NCBI GenBank assembly: GCA_020852965.1
Contig: JADYZV010000068.1
Span: 1-64,000, forward strand
DNA: 64,000 bases
Direction: 5' to 3'
Source of the DNA: Pirellulaceae bacterium
Lineage (GTDB): Bacteria; Planctomycetota; Planctomycetia; Pirellulales; Pirellulaceae
The notes under the pieces are model-generated. The model ran no database searches and was not told where the DNA came from. It was given only the letters and a program-made list of their open reading frames with translations. Of the stretch, positions 1 to 64,000 are shown one piece after another. The translations under genes were made by a program, and so were the position numbers. The first letter of the stretch is position 1. Each line of letters begins with the position of its first letter.

Positions 1-66
1 CCATGACGCTCTTCTCCGATGCGGTCTTCACTGTTGAAAACCGTCTATCGGAAGCGTCACCCTTCC

Positions 67-537
67 TTAATGCAACTGGTACCTTTTCAAGCGCAAATCA
101 CTGGTATCGTTTGGGCGCAACGTGACATATGTATGCTCGCGACTGTTCGTCGCCGTACTAATGTCTTCGCCATGCACATAGCACACGTACGCAATGCCAC
201 ACCATCTCTTCAATGCGAGGCACAGCACACCTTCCGGCAAACAGCGACCGCAGTGAACTTGACCAATTTGTCTGTGGCGAACAAGCGCCCGAAGACGACG
301 AGTCAGCCTCCAATAGTCGTTCGCACCTTTCCAAGAAAGCAGCCCCCACTCTGGCAGCGTCAGTTGCAGTCGTTCGATCCGCAGGTCGTGCGTGGTGTCA
401 AACCTTTCAGCTCCCGCCGAGATGCCGACCGCCAACTCAAAAAGTTCTCGATCAAGTCGGCGATAGATCTCCCAGAACCAGCGGCCGCTACCACCAGTTC
501 GTGGCGGAAAAATCTCGCTTATGAGTAACGTTTTCAT
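67..537 (-). pseudogene. Glycosyltransferase N-terminal fragment (GT4-like), broken
   Basis: The frame opens at an ATG (537) and reads a typical GT-B N-terminal domain: MKTLLISEIFPPRTGGSGRW is the start of the first Rossmann strand and glycine-rich loop, and VCYVHGEDI near residue 123 matches the donor/acceptor cleft strand of GT4 enzymes. It then runs into unrelated residues and stops at 67. The motif expected next (a strand ending in NSE/NSR) appears only in another frame, near positions 10-25 (VFNSEDRIGEE), so frame is lost at least once. About 200 residues of donor-binding domain are missing or outside the window. It is the last gene of the minus-strand polysaccharide locus, 53 bases downstream of the LamG protein. 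The family call is fairly safe; a sequencing error rather than a real lesion cannot be excluded. Confidence 0.55.
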
Positions 538-590
538 GGGCGCTTACAGAAACACGAGCCCGACTGTTTCGATGGCGATATGAAGCGGTC

Positions 591-3500
591 TTAAACCGTT
601 TCGCTAAAGAGCACGTCTACCCAGTAATTCGCGGAATTGAAGGTACTTGTTGGGAGCCCACTACTAGCGCCATAACGATACACGCCATTGCCACCAACCG
701 TGTTCGAGGCAGGTGCTCGCAATGGTCCACTGATTCGCTCTGTGGCAAAATAATTGCCATCAAACGCGTAGCCTCCATTGGGAGCAAAATAGGAGGCCAC
801 ATAAGTCGTATTGGCTGTGATCCAGACGGGATTTGCAAACAGAACGGTTTGCCAACCAGATGTGGTCTCGGATGTAAAGGTCGCACCAGCGAGCAAGTTT
901 CCGCTGGCGGCCCACAAGTTTCCGATATGAACTCCAGTATTGCTTCCGCCTTTGTAGAACTTAATCCCAGTTACGTAACCATCGCGATCCGATTGGAATT
1001 TGACCCCAACTTCAACTGCGGACGTGTCGTTGACCGATGCGATCGACGGAGTGCTTTGTGGGCTCCTCAGCGACACATTGCTCGCTGGGGAACCTGTCGT
1101 GAACGACCAACTCCTTGTCTCCATTGAATTGCCGGCCGTATCCAGGACACCGCTGAGAGTTACGCTATAGGTAGTGTTGTTCTCGAGTGCTGTATTGGGC
1201 GTGAGCGTTATGGTTCGAAGTGAGCTGTTGTAATTCAAGCTTGCTGGGACAATAGTTTGGTTGGCATCGCGAAGTACGAAGGAAATCGCGTTCTCCTGCA
1301 CCGGTTCGTTAAACGTTGCCGAAATGGCGGTTGTAACCTCTACATTGGTTGCGGACGCCGAAGGAGACTGACTTACTAATATGGGAGGCGTCTCGTCAAC
1401 AAAGGACGTAGAAAAAACTACATCGACCCAATAGTTCGAGGCGTTGTACGAATTGCTCGGAAAACCGCCTCCGCTTCCGTAGCGATAAACACCATTGCCT
1501 CCCGCAACTCCATTCCCCAGAGCGGTTAGCGAACCATTGACAACGCCACCCGAAGTGAAGAAATTACTATTGACCGAGTACCTACCGTTGGGTGCGTAAT
1601 ATGAAACGACGTAGGTCGTATTGGCAGTTACCGCGATGGGTGTGCTAAAGTCGACTTGCTGCCATCCGCTATTGGTTTCATTTGAAAATGTGGCGGAACC
1701 CAACAGTGTTCCGCTGGAGGTCCATAGCTTGCCAACATGCATGCCGGTATTGAGTGCTCCCTTGTAGAACCGAACACTAGAAATAAAGCCGTCTTGCTTC
1801 ACGCTGAACTTCAGTCCCAGTTCGACGGCAGAAGTATCATTGTCCGACAGGACACTGGGGACGGTGGATGCACTCCAGATCGAGGCACTATTTGCCACTT
1901 CCACTGTGGTAAAGCTCCACGAGTAACTGGACTGATTGCCTGCCAAGTCTCGAGCGTCGAGCGTAACGATATAATTGGTCTGCGGCTGCAAAGTCTCCGT
2001 CGGATCAAGCGTTACTGTACGTGTTCCGTCGTTATAGTCTATCGTTCCGGGTACGAGTTGGCTGTTGGGCCCAGTCAACGTAAAGACTAGCGAGGTCGAT
2101 TCAATGGATTCGTTAAACGTACCAATGATGTTGGCGCTCGTTGGCACGCCGACCGACGACATTGCGGGCGATCGAGAAACGAGTACTGGTGGCGTGGTAT
2201 CGACTGAGTTGAAAGTAGTAAACGACCAGGAGGTATTCTGCATAGTATTGCCGGCTATGTCGCGAGTAGCACTTATTGTGGCCGTGTAGGTTGTCGCCTC
2301 GTCTAGCGTTGCGTCCAAAGTAAGTGTGGCAGTCAACGACTGAGCATCGTAGTTCAGCGATGAGGGAACCAAGTTATTGTTAGGATCTCGGAGGACGAAC
2401 GAAATCGTCGATGGCTGAACGCTTTCGCTAAAGGTGGCCATCACGTCCGTCGACAGGGAAACGTCCACAGCGCCGCTGGCGGGATTCTTGGTCACGACCG
2501 TCGGTGGAGTTACGTCATCTAGGGTTGTGGTGAAATCGACATCGATCCAGTAGTTGGTGGCCTTGAAGGAGTTGACCGGAAAACCGCTCGACGCGCCATA
2601 TCGATAGAGGCCGTTGCCGGAAGCGGGCGCCGTGAGCGGACCGCTAGTCAAGTTGGTTTGGAAATAGTTGGAATTGGCCGCGTAGCGGCCATTGGGCGCA
2701 AAGTAGGAGATGACGTAAGACGTATTGGCTAAGATCGGTATTGGCGAGTCGAAACTGGCTTGCTGCCATCCAGTTGCGGTTTCCGAAGTAAATGTGAGTC
2801 TACCCAACAGCGTGCCATTGTTCGTCCACAATGAGCCGACGTGAACACCTGAGTTGCCTGCTCCCTTATAGAACCGAAGTCCTGCGACGTAGCCATCTAG
2901 CGAACTTTGGAACCGCATCCCAAGTTCGACGGCAGAGGAGTCATTCGCCGATTCGACTGCGGGAATCGTAGTGCTGTTCCAGAAACTGGCATGATTCACA
3001 GATGTGCTGGTCGTAAACGACCAGGAAGCGCTCGCTAAAGTATTGCCAGCCAAGTCCGTTACTCCACTGAGGTTGATGAAGTAGGTAGCACCAGACGCTA
3101 GCGGGTGAGCCGGAATCAGCCGTAGCTGTTTCAACGTTTCGTCGTAATGGGTCGTGGCGAGTACTATGGCTCCCGAGGCATTCCGCAGTTCAAAGTGGAA
3201 CCCGGTTGAGCGAATGGCTTCACTCAAGGTGACAGCGACATCGGTCCCTATGGGAACTTCCGTAGTACCATTTGCAGGTGTCGAGTTTACGATCGCGGGA
3301 GAGGTATTGTCGACTTGTACCGTCACGCTCTGTGTCACAGTATTGCCCGCCGCGTCGCGAGCAACGGCCGAGACCAAGTGCGCTCCATCCGCGAGCGTTG
3401 TAAAATCTCCAACAACGCGATACGGCAATGTGGTATCTTCAGCGCCAAACTCAACTTCATCGACCTTAAACTGCACGCCGACGACCCCTGCGTTGTCATG

Positions 3501-4460
3501 GGCGAAAGCAGACAATATAGATGATCCCGCGATGTGTTGCCCTTCCGTGGGATAGAGCTTCGCTATTGTTGGCGGAGTCGTGTCGGCCGCATTGACGACG
3601 TGAAATGTTACGCTAGGTATCGACGCGAGATTGCCCGCAATGTCCAAAACACTTCCTGACAATGTATAGGAACCGTTGGTCAAGGTACGAGTATCCAGAA
3701 TGGCCTGATAGGGTGAGCGTTTGAGATCAAACAACGGTGCACCATTGAGGAGTAGCTCCACTCGGCTGACGGCGATGTTGTCGTTGGCGCTCACTTGGAT
3801 TGGCAGATCGCCCGAAACGGATTGGCCATCCAAGGGGGACACGATTGCACCTACAGGAGCTATCGCGTCGAGAGTCCCTTGCACCGGTTGGCTCATGTTG
3901 TAGCGAATTTCAGCAGGCGTCAAAGGTCGATTATAAACTCGAACTTCATCGACAAAACCGTGAAAGAATTCATTAGCGTAAGTTGTGGTCCCTCCAATTT
4001 GGAGTGGTTGTCCCGTTGCTGCAATAGGCTCCGTCAACGGCTGCTGGTTGGCGAGAACGCCATTGACAAAGACTTGAAAGTTCTGCGAATCGAAGGTTGC
4101 GGCGACGTGACTCCAGGTATTCAATGGCAATGGCGAAGCTGCCACCAGGCCAACGTCGGCACCTCCCGCGCGCACATACGCCGAAGGTGCGGCTCCTGTG
4201 GAATCGCTGGCGTATAGCGCATAGGCTAGTCCGTTGCCGGAGCGTTCTTTCAAGATGACAGCTGACGATCCTTGCAGATCCGCCGGACGAACCCAAGCTT
4301 CGAGAGACAGCCCGTCTGACAAGTCGAGTGAATCGGAATCCGCAATCGAAATGAGGTCATCGATGCCATCGAAGAACAGGGCTGTGCCCGCGAACCCTGT
4401 CGCAAAAAGCGCCCCCGAGATGGAGCCGTTGTTGTTGTTTCCAGAATGGTCTTGGACCAC
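591..4460 (-). CDS. Secreted LamG / Ig-like / DUF4082 repeat protein, C-terminal part of a broken gene
   Basis: A 1289-residue frame of extracellular modules. From the Met: a LamG/concanavalin-like domain (about 10-190), two Ig-like domains (about 200-290 and 295-385), then Big_5-type Ig domains (AFSES/TFNE...SWSFTT pattern) interleaved with three DUF4082 domains at about 490-645, 855-1015 and 1120-1285. Each DUF4082 copy has the FYKG...VGxLW...SGWQ...YVxSYxAPNG...YWxDV signature. The frame is open upstream of the Met back to about 4500, and those extra residues (LVAAYNFNEGAG) are the normal start of a LamG domain, so the annotated Met is not the true start. This part belongs to the same gene as the dimethylformamidase-like frame upstream, with which it overlaps in a different frame. 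Probably a surface or adhesion protein; expression as it stands would need a new start. Confidence 0.7.
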   Translation of the reverse strand: MVQDHSGNNNNGSISGALFATGFAGTALFFDGIDDLISIADSDSLDLSDGLSLEAWVRPADLQGSSAVILKERSGNGLAYALYASDSTGAAPSAYVRAGGADVGLVAASPLPLNTWSHVAATFDSQNFQVFVNGVLANQQPLTEPIAATGQPLQIGGTTTYANEFFHGFVDEVRVYNRPLTPAEIRYNMSQPVQGTLDAIAPVGAIVSPLDGQSVSGDLPIQVSANDNIAVSRVELLLNGAPLFDLKRSPYQAILDTRTLTNGSYTLSGSVLDIAGNLASIPSVTFHVVNAADTTPPTIAKLYPTEGQHIAGSSILSAFAHDNAGVVGVQFKVDEVEFGAEDTTLPYRVVGDFTTLADGAHLVSAVARDAAGNTVTQSVTVQVDNTSPAIVNSTPANGTTEVPIGTDVAVTLSEAIRSTGFHFELRNASGAIVLATTHYDETLKQLRLIPAHPLASGATYFINLSGVTDLAGNTLASASWSFTTSTSVNHASFWNSTTIPAVESANDSSAVELGMRFQSSLDGYVAGLRFYKGAGNSGVHVGSLWTNNGTLLGRLTFTSETATGWQQASFDSPIPILANTSYVISYFAPNGRYAANSNYFQTNLTSGPLTAPASGNGLYRYGASSGFPVNSFKATNYWIDVDFTTTLDDVTPPTVVTKNPASGAVDVSLSTDVMATFSESVQPSTISFVLRDPNNNLVPSSLNYDAQSLTATLTLDATLDEATTYTATISATRDIAGNTMQNTSWSFTTFNSVDTTPPVLVSRSPAMSSVGVPTSANIIGTFNESIESTSLVFTLTGPNSQLVPGTIDYNDGTRTVTLDPTETLQPQTNYIVTLDARDLAGNQSSYSWSFTTVEVANSASIWSASTVPSVLSDNDTSAVELGLKFSVKQDGFISSVRFYKGALNTGMHVGKLWTSSGTLLGSATFSNETNSGWQQVDFSTPIAVTANTTYVVSYYAPNGRYSVNSNFFTSGGVVNGSLTALGNGVAGGNGVYRYGSGGGFPSNSYNASNYWVDVVFSTSFVDETPPILVSQSPSASATNVEVTTAISATFNEPVQENAISFVLRDANQTIVPASLNYNSSLRTITLTPNTALENNTTYSVTLSGVLDTAGNSMETRSWSFTTGSPASNVSLRSPQSTPSIASVNDTSAVEVGVKFQSDRDGYVTGIKFYKGGSNTGVHIGNLWAASGNLLAGATFTSETTSGWQTVLFANPVWITANTTYVASYFAPNGGYAFDGNYFATERISGPLRAPASNTVGGNGVYRYGASSGLPTSTFNSANYWVDVLFSETV

Positions 4461-5341
4461 TGTTCCAGCGCCTTCATTGAAATTGTAGGCTGCGACCAGT
4501 ATTCGTCATGCCCCACGGAAAGGAACGCTCGATGCTCCAGGATTTCAGCGCCGCGACGATCGCTGTCGACACCAGTCGAATAGCTGACGTCATACCCATT
4601 TTGCTCCAGCCACATGATCGTCGGGTACTCCGTACTAAAGAACCAATCCTTGGCCGTTGTTGCCCGAGTGTCGAAGGGGCGATTGTAGCTGAGGGCATAC
4701 GCCCGGCCAGCCAAGGGACCGACGTAGAAACTGTTTCCTCCCCATCGATTGTAGGCTTGCCAAGTTGTATCGGAAGTTTGAAAAAGCAGATCGGATTGAC
4801 CATCATCATCGCGCACGACAAAAATGATATGGCTCGCCCCGCCTGTATCCTCGCGGGTCACCTTGGCTACATAGACCCCTGAAGTCGCTGTTGCTGGGAC
4901 TGCCCAGGTTGCTGACACCGACCAATTGCCTGCGTCAACCAACCCCAGGGAAGCGTCAACCAACGGAGCGGGCTGCACCGTTTGAACAGTTTGAGTCGAT
5001 GGGATCGTGGCTACCTTTCTCGCACCGTCTCCCCCGTAATATCCGATGCGATATATATCCAATCGGTATGGGGCGAGGTCTTGATTGTTAATCTTGAACG
5101 AAATCGCTTGACCTTGATCGACACTGATGTCCGTTGCAAAGCCTTGGATTGAGGTATCACCAACGCCGACGATATCCCATTCGCTGGCGGGATTCCCGGG
5201 CAACAAGTTTTCGCTGACGATCGGATTGGCCGCCAGCAGTGCCCTGGTTTCCAACAGTTCCACGGCCAATTGTCTTCGACGTCGCGCACGGCGTTGACCT
5301 GTATAAGAGTTTCTCAGCGAATGACTTTTCCGAGAAAACAT
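4250..5341 (-). CDS. N,N-dimethylformamidase-beta-like domain protein, 5' part of the broken LamG gene
   Basis: Starts at ATG 5341 behind a good AAGGAG site. Residues 1-40 form an Arg-rich leader followed by QLAVELLETRALLAA, the N-terminal motif common on large exported planctomycete proteins. Residues about 45-282 resemble the C-terminal domain of N,N-dimethylformamidase large subunits (RLDIYRIGYYGGDGAR, WLEQNGYDVSY, SVGHDEYWS). The homology stops exactly after GHDEYWS, where the family normally continues for roughly 200 more residues. The remaining 80 residues are an out-of-frame reading of the LamG domain. A deletion with a possible 7-base microhomology (CTGGTCG, 4493-4499) would explain the switch. 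The original protein was probably a single secreted product of domain order DMFA-LamG-Ig-DUF4082. As it stands it is likely inactive. Confidence 0.65.
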   Translation of the reverse strand: MFSRKSHSLRNSYTGQRRARRRRQLAVELLETRALLAANPIVSENLLPGNPASEWDIVGVGDTSIQGFATDISVDQGQAISFKINNQDLAPYRLDIYRIGYYGGDGARKVATIPSTQTVQTVQPAPLVDASLGLVDAGNWSVSATWAVPATATSGVYVAKVTREDTGGASHIIFVVRDDDGQSDLLFQTSDTTWQAYNRWGGNSFYVGPLAGRAYALSYNRPFDTRATTAKDWFFSTEYPTIMWLEQNGYDVSYSTGVDSDRRGAEILEHRAFLSVGHDEYWSQPTISMKALEQWSKTILETTTTAPSRGRFLRQGSRAQPCSSMASMTSFRLRIPIHSTCQTGCLSKLGFVRRICKDRQLSS

Positions 5342-5392
5342 AGCAGTTACTCCTTATCTGAGGTATACACAAACGAACAAGCGGCGAAGTTT

Positions 5393-6559
5393 TTAGTGAA
5401 GAGGCAACTCGATTGCTGGTTTCGACTGGCACTCTCTAGCGACGAGGTCGTAGACGTTGCGAACTCGATCCCAATACTGAGGCCAATTGTGATTTTGAAG
5501 GCAATGCTCCCGCGCCTTGCTAGCTATCCGCGCATAGGATTGGCTGTCTTGCAGTAAATGGCGAATTCGGTTTGCGTAGGCGTGATGGTCGGTCGCCTCA
5601 ATGAGACAGCCGGTGACTCCGTCTTGAATCACTTCAGGGATACCTGCTGTAGGCGCAGCCAAGACTGGCACACCGCTTGCCTGAGCTTCGAGAATCGTCA
5701 ACGGTAGGCCTTCACAGGTTGAAGGCAACAGCAATAGATCTGCCGCTCGCAAAAGTTCAGCTGTATGAGTGCAGAATCCAAGAAAATTGACATGTTCAAT
5801 AACATCTAATTCTTGGCACAACTTGCGCAGGCTATGCTCGTAGTTTGTCCCTGGTGAACGCTCCGCTCCAGCCAACCAACACTGCACCTTGATTCCTTGC
5901 TTCGCTAGTTCAGCAACGGCGCGGATCGTGGTTTCTTGTCCTTTGTGAGGTGCCAAGTTGGCCAGCATCAGCAACACAGGGCAATTGGGATCGGTTCGCA
6001 GCATCCGCTTGGCCTGCTGCCTGTCGCCAGGATAGAATCGATTGGAATCGAACGAATTGGGAATTGCCCGAATGGTTTGTGTCTCCTGAGCATGAGACGG
6101 CAGCGCATTTCGCACTTGTTGCTCAAGAAATGTTGCGCAGGTGATGATCGCATCGGGTGGATTTCTGAGAGACCAACGAAGCATCTCTTGGCCGTATTCG
6201 AGATGGACGTGAACGACAGTTCGTACCCCAGCCCAGCGGAGACCGTGTCGCAGCGCGCGGTACGCGAATGGAGTGTGAATGTGGGCAATCCCTCGAGGAT
6301 GCTTTCGCAGTTGGAATGCAAAGGATCCATTGGAAAGACCTGCCCGCAACCAGGACTTGGATAGACTTCCGACTGCGTCAACTTCGTTGGTGCTCAGCTT
6401 CATCGCGGCTGCGCGTTCCCACGTTTTCCCCTCGCCAGGCAGCCAAACTTCAGATCGCGCGGCAGTCGTCTTCCTCACTTCCACTGCCAGGCGCAACGCG
6501 ATCTCCTCGAGTCCGCCGAATTCATTGGATATTAGTATCTGGTGAACGGCAAAAGGCAT
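5393..6559 (-). CDS. GT4-family glycosyltransferase
   Basis: A complete GT-B fold enzyme of 388 residues from ATG 6559, preferred over the TTG 21 bases upstream. The N-terminal acceptor domain begins FAVHQILISNEFGGLEEIA and includes HIHTPFAYRALRHG; the C-terminal donor domain holds LLMLANLAPHKGQ, the AADLLLLPSTCEGLPLTILE nucleotide-sugar motif with the EX7E-type Glu pair, and GIPEVIQDGVTGCLIE. The length is normal for the family. It overlaps the end of the upstream amber-interrupted glycosyltransferase by about 28 bases, consistent with translational coupling in the polysaccharide operon. It presumably transfers a hexose to a lipid-linked intermediate at the cytoplasmic membrane; the sugar cannot be told from sequence. 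It is one of the few undamaged genes in this locus. Confidence 0.85.
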   Translation of the reverse strand: MPFAVHQILISNEFGGLEEIALRLAVEVRKTTAARSEVWLPGEGKTWERAAAMKLSTNEVDAVGSLSKSWLRAGLSNGSFAFQLRKHPRGIAHIHTPFAYRALRHGLRWAGVRTVVHVHLEYGQEMLRWSLRNPPDAIITCATFLEQQVRNALPSHAQETQTIRAIPNSFDSNRFYPGDRQQAKRMLRTDPNCPVLLMLANLAPHKGQETTIRAVAELAKQGIKVQCWLAGAERSPGTNYEHSLRKLCQELDVIEHVNFLGFCTHTAELLRAADLLLLPSTCEGLPLTILEAQASGVPVLAAPTAGIPEVIQDGVTGCLIEATDHHAYANRIRHLLQDSQSYARIASKAREHCLQNHNWPQYWDRVRNVYDLVARECQSKPAIELPLH

Positions 6560-7203
6560 GAGAGTTTCCCTGCTGCCCAATGGGGCGCTAGTTTAAATAT
6601 CTGTTTCTGAATCGCCACAGATCCTCGCGTATGTCGCGCTAGGTGCCAAAGCAATCTAGCGGAGTCAGCATAGTGCCCTTGATTACGCAAGTGACAGGCA
6701 GAACCTTGCAACCACTTCAAGGCTGTCCGATGAGCATCCGCCGACACCGTTGTGGGGTCTACCTCCCAGTGCCATTGAGCCGTGGCGATATCCATCTCGT
6801 CTTCTTTCATTTCGAAAACGGGGATGGAGGCAGGTGCATGTGTCATCGATTCCAAATGATCTAGTGCGGCACGCAGATCTGTGCGCCAAGCCTTGCCACG
6901 GTGACAAGCAGCGATCTGTTGCTTCACGGCTTGTCCCGCCTGCTTGCGTGCCTGCGCGTCCTGTGCTAGTCGGCACGCCTGATCCACATACATCGCTTCT
7001 GTTGTGGGACGCGACACGATTCCATCCAACCATTCTGAGCGGGACGAAAAGAAGGGCGTAGGGGTGTAGTAAGCAAGCACGAGCGGCAAGCCGGATCGAC
7101 CGGCTTCTAATGCGGCAGTATGCGAACCGAACGGAAAGCTTTCGATGTAGATGTCTGCAGCAGCTCGAAAGCTGGAGGTGTCTGCGACTCCCCCAGGTAG
7201 CAA
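6532..7203 (-). pseudogene. Glycosyltransferase, 3' part downstream of an in-frame amber codon
   Basis: This stretch continues the upstream frame in the same phase after a TAG. It supplies the second half of a GT-B donor domain: VADTSSFRAAADIYIESFPF followed by GSHTAALEAGRSGLPLVL is the usual substrate-loop region in which a glycosyltransferase picks its nucleotide sugar. After it comes an extra C-terminal segment of about 110 residues rich in His, Trp and Arg, with no family I recognise. The first possible restart is a TTG at 7203 with no evident ribosome site, so the fragment is probably translated only if the amber is read through. Its 3' end overlaps the next GT4 gene. Confidence 0.7.
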
Positions 7204-7212
7204 GACTCGGCC

Positions 7213-8208
7213 CTACTGCTCTCTTGATAAACGCGGGAGAACTTCGTGTGGTTCGGGTCCCACTACGATCAGTTGGGAGTGTTCAACGCGATCTAGAATT
7301 TTGGTTGCGGTGACAAAGAAGTCATGCTCGTGGGTTGGGCTGTATTTGTCTGCCCGGCCGACACTCAAATAGACGATGCGATCGGGAGCGATGCCGAGTT
7401 GTACCCGCGCATCTGCTTGACTCAATAACACTTCTTCATTCGATAGTGGAATGGGCAATACCAGATTATGTTTCGCAGCGCGACGGTCGCGGCTCAACTC
7501 CGCGCCCATGGTTCGCAGATTGAAAAGGGAGTCCGCCACACTGCTACCCAACCAGAAAACGTGGTCCGCATGATTGAGAATAGCTACTGGAGGTGAATCG
7601 TCCGTCGCCAATGCAATCACGGGAACCACGTCGTTGGGACTGTGGTGAAGGATAATACAGTCAGCCCAGTGCTGAGCGCATCGACGCAGTTGTAAGGCAT
7701 TTGTCAGATCGCTCCATCGGTCCCACGCCAGCATGGGGCCACCCTGTTGCGAATGCAGCATCGAACACAATTCGCTGCGCAGTGGAATGCTTGCCTGGCG
7801 AGTGAGGTACAAACTGTGCGCCGACGCAGGATCGTTAGCAATCCAATTCTCAATCGTTCGAGTGTGACCACCTATCGGCGATACGTTGGTTGCCACGTGT
7901 AGTACATGTCGGCACGAGGAACTTCGCTGCGGCAGCTGGCGATCGAAACTAGTCTTCGGAAGCGGTCTCGCAACGCCTTCCAACTTCAGCCCAATTTCCA
8001 TGAGCGGATTCTCGATTGCACCGTCTGCGAATCGACCGCAATGGTGGTTGGCGGCAAAGGTGGCGATGCAGCGAATGCACTGTGCGAGCAAGATCGCGTC
8101 CTGATTGGGACACTGATTTCTGATGAATCGCAGCAGGCAATCGTACGCTTTCGCGTTCTCCCAGAGCGCTCCCAGGCCCGCATCCGTCGTGCTTTGAACG
8201 GCAATCAC
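7213..8208 (-). pseudogene. Glycosyltransferase, 5' part ending at an in-frame TAG
   Basis: Begins at a GTG four bases after the stop of the Wzt gene. Residues 1-90 are a helical segment with several Cys, unlike usual glycosyltransferase starts; from about residue 95 (HVLHVATNVSPIGGHTRTIE) a GT-B N-terminal domain follows, with HHSPNDVVP and the inter-domain region RIVYLSVGRADKYSPTHEHD typical of GT4-like enzymes. The frame stops at TAG 7213-7215 (codon 332), directly after LPRLSREQ, and the same frame resumes with GRVLLPGG. With the 3' part the gene would encode about 558 residues. A point change of CAG, GAG or AAG to TAG is the simplest cause. Amber readthrough is possible but nothing in the sequence argues for it. 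Confidence 0.7.
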
Positions 8209-8212
8209 TTGG

Positions 8213-8929
8213 CTATCTTAAACTATTGAGGGGATCCCACTGGGCCACTGCGCGGACATGGCCGCGAACCGACTGCCAGGGGTAATCGTCGTCACCCCTC
8301 AAACCAACTCGCATGACCTCCATCGCGCACGCGCGCGGAACGTAGTCGATGGTCTCTCCATTGGACTGGTGGACTCCTACATCAATCACGTACTCACGTG
8401 GCAGCAGAACATTGCTAAGCACGACACCTATGCTGTGCTGTCCTCGGGCGAGCCTCTTGGGTGGGAGCCCCCCATCGATAGTGGTTGCAATCAGGACGTG
8501 AATACCATCCATCGTGCTGACACTGACCTCAAACAGTCCATCGAAAACCTCTTCAAAGATCTCACATTCGAAGTTCACGCGAAACGATTGTCCAAAGTGC
8601 AGTTTAGAAAGCGGCTCACCGTATTGGTCATAGATCGCAAGGCGATTAATGCGACCGCGATGATTGGTGATGCGTTCCACATCGGCGGGAATATCTCCCT
8701 GGTTCACCTCGAAGGAGATGTCGCTCAAGGCCCAGAATAACTCTCTGCCAATGCTCGACTTGTCGGGCTCGCCTGCATGGCTCCACTTACGATTTCCAAG
8801 CCGACGACGGAGCGAGTTCTTTGCGAATTCGCTCAATGATTCGCGAAGTGTCCGGTAGTCACGTGCGTGCGACTCGCCCAGTCGGAACACTTTGGATATG
8901 CCTTCTACTCGAATGGCCGTGGATGACAT
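8213..8929 (-). CDS. wzt: Wzt-like polysaccharide ABC exporter ATPase with its catalytic core deleted
   Basis: The frame is open for 238 residues from ATG 8929. Residues 1-79 match the start of Wzt/TagH ATPases (AIRVEGISKVFRLGE, LFWALSDISFEVNQGD), ending just where Walker A should begin. The next residues (PADVERITNHRGRINRLAIY) already belong to the C-terminal O-antigen/polymer-binding beta-sandwich, which is complete to the end. Walker A, Q-loop, signature, Walker B and H-loop are all absent, a loss of about 170-200 residues compared with intact homologues, and the junction near 8690 stays in frame. The product could fold as a polymer-binding domain but cannot hydrolyse ATP. Its partner permease lies 5 kb upstream in the same direction. 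Export by this pair would need another ATPase. Confidence 0.75.
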   Translation of the reverse strand: MSSTAIRVEGISKVFRLGESHARDYRTLRESLSEFAKNSLRRRLGNRKWSHAGEPDKSSIGRELFWALSDISFEVNQGDIPADVERITNHRGRINRLAIYDQYGEPLSKLHFGQSFRVNFECEIFEEVFDGLFEVSVSTMDGIHVLIATTIDGGLPPKRLARGQHSIGVVLSNVLLPREYVIDVGVHQSNGETIDYVPRACAMEVMRVGLRGDDDYPWQSVRGHVRAVAQWDPLNSLR

Positions 8930-8971
8930 ATTCTCACTTCGCTTACTTTTCCACACGACGTAAAGGACATC

Positions 8972-9652
8972 TTAGCTCGCGCATTTATTGAATCCATTGC
9001 GGGCCACTTGCTTGAGTGGTCGCGCGGGAATGCCGACCACCGTGGTGGCTGGCAGAACATCGTGGGTTACTATGGCACCCATCCCAACCAGTGCCTGCTG
9101 GCCAATCGTCTGGCATTGCCGAACCGCAGACCGTGCTCCGATGTACGCGCACCTCTCAATCTTGACGCAGCCACTAATCACCGCGCCGGGGGCTAATACG
9201 ACATATTCGTCGATGTAGCTATCGTGGCCAACCACGACTCCGGGCGACACCGAGACATGGTCTCCCAGCGCCACATTGCCGCCAATACTCGCAGCGAAGC
9301 TGACGTAGACTCCGCAACCTAGTTTCGCTCGATTCGAAACGTTAGCCAGGGGATGTACCAACGTCGCAAATCGCCGATTAGGCAATCCGGTGGAGGCGAT
9401 CAGTGCGGGACGCATGCCATAGCTTCGGTCACTGCCGATACAATTGATGAACTGGCAGTCCACGAAGGCTCGGGCTGAAGCCAGCCTCCCCAGAATCTGA
9501 AAACCGAGAAAACTCGGTTCGAGCGGGGCGCGGTCATCGAGGAATCCTACGATTTCCCATTTCTTATCCTGCGTATTGATTGCATGGACGATATCCAAAA
9601 CGTCATGGGCGTTGCCACTTGCCCCCAACAGAATTAGCCGCTGAATACTCAT
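8972..9652 (-). CDS. NeuD/PglD-family sugar O-/N-acyltransferase
   Basis: 226 residues, full length for the family. Residues 1-90 form the Rossmann-like substrate domain ([18 protein letters not shown]), and about 95-215 form a left-handed beta helix of hexapeptide repeats ([40 protein letters not shown]). The His in VGHDS fits the catalytic base position of this family. Such enzymes acetylate amino- or keto-sugars, using acetyl-CoA, before they enter the repeat unit. The ATG overlaps the stop of the upstream DegT aminotransferase by four bases, and an aminotransferase followed by a NeuD-type acetyltransferase is the standard pair for making an N-acetylated amino sugar. The exact sugar is not determined by sequence. 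Confidence 0.82.
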
Positions 9653-10881
9653 GTTGTCACATCGGGCTTTGACGAACTGCGGGCGAGCGACTCAGGAAGT
9701 TTGCATACGCTTTCGCTTGCCAGCAATTGCTTGAAACCTACCGGCCTGCTAGCAGCCCACAGAGCCCGAATAACAAGTAGCTGATCCTCGTAGGTCAACG
9801 AGTCGTACATTGGCAGTAGCATAACTTGATCGCGCGCCGCTTCCGACTCTGGTAGAAACAGACCACCTAGCTGTTCATAAACGGGCTCTTGATGTGCGTT
9901 CATGATGCCGCGGCGTGTACCTATTCCGTTATTGAGCAACTCTTGCATCAGTTGATTGCGCGTCAAACGAAAGCCAGCGGTCACACGAACTGCGTAGGAT
10001 TGATAGTTGCAACGGACATGGGAACAGGGCGTGGGCACCTCAATTCCAGGTAGCTGCGCCAACGCCTCTGTATACCGCTCGGCCAACTTACGTCGCTTGG
10101 CTAACAGTTCCGGTAGTCTCCGCAACTGAACACGACCGACGGCCGCTTGCAGATCGGACATACGATAATTAAATCCAAGCTGGACATACTCTTCAAAAAC
10201 AACCTGCTTGCTCGCATGACGCTGAGTATCCGAGAGACTCATGCCATGCTGCCGCCACAACCGCAACTTGCGAGCGATTTCACCATTGTTGGTCGTCAAC
10301 ATCCCTCCCTCGCCTGTCGTGATCACTTTGCGAGGATGAAACGAGAAGCAGGCTATGCGGCCATGTGGTTGTCCGATCTGTTGCCAACGACCATTGCGAA
10401 AGATCTGACTTCCAACAGCACAGGCCGCATCTTCCACGACGGGCAAGTTGTAGCGATTGGCGGTCATCAGGATGGAATTCAAGTCAGCTGGATTTCCGAT
10501 CTGATGGACCGGAAGTATTGCTTTGGTGCGCGAGGTGATGGCTGCCTCTAACAGGCACGGATCCAAATTGTAATCCTGCCGAGCGATGTCCACGAAAATC
10601 GGCTGCGCCCCGCAATAGCGAATGGCATTGGCGGTGGCAATGAAGGAATGGCTGACTGTGATAACTTCATCTCCCGTGCCTACGCCGACTGCAAGCAAGG
10701 CAAGATGCAACGCCGTGGTACAACTGGAAACAGCAACCGCATATCGTGAGCCAACATATCGAGCGAACTCTTGCTCCAGCGCAGCGACTTGTGGCCCTTG
10801 CGTGATCCAGCCAGAGAGGATGACGTCGCGGACAGCATCAGCTTCTTCTTCACCCAGCGATGGTTTGGAAATGGGAATCAT
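9649..10881 (-). CDS. DegT/DnrJ/EryC1-family PLP sugar aminotransferase
   Basis: 410 residues, complete. Fold-type I features run in order: [38 protein letters not shown] (cofactor-phosphate region), DAACAVGS (Asp contacting the pyridine N), [18 protein letters not shown] with the Schiff-base Lys in HPRK, and [13 protein letters not shown]. It converts a keto-sugar nucleotide to an amino sugar using glutamate. An acidic/Ser-rich tail of about 25 residues follows the fold. It is translationally coupled to the NeuD-like gene downstream. It resembles the second aminotransferase in this locus only at family level, so the two probably act on different intermediates. Confidence 0.88.
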
Positions 10882-10967
10882 GGGAAGCTCAGTATTGAAT
10901 GGAGGACTAGCCTATAGCCTCTGCGAATGTCGCATGGCGCGTAGAGGGGCCCTCCACGACGGGCGGT

Positions 10968-11266
10968 TTAGTTTGCGATTGGGAGCAATGGCAGACTCTG
11001 GTACGTATTGGCCTCGGCCAACGATCGCGTGCGTTCCTTTCGCCATCGCGCCAATCGTTGGAGACCCACGAGAAGGGTCGTCTGTGCCTCAAAGCCAAGG
11101 TGTTCACGAGCCTTTCCAATATCCGCCAGGCGCCGTGGCACGGCATTGACGCTTCTGGGTGGCTTGAAGATCGGTTGCAACTCGGGGACTCGCGCGACTT
11201 GACCGACGGCTTGCCATAGTTCCGTCAGGCTCGTTTCACTTCCGCTGGCGATGTTGTAGACTTGAT
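10968..11266 (-). pseudogene. Sugar-nucleotide epimerase, C-terminal fragment in a shifted frame
   Basis: Reading from about 11266, the frame gives DQVYNIASGSETSLTELWQA and then KPPRSVNAVPRRLADIGKA and REHLGFEAQTTLL, which is the C-terminal substrate-binding lobe of extended SDR epimerases of the UDP-glucose 4-epimerase type. No start codon precedes it, and it is out of phase with the N-terminal part that ends at 11225. The joined halves would lack about 75 residues normally found between YGPRMD and the D-V-YN motif. The fragment ends at 10968, 86 bases before the downstream aminotransferase start. Confidence 0.7.
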
Positions 11267-11827
11267 CCGTGGTCCATAGACGTTGAAGTATCGCAATCCG
11301 ATCGACGGCAAGTCGAACATCTCATGGAAGCTACGTGCCAGTCCTTCGTTCATGAGTTTGGCCGCACCATATAGAGTTCGATTATTGAAAGAGTGATGCG
11401 ACTCGCTGGTTGGAAATATGTCGGCAGCACCGTAAACCGATGCCGACGATGCATAGACCACTTTGCGTACACTCTCGGCCACCGCAGCCTCGAACAGGTT
11501 GAAGGTTCCGTTGACCAATACATCGATGCATTCTCGCGGCTGTTCAGCGCACAGAGTAATGCGAATCGCCGCCTGGTGAAACACATAGTCGCAGCCAGCC
11601 ATTACCTTACCTACCAGTGGTCGATCACGAATATCGCCTTGGAATAACTTGACTGGGGTCTGGCTTCTCGCCGCATCCGCAAGATTCTCGCGGCTTCCGC
11701 GCACCAAGTTGTCAAGCACCCGGATTTCAGCGACATTCTCATGGCACAACTGATCGACAATATGAGATCCGATCAATCCCGCCCCACCAGTCACCAGTAC
11801 CGTAGAACCCTGTAGTGAGTTGGACAT
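11225..11827 (-). pseudogene. NAD-dependent sugar-nucleotide epimerase/dehydratase, N-terminal part
   Basis: ATG 11827 (20 bases after the upstream aminotransferase stop) opens an extended SDR: VLVTGGAGLIGSHIVDQL is the NAD-binding Gly-rich loop, VVYASSASVYG carries the catalytic Ser region, and the active-site pair is seen as YGAAK. Homology ends at GLRYFNVYGPRI (about residue 186), after which the frame gives nonsense and stops. The missing lobe is present in another frame immediately after, so an internal deletion of roughly 225 bases has joined the two halves out of phase near 11264-11268. Intact enzymes of this type epimerise or dehydrate UDP- or GDP-sugars for the repeat unit. Confidence 0.75.
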
Positions 11828-11847
11828 TTGCTTAGCCTTTAAAGATG

Positions 11848-12978
11848 TCAGTCGAAGAAGTCTAGGAGCGCATCCCCTATGCGGCTCTGTTGTTCTTGTG
11901 TAAGACCAGGAGATATTGGCAGCGAAAAGCATTCGTTGGCTACTCGCTCGGAAACTGGAAAGTCACCCGGTCGGTGCCCCAGGTCTGCAAAGGCTTTTTG
12001 CAGGTGGAGGGGGATCGGATAGTGCATTCGGGTTTGAATGCCACGTGCTTCCAGGAATTGCCGAATACGCAAGCGCCCAGGGTGTAGCAGCACAAACAAG
12101 TGCCAGGCGTGTCGCCGATTGGGTGCTACTTGCGGAACAATCAGCGGAAGAGCTTCAAACAACAGACGATAGCTATTTGCAATGCGGCAGCGCTGCTCAA
12201 TCCACTCTTCCAAATAGGGCAATTTGATAGCCAGCACGGCTCCTTGAAATGCGTCCATGCGATAGTTGAAGCCGAGTTCCTGGTAGTGGTAACGCTGGCT
12301 CTGAGCATGGTCGCGCAGAGCGCGTAAGCGTTGAGCAATCCGAGTATTATTGGTTACGATCGCCCCGGCTTCTCCATAGGCACCTAAGTTCTTACCGGGA
12401 TAGAAACTAAAGCATCCACACTGCCCGAACGACCCGACCGGCTTTCCATGATAGGTCGCTCCGTGTGCTTGGGCCGCATCCTCGATCAATGCCAGGCCAT
12501 GACGTTCAGCGATTTCTTGCAGCGTGACTAGGTCGGCGGGCTGGCCATATAAATGGACAGGAATAATTGCCTTGGTCCGTAAGGTAATACGGGCTTCGAC
12601 TTGCTCCACATCGATCGTGTAGGTTCCTGGATCTATGTCCACAAAAACTGGTTTTGCATTGACATAGCGAATTGCCCAAAGCGTCGCTGCAAAGGTCATG
12701 GGCACGGTGATTACCTCGTGGCCGGCGCCCACACCGGCGGCGATCAAGGCCAAGTGCAATGCGGAGGTTCCCGAATTGACGCCCACACAGTGCATCGTGC
12801 CCGTGGCATGGGCGAAGGCCGATTCAAACGCCTCAACCTGAGGGCCAAGTACGAAGCTGGTGTTCTCTATGATCTCTTGCAAAGTCGACAGAATCTCGCC
12901 GCGCAGGTGCGCGTCTTGTGTTTTGACATCGACGAAAGGAATCGCCGATGTCTCGATTTGTTTCACGGTATTGCGCAT
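11848..12978 (-). CDS. DegT/DnrJ/EryC1-family PLP sugar aminotransferase (second copy)
   Basis: 376 residues, complete, starting at ATG 12978 behind AGGA. Key features are IENTSFVLGPQVEAFESAFA, VGVNSGTSALHLALIAAGVG, LIEDAAQAHGA (pyridine-ring Asp), CFSFYPGKNLGAYGEAGAIV (the Lys of GKNLG forms the internal aldimine) and LGFNYRMDAFQGAVLAIKL. These are closer to the WecE/DesI/QdtB-like branch making 3- or 4-amino sugars than the other aminotransferase here. It lies between the oxidoreductase/acetyltransferase chimera and the broken epimerase. An oxidoreductase, aminotransferase and acetyltransferase together are the classic set for UDP-2,3-diacetamido sugars (Wbp pathway), which fits this order. 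Confidence 0.88.
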   Translation of the reverse strand: MRNTVKQIETSAIPFVDVKTQDAHLRGEILSTLQEIIENTSFVLGPQVEAFESAFAHATGTMHCVGVNSGTSALHLALIAAGVGAGHEVITVPMTFAATLWAIRYVNAKPVFVDIDPGTYTIDVEQVEARITLRTKAIIPVHLYGQPADLVTLQEIAERHGLALIEDAAQAHGATYHGKPVGSFGQCGCFSFYPGKNLGAYGEAGAIVTNNTRIAQRLRALRDHAQSQRYHYQELGFNYRMDAFQGAVLAIKLPYLEEWIEQRCRIANSYRLLFEALPLIVPQVAPNRRHAWHLFVLLHPGRLRIRQFLEARGIQTRMHYPIPLHLQKAFADLGHRPGDFPVSERVANECFSLPISPGLTQEQQSRIGDALLDFFD

Positions 12979-12987
12979 ATGCTTATC

Positions 12988-13734
12988 CTATGTTCTTCGG
13001 AAGCGCATCGTACGAGCAGGTATCCCAGCCACAACGGTATGTGGTTCCACGTCGCGCGTGACCACTGCGCCGGCACCAACCAACGCGCCCGCACCAATCG
13101 TAACTCCACCAAGGATGACAGCACCGCTGCCGATCGAAGCACCACGGCAAACTTGCGTAGGTGCAACTCGCCAATCCTGCGCCGTCTGTAGCCGTCCGTA
13201 TTGTGTAGCTCGAGGGTCGAGGTCGTTAATGAAGATGACGTTGATGTCGCGTTGAAACAGGCCCAGATTGATACGGACGCCGTCGATATAGTACAGCTCT
13301 CCCAATTCATCGTTTTCCACCAGCAGCTTTATTCTTCGAATCGAATTGCTAAACAGATAGGTGTGATCCACCATGAGCACTCGCTCACATCGAACTGCGG
13401 TTTGCGCGAGGGCCTCGGCATGTTCCACTGAAGCCGCCAAGGGCTTTTCCACCAGCACATGCAAGCCGGCCTCTAAACAACGTGTGGCAAGCGGAAAATG
13501 AGTACCCACCGGAGTCGCAATCGCCACGGCATCCAAGTCCAGCTGCAGTAGCTCGTCCACTGAACCTACCAACGCGACACCGCCGGCAGCATAGTTCTCA
13601 CCCGCCCTCGACAATTGCTGAGGATCTGCATCGCAAATCGCAGACAGCTTGGTAAGCGGACAAGCGGCGAAATTCCGCATGAGATTCGGCCCCCAGTACC
13701 CGCAACCAATGACACCCACAGAGAGCTTTGACAC
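12988..13734 (-). CDS. Gfo/Idh/MocA oxidoreductase N-terminus fused to an acetyltransferase C-terminus
   Basis: The GTG start at 13734 has AGGGA upstream. Residues 1-166 are the NAD-binding half of a WbpB-like oxidoreductase ([18 protein letters not shown]; Lys of LVEKPLA near residue 97; [20 protein letters not shown]). From about residue 167 the sequence becomes the last third of a WbpD-type N-acetyltransferase: [10 protein letters not shown], then hexapeptide repeats [20 protein letters not shown] and the end [11 protein letters not shown]. The join near 13236 is in frame. Normally these are two separate neighbouring genes in UDP-2,3-diacetamido sugar synthesis. About 180 oxidoreductase and 110 acetyltransferase residues are missing, including the sugar-binding beta-sheet of the first and probably the catalytic part of the second. 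The chimera is unlikely to do either reaction. Confidence 0.75.
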
Positions 13735-13788
13735 AATTTCTTCCCTTCGAATAAGTAAAAGACGTGACGAGGACAGCTAGCGATACGG

Positions 13789-14748
13789 TCAAATCACATC
13801 CGCAAATTCGCGTTCGATACGGCAGAAATACCAAGAACTCAAACACAACACACAGAGACTCACGAAACTGGAAATGATCAGCGCATAGAAATCGAATTCG
13901 CCATTGAGCACCGCGGCGCGGTAGTTCACGATCAATCCATAGGCAGGATTCAACGGCAACAGTACTCGCAGCGGCCAACCGAAGGAATCGGTTCCATGAA
14001 GGTAGATCGCTGGAGTCATGAACATCCAGAGCTGAACCATAAATGGAACGATATGCTTAAAATCGCGGTACTTGACGGTCAGTGCCGACAATAGTGTTCC
14101 GACTGCCAACGTCACTACCACCAGGACTGGGAGCAAGATCCCGAGCATCAGAATGCCTAAGCCAGGCAACACTCCGTAGATCCCCCCCATCAATGCCAGG
14201 AGTCCCATCGAAATAGCAAAATCGACGAAGCCAGCAGCGATGGCACCCATGGGGATCAAGAGGCGAGGAAAGTAGACTTTAGTGATTAGGTTTTGGTTGT
14301 TAACGATACTCTGACTGGCCGAGCTGATGCCATTGGAGAAATACAGCCAAGGTAGCAAGCCGGCCAATACGAACAGGGGATAGGGAAGATCACCAGACCG
14401 CATCTGCCCAATTCGCCCAAAGATCATACTGAACACCAACATCATTGCCAGCGGTTGTAGCACTGCCCACACTACCCCTAGCACCGTCTGTTTGTAGCGC
14501 ACTTGGATATCTGGCCAAGCCAGCAGCCACAACAACTCTCGATAACGCCAGAGCTCGACAACATCGACCAATTTCCAAAGCTGTTGTGGCTCGATGGTGG
14601 TCCACATGTTGGCGAATATGTCTTCCGCCTGAGCGCCAGGTAAGGCAGTATTCTTTGGGTCAACTACCTCCCTGGTAACTGTCGCATTCCAGCTGAGGAC
14701 TTCGATGGGCTGCGAGGCTGGTGGAGCTGTGGTATTCACTCGTTCCAA
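13789..14748 (-). CDS. wzm: ABC-2 type polysaccharide export permease (Wzm-like)
   Basis: 319 residues. After a 75-residue cytoplasmic N-terminus come about six membrane segments of the Wzm/TagG type, with the typical signatures WPDIQVRYKQTVLGVVWAVL, PYPLFVLAGLLPWLYFSNGI and FVMVQ-like VPFMVQLWMFMTPAIY. It exports lipid-linked polymer across the inner membrane together with a Wzt ATPase, here encoded 4.9 kb downstream but lacking its catalytic core. The start is uncertain: TTG 14748 is the first option, GTG 14739 the next, and no strong ribosome site is seen. The gene itself is intact. Confidence 0.85.
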   Translation of the reverse strand: MERVNTTAPPASQPIEVLSWNATVTREVVDPKNTALPGAQAEDIFANMWTTIEPQQLWKLVDVVELWRYRELLWLLAWPDIQVRYKQTVLGVVWAVLQPLAMMLVFSMIFGRIGQMRSGDLPYPLFVLAGLLPWLYFSNGISSASQSIVNNQNLITKVYFPRLLIPMGAIAAGFVDFAISMGLLALMGGIYGVLPGLGILMLGILLPVLVVVTLAVGTLLSALTVKYRDFKHIVPFMVQLWMFMTPAIYLHGTDSFGWPLRVLLPLNPAYGLIVNYRAAVLNGEFDFYALIISSFVSLCVLCLSSWYFCRIEREFADVI

Positions 14749-14754
14749 TCGCTT

Positions 14755-15396
14755 TCAAGTTCGCGAAGCATCTATGCGAGTCACATTTTTGCGAATGCAT
14801 CTCGGGCTGTAAAACACTGCTCTTGTGATCTCCCCTTCGAGCAACATGACAACCTTCTCATTTTCCTTTGCCTCGTCGCTGTTTTGCAAGGTGACGTAGG
14901 CGTTGACAACCAGTTTGACAACATGGCGCGCCACGTTCGGATCGAGGCAACGGAACTCGACAGCAAAGTACTCCGACCTGCTGAGCGCTTGCACGTGCAG
15001 GCGACGGGCCAACTCACCAACTTTGTCCTCTGTCGCCTTCAGCTCTTCCATTTGAGCAATCTGTGAATCGGTGAGCAGCGCATTGAGAACCAAGGGGCTG
15101 CGAATCAACTGAACTTGATTCTCAACGAAGTTGACGGAGTCATTGCGGTCTTGAAATACGATAAACGGGGCAATCGAGTAGATTCGCAACCACATTGATG
15201 CTTCGAACTCAGGCCGAAAAGTTAGATAGGTCACTGCCGTTGCTGCCACCGCGCTCAGCAGTCCTGCTGTCAACCCCAGAAACCACCAACGCCGCAGTGT
15301 ATGCCCGAGCTGAAAGAGCATTTCTCGGGAATCGTTAGGCTTGACCTTGGCTACCATCAAAACGCTGGGACGCACGGTTAGTTGTCGGCTATGCAT
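14755..15396 (-). CDS. Wzz/Wzc-type chain-length protein, truncated
   Basis: ATG 15396. Residues about 25-55 hold a basic segment and the first membrane helix (RRWWFLGLTAGLLSAVAATA), followed by the periplasmic Wzz domain (EASMWLRIYS, FVENQVQLIRSPLVLNALL, PNVARHVVKLVVNAYVTLQN). After LLEGEITR (about residue 192) homology ends and 21 unrelated residues lead to a stop at 14755, 7 bases before the permease. Complete planctomycete homologues go on with a long coiled coil and usually a second membrane helix, often with a kinase domain. The loss of the 3' part is one of several deletions in this locus. Chain-length control by this product is doubtful. Confidence 0.65.
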   Translation of the reverse strand: MHSRQLTVRPSVLMVAKVKPNDSREMLFQLGHTLRRWWFLGLTAGLLSAVAATAVTYLTFRPEFEASMWLRIYSIAPFIVFQDRNDSVNFVENQVQLIRSPLVLNALLTDSQIAQMEELKATEDKVGELARRLHVQALSRSEYFAVEFRCLDPNVARHVVKLVVNAYVTLQNSDEAKENEKVVMLLEGEITRAVFYSPRCIRKNVTRIDASRT

Positions 15397-15432
15397 GGTA
15401 TTTGTCGCTTGGGGTGAATGACTGCGGATGCC

Positions 15433-16143
15433 CTATGGGATTCCGCGAACGATTAGTGGTCCGAGCTGCCGCGTCAGTGCTACGGGCAACCTTTTCCAAA
15501 CTTGAATTGCTGCTGCGAACTTCCCGTTTTCAGGACGCAAAGCATCGCAAGCCCCCTGGCGGACGAAATACTGCCATGTAGCTGGCGAGGGGACTGCGCC
15601 CCACTGCTTCTTGAAACGGTAGGTGGGGCTATCGAGCGTGCTGCGCCCAAAATCGAAGGTGCGACTTCCTCGAGAAATTGCTCGCTGCAGTAGGTTCCAA
15701 TACATGAGCATATTGGCATTGGTACTATGAAAGGCTCGCAGCGAACTCGCACTCGGTACATCGGTAACTTGGAATGCATGGATGAGAAGTGCGGCCGCGA
15801 TCGGTTTGCCTGCCGACCTAAGACAACACACTTCAGATTCGGTGGGAAACTCGTGCAGAATGGCACGAAACAGTTTTTTGGGATAAACAGGCGTCCCCAA
15901 ATCGCGCATGTTGTGACTGAAAACGTTGTAGAAGTCGTCTAACAAGTCAATTGTGCCCCAATGAACCGAGAAATTATGCCGCGCTCCACTGCGGATTTGA
16001 CTTCGAAGTTTGGACTTGAACTGGGCATCGAGAGCATCGCTGGAACTGGGCAGGGCTAGCCGCATGTGAACTTTGCTTGACAAACTCTGAGATAAGCCAG
16101 GGTGTTGGAACGCAGCCTCGTTCCGCAACTCTAGGTGCCGCAC
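15433..16143 (-). CDS. FemAB-related (PEP-CTERM/XrtA-associated) GNAT-fold protein, N-terminally truncated
   Basis: 236 residues, whereas this family normally has about 340. The product starts with MRHLELRNE, which in intact proteins is the end of the first GNAT domain, and an in-frame TGA lies just upstream. The second acyltransferase domain is whole: KFKSKLR-like FKSKLRSQIR, FSHNMRDLGTPVYPKKLF, HSTNANMLMYWNLLQRAISR and FDFGRSTLDSPTYRFKKQWG. FemAB-like proteins of this kind accompany exopolysaccharide loci and the exosortase/PEP-CTERM sorting system, and a PEP-CTERM protein is encoded at 56.2 kb here. It is the first minus-strand gene of the locus; the missing 5' end suggests that upstream material was also removed. 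Confidence 0.65.
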   Translation of the reverse strand: MRHLELRNEAAFQHPGLSQSLSSKVHMRLALPSSSDALDAQFKSKLRSQIRSGARHNFSVHWGTIDLLDDFYNVFSHNMRDLGTPVYPKKLFRAILHEFPTESEVCCLRSAGKPIAAALLIHAFQVTDVPSASSLRAFHSTNANMLMYWNLLQRAISRGSRTFDFGRSTLDSPTYRFKKQWGAVPSPATWQYFVRQGACDALRPENGKFAAAIQVWKRLPVALTRQLGPLIVRGIP

Positions 16144-16346
16144 CTCACTTCATTTGCTACATAAGTTTCACTTCGCAAGCGACTTCAAAACACACACTTC
16201 AATGGTAGTCTAACTCCTCAAAGGTGTGGAAGAGTCTTTCTTGGCACGGATTTGCCTTTCCGTTACTCCAAGACAGCCTCAGCCTTCGTTGCGCCTTGAC
16301 CAAGACGACTAACGAGCGCGTTGTGGTGTGTCAGAATCCGAGGTCG

Positions 16347-16901
16347 ATGATGCCAATTTTGAAGGAAGAAGTAAATGAGTTCCCCCACGACTTGTTGAGT
16401 GAATGCACGCCTAACGAAGTCCAGCAATGGCACGTAGTCTATACTCGTTCTCGCCACGAAAAGTCGCTGGCTCGCCATCTCTTTTGCAACTCGATGGCCT
16501 TCTATCTACCGCTTGTCTTAAAAGAACAATTTCACCGAGGGCGCCGGATTCAGTCGCTTCTGCCCGTGTTCAGCAACTACCTTTTTTACTTCGGTGATCG
16601 CCCCTGGGATGTTTCCGCGTTAGCACCCTATTGTGTTTCCCGCATACTGCCGGTCGAGGATCAAGTTGAGCTTAACTCGGAGCTTCGCACCATCCATAGT
16701 TTGCTGGCCGCGCGCAAGCCAATGACCATCGAATCGCGCTTGGAAGCAGGTCTAAAAGTTCGCATAAAGTCTGGCGTACTGTGTGGTCTGGAAGGAACGA
16801 TTATCAACCGAAAAAGTGGTTGTCGACTGTTGGTCGCTGTCAACTATCTTCAGCAAGGGGTTTCGATTGAGATCGATGACTTCATGGTCGAGAGGATCTA
16901 G
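16347..16901 (+). CDS. NusG-like transcription antitermination factor (RfaH/LoaP type paralogue)
   Basis: 184 residues from ATG 16347, with a second ATG at 16350 that has better spacing to GAGG (16340-16343). An NGN domain runs over about 22-115 (QQWHVVYTRSRHEKSLARHL, LPVFSNYLFYFG) and a KOW domain over about 130-184 (GLKVRIKSGVLCGLEGTIIN). Specialised NusG paralogues of this type commonly sit at the edge of large polysaccharide operons and let RNA polymerase read through them. Here it is divergent from the locus, about 200 bases from its first gene. Control of the minus-strand operon is an inference from position. Confidence 0.8.
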   Translation: MMPILKEEVNEFPHDLLSECTPNEVQQWHVVYTRSRHEKSLARHLFCNSMAFYLPLVLKEQFHRGRRIQSLLPVFSNYLFYFGDRPWDVSALAPYCVSRILPVEDQVELNSELRTIHSLLAARKPMTIESRLEAGLKVRIKSGVLCGLEGTIINRKSGCRLLVAVNYLQQGVSIEIDDFMVERI

Positions 16902-17149
16902 CGAAATCGATCCGTTGACAACCACGCCGGCTTTCACCACACTGGGCCAGGCTGAGGTACGAATGACAGCGCGTAAGCGGGATGCCAGCACAGCCCGATC
17001 CACCCATCGAGTTTTAAACCAATTTTGTGCAACGTACGACCGGCCATTGAGGGAGCGCAGAAAAGCCATTCACGCACGCCCTAAGCCGCGAAGGGACGTG
17101 CGTTTTCTTTGTCCCGCTGCCGTAAAGTAAAAAGATTCGGCACGATTGG

Positions 17150-17773
17150 CTATTTGGCGTTGGCAAAGCGTTCCGCAACAGCGTCCCAATTGACCACGTT
17201 CCAGAACGCGGCGATGTAGTCGGGGCGGCGATTCTGATACTTGAGGTAGTAGGCATGTTCCCACACGTCGAGTCCAAGAATCGGGGTACCCTCAATACCT
17301 GCGATGGCTTGACCCATCAGCGGGTTATCTTGATTGGCGGTCGAACCGACTGCCAGCTTGCCTTGGTTGACGTAGAGCCAGGCCCAGCCGCTGCCGAAGC
17401 GTGTCGCGCCGGCGTTGGCGAAGGCCTCTTTGAACTTGTCGAACGAGCCGCAGGCCGCATCGATGGCAGTCGCCAGCTCCCCCTTAGGTACGCCCCCCTT
17501 GCCCGGTCCGAGCACCGTCCAAAACAAGGAGTGATTGGCATGGCCGCCCCCGTTGTTGCGCACCGCTCCGCGTTTATCATCGGCGACCGACGCGAGATTG
17601 GCGATCAACTCTTCTACGCTCTTGGATTCGTTCGGTGTGCCCGCGATGGCCCCGTTGACATTGTTGATATAAGCCTGATGGTGTTTGGTATGGTGGATCT
17701 CCATCGTCTGGGCGTCGATGTGAGGCTCTAAAGCGTCGTAAGCGTAGGGAAGTGGTGGAAGTTGGTAAGCCAT
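17150..17773 (-). CDS. sodA: Superoxide dismutase, Fe/Mn family
   Basis: 207 residues, full length. [20 protein letters not shown] opens the family; metal ligands are His27 (EIHHTKHH), the His of NHSLFW, and Asp and His of [23 protein letters not shown] and [12 protein letters not shown] suggest the Mn-preferring subgroup, though metal use is not decided by sequence alone. It dismutates superoxide to hydrogen peroxide and oxygen. There is no signal peptide, so it is cytoplasmic. The ATG at 17773 has GGAGA eight bases upstream. It stands alone between the NusG-like gene and the GGDEF protein. Confidence 0.95.
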
Positions 17774-18108
17774 CGAAGGTTCTCCATTGTGAGAAAATCA
17801 GTGTTCGTGCACGACCGGTGATCGCGGATGGCCACCCGTGTAACCATCATCAGTCGTGTATGAGAGCAAATCATGCGCCAACGCACGATAGGCGTTATTC
17901 GCTCAAATGACAACCCGGGGGAGGGAAGGCATGGCGTCAACTATAGCGCTGGAGACTAGGCTTTTGCCGATCCTCGTGCCTCCCCAAATCGCCTAAAATC
18001 AACACCCCAACCATTGCAGCGGTTGATGCTGGCTAGGTAGACGCTTTCCGGGACAGGCTCGCGCAGGAACAGAAGTCTACCGTCTGGCGACGATAGCTAT
18101 GCGAAGGT
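17774..18108. other. Intergenic stretch, no gene seen
   Basis: 335 bases between the superoxide dismutase start and the GGDEF gene stop, both on the minus strand. It should hold the sod promoter. I see no convincing -35/-10 pair, hairpin terminator or conserved reading frame in it. Confidence 0.4.
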
Positions 18109-20256
18109 CTAACGTCGCTCGGCAATGGCAGCGCGGATTTCGTCGGTGATAACCTGCGTGACCAAGTAGGAATTGAAGCTATTGAGCAGCAGATTGGCTT
18201 GCCCCATCAAGGCGGATTCGCGGCGATCGCGAGCATCGACCGACCGAATGAGAATGTCTAACTTGGTTTTACTCTGATAGGCATTCGATCGTGGATTGCG
18301 ATAGTCGACGGGCTTGACGGTGACTTCCATGATCATGACGGTTTGCCGTTCGCTCGAGCGCCGCGCACCATCGTTGCGATGCGGCTCGATGCGCAGTGTG
18401 ACCTTACAGGGTTCGGTCTTTAGGATTTCAGCCTGATGATCACTGATAAAACCTTCGAGCTTTTGGATGGCCAGCGAGTGGGGGACGGAGGCCAGCCGTT
18501 CTGTTTCCAGCAAGGTAACTTCCTGTCGCCCCGTAAGCCAGCCCAGCCAACTTGCTTTAGCCGGCTCAAATTGTTCACCGACGCTCTTATGCAGTGCATC
18601 GGGGTCTTGGCCAGTCCCCAATTGGACGACACGATTGCGGCCCGTGCTCTTGGCAGTCAGCAGAGCGCGGTCCGCTCGTGCGATGATTGTGGCCGCGGTA
18701 TCTCCGGCTTGCTGCTCGGTCACACCAAAGCTGGCGGTCATGGTGTTGCCATCCAACGAGGGAACGGGAGTGCGCTCGATCGTACGGCGAATCTCTTCCG
18801 CTCTGGCTGTGGCTGCCGGGTTGTCACAAGCCGCACATAACAATACGAATTCCTCGCCACCGTAGCGCGCGACTAGATCCCCCTCGCGCGAACACTCGCG
18901 CAACACACGCGAAAAGGTCACCAGCGCTTCGTCGCCCGCTTGGTGCCCGTAGGTATCGTTGATGCGCTTAAAGTGATCGATATCGCAGATGATCAAGCTG
19001 CCTGTCTGCGCGGCCATCGTGTGGACTTGCAAGAACGCCGGTAGTCGACGATCCAGCTCGGCGCGATTGGCCACTTTGGTCAAATTGTCTTGAGCGGCAA
19101 TGGCGTGTAGCGACTGGACACGCTCCTCCAAGTGAGCTTGGGCCGATGCATCGCGGACCAGCATGATCACGCCTGAAACCTGGTTCTTGCCGGTGATGAC
19201 TGGAATGCCGGCGAAGTTGACTTTGGCCATTCGCCCGTCGGTATGCTTGATCTGCAGCCGCGCGTTGTATTGCGTCCCGGAGTCTTGCGTCTTATGCCTT
19301 GGACACTCGTCGGATTTGAGAGGATGGCCAGCTTCATCGTGCAGCCCCATCAGATCGACGGTCCACTGGCGATAGGCCAAGGCGGAGGCTTGACGCCCCG
19401 TCAGCCGTTCCGCGGCTCGGTTCCAGCAGAGAATTTGCCCTTCCGCGTCCAAGTAGACAGCCGCATCCGGGAGCGTTTCCAGCAGACGGTGATGGAAGAC
19501 CGTGTCGACGGCCTGTTGAATCGCACTACACGCTGTCGGACAAGCCGAATCGCTAAAGCCGGGCGTCGAGTTGGGAGAGAACTGATACAACCAACTCTTG
19601 GCTACCTGCGCTTCCAACTCTGGGCGAGGTTGGCCAATCATGTTGGCAAAGTCATGCACCATGTCGGGGTCGAACTGAGTACCCGCATATTGAAACAGCT
19701 CATCGACAGCACGGTCACGACTGAGAGCTTTGCGGAAAACTTGTTCAGTAGTCATCGAATCGAAGGCATCAACAACGGCCAGCATTTTGGCCGATGCTGT
19801 TTGACGCTCGCCAGCGGCAATGAAACCCTCGCGCGCATGCCTAACAATGTCCAATAGTTCCTGGTTGGCACCCGCGCCACGCAGGATTTCGATAGCGGTT
19901 TGGCTCTGCATCTCCATCATCAATTGCTCTTGGCCATTGAGATGAGTCGGCTTTTGCAGCACGCGGTCGGGAACACCAATCTTGCCAACGTCGTGTAGCA
20001 ATGCGGCAACTTCCAGCACGGTTCGATCGCTGTCGCTCAGCTTGCGCCATGCGGCCCATTTGGAACACCCCAAAGCAACTCGCAGGCCATGCACGGCGGT
20101 AGGTTGGTGTTTGGCGCGAAGCGCGTAGAACAACCCGGTATAGATCCCCAACCGCGATTCAATCACGGGTTCGGCCAGGCTGATTTCCGGAACGGCGCTT
20201 GCCGTGCCAATCGTGCTAGCCATGTTGGTCGGAGTGGGATTGGACGCTACTGTCAT
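18109..20256 (-). CDS. Degenerate HD-GYP / PAS / GGDEF signalling protein
   Basis: 715 residues from ATG 20256. Order: an HD-type domain at about 25-215 (VLEVAALLHDVGKIGVPDRV), a PAS domain near 250-375 (LETLPDAAVYLDAEGQILCW), a GGDEF domain near 390-550 with GG(E)EF intact as RYGGEEF, and a C-terminal domain of about 150 residues (QKLEGFISDHQAEIL) that I do not recognise. The second half of the HD-GYP active site is altered: where HHExxxGxGYP should stand there is VRHAREGFIAAGERQTASAK, so phosphodiesterase activity is doubtful while diguanylate cyclase activity is plausible. The frame is open a further 104 codons upstream to 20568; I prefer 20256 because that extension has no family similarity, although it contains CNGCINCVGC. 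Likely makes or senses c-di-GMP. Confidence 0.8.
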   Translation of the reverse strand: MTVASNPTPTNMASTIGTASAVPEISLAEPVIESRLGIYTGLFYALRAKHQPTAVHGLRVALGCSKWAAWRKLSDSDRTVLEVAALLHDVGKIGVPDRVLQKPTHLNGQEQLMMEMQSQTAIEILRGAGANQELLDIVRHAREGFIAAGERQTASAKMLAVVDAFDSMTTEQVFRKALSRDRAVDELFQYAGTQFDPDMVHDFANMIGQPRPELEAQVAKSWLYQFSPNSTPGFSDSACPTACSAIQQAVDTVFHHRLLETLPDAAVYLDAEGQILCWNRAAERLTGRQASALAYRQWTVDLMGLHDEAGHPLKSDECPRHKTQDSGTQYNARLQIKHTDGRMAKVNFAGIPVITGKNQVSGVIMLVRDASAQAHLEERVQSLHAIAAQDNLTKVANRAELDRRLPAFLQVHTMAAQTGSLIICDIDHFKRINDTYGHQAGDEALVTFSRVLRECSREGDLVARYGGEEFVLLCAACDNPAATARAEEIRRTIERTPVPSLDGNTMTASFGVTEQQAGDTAATIIARADRALLTAKSTGRNRVVQLGTGQDPDALHKSVGEQFEPAKASWLGWLTGRQEVTLLETERLASVPHSLAIQKLEGFISDHQAEILKTEPCKVTLRIEPHRNDGARRSSERQTVMIMEVTVKPVDYRNPRSNAYQSKTKLDILIRSVDARDRRESALMGQANLLLNSFNSYLVTQVITDEIRAAIAERR

Positions 20257-20597
20257 CGCAGGATCTGTTTCAGAGTGGATTGAAACATTGAGGTGGCACT
20301 GAATATCCAACTGAATATCAAGTGGAGGAGACGAGAATGAAGCTGTCTCCCATCCCGTAAAACTAGGTTGGTTTTGCCCCGAATGCAAAGAAACTGCCCC
20401 CATTTGAGTAACACCCGCATCCCCTGCCCGACGACAGCCAACACAGTTAATACAACCGTTACAGTCGTCCGGGTGCCCCAAGTCGTATTGACGCAGTGCG
20501 GCACTTTTTGCGATTCTCAGGCGATGAACCAGAGTGCCAATCGTTAGGTTTCTTGCGAGTGGCGTCAACTACTTTTCTGTCACAGGAGTGATTGGCC

Positions 20598-22601
20598 ATG
20601 CCAATTTCGCGAGACGCACGGACGGACCGTCGTCGCCGCCTCCTGCGCGACAATGGCGAGGATGAGACGCAACCTGCGGGCGCAACTCGCAGGTCCCATC
20701 GCAAAACCGATGCTGAAGTTGGGCAGGATACCCTGGGAGCAAAACGCAAGGCGGGTTACAGCCAAGACGTGCGTAAAGCCTGCGGCCAACGCCTCGTGCA
20801 ACTCATCCCTGTCCGCCGCCGCAGCTATGCGGCGGTGTGCTTGATCAGTCTATTGATACCTGGCTTTTTGCTAGCCATGCACTACTGGATTCATGTCACT
20901 GGACAATTGCCATGGTGGCGTCATCCCCTCGCAGTCGCCCTCGACGTCGGGCATCCGCACAGCATCGCCGCCTGGCTCAGCAGTCAATTGTGGTTGCTTT
21001 GTTTGGCGGCTACGGTGCTGACATTTCAACTGCGGCGTCACAAGCTCGACGACTACAATGGCGAGTACCGATTGTGGTTTTGGTTAGTGTTGACATGCTT
21101 GGTAGCCAGTGTGGATGCCACGACTAGTATTACCAAGCTGTTTGCCCAGGCCCTCGATCGCTGGACCCAACTCAACATAGGCTGGTCTGGTCCAGCGGTA
21201 GTCGATTCGACGTTGGCCGTCTTGATCGGGATGCTCGGTTTGCGGATGTGTAGCGAGCTGAAAGCGGTTCCGCTGAGTTTGGTGCTTTGGCTGTGCGGAC
21301 TCGTCTCCTGGGCGGGGAGTGCAGCGCTGGCTCGCCCTGAACTACAACTCGAGATGTCCGCGCCCATTCGCTATTGGTTGATCTCGACGCTTTGGCTCGG
21401 CGGTCTGACGCTTATATGGCTTTCGGCCTTGACCTACTTGCGCAGTATTTATGCGGAAGCCCAGCAACGATTCTTGCTTCGTGGTCGCCTGGCAAGCGAG
21501 GGCAGGCCGCTGGGACAGCGCTTGCGCGAGTCGATACCTGCCATGCCGCAGTTCATGCGACGCGCTAGCGCGAACCCAGCGACAGGCACGTCGGTAGGTG
21601 ATTCATCTGATGGCCCAAAAGCGGAACGCTCGCGCCGCCGCGCTCAGACGTCCGAGGCGGAAGCGACGTTGCCCTCCAAGAATTCGCCCGCTGCAAGTTC
21701 ACCCGCTGAATCGCCATCCACCCCTGCGCGCCCATCGACCGCTACTGCGTCTTCCCCGCGCGCTGCCTCGGCCGGCCAGGACTCAGAAAACGGTGCCAGC
21801 CCGCGCCGTGGCCTAGGCCGCTTCCTGCGCCGGGCTTCGAGTAGCGACAGTCGAGAGCCAAGCAATTCTTCAGCACCACCTACGGCCAGCACTCGATCGA
21901 ATGAAAAAGCTGCGGAAAAATCTGCTGCACGCCCTCAGGACGCTAAGTCGTCGCGCTGGGGAGGTTGGTTGCGCCGTGGCAAGGACGACGATCAAGCCGA
22001 CGAGTATCGCAAGGTGAGTCCAGGCAATGAGGCAGCAGGCGATCGTCGAGCTCAGCGCGCCGCAGCCAAGGAACTCAAAGCGACTCAGCGCTCCCAAGCC
22101 AAGCAAGCTCGGATGGCCGACAAGAACAAGGGAGCAACCGACGCAGAACAACCCCAATCGGCTCGTCGCTGGCTGCCGAAGTTGTCGCGTCCTACACTCC
22201 CCAAGATAACTCGTTCGCAGGCTCCCAAGCCTCCCAAGGACTCGGCACCACAGCACCATCGATCCCAGGCTAAGCCATCCCACGACAAAGCACCCCAGGG
22301 CAAAGCACCCCAGGACAAGTCGGGCGGATTGTGGTCGCGCCTCAAGGTGCCTTCGATCAGTTTGTCCGCCCTTCGGCTACAGCCTCCAGGCGAGTCGGTT
22401 AGTCCCGAACGCCCCGCGGAGGCACCACAATCCATGCGTCCCGTCAGTGAAAATCGCCCCTTGCCAGACACCCATGCCAGCTATGTCGATTCGTTTGATG
22501 ACGATGAAGAGAACGACGCTGACGGCGATGGTCGTCCGCTGAGCAAAGCCGAACGCAAACGCATGCGCCGGCTTCAACAACAAAATCGCCGCTCAGCGTA
22601 G
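20598..22601 (+). CDS. Membrane protein with long charged low-complexity tail, function unknown
   Basis: 667 residues from ATG 20598, which has AGGAG nine bases upstream; the TTG two codons earlier is less likely. Residues 1-70 are very Arg-rich. About six hydrophobic segments lie between 80 and 290 (YAAVCLISLLIPGFLLAMHY, LWLLCLAATVLTFQLR, WFWLVLTCLVASVDATTS, VPLSLVLWLCGLVSWAGSAA, LISTLWLGGLTLIWLSALTY). The remaining 370 residues are a Ser/Pro/Ala/Lys/Arg-rich, probably disordered cytoplasmic tail with short repeats (KAPQGKAPQDK) ending in an acidic patch and a basic terminus. It is divergent from the GGDEF gene, sharing the region upstream. I recognise no domain. Confidence 0.75.
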   Translation: MPISRDARTDRRRRLLRDNGEDETQPAGATRRSHRKTDAEVGQDTLGAKRKAGYSQDVRKACGQRLVQLIPVRRRSYAAVCLISLLIPGFLLAMHYWIHVTGQLPWWRHPLAVALDVGHPHSIAAWLSSQLWLLCLAATVLTFQLRRHKLDDYNGEYRLWFWLVLTCLVASVDATTSITKLFAQALDRWTQLNIGWSGPAVVDSTLAVLIGMLGLRMCSELKAVPLSLVLWLCGLVSWAGSAALARPELQLEMSAPIRYWLISTLWLGGLTLIWLSALTYLRSIYAEAQQRFLLRGRLASEGRPLGQRLRESIPAMPQFMRRASANPATGTSVGDSSDGPKAERSRRRAQTSEAEATLPSKNSPAASSPAESPSTPARPSTATASSPRAASAGQDSENGASPRRGLGRFLRRASSSDSREPSNSSAPPTASTRSNEKAAEKSAARPQDAKSSRWGGWLRRGKDDDQADEYRKVSPGNEAAGDRRAQRAAAKELKATQRSQAKQARMADKNKGATDAEQPQSARRWLPKLSRPTLPKITRSQAPKPPKDSAPQHHRSQAKPSHDKAPQGKAPQDKSGGLWSRLKVPSISLSALRLQPPGESVSPERPAEAPQSMRPVSENRPLPDTHASYVDSFDDDEENDADGDGRPLSKAERKRMRRLQQQNRRSA

Positions 22602-22810
22602 GTTGACGCTGACCTAATTCTCCGCTGCTGGCTCAATTTGAGTAGCAAATCCTGTCCCTGGTTCGTCGTCAATTTCCAGGCTGCTCAAGAACGGCGAACC
22701 CATCCGATCATTCTCCGTGCTAAGATGTTCATTGCGCTGAGTTTGTTATGATCTCAGGGTGTTCCTCCTCCATGATTCCACTTGCTATTGACTAAGAAGG
22801 ATTGCGATCA

Positions 22811-23899
22811 ATGAAATGCGCGCAGATTTGTCATCGATTTCGCTTGTCGGCCCTATTGGCCGCGAGCATGTTTGCTGCGACGGCTGTCAACACGACCATG
22901 GCAGCCGATCCACCAGTGCTGGGTACTGCCAAGCAGCTTGATTTGGGTGATGAGATATCGTTGGAAGTGGTCTACATTCCACCCGGCGAATTTAAGATGG
23001 GGAGCACTCCCGCCGAGCGCGCTTGGGCAACCGGCATCGAAGGTGGGGCAACACCCGGCACGGAGCGCGAGTCCTACGAAGGTGAACAGCCGCGGTCGAT
23101 GCGTGTCCATGACGGCTTCTGGATCGGGCGCACCGAAGTCAGTGTGGGGCAATTCCAGCGCTTTGTCGCCGAAAGCGGATACGTCAGTGATGCGGAAAAA
23201 CCGGGAGGCATGACACAAGTCTTCGACCCAGACTGGAAGATTACCGCCAAGGCACCTCCGCATCCCTGGATCCCGATGGAGGGAAAGAGCTGGCGCGATC
23301 CGAACTTCGGCTTCCCGCTACGCAAGTGTTACCCGGTTGTCTGCGTGAGTTGGAATGATGGGCGCGCCTTTGGAGAGTGGTTGACGAAGCGAGAGCGCGA
23401 GGCTGGGCGGCTTCCCGACGGCTTGGTCTACCGCCTGCCGACCGAAGCGGAGTGGGCGTACGCATGTCGCGGTGGTCGCGAAAGCACCTATTTCTGGTGG
23501 GGCAATGACCTACGCGACGGCGAAGGTCGGCTGAATATTTCTGCCGTCGATTTCTTGCCTGGGCGCAACAAGATTTGGCCGCTGGCCAACGCGCCTTGGA
23601 GCGATGGCTTTGCCTTCGTTTCCCCTGTCGATCAGTATGGAGAGCGCGGCCGCAACGGATTCGGCCTAGCCGACATGTGTGGCGGCGTGTGGGAAATAGT
23701 CCTCGACCATTTTGATCCTACCGGCGGGCACGAGGAAGTCTATTTTGTCAAGGAGAATCCACGGCCCGTGTGTCGCGGTGGCAACTACTTCGACGTACCC
23801 GGCAATGCCCGCTGCGCGGTTCGACTCGGGCTGCACGGCCCAAGCTACTCCGATTCGCGCGACGGCTTCCGCATCTGCCTGGGCGTGCCCAAAGATTAA
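22811..23899 (+). CDS. Secreted formylglycine-generating-enzyme-fold (SUMF1-like) protein
   Basis: 362 residues from ATG 22811 (AAGGA ten bases upstream). A signal peptide covers about 1-32 (LSALLAASMFAATAVNTTMA). The FGE-sulfatase fold fills about 50-360: VVYIPPGEFKMGS, RVHDGFWIGRTEVSVGQFQR, RLPTEAEWAYACRGG, GLADMCGGVWEIV, CRGGNYFDVPGNARCAVRLG and DGFRICLG. True formylglycine-generating enzymes have two copper-binding cysteines in a Cys-x4-Cys arrangement close after the RGGS motif; here that stretch is NYFDVPGNARC with no such pair. So it is probably not a sulfatase activator but one of the many planctomycete FGE-fold proteins of other or unknown role in the periplasm. Confidence 0.82.
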   Translation: MKCAQICHRFRLSALLAASMFAATAVNTTMAADPPVLGTAKQLDLGDEISLEVVYIPPGEFKMGSTPAERAWATGIEGGATPGTERESYEGEQPRSMRVHDGFWIGRTEVSVGQFQRFVAESGYVSDAEKPGGMTQVFDPDWKITAKAPPHPWIPMEGKSWRDPNFGFPLRKCYPVVCVSWNDGRAFGEWLTKREREAGRLPDGLVYRLPTEAEWAYACRGGRESTYFWWGNDLRDGEGRLNISAVDFLPGRNKIWPLANAPWSDGFAFVSPVDQYGERGRNGFGLADMCGGVWEIVLDHFDPTGGHEEVYFVKENPRPVCRGGNYFDVPGNARCAVRLGLHGPSYSDSRDGFRICLGVPKD

Positions 23900-23911
23900 G
23901 CGACCGTGGCA

Positions 23912-24172
23912 TCAGTCTGGATCGACATACTCTGGGAGTATTAATTCAAAATCCAAAGTCCAGTTTGGGATCTTGTTTGCAGCGGTAGGGTCAGGTGTCG
24001 CTGCCGTTGCACAGTTCCAAGCTAGGCATAGGTGCTCTTGGACATGACCAAGCCAAGTCAATAGCGAGATTGGTTCGATATCGCTTGAATGTTCCAAATC
24101 TGTTTCAAGGTTCTGCAAATGGATCTTTGCTTCTTGAATATGAAATAGAAGGTCACTCAGGCGTCGTGTCAT
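23912..24172 (-). CDS. Small helical protein of unknown function, end of ExbD operon
   Basis: 86 residues from ATG 24172, 16 bases after the stop of the second exbD. Two amphipathic helices can be read (DLLFHIQEAKIHLQNLETDL and SLLTWLGHVQEHLCLAWNCA). No signal peptide or membrane segment is seen. Short intergenic spacing and orientation make it the last gene of the ExbB/ExbD/TPR operon. I do not recognise the family. It is probably real because the frame has a normal start in the expected place and good codon usage. Confidence 0.55.
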   Translation of the reverse strand: MTRRLSDLLFHIQEAKIHLQNLETDLEHSSDIEPISLLTWLGHVQEHLCLAWNCATAATPDPTAANKIPNWTLDFELILPEYVDPD

Positions 24173-24188
24173 AGTCTATCCAACAAGT

Positions 24189-24668
24189 CTATTTTCGTTG
24201 TTTGGCAAATTTGATGCGGTCGACGAGACGGACGACATCGTTGCCGCTGCGATAGCCGGTGACAGCGGTGATGGCTTCGATGACATGCGCGTAGTGCAAG
24301 TTATAATCCAAGTCGATTTCGACCTCGGGACCGTCGTCCGCACTGGGGCCGGTTTGGTCGCCGACGAGCTGCACGATGTAGGCACGGACTTGCTCCCAAT
24401 CGGTGCCGAACGATTGGCTATCGTTGAGTACAATCTGTTGCAAGTTGCCCGCATTGTCAGCGATCAAACGCAGTTTGAGAGGCAACTGCGTATTGTCGAC
24501 TGGCGCCCCACTATCCTGTAGCGGCATCTTGACGTTGAAGTCTCCCTCCTGCGCACTGATTTTGAAAGTCATCACGAAGAAGACCAGCAACAAGAAGACG
24601 ATGTCGATCATCGAAGTCATCGACAACTCCGTCTTGTCCTGCTGCACACTTTTGTGTCGAAACTTCAT
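24189..24668 (-). CDS. exbD: ExbD/TolR-family biopolymer transport protein (second copy)
   Basis: 159 residues with the standard layout: a basic cytoplasmic N-terminus (MKFRHKSVQQDKTELSMTSM), one membrane helix at about 19-40 (IDIVFLLLVFFVMTFKI) with the conserved Asp of MIDIVFLLL that carries protons, then a periplasmic domain (about 45-155). Its ATG shares bases with the stop of the upstream exbD (ATGA), so the two are translationally coupled and probably form a heterodimer in one ExbB-ExbD motor. These motors use the proton gradient to drive a periplasmic or outer-membrane process. Confidence 0.9.
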   Translation of the reverse strand: MKFRHKSVQQDKTELSMTSMIDIVFLLLVFFVMTFKISAQEGDFNVKMPLQDSGAPVDNTQLPLKLRLIADNAGNLQQIVLNDSQSFGTDWEQVRAYIVQLVGDQTGPSADDGPEVEIDLDYNLHYAHVIEAITAVTGYRSGNDVVRLVDRIKFAKQRK

Positions 24669-25102
24669 CAGATATCCTCCTTAACGCGCAGGGAAAATTT
24701 TTCGAACCCCAACTCCTGGCACTTGCTGATGAGATCTTGCACGCGCCCGCCTGAGACGCTGCGATGGCCGCGAATGATAATATTTGCGTCATGGGCTGTC
24801 TTGCCCCGGAGCGTGAGCAGAGACAATTCGGGAGCCAAGCGGCTGCGTAGCATCTCCAGCGAAATTTCGTCGCCGCCGATGATGACCGAGCCAGTGCTGG
24901 TCATGTGTACGATGATCGGGAACTCGATAGGCGCATCTGCCGGTCTAGCTAGCTCGCTGGTTGGCAAGATCACTTTGTCATTTTGTTCACTTTGCGAAAA
25001 GTTGATCAGCACCATGAAAAAGGCGATCAACTGAAACGTCATGTCGATCATCGGTGTCAGATCAGCTTCGGCGGCTGGTGCGGTCTGTCGTTCAATGCGC
25101 AT
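24668..25102 (-). CDS. exbD: ExbD/TolR-family biopolymer transport protein (first copy)
   Basis: 144 residues: short cytoplasmic N-terminus (MRIERQTAPAAEADLTPMID), membrane helix about 18-38 containing the proton-carrying Asp of PMIDMTFQLIAFFMVLI, and a periplasmic domain ending with the ILRVKEDI-type strand. It starts 7 bases after the ExbB stop and overlaps the second exbD by ATGA. The helix ends in FSQSEQND rather than the commoner TFEE-like motif. The pair of unequal ExbDs next to one ExbB is common in planctomycetes. Confidence 0.9.
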   Translation of the reverse strand: MRIERQTAPAAEADLTPMIDMTFQLIAFFMVLINFSQSEQNDKVILPTSELARPADAPIEFPIIVHMTSTGSVIIGGDEISLEMLRSRLAPELSLLTLRGKTAHDANIIIRGHRSVSGGRVQDLISKCQELGFEKFSLRVKEDI

Positions 25103-25109
25103 GATGGTC

Positions 25110-26018
25110 TTACTTCTGGAAGCGTTCGAGCAATTCTTCGCTGGTGATGCCTACTTGCATGGTCAAGCGTTGGACGCGATTTCTCAAGATGTTGTAGACC
25201 GCGATGGCTGGAATGGCGATTGCCAGACCGGCCAGCGTGGTGAACAAAGCGGTGGATATGTTACCGGCCAGCTCGCTCGGCTTGGGAGTCGTTGGCGAAT
25301 TGGCAATCGTTCGGAAGGCGCCAATCATCCCTTGAACGGTTCCGAACAGGCCAACCATGGGGCTGATGTTACCAATGAGCGCCATGTAGCTCAGGTTGTG
25401 CTCCATCTTCATCGTCTCTTCCTCGCCGACCTCTTGCATGGCTTCGACCGCGTGGGAGTGGCCACGATCGAGCTTGCCCAATCCGGCCGAGACGACTTGA
25501 CCGAGAAAGGAATCGTCGGTGCGGATCATCTCGGCAGCCGCCTGCGGATCACCGGCCACCAAGAGTTGCTCGACCCCTTCCACCAAATCGGGAGGACAAA
25601 TATTGTCGCGTCGAGCGGCAATGAGGTTCATCACAATGAGCGTCAAGAGCGTAATTGACAGCGCTAAGAAGAGAGCGGTGTAGGAAATCCCGAGCGCTTC
25701 AAAGGTCCAAGCCAGCATATTCTTAGGTGCCTTGGAGCCGGTGTCTTCTGCGGCGTCGTTTCCGGCGGCAGCACCTGCTGCGGGCACTGCTCCGTTGACT
25801 GCTGGCGCTCCTGCATCAGCAGGCTCGACAGCCGCTGGGGCGTCTCCCATTTCTGCGCGCAAGGCGGCCTCATCCTGTGCTGCTGCACTGTTTGGCCAGC
25901 CGGCAGAGAAGCTCAGTACGAATAGCGCGAGCGTCGCTAGGCTGCACCACTTCAGTGGCCGAAACGAGTTGCCGATGAATTCACCGACCAAGTTACCTTG
26001 ACCTGACGAGTCCTGCAT
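25110..26018 (-). CDS. exbB: MotA/TolQ/ExbB proton channel family protein
   Basis: 302 residues from ATG 26018. A signal sequence or first membrane segment lies at about 20-45 (LKWCSLATLALFVLSFSAGW), followed by an Ala/Asp-rich periplasmic linker (PAAVEPADAGAPAVNGAVPA), then the three ExbB helices: about 105-130 (LGISYTALFLALSITLLTLI), 200-235 (NLSYMALIGNISPMVGLFGT) and 240-275 (ISTALFTTLAGLAIAIPAIA). GLFGTVQGMIGAF is the family signature. It forms the pentameric proton channel around ExbD. An alternative in-frame ATG 72 bases upstream exists only because the start region is duplicated (see repeat at 26002-26110). Confidence 0.9.
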   Translation of the reverse strand: MQDSSGQGNLVGEFIGNSFRPLKWCSLATLALFVLSFSAGWPNSAAAQDEAALRAEMGDAPAAVEPADAGAPAVNGAVPAAGAAAGNDAAEDTGSKAPKNMLAWTFEALGISYTALFLALSITLLTLIVMNLIAARRDNICPPDLVEGVEQLLVAGDPQAAAEMIRTDDSFLGQVVSAGLGKLDRGHSHAVEAMQEVGEEETMKMEHNLSYMALIGNISPMVGLFGTVQGMIGAFRTIANSPTTPKPSELAGNISTALFTTLAGLAIAIPAIAVYNILRNRVQRLTMQVGITSEELLERFQK

Positions 26019-26110
26019 GTGTGTTGCTCCGATACGACAATGTGGCCCGACGCTCCGCCGTCGGATACCACTTCCTGACAAGTCTTGCATAGATGTTGCT
26101 CCGATGCGAT
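26002..26110. repeat. In-frame partial duplication of the exbB start region
   Basis: Bases 26002-26038 and 26074-26110 are about 80% identical and 72 bases apart. Each copy encodes, on the minus strand, a start-like MQDxSG with the preceding RIGATH. Because the period is 24 codons, both ATGs are in frame with exbB. A 27-base dispersed palindromic repeat (26039-26065) lies between the copies. Confidence 0.6.
26039..26065. repeat. 27-base dispersed palindromic repeat, copy 1
   Basis: Contains the hairpin CCGACG-CTCCGC-CGTCGG. The same 27 bases occur at 62998-63024 with no mismatch. Too short for a mobile gene; resembles a REP-type element. Confidence 0.7.
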
Positions 26111-26190
26111 CGCGTGTGCGCGGTATGAATTGAGTGGTTTGGGGGAATTGTTTCGTAACCGTTCACGAGTTAGTACGGTAATGGTTACAG

Positions 26191-27255
26191 TTAATCTTTG
26201 TTGGCCCAAATGCTGGAGGCATACTGGGCTGTGAGCCGTGCTTTGGCTTCGGCCCCTCGGGCCGGTTGACCAGTCAGCGGCCAGAGCTTGGCTAAATGAT
26301 ACAGCGCTTCAGCATGAGCTTCTGCGTCGGTGAAGAAAAGTAAGTCGGTTTGCAGGTAACTCAACAGAGCTTGATTGGTTTTCCCCAGGGCCGTATAGGC
26401 GGCACCTTTGGCATTGTTGATCCGCGCGAACAGCTCTTGGTCGGTCGAATCGTACTGCTGCACTAGGCTATCGAGCTTTTGCAAAGCTTGTTCATTGTTC
26501 CCCGACATTTGCTCACAGGTCGCCAAACCGACTTCGGCCAAGCTCTTCAATCGTCCCATTTCTGGGCTCGCGCTCGTGGCAGCGGCGAGCTGCCCAAAGC
26601 GAACTTTTGCCTCATCAACTTTCCCTTGAGCCAATTCGACTGAGCCCAAGCGATAGACTCCGAGGGCTTTGGTATCGGGACTAGTTGCGGACATCAACAC
26701 GTTGAAGTAACGCAAGGCTTGGTCGGGCTGGTTGACCGCCATCGCCAATTGTCCCAACATATCGCTCAGGTCGTATAGATGATGGCTCTTCTGATTCTCT
26801 TTGGCCACCGCCAACAGGCCTTTGATAGCTAACAGCTTGTCCCCTCGACCGGCGAGTCCCAGTTTGCCTTCGCAGTAGTAGCGATAGAATTCGATGTCTT
26901 GCTTGATCAGCGGGTTTTCGATCCCGTCGGCTGAAATCTTTTTGACCTCATCAAGCGCCTGTTCGTATTGTCCCTGCAACACGCTTTCACGCACGCGATC
27001 GAGAGTGTTGGGTTCGTCGTCGAATGAGAGCTTGCGCACATCCGCCATATCGAACGTCTGCTCTTTGTTGCGGACCGTGATTTTCACGGCAGTTGGCGTG
27101 ATCTCGACGAATTTCCCTGAGGCGACCGCGTCGCGTTTGGGGTATACGCGATCTTGGCCCTGTCCCGGTTTGGCCAGTGACAACAGGATCGTACCCGCCA
27201 GCAAAGCGGCGAAAAGCGTACGGCAGCCGGATGGAATGATTGGCGTTTGGTTCAT
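26191..27255 (-). CDS. Secreted TPR protein, partner of the ExbB/ExbD system
   Basis: 354 residues from ATG 27255. Residues about 10-34 form a signal peptide (CRTLFAALLAGTILLSLAKP, followed by GQGQD). A short beta segment follows (KFVEITPTAVKITVRNKEQT, then FDMADVRKLSFDDEP), then six or so TPR helices-pairs between about 85 and 350 (QGQYEQALDEVKKIS, QPDQALRYFNVLMSATSPDT, QGKVDEAKVRFGQLAA, NNEQALQKLDSLVQQYDSTD, GKTNQALLSYLQTDLLFF). It is the gene directly upstream of exbB and downstream of the larger TPR protein on the same strand. It is probably a periplasmic scaffold; no enzyme motif is seen. Confidence 0.78.
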   Translation of the reverse strand: MNQTPIIPSGCRTLFAALLAGTILLSLAKPGQGQDRVYPKRDAVASGKFVEITPTAVKITVRNKEQTFDMADVRKLSFDDEPNTLDRVRESVLQGQYEQALDEVKKISADGIENPLIKQDIEFYRYYCEGKLGLAGRGDKLLAIKGLLAVAKENQKSHHLYDLSDMLGQLAMAVNQPDQALRYFNVLMSATSPDTKALGVYRLGSVELAQGKVDEAKVRFGQLAAATSASPEMGRLKSLAEVGLATCEQMSGNNEQALQKLDSLVQQYDSTDQELFARINNAKGAAYTALGKTNQALLSYLQTDLLFFTDAEAHAEALYHLAKLWPLTGQPARGAEAKARLTAQYASSIWANKD

Positions 27256-27454
27256 GAATTTCTCGTGGCTAGATTCCGCATTAATCTCATAGCTAGTGTA
27301 GGGCCGGGTAACGTCGTTGCCCACTTCAGGGCTTTACGTGCACATGGACTTTCTTCCCCTAGGATTTGCATCCCAGGCTATCACCCGCCTTCGATTTGCG
27401 GCGAAGGATTGCGGTCGTTTGCGGACGCTTTGCCATTTGGGTTTTGTTAGGGAA

Positions 27455-30400
27455 CTAGTTAATGCTCGCTTGTATTTTTTTGAGCAAAGCCTGGAATTTC
27501 CCCTTCATCAAGGGGCCCCCGAGATCGGGAAACAGCTTGGCGGTCGACTCGATGTCATAGGCGGCGCGCCGGATCTCATCGGCGCGCTGGCTGGCGTCCT
27601 GAAGACCTTTGGCGTATTGCCAACGGCTAAACGCGAGTTGATATCGCGCTTCGTAGAACTGCTCGCTATAATTCGGGTTATTGGCGGTCAACTGCTGAAT
27701 TTTCCCCCAACCCCAGATTAATTTCTGACGAGTCTTGGGATCGGGCCGCCCACCTTCAATGGCCACTTTATAGAAGCCCGAATTGCTGGCCTCGCCCCAA
27801 GCTTGATAGGTACGAGCGGCTTCGATTTGCACATCGAGCAGAGCGTTGTTTTCTTCCAACACACTGGCCAATTGTTCGATGGCCATTTTGAAATCTCCCC
27901 GTCCACGTGAGGTCTGCGCGAGTCGGAGATGGATTTGAGTGGCGAACGCGGCTGGGCTAATCCAACCTGGCTGGCTCTTCTCTTTAGCCAAGATGGCTTC
28001 CAGGATCTTGGCCGCTTCAGCGTATGCCGTCGCCGCTTGGGCTTTACCTGCGGCGGACTTTTCCAACTCTTGGGCGATCGAGACAATCGTATCGGCGGCC
28101 CAGTACTGTGTGTTAAAGCTATCCGCCTTGGCCGCTTCGACCGCGACGATCAGCAGCGTTTCGGACATCTTCCGACGTTTGGTGTCGTCGGTAGTCGCTT
28201 CCAACTGTTCACGCAGATCGCGGGCGAGACTTACAAAAATGCCAGCCAGCGTTTGACTGCTCTCCGCATCGGTGGCGGCAGCCTGCAAGCGCTTGATATA
28301 CTCGCGAATCTCGCCGGCAGCTTGCTCGCCGGGAACTGGACTATTGGAAATTTTATCTTCGGCCAACATGGCAATCTTCAATTGAATCGCAGTGCGATAG
28401 GTTTCCATCACGACGCGCACTGGCAGCCCACTGGAATGCTTTTCGAGCATCGAGATTGGCGAAGAGTCTCCGTCGAATATTACTGCCGCTGCGGCTGAAA
28501 TTTGTTTGTCGGCCAACAACAATCGAGCCAGTACGCTAGCCGCCTCGATAGCCCCTGGGTCAAGCTCCCCAGCGGGCGCCGTGTCACGGGCAGCCGTTAC
28601 GGATGTCTGCAGCAAGTTCAGGGCTTGTTGGCGCAGTTGTTGGGTCGACTCGGCTTCCTCGCCGGCTCCGCTCTTTTCCTGTAGGTATTGTGCATAGAAC
28701 ATCAATCCCGCATCACGACGCAACTTGGCCGTCTCGGGGCTGCCGGCGGGAACCAACGCTAGGAACTTTTCCGCTTGGGCAAAGTTCTTATCCATCAGAG
28801 ACAATTGGACCAGGGCGGCGGCGGCAGCCGAGGCCTCGCTCGATTGCGGCCATGTCATCACCAAGAATTCGGCAAACGGTTGCAGTTGATTGGTCAATTC
28901 GACTTTGGCTTCGGCGTTGGCCGTACGCAACAAATCGCTATAACTCCCTAGGGTAATAGCGGCTGCGCGCAACCCTTGATCGTTTCCGGCGGAGGAGCGC
29001 GACAAGAATTCGGCGACGGCCATGGCTTCCCAGGGGCGCTGTTGTTTGAGCAGCAAGAAGGCCAAGCGGAGTCGTGTATCGAATAGGCTTTCGCGCGAGT
29101 CGCTCGGTTGATACAGTCGCAGTGCCGAGTGCAGTAGCTCGATCGCCTGCCGTTGATCGTTGTCGATAGCCTGCTGGGCCGTGCGCAGTTGCTCGTTTAG
29201 CTCCTGCTGGCGTTCGGGGTCGGTTGCCGCACCGGCCAGTTCGAGACGCAGAGTCTCGAGGCCAATGGAATCGGTCTCGGAGCGTTCGATTCGTTCCTGG
29301 GCAGCCGCGTTCGCTTCGGCAAATGTGGTTACATTCGGAAGTTCGTCAGTGGACGGTTCGCTGGCTTCCACTCCAAGCTGTGCGAGCAGTTCGCGCGTAG
29401 CCTCCTGGTGCGCACCTGGCTCGCGTAACATGCTACGCAACGCGGTCCGCGCGTCGCGTATCAAACGGCTCGCTACTCGATCGGTGGGGTCCTTAGCTTT
29501 GAGCGCGTTGGACCAGGCGACCCGCTGCTTGGATAATTCAAGTTGTAAGCCGAGTAACTCTTTGGTCGCGCGCTCGTCGGGCCGAGCCGAGCTCAACCAC
29601 TTGTCACCGCGTTCGATGGCCAGTTGAAACTTCTGTTGATTGGCTAATAGCTCTACCAGCTCGGTCGTGGCTTCGGTTTGCAGCGGGCGAAGCATGTCAT
29701 AGCCCTCTTCATCGGCGATACGCTGAAAACCATCGATCGCGTCATCGAACTTCCCAAGCGTGGCTTGAATACTGCTGCGATAGAACAAGGCGTAATTGCG
29801 CACGGCGACGAGCTTCTGTTCCTTCAAGTACAGATCGCTGAACATCTTCAGGGCTGTTTCCAAGTCTGCGGTGCGCTCGGGGCTACCTTCGGCGCGGCTG
29901 CGACCTCGCTCTTCGACCGACTTGGCGGATAACAATTGCGATTGTCGGATATCGCTTTGCAGCTTTTGCCGATAGGCGACCGCCGAGCTGTCGGAGAGGT
30001 CGATGCGAGCGCCCTTGAGCCCTTCGAGCAATCCGCTCAGTTCGCCAATCGTCGATTCGAACAGTTCATGGGCCTCACCGTAAAACTTGATCGCTTCGGG
30101 GATATCCTCTTTGACTGTCTCCGCTTTAACGCCACCACCGGCGCGCATACGAGCCTCTTCGGCACGGGCTAGCAGTAGTTCGCCGAGCTTCATGCGCGCT
30201 TCGCCGCGTCGCGGATGCTGCCTCTGGCTGTTAAGAAATTGTTGCAATGCCACTTCGGCTTGGTCTAGTTTCAGCGGCCGTTGAGGATCGCTGCTCGGCA
30301 AAACCGCCGCCGCTTGATACAGCAGCAAGCCGCGTTCAAGTTGGATGTCGGCCTTAAATTCGGGTGGCAGATCGGGCTTGTCCTGCTGATCGGCAAGATA

Positions 30401-30655
30401 CGTCAGCGCCAAATCGAAGAGCTGTTCATCGCGAAGCCTTTCCAGGAAGCGCTGGTACGGCTCCTCCGCTCTCGCCTGAGTCACCATGAAAACCGGACCG
30501 AACCACAGTGCTAAAGCAATTAATGCGAAACCCGTTAAACGGATGAACCTGCTCTGCTGCGTACGAATGGCCAGAATCGAGCGTTTTTGAGCGTTGAAAC
30601 GTAGCGCATGCACGACGGACAAGTCTCGATGGCGAGAAGAGAAAACCCCATACAT
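27455..30655 (-). CDS. Large secreted TPR/alpha-solenoid protein, first gene of ExbB/ExbD operon
   Basis: 1066 residues. The first 40 are basic; a hydrophobic signal or anchor follows at about 41-62 (LTGFALIALALWFGPVFMVT, then QARAEE). The rest is almost wholly helical with degenerate TPR units (FLERLRDEQLFDLALTYLAD, RGEARMKLGELLLARAEEAR, LGKFDDAIDGFQRIADEEGY, RGDFKMAIEQLASVLEENNA). There is no catalytic motif. With the second TPR protein, ExbB, two ExbDs and the 86-residue protein it makes a six-gene minus-strand unit, spaced by less than 200 bases each. A role in an envelope machine powered by the proton gradient is inferred. The true start could be one of the Mets or Leu codons within the first 40 residues. 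Confidence 0.75.
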   Translation of the reverse strand: MYGVFSSRHRDLSVVHALRFNAQKRSILAIRTQQSRFIRLTGFALIALALWFGPVFMVTQARAEEPYQRFLERLRDEQLFDLALTYLADQQDKPDLPPEFKADIQLERGLLLYQAAAVLPSSDPQRPLKLDQAEVALQQFLNSQRQHPRRGEARMKLGELLLARAEEARMRAGGGVKAETVKEDIPEAIKFYGEAHELFESTIGELSGLLEGLKGARIDLSDSSAVAYRQKLQSDIRQSQLLSAKSVEERGRSRAEGSPERTADLETALKMFSDLYLKEQKLVAVRNYALFYRSSIQATLGKFDDAIDGFQRIADEEGYDMLRPLQTEATTELVELLANQQKFQLAIERGDKWLSSARPDERATKELLGLQLELSKQRVAWSNALKAKDPTDRVASRLIRDARTALRSMLREPGAHQEATRELLAQLGVEASEPSTDELPNVTTFAEANAAAQERIERSETDSIGLETLRLELAGAATDPERQQELNEQLRTAQQAIDNDQRQAIELLHSALRLYQPSDSRESLFDTRLRLAFLLLKQQRPWEAMAVAEFLSRSSAGNDQGLRAAAITLGSYSDLLRTANAEAKVELTNQLQPFAEFLVMTWPQSSEASAAAAALVQLSLMDKNFAQAEKFLALVPAGSPETAKLRRDAGLMFYAQYLQEKSGAGEEAESTQQLRQQALNLLQTSVTAARDTAPAGELDPGAIEAASVLARLLLADKQISAAAAVIFDGDSSPISMLEKHSSGLPVRVVMETYRTAIQLKIAMLAEDKISNSPVPGEQAAGEIREYIKRLQAAATDAESSQTLAGIFVSLARDLREQLEATTDDTKRRKMSETLLIVAVEAAKADSFNTQYWAADTIVSIAQELEKSAAGKAQAATAYAEAAKILEAILAKEKSQPGWISPAAFATQIHLRLAQTSRGRGDFKMAIEQLASVLEENNALLDVQIEAARTYQAWGEASNSGFYKVAIEGGRPDPKTRQKLIWGWGKIQQLTANNPNYSEQFYEARYQLAFSRWQYAKGLQDASQRADEIRRAAYDIESTAKLFPDLGGPLMKGKFQALLKKIQASIN

Positions 30656-30920
30656 TTGGGGATACTATCGAAGTGCCAAGCCACTCCTGCCTTTAAGGTA
30701 ACTCCCGCAGCCCCCAATCACAAGACACAGCACCCCCCGCCGGCACCGCAATCGCGAGGATTGGACGACCCGTCAGCCCTTACAATCAACGGTATCGTTG
30801 CGATAGGCGTTCTTGGGAGTTGGGAGCAGATCGCTCTTCGCGCCGGGGAGAAAAATCACTAGTGTCAGAACTTGAACGAATTCTCGAAAAATAGTGCAGA
30901 AAACAGGCAAAGGAGGCCTT

Positions 30921-31343
30921 ATGCTCAGCTCGCTTGACATCAGTACCAGCGCCTTGGTGGCTCAGCGCACGCGCTTGAACACCATTTCTGGCAACATTGC
31001 CAACATCTCTTCGCTGCAGGACGAGCAGGGGAATGCCAAACCGTATCAGCAGCGGTTCACCATTTTCCAAACCGCCGAAAACCCAACCGACCCCAACGGG
31101 CCGGCTGGTGTGAAAGTCGCCTCGGTCGAAACCGACGACCGCGAACCGCTCCATCGCTATCAACCCGACCATCCGCTGGCGATCAAGGACGGAAAGTGGA
31201 AAGGCTATGTGGCGTACCCCAATATTAATTTGAACGAACAGTTCGTCGATTCATTGGAAGCGACTCGATCCTACGAAGCAAACATCGGGGTCATGGAAAT
31301 CACCAAGAACATGTCGCGTCAATCGTTGTCGATCTTGGCGTAG
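30921..31343 (+). CDS. flgC: Flagellar basal-body rod protein FlgC
   Basis: 140 residues. ATG 30921 is preceded by a full AAAGGAGG ribosome site. Starts MLSSLDISTSALVAQRTRLN and TISGNIANISS, the conserved rod-protein N-terminus, and ends with the FlgC C-terminal motif (NLNEQFVDSLEATRSYEANI and EITKNMSRQSLSILA). FlgC forms part of the proximal rod crossing the periplasm. It is followed by fliE and fliF. The usual upstream partner flgB is absent: only 265 bases separate flgC from the divergent TPR gene. Confidence 0.93.
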   Translation: MLSSLDISTSALVAQRTRLNTISGNIANISSLQDEQGNAKPYQQRFTIFQTAENPTDPNGPAGVKVASVETDDREPLHRYQPDHPLAIKDGKWKGYVAYPNINLNEQFVDSLEATRSYEANIGVMEITKNMSRQSLSILA

Positions 31344-31364
31344 ACCACCTAGGAGCTTCTCGTC

Positions 31365-31694
31365 GTGAATTCGTTGGCTGGCACATCTGCATCTTCACTA
31401 CAGCTTCCGCTAACCCAGCGATTGTTGGACGCTGGTAAGGCTGCGCAGTCTGGGTCCGCCGCTGCAGGGCAAGGGGGTTCATTTCAGAATTTGATGACCG
31501 ACGGCGTGTTGCAAGTCAACGCGATGCAGCAGGATGCTACTGGACAGATTAACGAGCTATTGACCGGAGGCGATGTGAATCAAGCGGAGGTCTATACGGC
31601 TGTTCAAAAAGCGGATATGGCCTTTCGCATGCTGGTTCAAGTTCGCAATAAACTGATGGCCGCCTACGAGGAACTCAATAACATTCGAATATAG
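31365..31694 (+). CDS. fliE: Flagellar hook-basal body protein FliE
   Basis: 109 residues starting with GTG 31365, nine bases after AGGAG, 21 bases downstream of flgC. The C-terminal half carries the family pattern: NELLTGGDVNQAEVYTAVQK, ADMAFRMLVQVRNKLMAAYE and ELNNIRI. FliE links the MS ring to the proximal rod and is exported by the flagellar type III apparatus. The N-terminal 45 residues are Ser/Ala/Gln-rich and poorly conserved, as usual. A repeat element begins within five bases of its stop. Confidence 0.92.
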   Translation: MNSLAGTSASSLQLPLTQRLLDAGKAAQSGSAAAGQGGSFQNLMTDGVLQVNAMQQDATGQINELLTGGDVNQAEVYTAVQKADMAFRMLVQVRNKLMAAYEELNNIRI

Positions 31695-31698
31695 GATC

Positions 31699-31911
31699 AA
31701 AATAGCAGGCACAGTCCCCTGTGCTGTCCGGCGATTGAAACCAAGGGTGTTGTTTTTCGGCGACTGCTCACGCGCGACCGAAGAGTTGGTCTGTTTAACC
31801 GCGCCAGCGCTGAAGCGGTTAAACAGAAACTCTCTCCGTCAATGTTTCCGCGCGGCCGACGCGCTTTACTGACTAGATTGGCTACGGCCCACGGAGTGTG
31901 CCTGCTACTTT
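31699..31911. repeat. MITE-like element with about 28-base inverted ends (family A, copy 1)
   Basis: The left end (31699-31727, AATAGCAGGCACAGTCCCC) and right end (31884-31911, GAGTGTGCCTGCTACTTT) are imperfect inverted repeats. The same ends bound a 101-base element at 42358-42458, and a single end is found at 63441-63469. No reading frame inside. The internal sequence differs between copies. Confidence 0.6.
31791..31826. repeat. Perfect 12-bp hairpin inside family A element
   Basis: CTGTTTAACCGC (31791-31802) and GCGGTTAAACAG (31815-31826) pair perfectly around a 12-base loop GCCAGCGCTGAA. No T-tract follows on either strand, so a terminator is unlikely; it may be a protein or transposase binding site. 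Confidence 0.55.
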
Positions 31912-31983
31912 GACATGCCCGCTACTTTGAGAACATTTCATTTTGAGTCGCTCTTCTACTCGCATGAATTCAACTGAAATCAG

Positions 31984-33693
31984 ATGAACGCACTATCCCA
32001 AATTGGAAAACAATTTAGCGAATTGGTTAATTCCCTAACCCCAGCGGCCCGGCTCATGGCGGGGCTGATGGTAGGGGTAATTGTGGTGAGTTTGGGGTGG
32101 ATTATCAGCACCGAGACAACGGGAAATTACGAATCGTTGTTGGGTGGCATCTCGCTGACCAACGCGGAACTCGACCGCATCGAGACGGCTTTTGGTGACG
32201 CACAGCTTCGCGACTACCAGCGCGAAGGGCGGCAGATTCGTATTCCCAGAGGGGAGAAGGATCAGTACCTCAAAGCGCTCTCGGCTGGCAACGCACTACC
32301 GAAGGAATGGGGGAGTGAAAAAGACCGAGCATTCGCCGAAGGCAACGTTTTCGAATCTGCGGAAAAGTTTAGTGCTCGCATGCAGACCGCAGATGAACGG
32401 GAATTGGCCAATACGCTTACGCGCATGCCTGGCATTGAACGCGCCTCCGTACGCTACGACCAACAGCGTAAGGGCTTTGGACGTGAGACCGAACGCGTAT
32501 GCAGTATTGAACTGCAAGGACCGCAGAACCAGCCCATCCCCGAGGCCACCTTGCGCAGCATCGCCGAGCACGTTTCCAAACACTTTGCGGGGCTGCCGAA
32601 GTCGAACATCTCGGTGCTCGATCTGGGGACGTCCAACGTCTACAGCGAAAGTGACGACCCGCGTTCGGCCTCGGAGAACCCCGTGCTAAAAGCGCGGAAG
32701 GACTGGGAAAGATATTTGGATGCCAAAGTCGGTTCAATCCTCCACGAATACGGTGCCATCGAACTGTTTGTCAGCGTCGAGATCGACCCCACGCTCGTTT
32801 CGGAAGAGGAGAAGCTGTCCTACGATCCGACAGCAGTCACGGTCCAATCGAATGAAAGCCGCAAGGACTCCGAGAATTCCAAACCGACAACCGGCGGTCC
32901 CCCTGGTTCAGATACCAACGGCATCGGCAACAAACCGCAATCCGTCGCATCGGCTCATAGCGGACATACCTCGACGACCAAAGAATCCGAGGCTACCGAA
33001 CGTCGCGTGGCGGGACACGGAGCATCGCGAAAAGAAACCGCCGGACTGATTCCTACCTCAGTTACCGCCACCATCGGCATTCCCGAGTCGTATTACTACA
33101 AAGTATTTGCCCACCGTGCGTCGCTCGCCAAGCAGTTAGACCCCAAGGCAGCCGAGGGTGACAAGGAGACGCCACCGGCACTCCCCACCGCGGCACAATT
33201 GGCCGAGCTGAAAGCTGAGACGGAAACTAACATTCGCGCAGCCGTCGAAGGGATGGCGATGGGGATTCGCGACGGGGATGATCGCAAACCCTACGTAACC
33301 GTCTATGCCTTTCCTGACCTCCCCCCACCAGAGTTTCCAACGCCGAGCTTGGCCGCCGGCGCAGCAACTTGGCTCGGCCAGTCGTGGAGCACGTTGGCTC
33401 TGATGGCATTAGTGCTGCTCAGTCTGGGGATGATGTTTAGTTGGATCAAATCGCAAGCCACGACCGACTCAGATCGCCAGTTCAGCGAGGGGTTCGGGTT
33501 GGAAGTTCCCGACATGGGGGACGAATTGGAACTCAGCGAAGGAGTTGGCGGCGAGCCAGGGGAGACAAAGCGGCCGCGGGCAGAATTTGAAGTCTCCGGC
33601 AGCGAGATGAAGGAAGATCTATCGACTTTGATCAAAGACAATCCCGACGCTGTGGTCAATCTGCTCAAGAGCTGGATCGGCGACGCAGCTTAA
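31984..33693 (+). CDS. fliF: Flagellar M-ring protein FliF
   Basis: 569 residues. First membrane helix about 20-42 (RLMAGLMVGVIVVSLGWIIS), then ring-building motifs RBM1-3 (LLGGISLTNAELDRIETAFG, KFSARMQTADERELANTLTR, SVEIDPTLVSEEEKLSYDPT), a Gly/Ser-rich insert around 300-350, a second membrane helix about 462-484 (SWSTLALMALVLLSLGMMFS) and the C-terminal FliG-binding tail (DNPDAVVNLLKSWIGD). It forms the MS ring in the inner membrane. ATG 31984 has only a weak ribosome site. It follows fliE after 289 bases that hold a repeat element, so the flgC-fliE and fliF parts may have been separated by insertion. Confidence 0.93.
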   Translation: MNALSQIGKQFSELVNSLTPAARLMAGLMVGVIVVSLGWIISTETTGNYESLLGGISLTNAELDRIETAFGDAQLRDYQREGRQIRIPRGEKDQYLKALSAGNALPKEWGSEKDRAFAEGNVFESAEKFSARMQTADERELANTLTRMPGIERASVRYDQQRKGFGRETERVCSIELQGPQNQPIPEATLRSIAEHVSKHFAGLPKSNISVLDLGTSNVYSESDDPRSASENPVLKARKDWERYLDAKVGSILHEYGAIELFVSVEIDPTLVSEEEKLSYDPTAVTVQSNESRKDSENSKPTTGGPPGSDTNGIGNKPQSVASAHSGHTSTTKESEATERRVAGHGASRKETAGLIPTSVTATIGIPESYYYKVFAHRASLAKQLDPKAAEGDKETPPALPTAAQLAELKAETETNIRAAVEGMAMGIRDGDDRKPYVTVYAFPDLPPPEFPTPSLAAGAATWLGQSWSTLALMALVLLSLGMMFSWIKSQATTDSDRQFSEGFGLEVPDMGDELELSEGVGGEPGETKRPRAEFEVSGSEMKEDLSTLIKDNPDAVVNLLKSWIGDAA

Positions 33694-34011
33694 CTCGATC
33701 ACGTGTTTGCTTCGCCGCGCCTTTTTCTTAGCCCGGTGGGGGCCACATCCGCTATTTGGCTTAGCCCCCTGCGAGCACTATTGCAGTGTGAGCTCTATTG
33801 CTTAGCCCCCCGTGAGCTCTATAGCTCTGTGAGCTTTATTGCTTAGACCCCCGTGAGCTTGCCTCACAGGTGGATCAGTTTTGAAACTAGATGCGGTTTG
33901 CCAACTAGTTTCGTTCACCTGCCAGGCGAGCTGGCGAGGGGAGCTGAAGGAGCTCGAGGTCGATCGAACGTAAGCCAGCTTACCTTTGCGAGACGCTGAG
34001 CTTCGTTCATA
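33694..34011. repeat. Repeat-rich intergenic region (family D core and relatives)
   Basis: 318 bases between fliF and the UxaA gene. Bases 33842-33890 match the core shared by the tandem arrays at 49768 and 63176 (CTTAGACCCCCGTGAGCTT and GATCAGTTTTG). Degenerate half-copies (GCTTAGCCCCC, GTGAGCTCTAT) lie at about 33755-33840. A related block (CCTGCCAGGCGAGCTGGCGA) is near 33931-33950. No reading frame of note. Confidence 0.55.
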
Positions 34012-35634
34012 ATGGTGAACCACAAATTCTCTCATTATGAAGGCTCAGCCCCCTTGCCAGCCCATCGCGCATTTCCCGATCACATCCTGCTCAGCCCGCG
34101 CGATAGTGTCGTCGTCGCACTTCAAGACCTCGAACCTGGCCATTCGGTGCAGATCGCCCAGCGATCGATTCCAGTTCGCGAGTTCATTCCGGCCGGACAC
34201 AAGATGGCGATTTGCGAAATTTCCGCCGACACGCCGGTATTGAAGTACGGTTGGTCGATCGGATTGGCCACGCAGGCTATCGCGCCTGGCAGCCATGTTC
34301 ACTCGCACAATTTGAGTTGCAGTCACACGATCGACTTGGAAGCAATTTCGACTGAGGTCCCTGGCGATTTGGAACCACTGGACGAATACACGTTCGACGG
34401 CTTTGAGCGTTCGCCCAGCCCTACAGGTCGCGCGCGAGTGGGCACGCGCAACTACCTGGCGATCATTAGCAACGTCAATTGCTCGGCGTCGGTATCCAAA
34501 TTGATCGCCAATCGCTTTGACCGAGCAGCCTTGGCTGCATTTCCAAATATCGATGGCGTCGTCTCATTCCGACATGGTGGCGGCTGCGCGATGGCCTACG
34601 AGGGTTCGAGGCACCGCATGTTAACGCGTGTGTTGGGAGGCATTGCCAAGCATCCCAATATTGGGGGCTTTCTACTGGTTGGGCTTGGCTGCGAACAGGG
34701 GACCCTCGATCACTTGGTCCGTTCGCAAAAGCTGTACAGGATCGAATCGGCGGGAAATAATGGCAGCGGCGATGAAGACTCCGTGCCTGTGCTTTCGATT
34801 CAGAGTTCGGGGGGCACACGCGCGACAGTCGAACTTGGGTGCGAAATGGTGTCAGGCATGCTGCCGCGCGTCAACGATGTCCAGCGAACGAAGGTCTCCG
34901 CCTCCCACTTGATGTTAGCCACCGAGTGCGGTGGTTCGGACGGGTACTCAGGCATTACTGCCAATCCTGCGCTGGGAGCGGCCGGTGATATGTTGGTGGC
35001 CTGCGGCGGCACGGTCATTCTCTCCGAGACATCCGAGATCTATGGCGCCGAGCACTTGTTGACGCGACGCGCCCGCTCGCGCGCGGTCGCTGAAAAACTG
35101 CTCGAACGCATCGAGTGGTGGAAATGGTACTGCAATAACTACGGCGAAGAGCTCGACAACAATCCATCGGTTGGCAACAAAGCGGGCGGACTAACGACGA
35201 TAACCGAGAAGTCGCTAGGGGCGGTCAGCAAAGGCGGCACCACGGCGCTGGAGGCTGTCTACGAATACGCCGAGCCGATCGAGCAGCCGGGCTTTGTCGT
35301 CATGGATAGCCCCGGCTTCGACCCCGCCAGCGTGACAGGTATGGTGGCCAGTGGTGCTAATCTGGTTGCCTTTACCACCGGTCGTGGCAGTTGTTTTGGC
35401 TTCAAGCCGACGCCGAGCTTCAAAATCGCCTCCAATTCACGATTGTTTGCACGCTTGCCCGAGGACATGGATTTCAATGCTGGACAAGTCGTCGAGGGGC
35501 GAACGGTGCAGGAGGTTGGTCGCGAGTTGTTTCTGCGACTGCTGGCTACGGCTAGCGGCGAAATGACTTGCAGTGAGAAGCTGGATTTGGGGGACGAAGA
35601 GTTTGTACCCTGGCAAGTCGGTCCGGTGCTGTAG
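34012..35634 (+). CDS. UxaA-family hydrolase/dehydratase (altronate or galactarate dehydratase-like)
   Basis: 540 residues. An N-terminal SAF domain (about 20-95: DSVVVALQDLEPGHSVQIAQ) and a large UxaA catalytic domain (about 125-540) are both present in one chain. Conserved pieces include GRVGTRNY-like ARVGTRNYLAIISNVNCSAS, LVGLGCEQ, ATECGGSDGYSGITANPALG, DNNPSVGNKAGGLTTI and GFVVMDSPGFDPASVTGMVA. Family members are Fe(II)- or Mn-dependent sugar-acid dehydratases in uronate or galactarate breakdown; which acid this one takes cannot be told. It starts at ATG 34012 and stands alone, with a TPR protein gene 100 bases downstream. Confidence 0.85.
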   Translation: MVNHKFSHYEGSAPLPAHRAFPDHILLSPRDSVVVALQDLEPGHSVQIAQRSIPVREFIPAGHKMAICEISADTPVLKYGWSIGLATQAIAPGSHVHSHNLSCSHTIDLEAISTEVPGDLEPLDEYTFDGFERSPSPTGRARVGTRNYLAIISNVNCSASVSKLIANRFDRAALAAFPNIDGVVSFRHGGGCAMAYEGSRHRMLTRVLGGIAKHPNIGGFLLVGLGCEQGTLDHLVRSQKLYRIESAGNNGSGDEDSVPVLSIQSSGGTRATVELGCEMVSGMLPRVNDVQRTKVSASHLMLATECGGSDGYSGITANPALGAAGDMLVACGGTVILSETSEIYGAEHLLTRRARSRAVAEKLLERIEWWKWYCNNYGEELDNNPSVGNKAGGLTTITEKSLGAVSKGGTTALEAVYEYAEPIEQPGFVVMDSPGFDPASVTGMVASGANLVAFTTGRGSCFGFKPTPSFKIASNSRLFARLPEDMDFNAGQVVEGRTVQEVGRELFLRLLATASGEMTCSEKLDLGDEEFVPWQVGPVL

Positions 35635-35737
35635 AATAGGATTGTCCAGCAAGGACTGTCGAAACAGTTGCTGGCGGCACTTATTTTCCCGTCGACCCTA
35701 ACACCCGCTCGTGTGTGTCATCCTTTTTGGGGCCAGT

Positions 35738-38635
35738 ATGCGCTACCCGCTGAAATCATTCCATTCATTTGTTTTAGGCGCATTGTTCGCGCTGGGCTTA
35801 GCGCCCGTAGCGTCGCTGCGCGCGGAGCGACCGCAGGGCGAAGCGACCGTAGACACTCCCGACACGGTGGAGGCAGCCGCGCCTGCAACGGATGTCAGCG
35901 GGCTGCTTAAACAACTGGGAGATGCGCAGTACAGTCAGCGTCGCCAAGCTTTCTTGCAATTGTGGCGCGTGGGGCAGCCCGCGCTGCCAGCCATCGCTTC
36001 CGCCAGGAACTCACCCGACCGAAGCGTGGCCGCAGCGGCCGCTGTCTTACATATGTTGGTGGACCTGCGAATAGCTCCGCAACACTTAGAAGAATCGTCT
36101 CGACTGTTCGACATGATGAGCCGACCTACCCCAGCGGCGATTGTCGAACTGTGTGGTATGGGCTATTGGTCCGTCGCCGAGCGGATGTTGCTCGACAACA
36201 CGGAGCTTAGTCAAAAATTCCACGATCCTTACGGTCGTTTTCAACTCAGCCGCTTGGTGGATAAAGCATTGGAGCAAAACGATGCGACGCTGGCATGGCC
36301 GATCGTTCGTCAGCTAACCTCGCCGCCACAGGCCGCTTGGATCGCACACAAGACCGGTTTGGAGTTGGGGCGCGACGACCCCTACTCGCGAGCCCAGCAG
36401 CTATTCTTCGCCGGTGAAGTCGACGCCGCTTTGGAGATCGATCTGCCCACCGTGGTACATGTCCCCATGTTGACTCGCACTGGGCGTTGGCAACAGCTAT
36501 TGGATGAGCAAGTTGTCACCCTGTTGGCCGGTCGAGGTGCCTCGCCTTCGCAGCAGGCGGCCACTGCGGTGCTGCACGAAGCGGCTGGCGACTACGATAC
36601 GGCTTCTGAAATCTGGATCCAGTTGCTGCAAGCAGAACCGACCAGTGCCTCGCACGAATCGCCCCCTTCCGAGTCCTCCGATGCGAACGATGCAAGCGGC
36701 GACCAGGAGCTCGACAGAACTGCCGACTCACCAGCCGATGAAACGGATTCAAACGATACGGCCCACAATGTAGCGCCAGAGCATAACCAGGAAGAGAAAG
36801 AGGCAGCCCAAGTGCGCCGCGCGGTCGAACTCCTGGGCGAAGCGGACCGAGATGGACAATTGGGCCAAACGAACAAGTACCAATTGATGGCTGCCTTGCT
36901 GTTCAGTGGCCGAGTCGAAGCCATCGAACAGATGTTGTTAGAGCAAGATAGCACCGAAGCCTTCAACTTTTTCCTGGCTGGCAATCAACATGCACGTGCC
37001 TTCGAGGCATTGGGGCTAGCGGCCGATCTGTCGAACTTTGACGCCTGGCTACTGAAGCTTCGAGATCAGATCGGCCAAGAGCTCAGCCAGCGCAATCCAG
37101 ACAATCGCAATTTCGACCAGTGTACGCGACTGTGCAGCATTCTCTCGGGCCTGGGCTATCGCCAGCAGGCTCAGCAGTTGCTCGATGAGCTGGTGGTGCG
37201 AGCTCGGTTGGAACCACGCAGGCAAGCCGATCTGTGGAGTCGCTCCTTGCTGCTGTGGCTCGGTCGCTCCGAAGCGCGGCAATTGGCGTTGGTAGCGGCC
37301 AAAGCTCAATTCCCACAGATGTCAGGCGAGTGTCAGTCGGTCGTGCTCAAGGGACTGTTTCCCGAATTCGGTGAAACGGCTTATGCATTGTGGAGCACAG
37401 CCCCAGGTGAAACCGATGAACGGAAATGGCAAGACCTGGAAAACCTGTATGTCTTCGATCGCGCCTGGTTCGGCAGCGACTATCGCACCCAACTGTCTGG
37501 TTGGCTACAACGCGCTATGGATGCACTGGCCAAGGGAGGCCTGACTCCCGAGCACCTGAACGCATTGGCAGAGATTGCGCTCGGTTTCGGCGAGAGCGAT
37601 ATGGCGGTCGAAATGCTGCAGAACGATCTATCGCCTGGTTTGGGGCAATCGACCTCTCCCAATTTACAATGGGCCACAGCCGCTCGGATTATGTCGCAAC
37701 GTGGCAAATCGGAAGCCTCTCTCTCCTTGTTTCGCGACGTCAGGCAGTCGGGAAGCAATCCGCAGCAGACATACGTTGACGAGGTCCAAGCGCTGTTGCT
37801 TAGCGGGCATTTCGCGCTCGCTCGAGAGTTAGAGCAATCGCGTTGGCTTCGCCCTTTGGCGACAACGCGTTTCTATCAAGGCTACAACTACCTACAAGCA
37901 GCTCAAGAGCTCTCAGAGAGTCATCAATGGGAGCGGGCGGCCGAATATGCGGAAGCGGCTTTTCTGCTGGCCGACCTGGGGAGCATGGACGTCTATTGGG
38001 GTGCCAGCGAATATGCTGAAATTCTGGAGAAACTGAAAGATCCAGTCCGTCGCGCAGATGTGCTTCGAGCCGCCTGGATCGAGTCGCTACAGCCTTTTGC
38101 CAGCTCCATGCAATACATGTTTAGCAATGGCTATTCCAGTTCATTGCGATTCTCGGCGCAGAAAGAAAAACTGGCTCGAGCTATCGTGTGCATTGTACAA
38201 GATGACATGCCAGGCTTTCAGCATCAGGTGGCGGTCGCAAGAAAGCTGCAGTCGCAAGATATCGAAGTCGTTTGTCAATGCTATCCGCTGTTGCAAAAGG
38301 CTGGCAAAACCGCTATTGCCGAGGAACTCTTCGCCTCCTACGAAGCCGACATGCAGCAGCAATTGGCGCAATGGCCAAACGACGCCACTGCCCTGAACAA
38401 TTTGGCTTGGATGTATTCTCAGTGCGATGTCAAGCTCGATGAAGCGCTGGAGCTATCGCACCGCGCTATCAAGTTAGCTCCCAACTCGGCGGTGTTCCTG
38501 GACACCTTGGCCGAAGTTCAATTCCGCAGCGGCGCAATCGAAGAAGCGTTAGACACCATGCGTCAATGCGTGCGACTCGATCCTCGCGAGTTGCACTATC
38601 GCGAAAACCTCGTCCGCTTCCACGCGGCAAAGTAG
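35738..38635 (+). CDS. Secreted HEAT/TPR solenoid protein, function unknown
   Basis: 965 residues from ATG 35738; a GTG nine codons earlier is less likely because the signal peptide starts at the ATG (YPLKSFHSFVLGALFALGLA). After cleavage near ASLRAE come a HEAT-like N-terminal segment (LLKQLGDAQYSQRRQAFLQL), a Ser/Asp/Glu-rich linker at about 305-355, and TPR units to the end, the last being clear (ATALNNLAWMYSQCDVKLDE and LDTLAEVQFRSGAIEEALDT). No enzymatic motif. Stop is seven bases before the convergent zinc-ribbon protein stop. Confidence 0.75.
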   Translation: MRYPLKSFHSFVLGALFALGLAPVASLRAERPQGEATVDTPDTVEAAAPATDVSGLLKQLGDAQYSQRRQAFLQLWRVGQPALPAIASARNSPDRSVAAAAAVLHMLVDLRIAPQHLEESSRLFDMMSRPTPAAIVELCGMGYWSVAERMLLDNTELSQKFHDPYGRFQLSRLVDKALEQNDATLAWPIVRQLTSPPQAAWIAHKTGLELGRDDPYSRAQQLFFAGEVDAALEIDLPTVVHVPMLTRTGRWQQLLDEQVVTLLAGRGASPSQQAATAVLHEAAGDYDTASEIWIQLLQAEPTSASHESPPSESSDANDASGDQELDRTADSPADETDSNDTAHNVAPEHNQEEKEAAQVRRAVELLGEADRDGQLGQTNKYQLMAALLFSGRVEAIEQMLLEQDSTEAFNFFLAGNQHARAFEALGLAADLSNFDAWLLKLRDQIGQELSQRNPDNRNFDQCTRLCSILSGLGYRQQAQQLLDELVVRARLEPRRQADLWSRSLLLWLGRSEARQLALVAAKAQFPQMSGECQSVVLKGLFPEFGETAYALWSTAPGETDERKWQDLENLYVFDRAWFGSDYRTQLSGWLQRAMDALAKGGLTPEHLNALAEIALGFGESDMAVEMLQNDLSPGLGQSTSPNLQWATAARIMSQRGKSEASLSLFRDVRQSGSNPQQTYVDEVQALLLSGHFALARELEQSRWLRPLATTRFYQGYNYLQAAQELSESHQWERAAEYAEAAFLLADLGSMDVYWGASEYAEILEKLKDPVRRADVLRAAWIESLQPFASSMQYMFSNGYSSSLRFSAQKEKLARAIVCIVQDDMPGFQHQVAVARKLQSQDIEVVCQCYPLLQKAGKTAIAEELFASYEADMQQQLAQWPNDATALNNLAWMYSQCDVKLDEALELSHRAIKLAPNSAVFLDTLAEVQFRSGAIEEALDTMRQCVRLDPRELHYRENLVRFHAAK

Positions 38636-38641
38636 TAGGCA

Positions 38642-40369
38642 CTATGCATCTGCCAAATGATAGATAGCCGCGTTCAGATAAAATTGTGCACCGACCATGA
38701 GCACCAGTCCCAAACCGATCGAGGCGATGCCAACCAGAATGTACAGCAGCCAACCGCAGACCAACACCGGTAGCACGATCAACCAATGATTGAGGCAGAT
38801 TGAGGTCGACCTCCCCATAGCGCTGGGTAAACTGTGGCCATCGAGCAGTGCATAGGGCACGAAGCTCCACAGGTAAGTAAAGACGATCTGCACTAGGAAA
38901 AAGACACCAACGATCGATATGCCAATCAGCTTGGCTGTTTGCGGACTGCCCGCTTCCGCGAGCTCCTGCATGACCAATGGAACTCCAGTAGATCGCAGTA
39001 AATTGAGAATTGTCCAGCCGAACAGGATGGCGAACATGCCACCGTATGCGCCTCCGGTACTGAAGACGACGCGGGATGTTATGGGCTTGCTTCGAACCGC
39101 GTGAAGAGCCGTGTTGCAGGTCATGCAATAGGCCGCTGTAGCTGCAAATACCCCGACCAGAACCGCGACCGAAAGCAGACCGAAAACCGTGAGTTGAATT
39201 GAGGTCGCGTCCGTCATGTCAAGCATTCGGACAGTTTGCTCGGCGAAGGAAAAGAGCAACGGGACGGTGATTAGCGTGACTACCGTTGCCATTCCAAACA
39301 ACACGGGTGCGATCAAGCAGAACGGTAAGATCGAATTGAAGGCCAATTGAAAAGCGTTGGAAAACGTCAGGTCGCGAGGCTGCGTGCGGTGCGGCGGTGC
39401 GTCCCACCCCTCCGAGGAAGCCGCCTTGGTCTGCGACAGTACCAGGGCCACGGAGGGAGTTCCGAGCGCTACACTCTTTTTGTCGCTCAACTCGGTCCAT
39501 ACGTTCTGCTCGCTTTGTATACCTAGAGCAGCAGTTGTTGCGGTATACGAACTCGTCGAGTCAACTGGCAGCGAAGCTGTTGGCGATTGTGGCGAGTCAG
39601 ACGTTTCGGGAATCGTTAAGGGTTCATCGCAGTACGGACATAGCGTCTGCCGGCCGCTGGTCGCTGCGGGCACTTCCATCACTCCTGCGCAGTACGGACA
39701 ATTGAACCGAATGGGAGCTTGTCGCTGCGCACTGGAGATCACCACCAACGTTGAGGATGGCTTGGCCGTTGAGATTGGAGCAGTCACAGGGCCTAGCTCA
39801 GCAGGCTTCGGCGCATTTGGCTTCGTCGCAACAGGTTTCCGCTCGGTTGCAATCCCAGGCACCTCTGGGGCAGGTTCCAGCGCAATGGCAAAGACTTCGC
39901 CGCAGGCGTGGCACTTCCCCTTCTTGCCTTCCATCTCCGCTTGGCCTGCGAATAACTGTGCGCAGGAAGGACAATGGAAGACCAATTCGGGCGAATCGGG
40001 TTCGCTGGCTGCTGGTCGTGCCCGGTCACTGCTGGCGATTGTAAAAATATGTTGGCAATTGCGGCATTGCCCCTTAGTCCCCAACAGCGAGGGGGAGCAG
40101 AGCAGTTCGAAACGGCAGCGTGGACAGGGGATCTTGAGCGAGTCTGACAAGGGCTCAGTGACAGGTTGTTGAACTCTTGATTTGGAAGCCGGATGCTGAG
40201 TGCTGGCAGCAGGGTTACGGAGGCTCCCCACGTGGCCGAGGGTAACCGGCGAGCGGGCTGGAATGGTGAGCAGCGTACCGCAATCCGGACACTGGCACCG
40301 CTGACCGGCACTACCATCGGGAGTGCTTAGCCACTGGTGGCAGGCTTGGCAGTTGAACTCGATCGGCAT
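38642..40369 (-). CDS. Four-zinc-ribbon membrane protein
   Basis: 575 residues from ATG 40369 (MPIEFNCQACHQ). The N-terminal half has four CxxC...CxxC ribbons: CQACHQ...CQCPDC, CPRCRF...CRNC, CPSCAQ...CHAC and CPYCAG...CPYC, joined by Pro/Ser/Ala-rich linkers. The C-terminal half (about 365-575) has five or six membrane helices (ILPFCLIAPVLFGMATVVTL, FGLLSVAVLVGVFAATAAYC, FAILFGWTILNLLRSTGVPL, IGISIVGVFFLVQIVFTYLW, WLIVLPVLVCGWLLYILVGI) with a SPTMGRSTSICLNHW-like loop before the last. Proteins with this layout are widespread in planctomycetes; no function is known to me. The ribbons are probably cytoplasmic. Confidence 0.78.
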   Translation of the reverse strand: MPIEFNCQACHQWLSTPDGSAGQRCQCPDCGTLLTIPARSPVTLGHVGSLRNPAASTQHPASKSRVQQPVTEPLSDSLKIPCPRCRFELLCSPSLLGTKGQCRNCQHIFTIASSDRARPAASEPDSPELVFHCPSCAQLFAGQAEMEGKKGKCHACGEVFAIALEPAPEVPGIATERKPVATKPNAPKPAELGPVTAPISTAKPSSTLVVISSAQRQAPIRFNCPYCAGVMEVPAATSGRQTLCPYCDEPLTIPETSDSPQSPTASLPVDSTSSYTATTAALGIQSEQNVWTELSDKKSVALGTPSVALVLSQTKAASSEGWDAPPHRTQPRDLTFSNAFQLAFNSILPFCLIAPVLFGMATVVTLITVPLLFSFAEQTVRMLDMTDATSIQLTVFGLLSVAVLVGVFAATAAYCMTCNTALHAVRSKPITSRVVFSTGGAYGGMFAILFGWTILNLLRSTGVPLVMQELAEAGSPQTAKLIGISIVGVFFLVQIVFTYLWSFVPYALLDGHSLPSAMGRSTSICLNHWLIVLPVLVCGWLLYILVGIASIGLGLVLMVGAQFYLNAAIYHLADA

Positions 40370-40556
40370 GGTCGTGGCAACCTGTGACGTGTTGGAGAAG
40401 TTGAAGAGCATCGGCTGAGAATTCGCGGCCAGCCCTTTCCTTGCTAACACTGCGGGTTACCATGGGGCGGCACCTGGCGCTCGTCAGCACTCGCCAGTTT
40501 AACTCTTCGCCGCCTGCTCAACTGCCGGTTACTTCAAAAAACAGAGACTTCGTATC

Positions 40557-41930
40557 GTGACGCCCCAAGACACCTCGCCCGACCAACGCTTGGAAGATCT
40601 GCTCCCCAGGTTGGTTTCAGAAAATGATGCGGCAGGCATCGAGCAACTCATTGAAAAGCACTCGACGGGCGAACTTGCGCGGGCCGTGGGCCGTTTGGAC
40701 GATGAAGAGCGTGGCAAGTTGATCGACCTGATTGACGCAGAGGTCGCGGCTGATTTGCTGGAACAACTGCCAGTTGTGCAGGCGGTGCAGTTGCTAGAAG
40801 AGGCGGAGCCCGATCAAGCGGCGGCCGTGGTCGACGAGCTTCCCAGCGACCTCCAAGCCGATTTGCTGGCCGACTTGGATGATGAAGACGCTGAAGCCAT
40901 CCTCAGCCACATGCTCCCCGCCGAAGCGTTGGCCGCGCGGCAATTGAAAGCATACGCCGACGACGAGGCGGGTGGCCTGATGGTGACCGAGCTACTGCGT
41001 TACCCCGAGCAGTGGACGGTCCACGAAGTGGTGGCCGATCTGCAGGCGGGGGCCGATGAGTACCGTGACTACCAGATTCAATACGCGTACGTTTGCACGC
41101 AGCAAGGGCAATTATTGGGGGTCCTACGGCTCCGCGATCTGTTGCTCGGAGACCGCTCACGGGTCATTCGGGATATCATGATCCCCAATCCACTGTCCGT
41201 TTCGGATCACTTGCGGCTCGATGAACTGCACGGATTCTTCCAACAACATCATTTTCTAGGCGTACCGGTTATCAGCGACGATGGCCTGTTGGTCGGCGTG
41301 GTGCAACGCGCCGACGTCGATCAGGCTTGGATCGAACGGCAGGATCGCTCGATGTTGCGTAGGCAAGGGATCGTCAGCGGTGAAGAAATACGCAGTATGC
41401 CGTTGTGGGAACGCGCCAGCGGACGATTGAGTTGGCTGTCGCTCAATATCGTGCTCAATTTAATGGCCGCCTCGATCATTAGCCATTTCGAAGCCACCTT
41501 GGCTGCCGCCATCGCCTTAACCGCTTTTCTGCCTATTATTTCCGACATGAGCGGTTGCTCAGGGAATCAGTCGGTCGCCGTCTCGATTCGCGAATTGATG
41601 CTGGGTATCGTCAACACGAAGGACGTCTTCCAAGTTTGGCTCAAGGAGATTTCGATCGGATTGATCAATGGATTGGCCGTAGGTGCCCTGCTAGGTGCGA
41701 TCGCTTGGTTCTGGAAGGGCAATATGGTGTTGGGGATGGTGGTCGGTGGGGCGCTATTCCTCAATACACTGGTGGCTGTCTCGATTGGCGGAATAGTCCC
41801 TTTGATACTGCGACGTTTGGGACGCGATCCGGCGGTGGCCTCGGGGCCGCTACTGACCACGGTCACGGATATGTGCGGGTTTTTCTTGGTGTTAAGTTTG
41901 GCCAGTCAGTTTATTGATTACTTGAAATAA
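40557..41930 (+). CDS. mgtE: Magnesium transporter MgtE
   Basis: 457 residues, starting with GTG 40557. Cytoplasmic N domain of about 20-125 (MgtE_N: ELARAVGRLDDEERGKLIDL, EEAEPDQAAAVVDELPSDLQ, ILSHMLPAEALAAR), a CBS pair of about 135-255 (DIMIPNPLSVSDHLRLDEL), then five membrane helices from about 285 to 455 with the pore motif P-x-x-x-D-M-x-G-C-x-G-N-Q (LPIISDMSGCSGNQSVAVSI) and the TDM(C)GF end. It is a gated Mg channel, closed when the N and CBS domains bind magnesium. Complete and single-gene. Confidence 0.94.
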   Translation: MTPQDTSPDQRLEDLLPRLVSENDAAGIEQLIEKHSTGELARAVGRLDDEERGKLIDLIDAEVAADLLEQLPVVQAVQLLEEAEPDQAAAVVDELPSDLQADLLADLDDEDAEAILSHMLPAEALAARQLKAYADDEAGGLMVTELLRYPEQWTVHEVVADLQAGADEYRDYQIQYAYVCTQQGQLLGVLRLRDLLLGDRSRVIRDIMIPNPLSVSDHLRLDELHGFFQQHHFLGVPVISDDGLLVGVVQRADVDQAWIERQDRSMLRRQGIVSGEEIRSMPLWERASGRLSWLSLNIVLNLMAASIISHFEATLAAAIALTAFLPIISDMSGCSGNQSVAVSIRELMLGIVNTKDVFQVWLKEISIGLINGLAVGALLGAIAWFWKGNMVLGMVVGGALFLNTLVAVSIGGIVPLILRRLGRDPAVASGPLLTTVTDMCGFFLVLSLASQFIDYLK

Positions 41931-42103
41931 GCCCGCTAAAGCGATATTCTAGTGCCTTGCCAAGAATCTTTAACGGGGATTAGCCATTTGGGCTCTCGCC
42001 ACGGATTCCATGCGATCAACTCCCACGCGATCACCCGGAGCGGGGGCCAAACGGCAAAGCAGCATCTCTCGTCCGATAGTCCTATTTCGCAAAGGTATTT
42101 GCC

Positions 42104-42334
42104 ATGAAGTACATTCCATTGATCGGACGTGGCCGCGGCGGCGGCTTCCTGGGCGGGATGGTGAGATGGTTTATCCAAATTGTAATCTACCAAATCTGCA
42201 TTGGCTTCATCGCCGAAATCTTCGGCGTCTCACATATGGTGGCCCTATTTATCTTCTTAGGTATCCTGGCCGTGATCTCCTTTGCAGGCTATATGTTCAA
42301 ACAACGCATGGCACCCGGTGTTGATGATTTCTGA
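42104..42334 (+). CDS. Small membrane protein, unknown
   Basis: 76 residues, ATG 42104. Glycine/Arg-rich start (MKYIPLIGRGRGGGFLGGMV) and two membrane helices (FIQIVIYQICIGFIAEIF and MVALFIFLGILAVISFAGYM). A downstream repeat element begins within 25 bases of the stop. I do not recognise the family; the clean hydrophobic pattern makes it likely real. Confidence 0.6.
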   Translation: MKYIPLIGRGRGGGFLGGMVRWFIQIVIYQICIGFIAEIFGVSHMVALFIFLGILAVISFAGYMFKQRMAPGVDDF

Positions 42335-42357
42335 AGCGCAGTCCCTGGTGCCGTTCG

Positions 42358-42458
42358 CAAAGTAGCAGGCATAGTCCCTTGTGCCGTTCGCACTGCCGGA
42401 GGATAAAGTAACTTTTGCTTCCATGGGCTACGGCACACGGAGTGCGCCTGCTACTTTG
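42358..42458. repeat. MITE-like element with inverted ends (family A, copy 2)
   Basis: The left end 42358-42387 (CAAAGTAGCAGGCATAGTCC) and right end 42430-42458 (GAGTGCGCCTGCTACTTTG) are inverted repeats matching those at 31699-31911. A half-copy (GCAGTCCCTGGTGCCGTTCG) directly precedes it at about 42339. The 101-base element lies 16 bases before the AIM24-like start and may carry its promoter. Confidence 0.6.
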
Positions 42459-42474
42459 AATCGTCGAACGGACA

Positions 42475-43170
42475 ATGGAATTCTCAATCAAACATCGCCC
42501 TGTCTTTTCCGTTTTAGAGTTGCAGCTTCTCGCAGATGAAGTCGTTGTCGCGCAGCCCAACAGCATGCTCTCGATGACTTCGGGCATTAAGCTCCGAGCG
42601 CGCGCAGGACGCGGTGGCACACGCGGTGGCGGCGGTCTGCTCGGTGGTATGAAGAGTATGCTCGGAGGTGAGAATTTCTTCACCGCCGAATTCTATGCTC
42701 GACGCGATGACCAAATTCTGACGCTAGCTCCAGATTCCTACGGCGACATACTCACCATCCCCTTAGCCGGTGCAGGCGGTTTTTTTCTTACACGCGGTTC
42801 GTATTTGGCCAACGTTGGCGAGTGTGAACTGCGCGTCAAGTATGGTGGGGTCAAAGGATTCATGGCCAAGACGGGTCTGTTTTTACTGCACGCATCTGGC
42901 CAGGGAACCGTTTTCTGCCAAACCTACGGGGCGATTGTCGAACATGAACTGGGCGAACAAGAGAATTTTTTTGTCGACAATAAGTTTGTGGTCGCCTTCT
43001 CCGACTCGGTGCAGTACCAATTGGTGAAAGCCACCGAGAGTCTGAAGGATTCTGTGTTCTCTGGCGAGGGGCTGATCAACAAATTTACGGGACCTGGCAA
43101 GCTGTACTATCAAAGTCGCGCTAAGCCTAGCGAGTCCTGGTTGGCACGGATCATCGGTGCTTCGGTGTAA
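42475..43170 (+). CDS. AIM24/TIGR00266-family protein
   Basis: 231 residues, complete. Characteristic pieces: LEVELQ-like VLELQLLADEVVVAQPNSML, a Gly-rich loop (RGGTRGGGGLLGGMKSML), FFTAEFYA, FFLTRGSYLA, FLLHASGQGTVF and HELGEQENFFVDNKFVVAFS. The family forms a beta-sandwich trimer; bacterial members have no proven biochemical role, while the yeast relative acts in mitochondrial membrane organisation. No signal peptide, so cytoplasmic or peripheral. It is followed 88 bases on by the M48 protease on the same strand. Confidence 0.85.
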   Translation: MEFSIKHRPVFSVLELQLLADEVVVAQPNSMLSMTSGIKLRARAGRGGTRGGGGLLGGMKSMLGGENFFTAEFYARRDDQILTLAPDSYGDILTIPLAGAGGFFLTRGSYLANVGECELRVKYGGVKGFMAKTGLFLLHASGQGTVFCQTYGAIVEHELGEQENFFVDNKFVVAFSDSVQYQLVKATESLKDSVFSGEGLINKFTGPGKLYYQSRAKPSESWLARIIGASV

Positions 43171-43257
43171 TCCATGTTGTTCATAACCCGCAGCGTCAGC
43201 AACGACTAGCGTTTACTTCGTTTTCTCTCAAAACTTCTGAGTCCAATTGGCCGAAAC

Positions 43258-44580
43258 ATGTCCCAAAGTTTCTCGGCAACGAGCATGGGCCCAACTGCCG
43301 CAGCAAACAGCCCACTGAAGACCCCCACACGCGAAGAGCTGCTGGCACAACTCGACGGTGCCAATCGCTGGGGAGCCGTGTTGGTGCTGGCGCAGTCGGT
43401 CGCTGTGTTGATACTCGCCTTGTTGGTCGATTGGAACGACGTACTACAGCAGCCGCTGACGAGCACAATAGCCATCGCGACTATCGTTGGACCGTTCGTC
43501 ATGTCCATCCTGACCTTCTGGGCTCAGAACAAAAAAGAGATTGGCGATATCAAAGAGCAGACGCGTTTCGGCCAGTTCGACAAACATCAACTGCGGAATT
43601 TGTTTCAGGATACGCTCCGCCGACTGCAGCTTCCCGACAAACGCTTGCCAGTCTACGTCGTAGCGGACAAGTTCACCAACGCAGCCATGCTGCACGTGGG
43701 GCTCGGCGGCTTTTTCAAATCGCTCAATGGAGTCTACCTGCATCGACAGGCCCTGCACAAATTCACTCCAGCCGAAGTTCAGGATGTCATGGGGCACGAA
43801 CTGGGGCATTTTTACCGCTACTACTTGATCACCGATCGCTTCCGAATCGTAACGCTCGCTCTCGGCGTCTGTGCGGGTCTCTATGCCGTACAGCTCATTG
43901 GGCTCAATACCTATGTCAGCTACATCGTGCTGGTGGCCATCGCGGGTGCCTTGTGGACGCTCAACTCCATGCTGACAGCAAGGCACATTTGGGCCATCGA
44001 GTACCTGTGCGACGATCTTGGGGCGCACGTCCACGGCGTGACAGTATCGATTGCCGGATTGATGAAGCTGGGTGCCGAATGGGAGGTGCTGACTGCCGTG
44101 CAACAACAGGCCGCCTTCTCTGCGCATCGCGGACAGCTTAGCGCGGTGGAAGTGGCCGAGGCCATCGCCGCCGCTATCCCCTACGGCCACGCGACGCGAG
44201 CAGAGTTGGAAGCAGCTGTCGAAAAATCATTGAAACAAAAGGCGAATCAAGGTCCAAGCATCGGCGGATTTCTTCACTATATGTGGCACGGCGACGATGA
44301 TGCCGACGTCGACGAAGAATTCGAGCAGCAGATGAAGAAGTTGAAAGCGTTGCAGAATATTCCACGGATTCCCTGGGAGACGCTATTGGCACAACCGGGT
44401 GTGATCGAGTTCGACCAAGCTCGCTTGGCGGCACTGATCGAACTGATCGAACAATTCCCGCAAGCCGCTTTGTTTCACACTCCCGAAGCACTGGGCGCCA
44501 ATGACCCCATGCATCCTCCGCTCAAACTGCGGATACTCTACCTCTGGCGAAATCGCTCCGCGATCGATCCCACACCGTAG
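43258..44580 (+). CDS. M48-family zinc metalloprotease, membrane-anchored
   Basis: 440 residues from ATG 43258. One or two N-terminal helices (about 45-90: ALLVDWNDV region and LTSTIAIATIVGPFVMSILT), then a protease domain with the zinc motif HELGH (about residues 180-184; MGHELGHFYRYYL) and the downstream third-ligand Glu in AIEYLCDDLGAHVHG. Additional helices at about 205-245. These enzymes (Ste24/HtpX-like) cleave membrane or misfolded proteins on the cytoplasmic face. Its TAG stop lies inside a copy of the family B repeat (44577-44599). Function beyond proteolysis is not determined. Confidence 0.83.
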   Translation: MSQSFSATSMGPTAAANSPLKTPTREELLAQLDGANRWGAVLVLAQSVAVLILALLVDWNDVLQQPLTSTIAIATIVGPFVMSILTFWAQNKKEIGDIKEQTRFGQFDKHQLRNLFQDTLRRLQLPDKRLPVYVVADKFTNAAMLHVGLGGFFKSLNGVYLHRQALHKFTPAEVQDVMGHELGHFYRYYLITDRFRIVTLALGVCAGLYAVQLIGLNTYVSYIVLVAIAGALWTLNSMLTARHIWAIEYLCDDLGAHVHGVTVSIAGLMKLGAEWEVLTAVQQQAAFSAHRGQLSAVEVAEAIAAAIPYGHATRAELEAAVEKSLKQKANQGPSIGGFLHYMWHGDDDADVDEEFEQQMKKLKALQNIPRIPWETLLAQPGVIEFDQARLAALIELIEQFPQAALFHTPEALGANDPMHPPLKLRILYLWRNRSAIDPTP

Positions 44581-44599
44581 TGGACGAGGTTACGAGTCC
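44577..44599. repeat. Family B repeat, single arm
   Basis: Identical to one arm of the inverted-repeat elements at 51850 and 56046 (TAGTGGACGAGGTTACGAGT). The M48 gene's stop codon (44578-44580) is part of it. The matching opposite arm is not found here. Confidence 0.7.
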
Positions 44600-44604
44600 C
44601 GCGA

Positions 44605-45258
44605 TCAGCGACTATCACATGGACTTCTACGATATTCGTCATACAGACAGCGAAATACTTCGCGGATCGAGCGCCGACAAACAGTGCTCCACAGTTGTCG
44701 GGCTCGCTGGTGCCAATGACATTCGCTGACTCCCAATTCGTGGAGCAACGCTTCGAGCAGTTCTGTGGTAGGTTGCGTACGTATCCACAAGGGCAAACGC
44801 AGTAGAGGGTGATGACGGTGCACTGTGACGACCAGTCCCGCGCAATTCGTTGGACCGGCCCAGCGCCGAACCAAACACCGGGCATCACGCCACAACAAAC
44901 GCTCCAGCCCGTCGACCAAAACCCACGTCTGCGAGTCGGCTTGGGACAATTGCGACTGCAGGATTGCGAGTTGTTCTTTACGCGACCAGCCACACCGATC
45001 AGCAATCGAGCTTCGATGTACGATGTCGATGAGTAGCGATGCGGGGCGCGAGCGAGCTGCGTCGGAGTTCAGGCGATTGTGCAGTTCGCGTAGCAATGTC
45101 GACTTGCCCGTGCCGCGCACACCGACGACACATGCCCTTTGGTTCAATAATCGCAGGCGGGACAAGTTGCTTTGCCAGTCAAGTCCGTCCGGAAAGCGAT
45201 AGGCCAATTGCTCGAGCCGCTGTTGTGCGAAAGGATTATTAGCTGCCGTTATGTGCAT
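44605..45258 (-). CDS. P-loop ATPase, AAA/STAND-like
   Basis: 217 residues from ATG 45258. A Walker A motif (VVGVRGTGKSTLLRELHNRL) stands near 49-60; a hydrophobic strand ending in Asp (TWVLVDGLERLLW) near 125 fits Walker B. The overall pattern is of a small nucleotide-binding module rather than a full AAA+ protein. It follows the arrestin-like gene with the ATG touching that gene's stop (45258/45260), so the two are coupled. Start at 45306 is possible but would run into the upstream gene. Substrate unknown. Confidence 0.65.
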   Translation of the reverse strand: MHITAANNPFAQQRLEQLAYRFPDGLDWQSNLSRLRLLNQRACVVGVRGTGKSTLLRELHNRLNSDAARSRPASLLIDIVHRSSIADRCGWSRKEQLAILQSQLSQADSQTWVLVDGLERLLWRDARCLVRRWAGPTNCAGLVVTVHRHHPLLRLPLWIRTQPTTELLEALLHELGVSECHWHQRARQLWSTVCRRSIREVFRCLYDEYRRSPCDSR

Positions 45259-45259
45259 G

Positions 45260-45688
45260 CTAGCCCCCGCTACCGCTGAGCTGTACCACAGGTTTATTGA
45301 TGCCAAGTCGTTTCAAATCGTCTTCAGCACTTAGGAGTATGACCTCGGCGTCACTGTGTGAAATTACAATTTCAGCCAAGCTTGATTGTTTGGACGGAAA
45401 GGCTACGACTTCGATAGCCCACTGCAGGCTGACCAACTGCCCAGAAAAGCTTAAAGGCCGATGCGGAGCGATGAATTCGAAGGCTTGAGTTGAAGTTATA
45501 GGACCAACGGCTTGAACGATTTCAAAGCACGTGTTCACGTCCCGCGTCCCTTTGCCCGTTGTGAACCACAGCAGGCGGATCGCCAATTTATGCGTGTCGG
45601 AGGGGAGCTCCGCTGCTTGAATAGTGCCCGTGATCAAATCACCAGGCGCGTAATAGCCTTGCTGAGAGTCGAGCTTAATCAGGAGCAT
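45260..45688 (-). CDS. Small beta-sandwich (arrestin-like) protein, unknown
   Basis: 142 residues. YYAPGDLITGTIQ and KLAIRLLWFTTGKGTRDVNT have the strand pattern of arrestin/Vps26-type or sporulation-control Spo0M-like folds, in which PG(D/E)xVxG is common. No signal peptide or membrane helix. It lies between a DUF3592 membrane protein and a P-loop ATPase, all on the minus strand. The fold assignment is weak and based on local motifs only. Confidence 0.6.
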   Translation of the reverse strand: MLLIKLDSQQGYYAPGDLITGTIQAAELPSDTHKLAIRLLWFTTGKGTRDVNTCFEIVQAVGPITSTQAFEFIAPHRPLSFSGQLVSLQWAIEVVAFPSKQSSLAEIVISHSDAEVILLSAEDDLKRLGINKPVVQLSGSGG

Positions 45689-45788
45689 ATCTCGCCTTTT
45701 CTATTGCGTGTGAATTGGGATACTGCGAGTGGGGGTCGCTTTCATTGTGGTCTACTGCCGACCCAAACGTGCTCGAGCACTCTGCCGA

Positions 45789-47141
45789 TCAGTCGCTTGC
45801 GTGTCGGGCGGCAGCCGACGGCGCGACGCGAAAGGCGAAGTCTTCACTGACATTGGGCCACCAGGCAATCTCGCCTTGAACGCGTACCGTCCACTGTATT
45901 CTGTTGTTGTTGGCTTCAAACGAGTGCATGGTATCGACGGGAATCGTGATGCTGCGGCTACCGAAAGAAATCTCGCGCTGCTCGTCTATCGTACAGATTT
46001 CGATGACGGCGAACGTGGACATGTCAGTCTTGGTATCCGTTCCTTGCACGTAGCGACACCATTCTTGACCGATAATCACCACGTTCAACCGCTGGAGTGA
46101 ACGCAGTCCACCACTAACCTCCCAAGCTACATCTAGTTCACTGCCCAAGCGTGGGGCTCCCGTCGACAGTGCGATCGAGACGGAAGGGTTGAACAGGGAT
46201 AGTAGCGTGTGCAAGCAGCCGCCGATGAGAGCCAAGCCAACCAGCACGAATGGAATTAAGAATAGGCTCAATCCGATCCGCCCCCAGAAATCGTCGAAGG
46301 GGGGATCGAAAATCGCCACATGTACGAAGATGCCGACGATACCACACCAAAAAGTGACGAGGAACAACATCACGAATAGACGAGCGATTCTGGTCTGCTT
46401 CGGCTTGAGCCGCTGCGGGACGGCAGCCCGTTGATCCGTCAGGTCTTCTGCGACCGTATGCGCGTCGAATGAATGCCGGCCAGTCGCGAGTGGGTCTCCC
46501 ACGCTGCGGATCGACGAGTCACTCCCAGTGTGAATCGCAAACGGTAGCGTGGGTGCCGTCGACTCAGCGAAAAACGTCGCTGGTGGCTCCGATGAAGAGG
46601 AGCCGTCGATGGCACGCCTGGCCAGTTGTTTCCTACGCGTGCGCAAGCCATAGTAGGCCAAACCACCCCCGACGCCACAAAAACAAATAAATATCAGGAA
46701 CGCGGTGAGGGCTGGTCCCCGAGCGATCGAGCGGTCGAGCAGCGACTGCTCGGGACGTTGCGGATTGACCCAACACTGTGTCTGCATGCCGACCGGCAAT
46801 GCGTCGAGTCGCGCGTTGGCCGATTTCCGCGAGCCACTAAACTTGAAGGGGTTGTCTTGATTCCCGACATACCTCGCTCCAGCGAATTGATATTCGTAGG
46901 TGAATTCGGCGCGGTAGGTCGTGCTGTCGTCACCTCGGGACTCTTTCAATTCAGCCGTCAGGATGGTGCAGGGCGTCAGTTGCCAGCTCTGCGCTGAGAA
47001 GTGCAACTGCAGGGGAACAATGAACGTGTTCCAGATTACGAACAAACCGATGAGAAAAAACAGACTGCCGAAGCTGATGAGACATCCGGAAGGGACGCCC
47101 TTTTTAGGCTGAGTTTCGGAGATCGGAGTATTGGACTGCAT
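45789..47141 (-). CDS. DUF3592 membrane protein
   Basis: 450 residues. Membrane helices at about 18-40 (CLISFGSLFFLIGLFVIWNT), 145-165 (PALTAFLIFICFCGVGGGLA), 255-280 (RLFVMLFLVTFWCGIVGIFV) and 290-315 (IGLSLFLIPFVLVGLALIGG). Between the first two is a DUF3592 beta domain (WQLTPCTILTAELKE, YEYQFAGARYVGN, VGMQTQCWVNPQRPEQSLL). The C-terminal 130 residues form a beta-rich domain similar in character to the arrestin-like neighbour (PRLGSELDVAWEVSGGLRSL), which supports joint function. No enzymatic motif. Confidence 0.75.
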   Translation of the reverse strand: MQSNTPISETQPKKGVPSGCLISFGSLFFLIGLFVIWNTFIVPLQLHFSAQSWQLTPCTILTAELKESRGDDSTTYRAEFTYEYQFAGARYVGNQDNPFKFSGSRKSANARLDALPVGMQTQCWVNPQRPEQSLLDRSIARGPALTAFLIFICFCGVGGGLAYYGLRTRRKQLARRAIDGSSSSEPPATFFAESTAPTLPFAIHTGSDSSIRSVGDPLATGRHSFDAHTVAEDLTDQRAAVPQRLKPKQTRIARLFVMLFLVTFWCGIVGIFVHVAIFDPPFDDFWGRIGLSLFLIPFVLVGLALIGGCLHTLLSLFNPSVSIALSTGAPRLGSELDVAWEVSGGLRSLQRLNVVIIGQEWCRYVQGTDTKTDMSTFAVIEICTIDEQREISFGSRSITIPVDTMHSFEANNNRIQWTVRVQGEIAWWPNVSEDFAFRVAPSAAARHASD

Positions 47142-47773
47142 CGGACGAGCTTCCCCAAATTTCCCTGCTAGTACTCGCTATACGCTACCACAAACCATGT
47201 TAGATCATTCTGCGGACCATGATTCTGCTGCTCTCAAAGTCGATTGGCTTGTAATCGTCGACAGGTTCCGATCGAGTTGAACATTTTGCATCGACTCGGT
47301 GGAATCGTTTAACGCCGAGCCGCAGCAGGCCGCTGGTGCGCATGGTGAACTGGTTAACAGGTGGGGCTCTGACGCACCACAGCACATACCAACCTAGTTT
47401 CGCGGCCTGCGCAGGCGACGGCACCGGCGGCAGCCAACTGATAATCTCACCTGCGGCTACCAACCACACACCGCAAACCCTCTTGCGCATAGTCTCGTGG
47501 CTAGGTGCAATCAACTCCGCTACTGCCTGCGCCTGCGTAGCCGGTACACCCGCGCTGATCCTGTCGCTACCGTACCGAGCCAACTCCCGGTAGTCGAATC
47601 ACTCTCAATTCACCGGCAACTGCGGCTAGGCGTTAAACAATTCCGTTCGACCGACATTAAACGATTTCAGTTTGATGGATTCCTTCCAAAATGGAACTGC
47701 GTTACAGTCCCAATGTTCGAACACGACTTCTCGGCACGATTCCAAGCACCAAGAACCAAGAACCAAGAACCAT
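47142..47773. other. 632-base intergenic region with an inverted-repeat element, no gene
   Basis: Between the divergently placed DUF3592 start and the mnmA stop. Only weak frames are present. It contains the inverted repeats listed separately (47301-47644) and a short 8-base tandem (CCAAGAA x3) near 47750. Confidence 0.45.
47301..47644. repeat. Element bounded by 25-base inverted repeats
   Basis: 47301-47325 and 47620-47644 are inverted repeats with 23 of 25 positions matching (CGGCGTTAAACGATTCC in the left arm read on the minus strand, AGGCGTTAAACAATTCC in the right). The 294 bases between have no convincing frame. Could be a MITE-like element; target duplication not obvious. Confidence 0.5.
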
Positions 47774-48883
47774 TCACGATATCCAGCCACCTCCCAGCAC
47801 GCGATCTTGATCGTACACTACGCACAATTGTCCGGGGGCGACACCGCTAGCCGGCTCGGTGAAATCAACCGAAAAATTGCGATCGTCGATTGGCGTGATG
47901 CGTGCCGCAACCGCCGAACTGTTGTAGCGAATCTGCGCCAAACCATCGAAGGGGAGAGCAGGGGGGGGGACGAGCCAATTGGCGTCGGTCGCGTTTAGGC
48001 TTGGTCGCTCGAGCGCCTCCTTGGGGCCCCGCACAACATCGAAAGTGTGAGGATCGATGCGCAGCACAAAATGGGGCTGACCGAGTGCGATCCCCAATCC
48101 CTTGCGCTGGCCGATGGTGAAGGCTTCGATGCCAGCATGGGTGCCAACGACTTCGCCACTTTGCAAGACGAAGTTGCCGGCTGTGGTTGCCCCAGAGCGA
48201 GCCCGGACGAACTCGCCATGATGGCCACTGGTCACGAAACAGATTTCCTGGCTATCGCGTTTGTCTGCAACGCGCAAGCCCGCTTGTCCGGCCAGTACGC
48301 GAATATCAGGTTTGAGGAACTTACCGACTGGGAGCAGCATTCGCGACAGCGCGCGGCGATCGATGCCCGCCAGGGCATACGATTGATCTTTGCCCGGATC
48401 GACACCGCGCAGCAGAGCCGCCCCGCCATCGCGCTGGACGATCTGCGCATAGTGTCCGGTGGCTACGAATTCGGCATCGACACTATCGGCGTAGTCGAAC
48501 AGGCGCCCGAACTTGATCCAGTTATTGCACTGCACGCATGGGTTCGGCGTACGCCCCTGCGTGTACTCATCGACGAAGTAATCGACGATGCGGGAAAAAT
48601 CCGACTGGAGATCGAGCGCGAAAAATGGGATTCCTAGCTTGTCGGCAACGCGACGCGCATCCATGGCATCCGACGCACTACAGCAGCCCTGCTTGTGATC
48701 GGTCCGTCCCTGCAAAATAGGCAATAGCGGATTGGGGCTACCATCGTCGAGTTTGCAAGCTGCCGCCGACTCTTCACCATGGCGCATGAATACACCGACC
48801 ACGTCGAAGCCTTGTTCGAGCAGTAAATGGGCGGCGGCGGAGCTATCAACTCCACCACTCATGGCTAAGACGACGCGTTGCAT
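47774..48883 (-). CDS. mnmA: tRNA-specific 2-thiouridylase MnmA
   Basis: 369 residues. The PP-loop SGGVDSS (residues 9-15) binds ATP for adenylating U34; CVQCNNWIKFG carries the first catalytic Cys and ICFVTSGHHGEF the second, which passes on the sulfur. The C-terminal beta-barrel (about 290-365) ends CVVYDQDRVLGGGWI. It makes the s2U34 modification of tRNA for Lys, Glu and Gln. An insertion at 30-55 (HGEESAAACKLDDGSPNPLL) is longer than in E. coli MnmA. Complete, minus strand. Confidence 0.94.
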   Translation of the reverse strand: MQRVVLAMSGGVDSSAAAHLLLEQGFDVVGVFMRHGEESAAACKLDDGSPNPLLPILQGRTDHKQGCCSASDAMDARRVADKLGIPFFALDLQSDFSRIVDYFVDEYTQGRTPNPCVQCNNWIKFGRLFDYADSVDAEFVATGHYAQIVQRDGGAALLRGVDPGKDQSYALAGIDRRALSRMLLPVGKFLKPDIRVLAGQAGLRVADKRDSQEICFVTSGHHGEFVRARSGATTAGNFVLQSGEVVGTHAGIEAFTIGQRKGLGIALGQPHFVLRIDPHTFDVVRGPKEALERPSLNATDANWLVPPPALPFDGLAQIRYNSSAVAARITPIDDRNFSVDFTEPASGVAPGQLCVVYDQDRVLGGGWIS

Positions 48884-49001
48884 TGAACTAACTATTTATT
48901 TGATTTATTGGAAGTCTGAGGCGCTATCGAGTAGTGCTACTATCATTGTCAGGCGAAAATACCGATGATTACAAAACTCGGGAACGGATAACCCACCGTT
49001 T

Positions 49002-49739
49002 TTACCAAATACCGAGCTCTTCGAGTTGTCGTCCCGCTGTGCCGCTCCAATCTTTGTTGGCTGCCGGCGAAGCGGGGCTGGGATGGAGTATGCGCCCGGC
49101 TTGGACATTCAAAATAGCGTTGGCTGCAATGACGCGCCGCGCGCACTTTTCGGCAAAGGCTCCAACGCCAATGATCCACTGCGGTTGCAATATCGAGATC
49201 AACTGGGCCAAGTGCTGATCACAGACCGCCTCAAGCGGCTGTCTGAGCGACGCCGGGAGCTTGTCAGGAGTTATATTGCGAGCCGACTCTTCCATGAAAA
49301 CTAAAGGACAGTAATTGGCGACGAAGTGTTCGCCCATGAAGGCTTTCGCCGAGTCGAATCGCTGGGCAAACAATCCCCACAAGCGCCGCCCGGATACTTC
49401 ACTGCGCACGCAGTCGAGTCCCTCGATGAGGCGCTTGGGATGTTCTTTGGCCGGTTTGGCAATTGGGGCATCGATGCGAAGCCAGTTCCTAACCGCTTCG
49501 ATTTCACCGAAGGGAACCCCCGTTTGAGTCATCCCCCACGGACCAGGATTCATCCCCAAGAATAGCACGCGACGAGTGCCACGAGCGTACTTGCGCAAGT
49601 ATTGCTGATGCGCTTCCCAAGCATAGTCGAGCGGATTATAGACCCAAGACACATGCTCGCTGAAGTCAATCGCTCCAACACCACTGCGCAGTGCGTCGGC
49701 TGCTGCAATCATAAGTTTACTAGTGGAATTGGATGGCAT
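49002..49739 (-). CDS. SMUG1-type uracil-DNA glycosylase
   Basis: 245 residues from ATG 49739. Motif 1 LGMNPGPWGMTQTGVPFGE (near 72-90) has the Asn that activates water and the Tyr-less pocket of SMUG1; motif 2 HPSPASPAANKDW (near 215-228) holds the His and the intercalating loop. ANYCPLVFME matches the uracil-pocket Asn region. It removes uracil or 5-hydroxymethyluracil from DNA in base excision repair. SMUG1-like enzymes are less common in bacteria than family 1 enzymes but occur in planctomycetes and some proteobacteria. Its start lies 28 bases from the 59-base tandem array. Confidence 0.88.
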   Translation of the reverse strand: MPSNSTSKLMIAAADALRSGVGAIDFSEHVSWVYNPLDYAWEAHQQYLRKYARGTRRVLFLGMNPGPWGMTQTGVPFGEIEAVRNWLRIDAPIAKPAKEHPKRLIEGLDCVRSEVSGRRLWGLFAQRFDSAKAFMGEHFVANYCPLVFMEESARNITPDKLPASLRQPLEAVCDQHLAQLISILQPQWIIGVGAFAEKCARRVIAANAILNVQAGRILHPSPASPAANKDWSGTAGRQLEELGIW

Positions 49740-49767
49740 GGGCGAAGGTCGTTGAACGGGTGCAATT

Positions 49768-50003
49768 AAGAACATTGGGCTAGACCCCTGCGAGCTCGCC
49801 TCAACGTTGAATCAGTTTTGTGTCTAAAGAACATTGGGCTAGACCCCTGCGAGCTCGCCTCGCCGGTGAAACAGTTTTGTGTCTAAAGAACATTAGGCTA
49901 GACCCCTGCGAGCTCGCCTCGCCGGTGAATCAGTTTTGTGTCTAAAGAACATTGGGCTAGACCCCTGCGAGCTCGCCTCGCCGGTGAATCAGTTTTGTGT
50001 CTA
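49768..50003. repeat. Tandem array, four copies of a 59-base unit (family D)
   Basis: Units start at 49768, 49827, 49886 and 49945 and are over 90% identical. Core: CTAGACCCCTGCGAGCTCGC then GTGAATCAGTTTTGTGTCTA. The core occurs in the opposite direction in the 75-base units at 63176 and once at 33842. No spacer diversity, so not a CRISPR. Confidence 0.85.
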
Positions 50004-50023
50004 GCAGTGGTGCTCAACTCCTC

Positions 50024-50078
50024 GCGTCCTTCCTGGTCCAATCGCCGCCAGTGGCGGCGATTGGACCAGGAAGGACGC
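50024..50078. repeat. Perfect 26-bp hairpin (family C, copy 1)
   Basis: Left arm 50024-50049, three-base loop AGT, right arm 50053-50078; all 26 pairs match. The arm contains TTCCTGGTCCAATCGCCGCC. A second copy with paired substitutions is at 63095-63157. No T-tract follows. Confidence 0.9.
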
Positions 50079-50095
50079 TGTTACATCTAACCATA

Positions 50096-50229
50096 TCTAT
50101 TATCAAAACTCTGCCTCCTGCCAGGCAAGCTGACAGGGGGCTGGAAAGAGTCGATGGACGGTCTCACGTCTAATGCTTCTATTATCAAAACTCTGCCTCC
50201 TGCCAGGCAGGCTGGCAGGGGGCTGGAAA
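50096..50229. repeat. Two copies of an 82-base repeat (family G)
   Basis: Units begin at 50096 and 50178, sharing TATTATCAAAACTCTGCCTC and CAGGGGGCTGGAAA. Each contains a small hairpin, CCTGCCAG...CTGGCAGG in the second copy. A reversed relative (CCCCTGCCAGCTTGTCTGGC) is at about 63031-63056. Confidence 0.7.
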
Positions 50230-50250
50230 TGGCTAACATGCCAGTGCAGT

Positions 50251-51429
50251 TTAGGTCCGCAAGGTTTTTAGCCATTTGGACAAATCGTTGGGCAGGGGCA
50301 TTGTAAAATTGAGCTGCTGGCCGGTGATGGGATGATTGAACGATAGTCGATCGGAATGCAGTGCGTGTCTTGGGGCACCGCTTGGATCGAGCGTAACGCC
50401 ACCTTGCGCATTACGAAAATAGATTTTATCGCCGCAGAGCATGTGTCCCAACTCTGCCAAATGAATACGGATTTGATGCGTGCGACCGGTCTCGAGCCGC
50501 AAGCGTACTTGCGAGTAGGGCTGTTGCTTGGCACCTGCGGTGAAATGCTCGGCGGCGATGATATGCGTCACAGCTCGCTGAGCTGTTGCACTCGCGTCGT
50601 TGTCACTCGTGTCCTGCGCATCCTGGTTGGTAAGCTCGTCGGCCGCGTTTTTAGTCGTGGGCGATTCGTCCAAGCTGCTGGGCAAACTTCCGCGCACGCC
50701 GTCGCCGCGATCGCGCACGAGCTGCGTTTCGATAGTTTGAGGAGTAATGTGTCCAAGGCAAATCCCGACGTACTCGCGTGAGATGGTATGCCGCCGAAAC
50801 ATGCCCGTCAGCTTTTGCTCTGCTTCACGCGTGCGCGCAAAGAGCATTAGCCCGCTGGTATCGCGATCGAGTCGATGGACCGGGATGACTTGCAGCTCGG
50901 GTGGCAGCTTCTTGGCGTTGTGGATCGGTCGTTGTTGTTGCACGCGGGAGCCGCCGCGCTTCTTGCCTTTGTTCATTCCCAAAGGGGGCAGGGGGGGCCA
51001 GCGTAATTGTTGGAGTTTGGCCAACACGGGCGGTAGCAGCTCTTCCAAAGTTGGTTGTAACTGGCGGCGACGAGTCGAAATTTTTCGTTCGGCGAAGTGA
51101 CGCACACTGGTGACTCCAGCCGGTTTTTCGACGACGATCAAATGCTCGTCGATGTGCGCGATGCGTAAATCGCGTGTGTCAACGGGTCGTGGAAGGGGTT
51201 GTTGCCAGAGTTTTACGACATCTTTTTCATTGACGCGACGCGCCTCGTCCAAGCACAAATTGCCGTTGACCTGGACTTGTCGCCGTGCGATCCAGCCCTT
51301 GGCGGTCGACCACGACGTGCCGGGAACGAGCTCTTTGAGAGCAGCGGCCAAGGTCAGCCCTGCGTGGCGCAGGCCGAGGTGGTAAACTGTGGCTGGAGGG
51401 CCTTTGCGGCCGGAAGGTGAAGTAGACAT
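50251..51429 (-). CDS. RluA-family pseudouridine synthase with S4 domain
   Basis: 392 residues from ATG 51429. An N-terminal S4-like RNA-binding segment (ALKELVPGTSWSTAKGWIAR and RQVQVNGNLC) precedes the synthase domain. The catalytic Asp is in VHRLDRDTSGLMLFA; other family pieces are IVVEKPAGVTSV and GRTHQIRIHLAELGHMLCGD. Two insertions set it apart: a basic stretch around 130-165 (NKGKKRGGSRVQQQRPIHNA) and an acidic Ser/Asp/Thr-rich one around 245-285. It isomerises uridine in rRNA or tRNA; the target site is not clear from sequence. It is divergent from the lipoprotein gene with 44 bases between starts. Confidence 0.88.
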   Translation of the reverse strand: MSTSPSGRKGPPATVYHLGLRHAGLTLAAALKELVPGTSWSTAKGWIARRQVQVNGNLCLDEARRVNEKDVVKLWQQPLPRPVDTRDLRIAHIDEHLIVVEKPAGVTSVRHFAERKISTRRRQLQPTLEELLPPVLAKLQQLRWPPLPPLGMNKGKKRGGSRVQQQRPIHNAKKLPPELQVIPVHRLDRDTSGLMLFARTREAEQKLTGMFRRHTISREYVGICLGHITPQTIETQLVRDRGDGVRGSLPSSLDESPTTKNAADELTNQDAQDTSDNDASATAQRAVTHIIAAEHFTAGAKQQPYSQVRLRLETGRTHQIRIHLAELGHMLCGDKIYFRNAQGGVTLDPSGAPRHALHSDRLSFNHPITGQQLNFTMPLPNDLSKWLKTLRT

Positions 51430-51473
51430 CCCCTCATTTTCGCAGAAAAATCGAACTTGCACAGGAAACCACC

Positions 51474-51839
51474 ATGCTTTTTTCCAAACAGCTTACTTTC
51501 GCTCAGCAGCTTGGCGCATTGCCGCCCTATAAAGCTCCAGTGCAGGCGCTAGTTGCCATGATCGCGTTCACCCTGGTTGGCTGTGGCGATAATCCCGGTA
51601 CGTGGCCCAAGGAGAAAGCGGCTGAATACATCAAACAGAGCTTGATCGAGCAAGGTATGGAGATGAACGAGGTGACACTTACGGAAAAAGCTGGCGGAGG
51701 CTTCGAGGGGATAGGCACGGTCGCTGAAGGAGAAACGCTCACGCTAACCGTAACACAGGACGCCGACGACCATCGTTTGATTTGGGACGCCAAAGGAGAC
51801 CGCGGTTCGTTTCTCGATGGTTCATATCGACTAAAATAG
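51474..51839 (+). CDS. Small lipoprotein, unknown
   Basis: 121 residues, ATG 51474. A lipobox FTLVGC is at about 32-37, preceded by an Ala/Ile/Val-rich helix with an unusually long n-region (QALVAMIAFTLVGC). The mature part (CGDNPGTWPKEKAAEYIKQS and LIEQGMEMNEVTLTEK) is helical then a beta meander. No family recognised. A family B element starts 11 bases after its stop. Confidence 0.65.
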   Translation: MLFSKQLTFAQQLGALPPYKAPVQALVAMIAFTLVGCGDNPGTWPKEKAAEYIKQSLIEQGMEMNEVTLTEKAGGGFEGIGTVAEGETLTLTVTQDADDHRLIWDAKGDRGSFLDGSYRLK

Positions 51840-51849
51840 GTACGAGTCC

Positions 51850-51912
51850 GTAGTGGACGAGGTTACGAGTCCCTGAACGCCCATCAAACGGCCTCGTGAC
51901 CTCGTCCACTAC
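51850..51912. repeat. Family B palindromic element, copy with 23-base arms
   Basis: Left arm 51850-51872 and right arm 51890-51912 are inverted repeats with 21 of 23 matches around a 17-base centre. The outer end is GTAGTGGACGAGG on both sides. Confidence 0.8.
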
Positions 51913-51966
51913 CTTAGAATTAGGTCTCGCGGATGATTACATTGTCGTAAAAGGAATGGCGATCGC

Positions 51967-52623
51967 ATGATATATATGGTCTTGATTTGGGGGGGAATGA
52001 TCCTAGTTGGCATTGGAGCCATCGCGTGGGGGATTCTCGCGGAAAAGAAGCGACGCGAGACCATCGCCCAAACGGTCGAAGAGCTGGGCTTGCGACTGGC
52101 CAGCGATTTGGACGAATCCGACCGCAACGTCTTTGACACTTGCCAGCTTGCTCAGCAAGGTCATTCACGGCAGGTTTCCAACGTTATCGTAGCCGATTCG
52201 GGAGAGCTGCGGATGGTCCTGTTCGACTATCTCTATAAAATCAGTAATGGCAAGAACAGCACGACGTATAAACAGAGTGTTGTGCTCGTACGCAGCCCGG
52301 CATTGCGCATGCCCGAGTTCACCATCTCCCCCGAAGGATTTTTTCATCGCATTTTGGAAATGTTTGGTGCCAAGGACATCGACTTTGAAGAGGATCGCGT
52401 GTTCTCGGATCTGTTTCTACTGAGGGGGACACGAGAGCAAGAGGTGCGCAGTTTCTTTAATGCTCAGCGCAGACAGCAGTTTGCCAAGCATGCCAACATA
52501 CACCTCGAAAGTAAAGCTAGCGCGTTCCTGTACTATCGACCACGCCACCGTTGGAATGCCGATGGAATCAAGCAAGCGATGGAACAGGCCTTCGAAGTGT
52601 ATCGGGTACTAGCGGCGGAGTAG
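51967..52623 (+). CDS. Membrane-anchored protein, unknown
   Basis: 218 residues, ATG 51967. One N-terminal helix (MIYMVLIWGGMILVGIGAIA, W) then a basic turn (EKKRRETI) and a soluble domain with regular alpha/beta pattern (VSNVIVADSGELRMVLFDYL, YKQSVVLVRSPALRMPEF, FSPEGFF-like TISPEGFFHRILEMFG). The tail YYRPRHRWNADGIKQAMEQA looks helical and amphipathic. No known domain. Six bases separate its stop from the radical SAM fusion gene, so the two are likely co-transcribed and may work together. Confidence 0.7.
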   Translation: MIYMVLIWGGMILVGIGAIAWGILAEKKRRETIAQTVEELGLRLASDLDESDRNVFDTCQLAQQGHSRQVSNVIVADSGELRMVLFDYLYKISNGKNSTTYKQSVVLVRSPALRMPEFTISPEGFFHRILEMFGAKDIDFEEDRVFSDLFLLRGTREQEVRSFFNAQRRQQFAKHANIHLESKASAFLYYRPRHRWNADGIKQAMEQAFEVYRVLAAE

Positions 52624-52629
52624 AATGTC

Positions 52630-55600
52630 ATGTCGAAACTAGAGTGCCTAATTCACACGCGATACTCGGATGGCGCGATGCCCGTCGGTTGGTGGGAGCC
52701 GAGTGCCAGCGCAGAGCGAATCGACTGCCTCCTTTGCCCGCGTCAATGTAGCCTCAAACCCGGCGATCGCGGCTTCTGCTTTGTTCGCGAAAATCGTGAC
52801 GGACAGATGGTCTTGTCGACTTATGGCAAGAGCACTGGATTTTGTATTGATCCAATTGAAAAGAAACCACTCAATCACTTCTATCCAGGCACGTCGGTGC
52901 TGAGCTTTGGTACGGCGGGTTGCAATCTGGGTTGCAAATTCTGTCAGAACTGGGATATCTCCAAATCGCGAGAAGTGGCCAGATTGAGCGCTCGAGCGGA
53001 ACCGGAGACTGTGGCACGCGCGGCGCTAGCCAACAACTGCCAGAGTGTGGCTTTCACCTACAACGACCCAGTGGTATGGGCCGAATATGCCATCGATACG
53101 GCCCAAGCCTGCCATGCTGTCGGGATAAAGACCGTAGCGGTCACTGCGGGCTACATTTCTCCAGTGGCTCGTCGAGATTTTTTTGCCGATATGGACGCTG
53201 CCAACGTCGATCTGAAGGCGTTTAGCGAAGAGTTCTATCGCAAGATTACCTATTCGCATCTTCAGCCTGTGCTCGATACGATCAAATTCCTCAAGCACGA
53301 AACCGACGTGTGGTTTGAAATAACGAATTTAGTGATCCCCCAAGCCAATGACAGTCTGGGGGAATTGCGTGAAATGTGCAATTGGATTGTCGAGACGGTT
53401 GGGGATCAGGTACCGGTACACTTTACCGCATTTCATCCAGACTTCCGTATGCTCGAGCACGGAGCCACCGATCCTCAGACGCTAGTGACAGCCTATGACA
53501 TCGCGCGCTCCGCAGGATTGCGCTATGTGTATGTGGGCAACGTTCACGATGCGGTGCGGCAGAGTACTTTTTGCCATCAATGTGGGCATTTGTTGATCGA
53601 GCGTGAGGGTTATCGACTGGGAAACTATACAATTGATAGCGAGGGTCGCTGCCAAAACTGCAGCGCACCAATCCCTGGGCGCTTTGCGGCACAGCCGGGT
53701 GACTGGGGCGCACGTCGGCAGCCAATACGTATCGAGCGGTACGCGCAGGAGGCTCACCTGCACGATTTAGGTGCGATTGGCGAAAGCTTGCCAGTCGCCA
53801 GTCAAGCTGCCCCAGGACAACAACCGATTAGTTCAATCAGCGCTGCGTCAACGCCCACAGTCATCGCAATGGAGAAAGTTACCGTGACCAGTACCAATTC
53901 CGCCTCGGCCACAACTCCGGCAGGTCCAATCACTACACCGCGTCCATTGAAGCTGGGGCGTTTGACGGCCGAGCAGCGCGGTTTGGTGCTGAAACTTGCC
54001 GCCGCTGGTATCTCGCAGACGGTTACCCAGCAAGCCATGAAGCTACCCGAAGAAGTGGTGGGAAGCTTTTCGCAGTCGATCGTGATGGGAGTCTTCGTAA
54101 CGCTCAAGCGTGGCGAAGTGTTGCGCGGTTGTTGTGGCGTATTGGGCAAGCCGATGGCGCTGGGGCCCGCGATCAGTTCGGCGGCCAAACGCACGGCTAC
54201 TGAGGATCAACGCTTCACGCCCATCTCTGCATGCGAGCTTCCCTACTTGACTATGGACGTGACTCTACTCGGTCCATTTCAGCGGCTTGAGTCACGCGGT
54301 AACAATCGCGCGGCAGAAGTCCAAGTGGGCAAGCATGGATTGATGATTCAGCAAGGGGACAAGAGCGGTTTGCTCCTACCTTCGGTGGCTACTGAGCGAG
54401 GTTGGGGAGCGGAGCGTTTTCTCCAGGCCGTATGCGCCAAAGCCGGTTTACCCTCAGCGGCATGGGAGAGCGACGATACCAGCCTGATGGTGTTTGAGGG
54501 CGAGACGTTCTCGACGCCATTGTCCGAAGAGCTTCCTTTGAATCTCCCCACGGCACGGCCACTGCCTCTCACCGCAGAGCAGTTGTCGGCCTATGCGCAA
54601 ATCGCTGGGCAAAACATCGTGGCGATGGTAACGGGAGGGACACCTTCCTACGTGATATCTCACCTACCCGACACCACGGTCAATGCCATCGTGCTTTCGC
54701 TCGAATGGCAGGCGGATCAGTCTGAGAATGATGCGCGGCAAGGGAGCGCGCTGCAGGTCTCCTTTCGCCCTGGAGTTTCACTGCAATCGACCTTGTTTCA
54801 AATGTGCCAGCAGGCGGCGCAGATGTTTTACGAGCAGCGTTTCAATGGCCAGCTCAACATCGGTTTGACGCTTGGCTTCGATCCGGCGATGCACGGCTAT
54901 GGCGCGCGCGCGGACTTGTCCGGTATCGAATCGACCGATCGAGCTCTGGTGATATCCGATGCGCGGCACTGCGGAATTGCCTTCGATCCTAAGAAGAGCC
55001 CCGATGAGCTGCGCGAGCTATTGCGGCGCAATTTGCCAATTGGCAGTCGCGATTCGACCGTGCATTCGGTACATGTGCTTTCGACAATGCCCAGCGTCAT
55101 TAGCATAGCTGCGCCTACGCCGGTCGACACCCAGGGAGTGCGTCCTGCAGCGGTGGCTGGGAAGTTCTACCCGGCCGAGGACGCCGCCCGGCGCGCGTTG
55201 GTCGACAAGCTGCTCGACGAAGAAGCCCCACAAACCTATCAGCCGTTGGCAGTGATGGTGCCGCACGCTGGGCTCAAGTACAGTGGCGGTGTGGCCAGCC
55301 AAGTTTGGCGCAGCATCGACGGACTCGACGGGCGCACGTTGCTGGTGGTTTCACCCAAGCATACCAAGGCTGGTGTCAACTGGAGTATATGCCCCTTCAA
55401 GACTTGGCAGCTCTCCGGCAAGGTCTCCTTCGAATCCGATCGCGAATTGGCCATGCAGCTCGCCGAGCGGATTGACGCGCTGCAGCTCGACGCCGCCGCG
55501 CATCAGCAAGAGCACGGCATCGAGGTCCAATTACCGATACTCGAGCGCGTAGCACCGCAGGCGAAGGTGATCGGACTGGCTCTGCATGGCGGTAGTTGGG

Positions 55601-55965
55601 ACGACATCAGTACCGCAGCCAAACAACTCGCCGAATTCCTACAAACGCTCGACGAGCCACCGTTGCTTGTGATCTCTAGCGATATGAATCACTATGCTAG
55701 CGATCGCGAGAATCGACGGCTCGACCGTTTGGCGCTCAATGCGATGGCCAGCGGCGACCCACAGCAGTTGATCGATGTTTGCCAAGAACATGAAATCAGC
55801 ATGTGCGGCCTAGTTCCCGCCGCTTTGGTCATGGAGACCTTGCGACAACAGGGGCACGCCCTAAAGGTCATCGAGGTCGACTATGCCACCAGCGGTGATG
55901 TGTCTGGAGATAGATCTCAGGTCGTCGGCTACGCCGGGTTGTTGCTCGTGTCAGACAATCAATAA
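52630..55965 (+). CDS. AmmeMemoRadiSam fusion: radical SAM + AMMECR1 + Memo
   Basis: 1111 residues in one chain. Radical SAM part: Cys-rich start (CLLCPRQCSLKPGDRGFC, 33-50), cluster motif CNLGCKFCQN with Cys98, 102 and 105, then a zinc ribbon CHQC...CQNC near 312-345. After a Thr/Ser/Pro linker, an AMMECR1 domain at about 445-640 (LRGCCGVLG in place of the usual LRGCIGT-type, and ERGWGAERFLQAVCAKAG). A further domain at about 646-830 (AYAQIAGQNIVAMVTGG, FQMCQQAAQMFYEQRF) resembles no family I know. A Memo domain at about 836-1108 is complete (VRPAAVAGKFYPAE, VPHAGLKYSG, SPKHTKAG, EHGIEVQLPIL, SSDMNHYAS). In other genomes these parts are usually separate genes of one conserved system of unknown function; three in one chain fix a 1:1:1 ratio. 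The family call is certain, the reaction is not. Confidence 0.92.
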   Translation: MSKLECLIHTRYSDGAMPVGWWEPSASAERIDCLLCPRQCSLKPGDRGFCFVRENRDGQMVLSTYGKSTGFCIDPIEKKPLNHFYPGTSVLSFGTAGCNLGCKFCQNWDISKSREVARLSARAEPETVARAALANNCQSVAFTYNDPVVWAEYAIDTAQACHAVGIKTVAVTAGYISPVARRDFFADMDAANVDLKAFSEEFYRKITYSHLQPVLDTIKFLKHETDVWFEITNLVIPQANDSLGELREMCNWIVETVGDQVPVHFTAFHPDFRMLEHGATDPQTLVTAYDIARSAGLRYVYVGNVHDAVRQSTFCHQCGHLLIEREGYRLGNYTIDSEGRCQNCSAPIPGRFAAQPGDWGARRQPIRIERYAQEAHLHDLGAIGESLPVASQAAPGQQPISSISAASTPTVIAMEKVTVTSTNSASATTPAGPITTPRPLKLGRLTAEQRGLVLKLAAAGISQTVTQQAMKLPEEVVGSFSQSIVMGVFVTLKRGEVLRGCCGVLGKPMALGPAISSAAKRTATEDQRFTPISACELPYLTMDVTLLGPFQRLESRGNNRAAEVQVGKHGLMIQQGDKSGLLLPSVATERGWGAERFLQAVCAKAGLPSAAWESDDTSLMVFEGETFSTPLSEELPLNLPTARPLPLTAEQLSAYAQIAGQNIVAMVTGGTPSYVISHLPDTTVNAIVLSLEWQADQSENDARQGSALQVSFRPGVSLQSTLFQMCQQAAQMFYEQRFNGQLNIGLTLGFDPAMHGYGARADLSGIESTDRALVISDARHCGIAFDPKKSPDELRELLRRNLPIGSRDSTVHSVHVLSTMPSVISIAAPTPVDTQGVRPAAVAGKFYPAEDAARRALVDKLLDEEAPQTYQPLAVMVPHAGLKYSGGVASQVWRSIDGLDGRTLLVVSPKHTKAGVNWSICPFKTWQLSGKVSFESDRELAMQLAERIDALQLDAAAHQQEHGIEVQLPILERVAPQAKVIGLALHGGSWDDISTAAKQLAEFLQTLDEPPLLVISSDMNHYASDRENRRLDRLALNAMASGDPQQLIDVCQEHEISMCGLVPAALVMETLRQQGHALKVIEVDYATSGDVSGDRSQVVGYAGLLLVSDNQ

Positions 55966-56022
55966 ACGCTCCAAGTGTCTTGTCAAACTCATCAACTTGG
56001 GATTGGCCATTTAAAACGAGTG

Positions 56023-56142
56023 CTCTGTCCACATATAAATTCACGGTAGTGGACGAGGTTACGAGTCCGTTTGATTCGGTAGTTGTCTGGGACTCGTAAC
56101 CTCGTCCACTACCTCCAACCCCATAATCTTATGTGGACAGAG
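56023..56142. repeat. Nested palindrome: family B element inside a 12-base outer inverted repeat
   Basis: The inner element 56046-56112 has perfect 23-base arms (56046-56068 and 56090-56112). Outer arms CTCTGTCCACAT (56023-56034) and ATGTGGACAGAG (56131-56142) also pair perfectly. It separates the radical SAM fusion and the GH25 gene and could fold as a long cruciform or serve as a transcript end. Confidence 0.8.
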
Positions 56143-56225
56143 ACTAGTGCGGTTGCTTTGAACCCAGAAGCCAATTAGGCTAACTGTATTCTATTGCAAT
56201 CGAATTCTCGGAAGGTTGAACCACG

Positions 56226-57128
56226 ATGCGGAACCCCACCAATACCGCGAGCAAAGCGAGCAATATAGGGTTATTGCGAGTCGGCTTGGGTCTAGTCTGC
56301 TTGATGGTCTTGACGCCAGCCGCTTGGGCCCAGCGGGCTCGGGGAGTCGACGCTTCCTTTTGGCAAGGGAATATGGACTGGAGCAAAACGTATGACGCTG
56401 GCGCCCGTTTCGCATTTGTCCGCTCGTCACGTGGTTTGACTTATGACGATACGCTTTTTGTGCAAAACATGACCACCATCTCAAATATGGCTTCAGCCGG
56501 TAAGACCATCTACGCTGGGGCCTATCACTACGGAATTCCAGGCGACGCGCTGACATCCGGCTCAACCAGCGCGGCTATCGAGGCCCATGCCCGGGCCGAA
56601 GCAAACCACTTCGTCACTACGGCCGGTGATTACATGACCGCCGGCTGGTTGCGCCCCGTTTTGGATTTAGAAAATGGCGCCACGGTTGGGAATACTGCAG
56701 TGCGGCTCCTATCCAATTCGCAGTTGTCTTCTTGGGCGAACACGTTTATGAATGAAGTCGAAGCGCGAGTCGGTGTCGAGCCGTTGGTCTACATGAATAC
56801 CAACTACGCCACGAACTACATTGACAATAGTTTAGCGGATCGCGACTTGTGGATCGCCAACTACAATTCGGGCGGTGTCCACGGCGATCCTTTGACCACC
56901 GGCAGCCCACCGACGGGAAACGCTGGCGCTTGGTCGTTCTGGCAGTACACTAGCCTAGGATCCAGCGAATTGTATGGTATCCCCGGTAACACCATCGATT
57001 TGAACGTGGCCAATGGCGACATCAACTTCGTACGAGGATTTGTCATCCCGTCGAGTGTCCCCGAGCCGGGTGGCGCGTTGGTCATTTGCGGTGCCAGCTT
57101 GTTGGCTCTCTCTCGCCGCCGCCGCTGA
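56226..57128 (+). CDS. Secreted GH25 lysozyme-like protein with PEP-CTERM tail
   Basis: 300 residues; ATG 56226 behind GGAAGG. Signal peptide about 14-36 (IGLLRVGLGLVCLMVLTPAA). The GH25 domain starts RGVDASFWQGNMDWSKTYDA (first catalytic Asp in GVDAS) and includes AYHYGIPGD, LRPVLDLENG (Asp and Glu of the active site) and LWIANYNSGG. The end is a PEP-CTERM sorting signal: VPEPGGALVICGASLLALS followed by RRRR. Such tails are recognised by an exosortase and the protein is then tied to the envelope or exopolysaccharide. The domain would cut beta-1,4 links in peptidoglycan or a related polymer. The truncated FemAB-like gene in the polysaccharide locus belongs to the same sorting context. Confidence 0.9.
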   Translation: MRNPTNTASKASNIGLLRVGLGLVCLMVLTPAAWAQRARGVDASFWQGNMDWSKTYDAGARFAFVRSSRGLTYDDTLFVQNMTTISNMASAGKTIYAGAYHYGIPGDALTSGSTSAAIEAHARAEANHFVTTAGDYMTAGWLRPVLDLENGATVGNTAVRLLSNSQLSSWANTFMNEVEARVGVEPLVYMNTNYATNYIDNSLADRDLWIANYNSGGVHGDPLTTGSPPTGNAGAWSFWQYTSLGSSELYGIPGNTIDLNVANGDINFVRGFVIPSSVPEPGGALVICGASLLALSRRRR

Positions 57129-57214
57129 TCTCAGCTTCGAAAGCGAGTTTGGGCAGCAGTAGGCTAGTCTGTTCAACACAACACCTGCTGCCGCTCGCCA
57201 CGGCGGTAGTTTTC

Positions 57215-59938
57215 TTATTCGGATTGAGCCAATTTGCGTAGCACGGTCGGTAGAATGCCGCCGTTGTTGTAGTAGTCGAGTTCGACGGGCGTGTCGATGC
57301 GCACCGATGTTTCGAATTCGATAACTTTGCCTTGGTCGTTGGTAGCTTTCACTCGGATGGTACTGCGCGGTTGCAATTGATGGCCATCGATTCCGATGTC
57401 AAACGACTCGAAGCCGGTCAGGCCGAGGGACTGCCAGCTTTCACCTTCGGCAAATTGCAGCGGTAAGATTCCCATACCGACCAAATTGCTGCGGTGGATG
57501 CGTTCATAGCTGGAGGCGATGACCGCGCGAACGCCGAGCAGCAACGTACCTTTAGCGGCCCAGTCGCGACTGCTGCCGGTACCGTATTCGGCACCTGCAA
57601 GAATCACGAGCGGCGTGCCATTGGCAATGTATCGCATGGCGGCGTCGTAGATAGGCAGTTGTTCGCCGCTGGGGATGTGTTTGGTATAGCCCCCTTCGGT
57701 TTCGGGAACCATTTGATTGCGGATGCGAATGTTGGCAAACGTGCCGCGAACCATCACGCGATCGTTGCCACGGCGCGAGCCATAACTGTTGAAATCGCGT
57801 GGCTCGATATGGTGCGAGATCAAGTATTGACCAGCGGGACTGTTTTGCGCAATGGCTCCTGCGGGAGAGATGTGATCGGTGGTCACCGAGTCACCCAAGG
57901 CGGCCAGGCAACGTGCCGAGCGAATGGCTGTTGGCGGAGTCACATCGGCGGTGATGCCTTCCAAAAAGGGTGGTCGCTGAATGTATGTGCTCGACTCGCG
58001 CCATTCGTAGCGATCCCCGGGGGTGATTTCAATTGCGTTCCACTTTTCATTGGAGGTGAATGCTCCGGCGTACTGCTTCTCGAACATCTCCGGCAACACG
58101 CAGGCTTCCACCGTGGATTTGATTTCTTCGGCGGTGGGCCAAATATCTCGCAGAAAGACTGGTTCACCTTTCTGATTGGTGCCCAACGGTTCAGTATCGA
58201 GATCGATATCCATGGTGCCAGCCAAGGCGTAGGCCACGACCAGTGGCGGGCTGGCCAGATAGTTGGCACGCGTCAGCGGATTGACTCGCCCTTCAAAATT
58301 GCGATTGCCGCTCAGTACGGCTGCGGCTACCAGATCGCCACTCTTGATCGCGTTGGCTACTGGCTCCGGCAGCGGTCCGCTGTTGCCAATGCAAGTGGTG
58401 CAGCCATACCCGACCGTTTGGAATCCGAGCTTCGCCAGCGGTTCCGACAATTTAGCGCGGTCGAAGTAGTCCGTCACCACGCGCGAGCCAGGTGCCAATG
58501 ATGTCTTCACGAACGGCGGAACCGTCAAGCCCTTCTCGACCGCTTTCTTGGCGAGCAAGCCGGCACCGACCATCACCGAAGGGTTGGATGTATTGGTGCA
58601 ACTAGTGATCGCGGCAATGACCACCGCACCATGACCGATCTCGACTGAGCTGCCATTGTTTTGAACGGTAGTAGTATGGCTGAGCTCTTTTGCATCGAGA
58701 CCAAAGCCGCGATTGGCTACCGGCGCAACTAGGCTCGCCTGAAATGATTGCTTCATATCGGATAGTGCCACACGATCCTGGGGACGCTTGGGCCCGGCCA
58801 ACGAGGGAACGACCGAACCGAGATCGAATTGGAGGGTCTGCGAATACTCGAGCGCCGGCGAATTGTCCTCGCGGAACAAACCTTGCGCCTTCATATAGGC
58901 TTCGACCAGTGCGACTTGTTCCGCCGAGCGGCCGGTACGTGCTAGATAGTGCAGTGTTTCCGCGTCGATGGGGAAAAATCCCATGGTGGCACCATACTCA
59001 GGAGCCATGTTGGCAATCGTCGCGCGATCGGCCAACGCCATTTTGGAGATGCCCGATCCGAAGAACTCGACAAACTTCCCGACCACGCCCGCTTTGCGTA
59101 GAATCTCGGTAACGCGCAATACCAAATCGGTCGCGGTCGCGCCTGCAGGTAGTTCGCCGGTGATTTCAAAACCGACCACCTCGGGCATCAGCATGTAAAG
59201 CGGTTGCCCCAACATGCCCGCTTCGGCTTCGATGCCCCCGACCCCCCAACCTAACACCCCCAAGCCGTTGATCATGGTGGTGTGGCTATCTGTCCCCACT
59301 AGTGTATCAGGCAGTGCAACGGGCCCCAAATGATCTTCGCGCACAAAGACACATTGGGCCAAGTACTCCAAGTTGACTTGATGCACGATGCCCGTGTTGG
59401 GTGGAACGACGCGGAAGTTGTTGAACGCTTGCTGACCCCAACGTAGAAATTCATAGCGCTCTTGATTGCGCTCGAACTCGATCTCCACGTTCCGTGACAA
59501 AGCATCGAGGGTACCGAACAAGTCGACTTGAACGGAGTGGTCAATCACCAAGTCGACCGGGATCAGTGGATTGATCTTTGTCGGATCGCCCCCGAGCGTC
59601 TGCATTCCATCACGCATAGCGGCCAAGTCGACAATGCACGGAACGCCAGTGAAGTCTTGCAAGACCACCCGTGCGGGCATGAAGGGAACTTCGACCGGTG
59701 CAGGTGCCTTGGCATTCCACTTAGCCAAAGCGCGAACGTCCTCTTCGCGGACCACGTAGCCGTCGCAATTGCGCAGGACCGCTTCGAGCAAAATACGGAT
59801 CGAAAATGGGAGCTTGGAGATGTTACCCAGTCCCAGCGATTCGAGCTTTTTTAAGCTGTAGAAGCCGATCTCGCCGGTAGGGCCTCGAAAAGTGTCGCGA
59901 GCTTGGAAGGGATCTTGCAGGAGCGCTTGCTGTGCCAT
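57215..59938 (-). CDS. acnA: Aconitate hydratase AcnA
   Basis: 907 residues, the usual length for AcnA/IRP1-type aconitases. The iron-sulfur ligands are [10 protein letters not shown] and [32 protein letters not shown] and [20 protein letters not shown] are substrate and domain-4 motifs. It interconverts citrate and isocitrate in the TCA cycle. ATG 59938. It is monocistronic on the minus strand with an upstream region of 400 bases shared with a divergent secreted protein. Nothing unusual in the chain. Confidence 0.96.
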
Positions 59939-60024
59939 GGAATTTTTCTATCTCAGCGCGAGGTGGTTCTTGGGGAAGAAATTGGGCATCGACATGAGGG
60001 AATCGAGCTTAGTAAGCAGGCTTA

Positions 60025-60030
60025 ATTATA
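60025..60030 (-). promoter_or_regulatory. Possible -10 box for acnA
   Basis: TATAAT on the minus strand, about 87 bases before the acnA start. No good -35 hexamer stands at the normal distance, so this is only a suggestion. Confidence 0.25.
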
Positions 60031-60347
60031 TAAGCGGGTTTGTTCAACTCCGGATTATAGCGGCTTGGGGTCCCGTTGTTAATGTAGGCGAAACTGACAA
60101 TTTGTCCCAAGAGAAATGTCACTTCTCAGCCATTTCACTGCAAACGAACTCATGAAATGAAATGTGATTTTGCCTCGATGGGGCGCTGGTGCACTTGTCC
60201 CGTTGGGTACCGATTCACGGGCGCGTAAGTTGGGTAGTTTTGGCGGATTGTTCCGCATAATCCGAAAGTACTGAAAATCTGGAGTGAAACGGTTCGATCA
60301 ATTAGTGGATCGTTAACGCGCAAATGCCCGCAGTGGAGTCTGAGTCT

Positions 60348-61361
60348 ATGAGAATGCGTCACTTTATGGCAGTTTGCTTGGCTGGTTTGGCCGTGAGCAA
60401 CAGCGTGCCCGAGTCCCTTTCGGCCTGCGAGCGCTGTCGTGGAGAGCACCTGTGCAAATCGTGCCAACCGTCCGACGATCGTGGTTTGCTCGATATGTTG
60501 GACTCCGTTCTCGTACGCCGCCGGCCACGACTGGAGCCAGTGAGCATTCCACGTCTCCCATCGCTCGATGGAAGTTTGTCTCGCGCCGTGGCAGGACGTG
60601 TCACCTGTCAATGTGGCTCAGCACCCGACTGTGGCTGTGAGCTGAACGAACCAAACTGTGGCTGTGAACTGAACGAACCAACCTGTGGCTGCGAACTGCA
60701 CCAAACCGATCGTTACATTACCCACGGACAAGCGGGTTCACGGGCTGCGATCTCGACGCAATCAGCTCTTCCCGACGAACCATTGGGCGAGTCGTACTCG
60801 GAGAGTTATTCCGCACCCTACATGCCGAGTTCGCCGACTGCGATTGAACATGACAGCTATCGCATCGACGCGCCTAGACCGCTCCCAGTCACACCGCGGC
60901 CACACCATCAACCGACTGAGATCGTACCACGTCCCGATAGCGAAGTCGATCCGTTTCGCGATGAGTCAACCGGTCGCGTGCGACGCATTCCCGCGCGGGC
61001 CGCGCAACATACTCCGTCGCAGCGCGACGATCGACAAAGCTACGATGCACAGGCTCGTCATGAAGCGGTTCGCATGTCGCTTTCTGACGATCCAACCGGT
61101 GAGCCAGCCCAGCCGACGGTCGACTCGAATTACGCTCGGCGTCAGAACCTTGATGTCAACGGTTCGAGCCGCCGACGCACTGTCGAGCCCGCGCACTCGC
61201 CCGCTGTGCACCTACCTGAAGTCGTCACCGCCTCGGGACTGCAGACCCTAAGCAGCGGGCGAGCAACTCCAGGTGCGAGCTACGGCAACAACTCGGTACC
61301 ACGAACTGTGCAACCCCAGGCGACTGGCGTTGCTAACCCGCTGCGTAGCAATAGCCGCTAG
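60348..61361 (+). CDS. Secreted Cys-rich repeat protein, unknown
   Basis: 337 residues from ATG 60348. Signal peptide about 1-24 (FMAVCLAGLAVSNSVPESLS). The first mature part has ten or more Cys (ACERCRGEHLCKSCQ, then a threefold CGCELNEPN-type repeat at about 88-115), probably metal-binding or disulfide-bonded. The rest is Pro/Arg/Ser-rich and likely disordered. The tandem unit is nine codons (GCELNEPNC) repeated with few changes. A rho-independent terminator follows at 61449. No family recognised. Confidence 0.7.
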   Translation: MRMRHFMAVCLAGLAVSNSVPESLSACERCRGEHLCKSCQPSDDRGLLDMLDSVLVRRRPRLEPVSIPRLPSLDGSLSRAVAGRVTCQCGSAPDCGCELNEPNCGCELNEPTCGCELHQTDRYITHGQAGSRAAISTQSALPDEPLGESYSESYSAPYMPSSPTAIEHDSYRIDAPRPLPVTPRPHHQPTEIVPRPDSEVDPFRDESTGRVRRIPARAAQHTPSQRDDRQSYDAQARHEAVRMSLSDDPTGEPAQPTVDSNYARRQNLDVNGSSRRRTVEPAHSPAVHLPEVVTASGLQTLSSGRATPGASYGNNSVPRTVQPQATGVANPLRSNSR

Positions 61362-61448
61362 AGCAATGGGAATCATAGAAAAACCGCGCAATGCATGTCG
61401 CGGCCTCCTGCGGTGCGAACAGGTCTAGCCATGCCTGTTTTCCCGCCA

Positions 61449-61494
61449 AGACACCGAAGGGTCATCTCCCGCTCCCTTCGGTGTCTATTTTTTT
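61449..61494 (+). terminator. Rho-independent terminator
   Basis: AGACACCGAAGGG (61449-61461) pairs perfectly over 13 bases with CCCTTCGGTGTCT (61474-61486), loop of 12, followed by seven T (61488-61494). It ends the Cys-rich protein transcript on the plus strand. Confidence 0.92.
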
Positions 61495-61926
61495 AACCGT
61501 TCGCCCGACAGTCGCTGACCGCCCCGCCGGTCAGTCGCTCTATTCTCGGCGATGGAAGCTCCAAAATTCTCCAAGAGCGTGAACGGTTACCGCTTTTCTT
61601 TGGACTCCAGCAGAATAATACCTCAGGAAAATTAATTTGACTCTCGTCATCACAAGCGTATGATGACTTCAGCTCAAGCATTAGCTGATCACGATAAAGG
61701 ATGTCGTACTGCTCGCCACAAGCCGCATTGATCCACACGAATTGCATTCAATTGCCGTGGATCTATCTCGCAGGCTGGCGAGCCGCAGCAGGGAAGGTAA
61801 GAGCACCTTAAACGGGTGAACTTGTGCGTTGGCATGCCTGAAAACGACTTCCAGTCCTGCGGGGTTTAGCCTCCTGGGCGGAATGAGACTCTTCGCGCTG
61901 CCCACGCTTTTCCTGGGGGAACTGCG
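61495..61926. other. Intergenic stretch, no gene assigned
   Basis: 432 bases between the terminator and the next gene. A minus-strand frame of 84 codons (61493-61747) is the only one of note; it has no recognisable features and I do not call it. The 3' part should hold the promoter of the next gene. Confidence 0.4.
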
Positions 61927-62994
61927 ATGAACTTCGATACGCGAATAATGGCTCTGTTTACCGTCCTGGCTACTACCATGCCACAGCTTGTCCTCACTGG
62001 GGTGTGTGCCCAGCCTGAGGGAGTGGCCTTCGATGCACCGGCCATCGTAATTGCCGAACCGATCAACCCCGATGTTGTCGAGCAGCCAACCATGGGAGGC
62101 GGCTTGGTCCGCCTACGGATTCCAGTCTCCACATTTCAGTCTCCAGAATTCCGAGGGTCGGTGCAAGAGTACATCATTGAAATCGACAGTCCCTATCAAA
62201 CGTTGCGCGTACTCGACTTCTGGCCCAAGAGCGAACTCTACAGCGGCATTGAAGGGACCGTCAGTGTGCAACGTACGCAACAAAGTGAAAGCAGTTTCAA
62301 CTTCAATGTCTCGGCTGCTTTCGAGCCCATCGGTCGCGGGGCGGCTCAAGGCGAAATGCACAAACAGTCGAGCGAGCAAGAGAGCTTTGAGCGCAAGCCC
62401 CCGATGCAGATCCTCTCATCGAGTGGCACGATCCGCCGAGGCTACGGCGTGTTCTTCAAGTTTCGTCCTGGACCCTATCCGGTATTAGAAGGAGTTCGAG
62501 AGTTGGCGATTTTGGCCGAAGTTCCACCTGGGTGGCGCGCCGATATGCTTCAAATCTACATGCGCGCCGTTGGGACCACCGCGCACACCACTCGCCCGCA
62601 ATCTTTGGGCGAAAGCCGGCTGTGGATGACAACTCACCGGGAGGGAGATCGCGCGGCAGCGGCTGCGGCGACACGCTATGTGAATCAAGAGCGTGCGCTG
62701 CGGTCGCTGGCTGCCGCGAGTCAATCGCAAGTTGCCAGCCACGCCCTGCCAACATTCTGGCACAAACTGGGTGCCAGCTTGGATGTCATCGATCCCAAGA
62801 TCCCACGCGACTACCTAGCACAAGTCATTTTTGACTCGCGCAATCGGTATTACGACAACCCGTCGACCAATCGCTTGCCCGTCGACTTGCGCGTCGCCGT
62901 GCTCGACTATTGGGATGTCCGCAACGAGCTCGCCGCCTACGCCACCGGCGGCCTAGCCACAAAGGGCGTTCAAGTCAGCTTCAACGATCGCTAG
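61927..62994 (+). CDS. Secreted protein, unknown
   Basis: 355 residues, ATG 61927 behind GGGGGA. Signal peptide about 1-29 (MALFTVLATTMPQLVLTGVC, then AQ). The mature protein has a beta-rich first half (LVRLRIPVSTFQSPEFRGSV, YIIEIDSPYQTLRVLDFWPK, GYGVFFKFRPGPYPVLEGVR) and a helical second half (GDRAAAAAATRYVNQERALR; FWHKLGASLDVIDPKIPRDY). No known domain or active site. The family C and E repeats follow directly. Confidence 0.7.
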   Translation: MNFDTRIMALFTVLATTMPQLVLTGVCAQPEGVAFDAPAIVIAEPINPDVVEQPTMGGGLVRLRIPVSTFQSPEFRGSVQEYIIEIDSPYQTLRVLDFWPKSELYSGIEGTVSVQRTQQSESSFNFNVSAAFEPIGRGAAQGEMHKQSSEQESFERKPPMQILSSSGTIRRGYGVFFKFRPGPYPVLEGVRELAILAEVPPGWRADMLQIYMRAVGTTAHTTRPQSLGESRLWMTTHREGDRAAAAAATRYVNQERALRSLAAASQSQVASHALPTFWHKLGASLDVIDPKIPRDYLAQVIFDSRNRYYDNPSTNRLPVDLRVAVLDYWDVRNELAAYATGGLATKGVQVSFNDR

Positions 62995-62997
62995 CCT

Positions 62998-63024
62998 AAT
63001 GTGGCCCGACGCTCCGCCGTCGGA
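62998..63024. repeat. 27-base dispersed palindromic repeat, copy 2
   Basis: Exact match to 26039-26065 in the same direction. It begins three bases after the stop of the secreted protein gene. Confidence 0.7.
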
Positions 63025-63094
63025 ATCTTGCCCCCTGCCAGCTTGTCTGGCAGAAGCCAAAGTTTTGTCAATAGCAAGTCAGCAATAAGATCTT

Positions 63095-63157
63095 CCGTCC
63101 CGCCTTCCTGGTCCAATCACCGCCGGTGGCGGTGATTGGACCAGGAAGGCGGGACGG
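63095..63157. repeat. Perfect 30-bp hairpin (family C, copy 2)
   Basis: Left arm 63095-63124, loop GGT, right arm 63128-63157; all 30 pairs match. It shares TTCCTGGTCCAATC with copy 1 but differs at several positions, each compensated in the other arm (for example ATCACC/GGTGAT against ATCGCC/GGCGAT). Confidence 0.9.
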
Positions 63158-63175
63158 GGGAGTTGGCTCCCGCAG

Positions 63176-63375
63176 CTACCACCAAAACTCATTCACCAGC
63201 GAGACAAGCTCGCGGGGGTCTAAGGGGCGATGCATGATGCGGCGACGAAGCTAGCACCAAAACTCATTCACCAGCGAGACAAGCTCGCGGGGGTCTAAGT
63301 GGCGATGCATGATGCGGCGACGAAGCTACCACCAAAACTGATTCACCAGCGAGGCAAGCTCGCGGGGGTCTAAGC
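63176..63375. repeat. Tandem array of a 75-base unit, 2.7 copies (family E/D core reversed)
   Basis: Units start at 63176, 63251 and 63326. Core: ACCAAAACTCATTCACCAGC and CAAGCTCGCGGGGGTCTAAG, which is the reverse complement of the family D core. The unit-specific part is GGCGATGCATGATGCGGCGA. Confidence 0.8.
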
Positions 63376-63461
63376 TCTATTTCCTCTGCCTACCGCCCGG
63401 CCTGGACATTCGGCCAAACCTACGGTCCTAAATGCCGCTATGCCGCAAGGGATTGTGCCTG

Positions 63462-64000
63462 TTACTTTGGCGCCACAAGCTGCTCGAACTGGGCTTCGCT
63501 GAGTACCTGGACGCCGAGCTGCTGGGCTTTTTCTAGTTTGCTGCCAGCCCTTTCGCCCGCGACGAGGTAGTCGGTACTCTTGGAAATGCTGCTCGCCGCC
63601 CGACCACCATGCTGGGCAATCAGCGCTTGGATCTCATCGCGAGTGTAGCGTGTTAGCGTGCCGGTAACCACTAAGGACTTGCCAGCTAAAACACCGGCTC
63701 CGGCGGCTGCTTCGACGACGACTCGATCGGCCTCAGCCAACTCGAGTTGGACACCGACCGCGCGTAGTCCGTCGATGACTTGTTCGCCAGTCTCGCTATG
63801 CAAGTATGCGTAGACACTCTCGGCGATGATCTCACCGATTTCGTCGACGGCGGCCAAATCTTCAACCGTGGCAGCTTGCAATGTTTCGATAGTGGGAAAC
63901 GCGCGAGCCAGTAAACTCGCGACGCGCGTGCCGACGTGGCGGATCGAAATGGCAGCCAGCGCTCGGGCCAATCCGCGCTGGCGACTGGCCGCGATGCCCG
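63462..64000 (-). CDS. ligA: NAD-dependent DNA ligase LigA, C-terminal part (runs off the window)
   Basis: The frame is open to the right edge (GLARALAAISIRHVG at the start of what is visible). Helix-hairpin-helix repeats (FPTIETLQAATVEDLAAVDE, IGEIIAESVYAYL) are followed by the C-terminal BRCT domain (AGKSLVVTGTLTRYTRDEIQ, KSTDYLVAGERAGSKLEKA). The adenylation and OB domains lie beyond 64000. The TAA stop (63462-63464) is part of a family A repeat end (63441-63469), so the last residues VAPK may have been set by an element insertion. Confidence 0.92.
   Translation of the reverse strand, partial: GIAASRQRGLARALAAISIRHVGTRVASLLARAFPTIETLQAATVEDLAAVDEIGEIIAESVYAYLHSETGEQVIDGLRAVGVQLELAEADRVVVEAAAGAGVLAGKSLVVTGTLTRYTRDEIQALIAQHGGRAASSISKSTDYLVAGERAGSKLEKAQQLGVQVLSEAQFEQLVAPK

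Follow-up and report, generated by a model that had tools for sequence, protein, structure and literature searches.

A single-chain radical SAM, AMMECR1 and Memo protein of a planctomycete with a further domain of probable AMMECR1 fold

The fused gene and its surroundings

The window (the whole 64,000-nucleotide stretch of Pirellulaceae DNA that was analysed) contains a forward-strand gene in which the three components of AmmeMemoRadiSam are joined in one protein, together with an additional domain, here called X, that is probably AMMECR1-like. The typical AmmeMemoRadiSam system is encoded by separate genes, and we know of no activity or joint reaction for it. The fused gene, its domains and its upstream neighbour are arranged as follows.

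51967..52623, + strand: upstream gene of 218 aa with an N-terminal hydrophobic stretch (judged by eye)
52630..55965, + strand: whole fused gene, 1111 aa, radical SAM - AMMECR1 - X - Memo (ORF and domain scores)
52702..53733, + strand: AmmeMemoSam radical SAM domain, residues 25-368 (TIGR04337, 584.6 bits, cut-off 220)
53755..53946, + strand: low-confidence linker from radical SAM to AMMECR1, residues 376-439 (pLDDT <50 in the full-length model)
53992..54510, + strand: AMMECR1 domain, residues 455-627 (PF01871, 138.9 bits; TIGR04335, protein A, 129.2 bits, cut-off 99)
55141..55944, + strand: Memo domain, residues 838-1105 (TIGR04336, protein B, 228.2 bits, cut-off 26; PF01875, 164.2 bits)

All three components thus score above the cut-offs of the curated NCBIfam models, which bears out the claim of a first-pass annotation that they lie on one polypeptide, while residues 628-839 are left without a Pfam assignment. 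The reading frame is uninterrupted, and the opposite-strand ORFs listed within it reach at most 130 aa. Since a survey of other fusions revealed proteins of the same order in other genomes (the architecture with X was found in 34/198 sampled genomes of the window's class), chance or an assembly error is unlikely, and on this sequence evidence we regard it as virtually certain that the 1111-residue ORF is real and has the architecture given above. We found no description of the fusion or of X in literature titles or the starts of abstracts, and an earlier account of planctomycete fusions is possible.

The first-pass annotation had also asked whether the preceding membrane protein always accompanies the fusion. 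It does not: relatives of the upstream gene were found in 5/44 loci (the window counted), every one in the window's genus, so that we rejected it as a general partner. Only in the window does this gene stand directly before an unbroken fusion; in G014, a relative precedes broken pieces of radical SAM. A double-DUF3467 protein, to which no relation of the upstream membrane gene was detected (hhalign prob 0.09), lies upstream in 11/44 loci, and DUF3467 was discarded as a specific marker because it was found in 187/198 genomes of the class.

The identity of domain X

The segment between AMMECR1 and Memo contains the following features.

54568..55113, + strand: domain X, about residues 647-828, probable diverged AMMECR1 fold lacking RGCxG (model and profile)
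54766..54786, + strand: stretch R713-P-G-V-S-L-Q719 in X
54880..54897, + strand: stretch D751-P-A-M-H755-G756 in X

The first-pass annotation had stated that this segment matches none of the three components, and for ordinary sequence searches this holds: X alone gave no Pfam family up to E=10, and hence no PF01871 match, it had no sequence match in the PDB at E 0.1, and in HMMER the X profiles and the AMMECR1 profiles, set against one another, gave a best E of 0.94. These are the points that favour X being a new component unrelated to AMMECR1, as had been proposed. Against this, a confident AlphaFold model of X (pLDDT 89, pTM 0.85) retrieved 1zq7_A, 1vaj and 1zq7_B in Foldseek at E 9.5e-5 to 1.9e-4 with prob 1.00 (TM 0.48-0.55, rmsd 6.4-7.7), after which prob falls to 0.12 at the next match beyond the AMMECR1-family structures. 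1VAJ is placed in the AMMECR1 family in a published account (PMC6393860). The same two structures, PH0010 (1vaj) and MM0484 (1zq7), are found by sequence with the window's own AMMECR1 domain, so that they are sequence kin of that domain and fold kin of X, from which they differ in that X shares just 12-14% identity with them in the fold alignment, has no RGCxG and possesses conserved residues of its own (N662, R713, Q719 and H755).

Profile-profile comparison points the same way. Alignment of X with the adjacent AMMECR1 domain by hhalign was colinear over 167 columns (prob 69.6, E 4.2e-5), a probability that is not high taken alone; its score of 36.9 compares with 25.2 for the best of 200 column shuffles and 12.3 for the reversed profile, none of the 200 shuffled profiles (0/200) reaching the real score. 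In the full-length model, residues 447-630 and 649-818 share the same order of elements (helix, two strands, helix, strand, two strands, helix, strand), the AMMECR1 domain having extra short helices and X one extra short strand at its end. Because of the Foldseek result and the profile comparison with shuffles, we conclude that X is very probably a second, diverged AMMECR1-fold domain; together with the order of elements, these results largely refute an origin unrelated to AMMECR1, which we now consider highly improbable. Nor does X look like a plain second copy of AMMECR1, since its fold is AMMECR1-like but RGCxG is not present and ordinary sequence searches miss it: the counterpart of the motif, placed at S706-V710 both by profile and by element order, reads SALQV. 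Other identities for X were also tried and rejected, namely a copy of Memo (hhalign prob 0.5) or of radical SAM (prob 0.06), both with untrimmed X, and a cysteine-bound metal domain, the cysteines of the window's X not being conserved across alignment A4.

X is far more diverged in sequence than the other domains of the fusion; between the window and L053, identity is 30% in X and 67% in radical SAM. Among 29 X sequences not chosen by motif (alignment A1), N662 is invariant, and conservation reaches >=90% at G669, T671, P672, Y674, D681, R713, Q719, H755 and G756. In alignments A4 and A5, the pattern LxDP[AVE]MHGT had been used to pick every row except the window's, and the invariance of D751, P752 and M754 there is therefore partly due to selection.

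Conserved sites and variant architectures

The cysteine sets, the AMMECR1 motif and the Memo ligand positions of the three recognised domains are listed here.

52726..52779, + strand: N-terminal cysteines C33, C36, C40 and C50, candidate extra metal site (alignment)
52921..52944, + strand: CX3CX2C, C98, C102 and C105 (alignment)
53572..53661, + strand: C-terminal cysteines C315, C318, C341 and C344, candidate second metal site (alignment)
54124..54138, + strand: R499-G500-C501-C502-G503, Cys-Cys in place of the canonical C-I (sequence)
55264..55266, + strand: H879, aligned with human MEMO1 metal ligand H49 (alignment)
55360..55362, + strand: H911, aligned with human MEMO1 metal ligand H81 (alignment)
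55804..55806, + strand: C1059, aligned with human MEMO1 metal ligand C244 (alignment)

Each of the three cysteine sets of the radical SAM part is Cys in 46/46 aligned domains. C98, C102 and C105 are presumably the ligands of the SAM-binding 4Fe-4S cluster expected in this family, and the N- and C-terminal sets are candidate metal sites. The window's Memo domain aligns over its length with human MEMO1 (7kq8 and 3bcz, PDB entries that contain just MEMO1; sequence score about 35 bits), and keeps the three residues that in the human protein bind iron or copper. Of the 68 X-bearing Memo domains that were aligned, all keep H879 and H911 and 67 keep C1059, the exception being L034, which is interrupted by a stop (12 duplicate loci had been removed to arrive at the 68, among which L131 remains as a duplicate of L075).

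RGCIG is the canonical AMMECR1 motif. The window's protein departs from it, reading RGCCG at residues 499-503, as the first-pass annotation had noted, and this substitution is shared across the clade, with LR[GSA]CCG present in 64/66 readable AMMECR1 domains of X-bearing proteins (the motif is unreadable in L107). In a set of five X-less AMMECR1 domains, CCG occurs in none (0/5) and RGCIG in all (5/5). Judging from these alignments, the additional cysteine is a signature of the X clade, so that the RGCIG of AmmeMemoRadiSam becomes R[GSA]CCG in the fused X-bearing proteins. The accompanying claim that RGCIG is normally invariant did not survive, given LRGCRG in L128 and LRACRG in L122, both X-less. 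As it is neither a curated criterion nor universal in X-less proteins, we did not take RGCIG as defining AmmeMemoRadiSam.

In 79/79 ORFs holding all three (duplicates counted), X is placed between AMMECR1 and Memo, although the whole protein or X itself had served as query for most of them, and relatives without X would therefore escape detection. A first set of 79 X ORFs, duplicates included, grew to 80 with L130; these reduce to 67 proteins distinct by X sequence, 56 of which carry radical SAM in the same ORF; L044, L105 and L107 run off a contig end, which leaves their fusion status undecided, although in L044 radical SAM is not seen upstream. Six X-less loci of the window's class (L061, L063, L064, L065, L066 and L128) have AMMECR1 and Memo neighbouring or fused and fall outside the X clade in an AMMECR1+Memo tree rooted on L065; L128 consists of three neighbouring genes, and the other five loci have LRGCIG. 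A CCG-bearing AMMECR1 domain is joined to Memo with no X between in G100 (L123, found through its own radical SAM), which is nested inside the X clade. In G063 (L122), the middle segment gives hhalign prob 1.0 to AMMECR1 and 1.8 to X, and a C-terminal stretch of it matches the AMMECR1 domain of the same protein (E 0.004, one-sequence search). Oxygen could not serve as a discriminator within the class, a haem-copper oxidase match being found in 198/198 genomes.

The radical SAM part is more variable. All 34 X-containing genomes of the class sample (34/34, lists compared by eye) have a TIGR04337 match. The sole match lies on a different contig from AMMECR1-X-Memo in G010 and in G002, the latter 84% complete; in G052, radical SAM is a separate adjoining gene; and G135 has a fused radical SAM of a different type, 34% identical to the window's. 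In G009, which is 99% complete and assembled as one contig, AMMECR1-X-Memo is intact but a search for TIGR04337 at E 1e-10 found nothing; the module can therefore persist without that radical SAM. Across these variants radical SAM is fused, encoded apart, exchanged for another type or missing, a pattern that points to AMMECR1-X-Memo as the constant core. They also bear on the earlier claim that the fusion supports a physical complex, which is implied for AMMECR1-X-Memo and less so for radical SAM, because of the low-pLDDT linker, the lack of a match in G009 and its other type in G135.

Possible modes of action

On balance, we lean towards the fusion being a complete single-chain AmmeMemoRadiSam enzyme built on an AMMECR1/AMMECR1-like scaffold. 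AMMECR1 and X would form a pseudo-symmetric pair, in which AMMECR1 keeps the reactive cysteines and X may hold either Memo or the substrate. The radical SAM domain, being tethered, would generate a 5'-deoxyadenosyl radical and act on a substrate held there, and Memo could carry out a metal-dependent redox step. That X is a scaffold or binding domain, not a catalyst, seems a little better founded than the scheme as a whole, and the odds that radical SAM and Memo share one substrate we put at about even. The full-length model (pTM 0.50) is too weak for domain packing to be defined or read from it, and the AMMECR1/X pairing is therefore a guess. The variants G009, G002, G010, G135 and G100 were counted against the single-chain scheme. 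Memo has reportedly been linked to nucleotide-base and isoprenoid modification.

Radical SAM might instead act as an activase, modifying or activating AMMECR1-X-Memo (the Cys-Cys pair being one conceivable site) and not a small substrate. Outside its own family the domain best matches pyruvate formate-lyase activase and other glycyl-radical activases, and the constancy of AMMECR1-X-Memo beside an exchangeable radical SAM (another type in G135, separate in G052, not found in G009) would fit such a role; G009, however, still has the presumed target but no activase that could be recognised, and we consider this reading unlikely. Less likely still is that an internal duplication of AMMECR1 left X behind as a relic, a mere spacer with no role of its own. 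The loss of RGCxG, a divergence above that of the other domains, the lack of X in G100 and a middle segment in G063 with no recognisable relation to X would all be consistent with decay, but an invariant N662, nine further residues conserved in sequences not selected by motif, and the presence of X in every such ORF (with the sampling described above) argue against it.

Returning to the single-chain enzyme, the presence of all parts on one gene, at fixed stoichiometry, means that it can be expressed and assayed as a single molecule, and the Cys-Cys motif and X offer specific residues open to testing. What Memo and AMMECR1 do, together with the radical SAM protein that partners them, is a question that extends to human proteins. 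We also entertain, as an unlikely and bolder proposal, that AMMECR1-X-Memo may be a metal-dependent, two-cysteine enzyme in its own right, belonging to planctomycetes that respire oxygen, with a composite pocket formed by AMMECR1 and X and with radical SAM interchangeable and dispensable; if so, the fusion would reveal the core part of AmmeMemoRadiSam.

The fused gene and its additional domain

The fusion is a single uninterrupted open reading frame in which three NCBIfam models of the AmmeMemoRadiSam system, each scoring over its curated cut-off, are joined by a further domain, here called X.

52630-55965 (+): the fusion, 1111 residues, radical SAM - AMMECR1 - X - Memo
residues 25-368: AmmeMemoRadiSam radical SAM enzyme (TIGR04337, 584.6 bits)
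residues 453-627: protein A, AMMECR1 (TIGR04335, 129.2 bits)
residues 647-828, approximately: X
residues 838-1105: protein B, Memo (TIGR04336, 228.2 bits)

A single copy of Memo was found in the window's own genome, together with two of AMMECR1: the fusion domain and a weaker stand-alone homologue without the RGC motif (L129:5111-5725 on sequence C76; 204 residues, 58 bits).

The first-pass annotation had described the stretch between AMMECR1 and Memo as matching none of the three components. By direct search this was borne out, as X had zero Pfam matches up to E=10 and in HMMER neither profile, X or AMMECR1, retrieved the other (best E 0.94); by fold and by profile comparison, however, X is AMMECR1-like. 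A confident structural model built from 21 sequences (pLDDT 89, pTM 0.85) returned three hits under E 0.001 among 350,542 PDB chains, namely two chains of 1zq7 together with 1vaj (probability 1.00, TM 0.48-0.55, rmsd 6.4-7.7), while the fourth hit had a probability of 0.12. The same two entries are matched by sequence from the fusion's own AMMECR1 domain. A profile of 29 X sequences aligned over 167 columns, near full length, with a profile built from the AMMECR1 domains of those proteins (probability 69.6, E 4.2e-5), and its score of 36.9 was reached by none of 200 column shuffles (best 25.2), with a reversed-profile control scoring 12.3. For the untrimmed X alignment, the probability was 0.5 with Memo as target and 0.06 with radical SAM.

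In the full-length model, AMMECR1 and X share the order helix, two strands, helix, strand, two strands, helix, strand, differing in additional short helices in AMMECR1 and one more short strand in X. SALQV in X occupies the position of the AMMECR1 RGCCG. In a set of 29 X sequences collected independently of any motif, N662 never varies, and G669, T671, P672, Y674, D681, R713, Q719, L722, H755, G756, G765 and L794 are at least 90% kept. On the profile and model evidence, X is a diverged AMMECR1-fold domain, which would most simply have arisen by internal duplication; we keep it out of the AMMECR1 family because Pfam match and motif tests fail.

Conserved residues and an apparently constant module

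The RGCIG motif of AMMECR1 had been called normally invariant, with RGCCG as a departure in the window. The extra cysteine proved common to the clade, as 64 of the 66 X-bearing proteins whose AMMECR1 motif could be read have LR[GSA]CCG, the exceptions being LRGCRG (locus L043) and LRSCMG (L078). The invariance was less secure: five X-less domains read LRGCIG, but others read LRGCRG (L128), LRACRG (L122) and LRSCCG (L123). Since CCG also occurs in X-less L123 and is missing from X-bearing L043 and L078, the second cysteine marks the clade and not X itself.

H49, H81 and C244 of human MEMO1 are reported to bind iron or copper, and no dioxygenase activity was seen with the substrates tried (PMC11081632). 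These residues align with H879, H911 and C1059 of the fusion, which are kept in every X-bearing Memo domain readable at the respective position (68, 68 and 67 of 68). Eleven cysteines of the radical SAM domain (33, 36, 40, 50, 98, 102, 105, 315, 318, 341 and 344) are kept in 46/46 aligned domains. All 34 X genomes of the class sample have a TIGR04337 match, as do 15 further genomes without an X match.

Some genomes depart from this arrangement. In G009, a one-contig genome, TIGR04337 had no match at E 1e-10, and the AMMECR1-X-Memo gene (L042:5492-7609) is intact, with CCG and metal-ligand residues present. The radical SAM of G014 is fragmented and interrupted by stops, which may reflect decay or misassembly. 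The one fused in G135 (L131:2318-5584) shares 34% identity with the window's, against 62% and 57% with radical SAM proteins from G163 and G064, at whose loci no AMMECR1 or Memo match was found within the 9 kb read; the AMMECR1-X-Memo part is ordinary, so this fusion has apparently undergone an in-frame swap of its radical SAM domain. Two further genomes of G135's family, G185 and G222, also score low against TIGR04337, at 276 and 288 bits (versus about 560-600 in the other fusions). With radical SAM not found, broken or of another type in such genomes, AMMECR1-X-Memo looks like the constant module.

By eye, the G163 radical SAM gene (L125:5260-6435) adjoins an apparent epoxyqueuosine reductase gene. 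In another genome, G046, a 1139-residue open frame (L060:2412-5831) has a C-terminal radical SAM domain; its first 770 residues had no Pfam match (E 0.01), and this long N-terminal part may be a chance extension.

Distribution, history and a possible role

Some match to the fusion protein was found in 33 of 60 relatives, and parsing these yielded 29 ORFs that carry AMMECR1, X and Memo. X is present in 34/198 genomes sampled from the window's class and in 13/392 from the phylum, all 13 in that class, the 392 being a total not broken down by class. When named genomes were scanned with a single peptide pattern, 20 loci were recovered: 18 have planctomycete titles, one is titled Candidatus Anammoximicrobium, a planctomycete, and one is titled Candidatus Nealsonbacteria (L108), which groups among planctomycete sequences in an AMMECR1-plus-Memo tree and is probably misnamed.

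AMMECR1, X and Memo occur in that order in 79 of 80 ORFs with X, the remaining one being cut before Memo. Once duplicates are removed, the 80 leave 67 distinct X proteins; radical SAM shares the ORF in 56 of them, is absent in 8 and is undecided in 3. In the tree (FastTree, 74 rows, rooted on X-less L065), X-bearing proteins form one group (support 0.945), within which X-less L123, from G100, also falls; its sister is the fusion of G063, L122 (0.983 for the whole), a topology that fits a single origin of the fusion followed by splitting and loss. L122 (2673-5972) is alike in length and order, and its middle segment of about 190 residues has no convincing match to X or AMMECR1.

A further report tables AMMECR1 as an anaerobe marker, with values of 3.38 and 50.66 (PMC13386939) that, judging by the row pattern, probably give its percentage among aerobic and among anaerobic genomes. 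Since a haem-copper oxidase match was found in 198/198 class genomes, hosts of the fusion can probably respire oxygen; any adaptive link of the fusion, or of X, to oxygen would be a guess. In our best account the whole acts as a single-chain enzyme in which the radical SAM domain is tethered, the AMMECR1/X pair serves as a platform and Memo supplies a metal site. The parts themselves are observed; we infer their cooperation and substrate. The full-length model (pTM 0.50, with low confidence in linker 376-439) does not define domain packing.

Gene neighbourhood

Neighbourhoods were compared at 44 loci, several of them partial.

51967-52623 (+): upstream membrane gene, 218 residues
56226-57128 (+): glycosyl hydrolase family 25 protein

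The first-pass annotation had asked whether the upstream membrane protein always accompanies the fusion. By this comparison it does not, as its relatives occur at 5/44 loci including the window, all in the window's genus, separated from the fusion, or from the AMMECR1-X-Memo gene, by 7 to 1810 bases (227 bases before the latter in G009). At 11/44 loci (L053, at 9093-9740 (-), L049, L104, L101, L109, L106, L113, L038, L040, L058 and L110) a DUF3467-domain protein lies directly upstream on the same strand, and the window's upstream gene was found at none of these 11; a Pfam check of four such proteins gave two DUF3467 stretches in each. DUF3467 occurs in 187/198 class genomes. On the opposite strand, an apparent pseudouridine synthase gene, identified by eye, is located upstream at 7/44 loci, all in the window's genus. 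The C-terminal tail of the family 25 protein resembles, by eye, a PEP-CTERM sorting signal.
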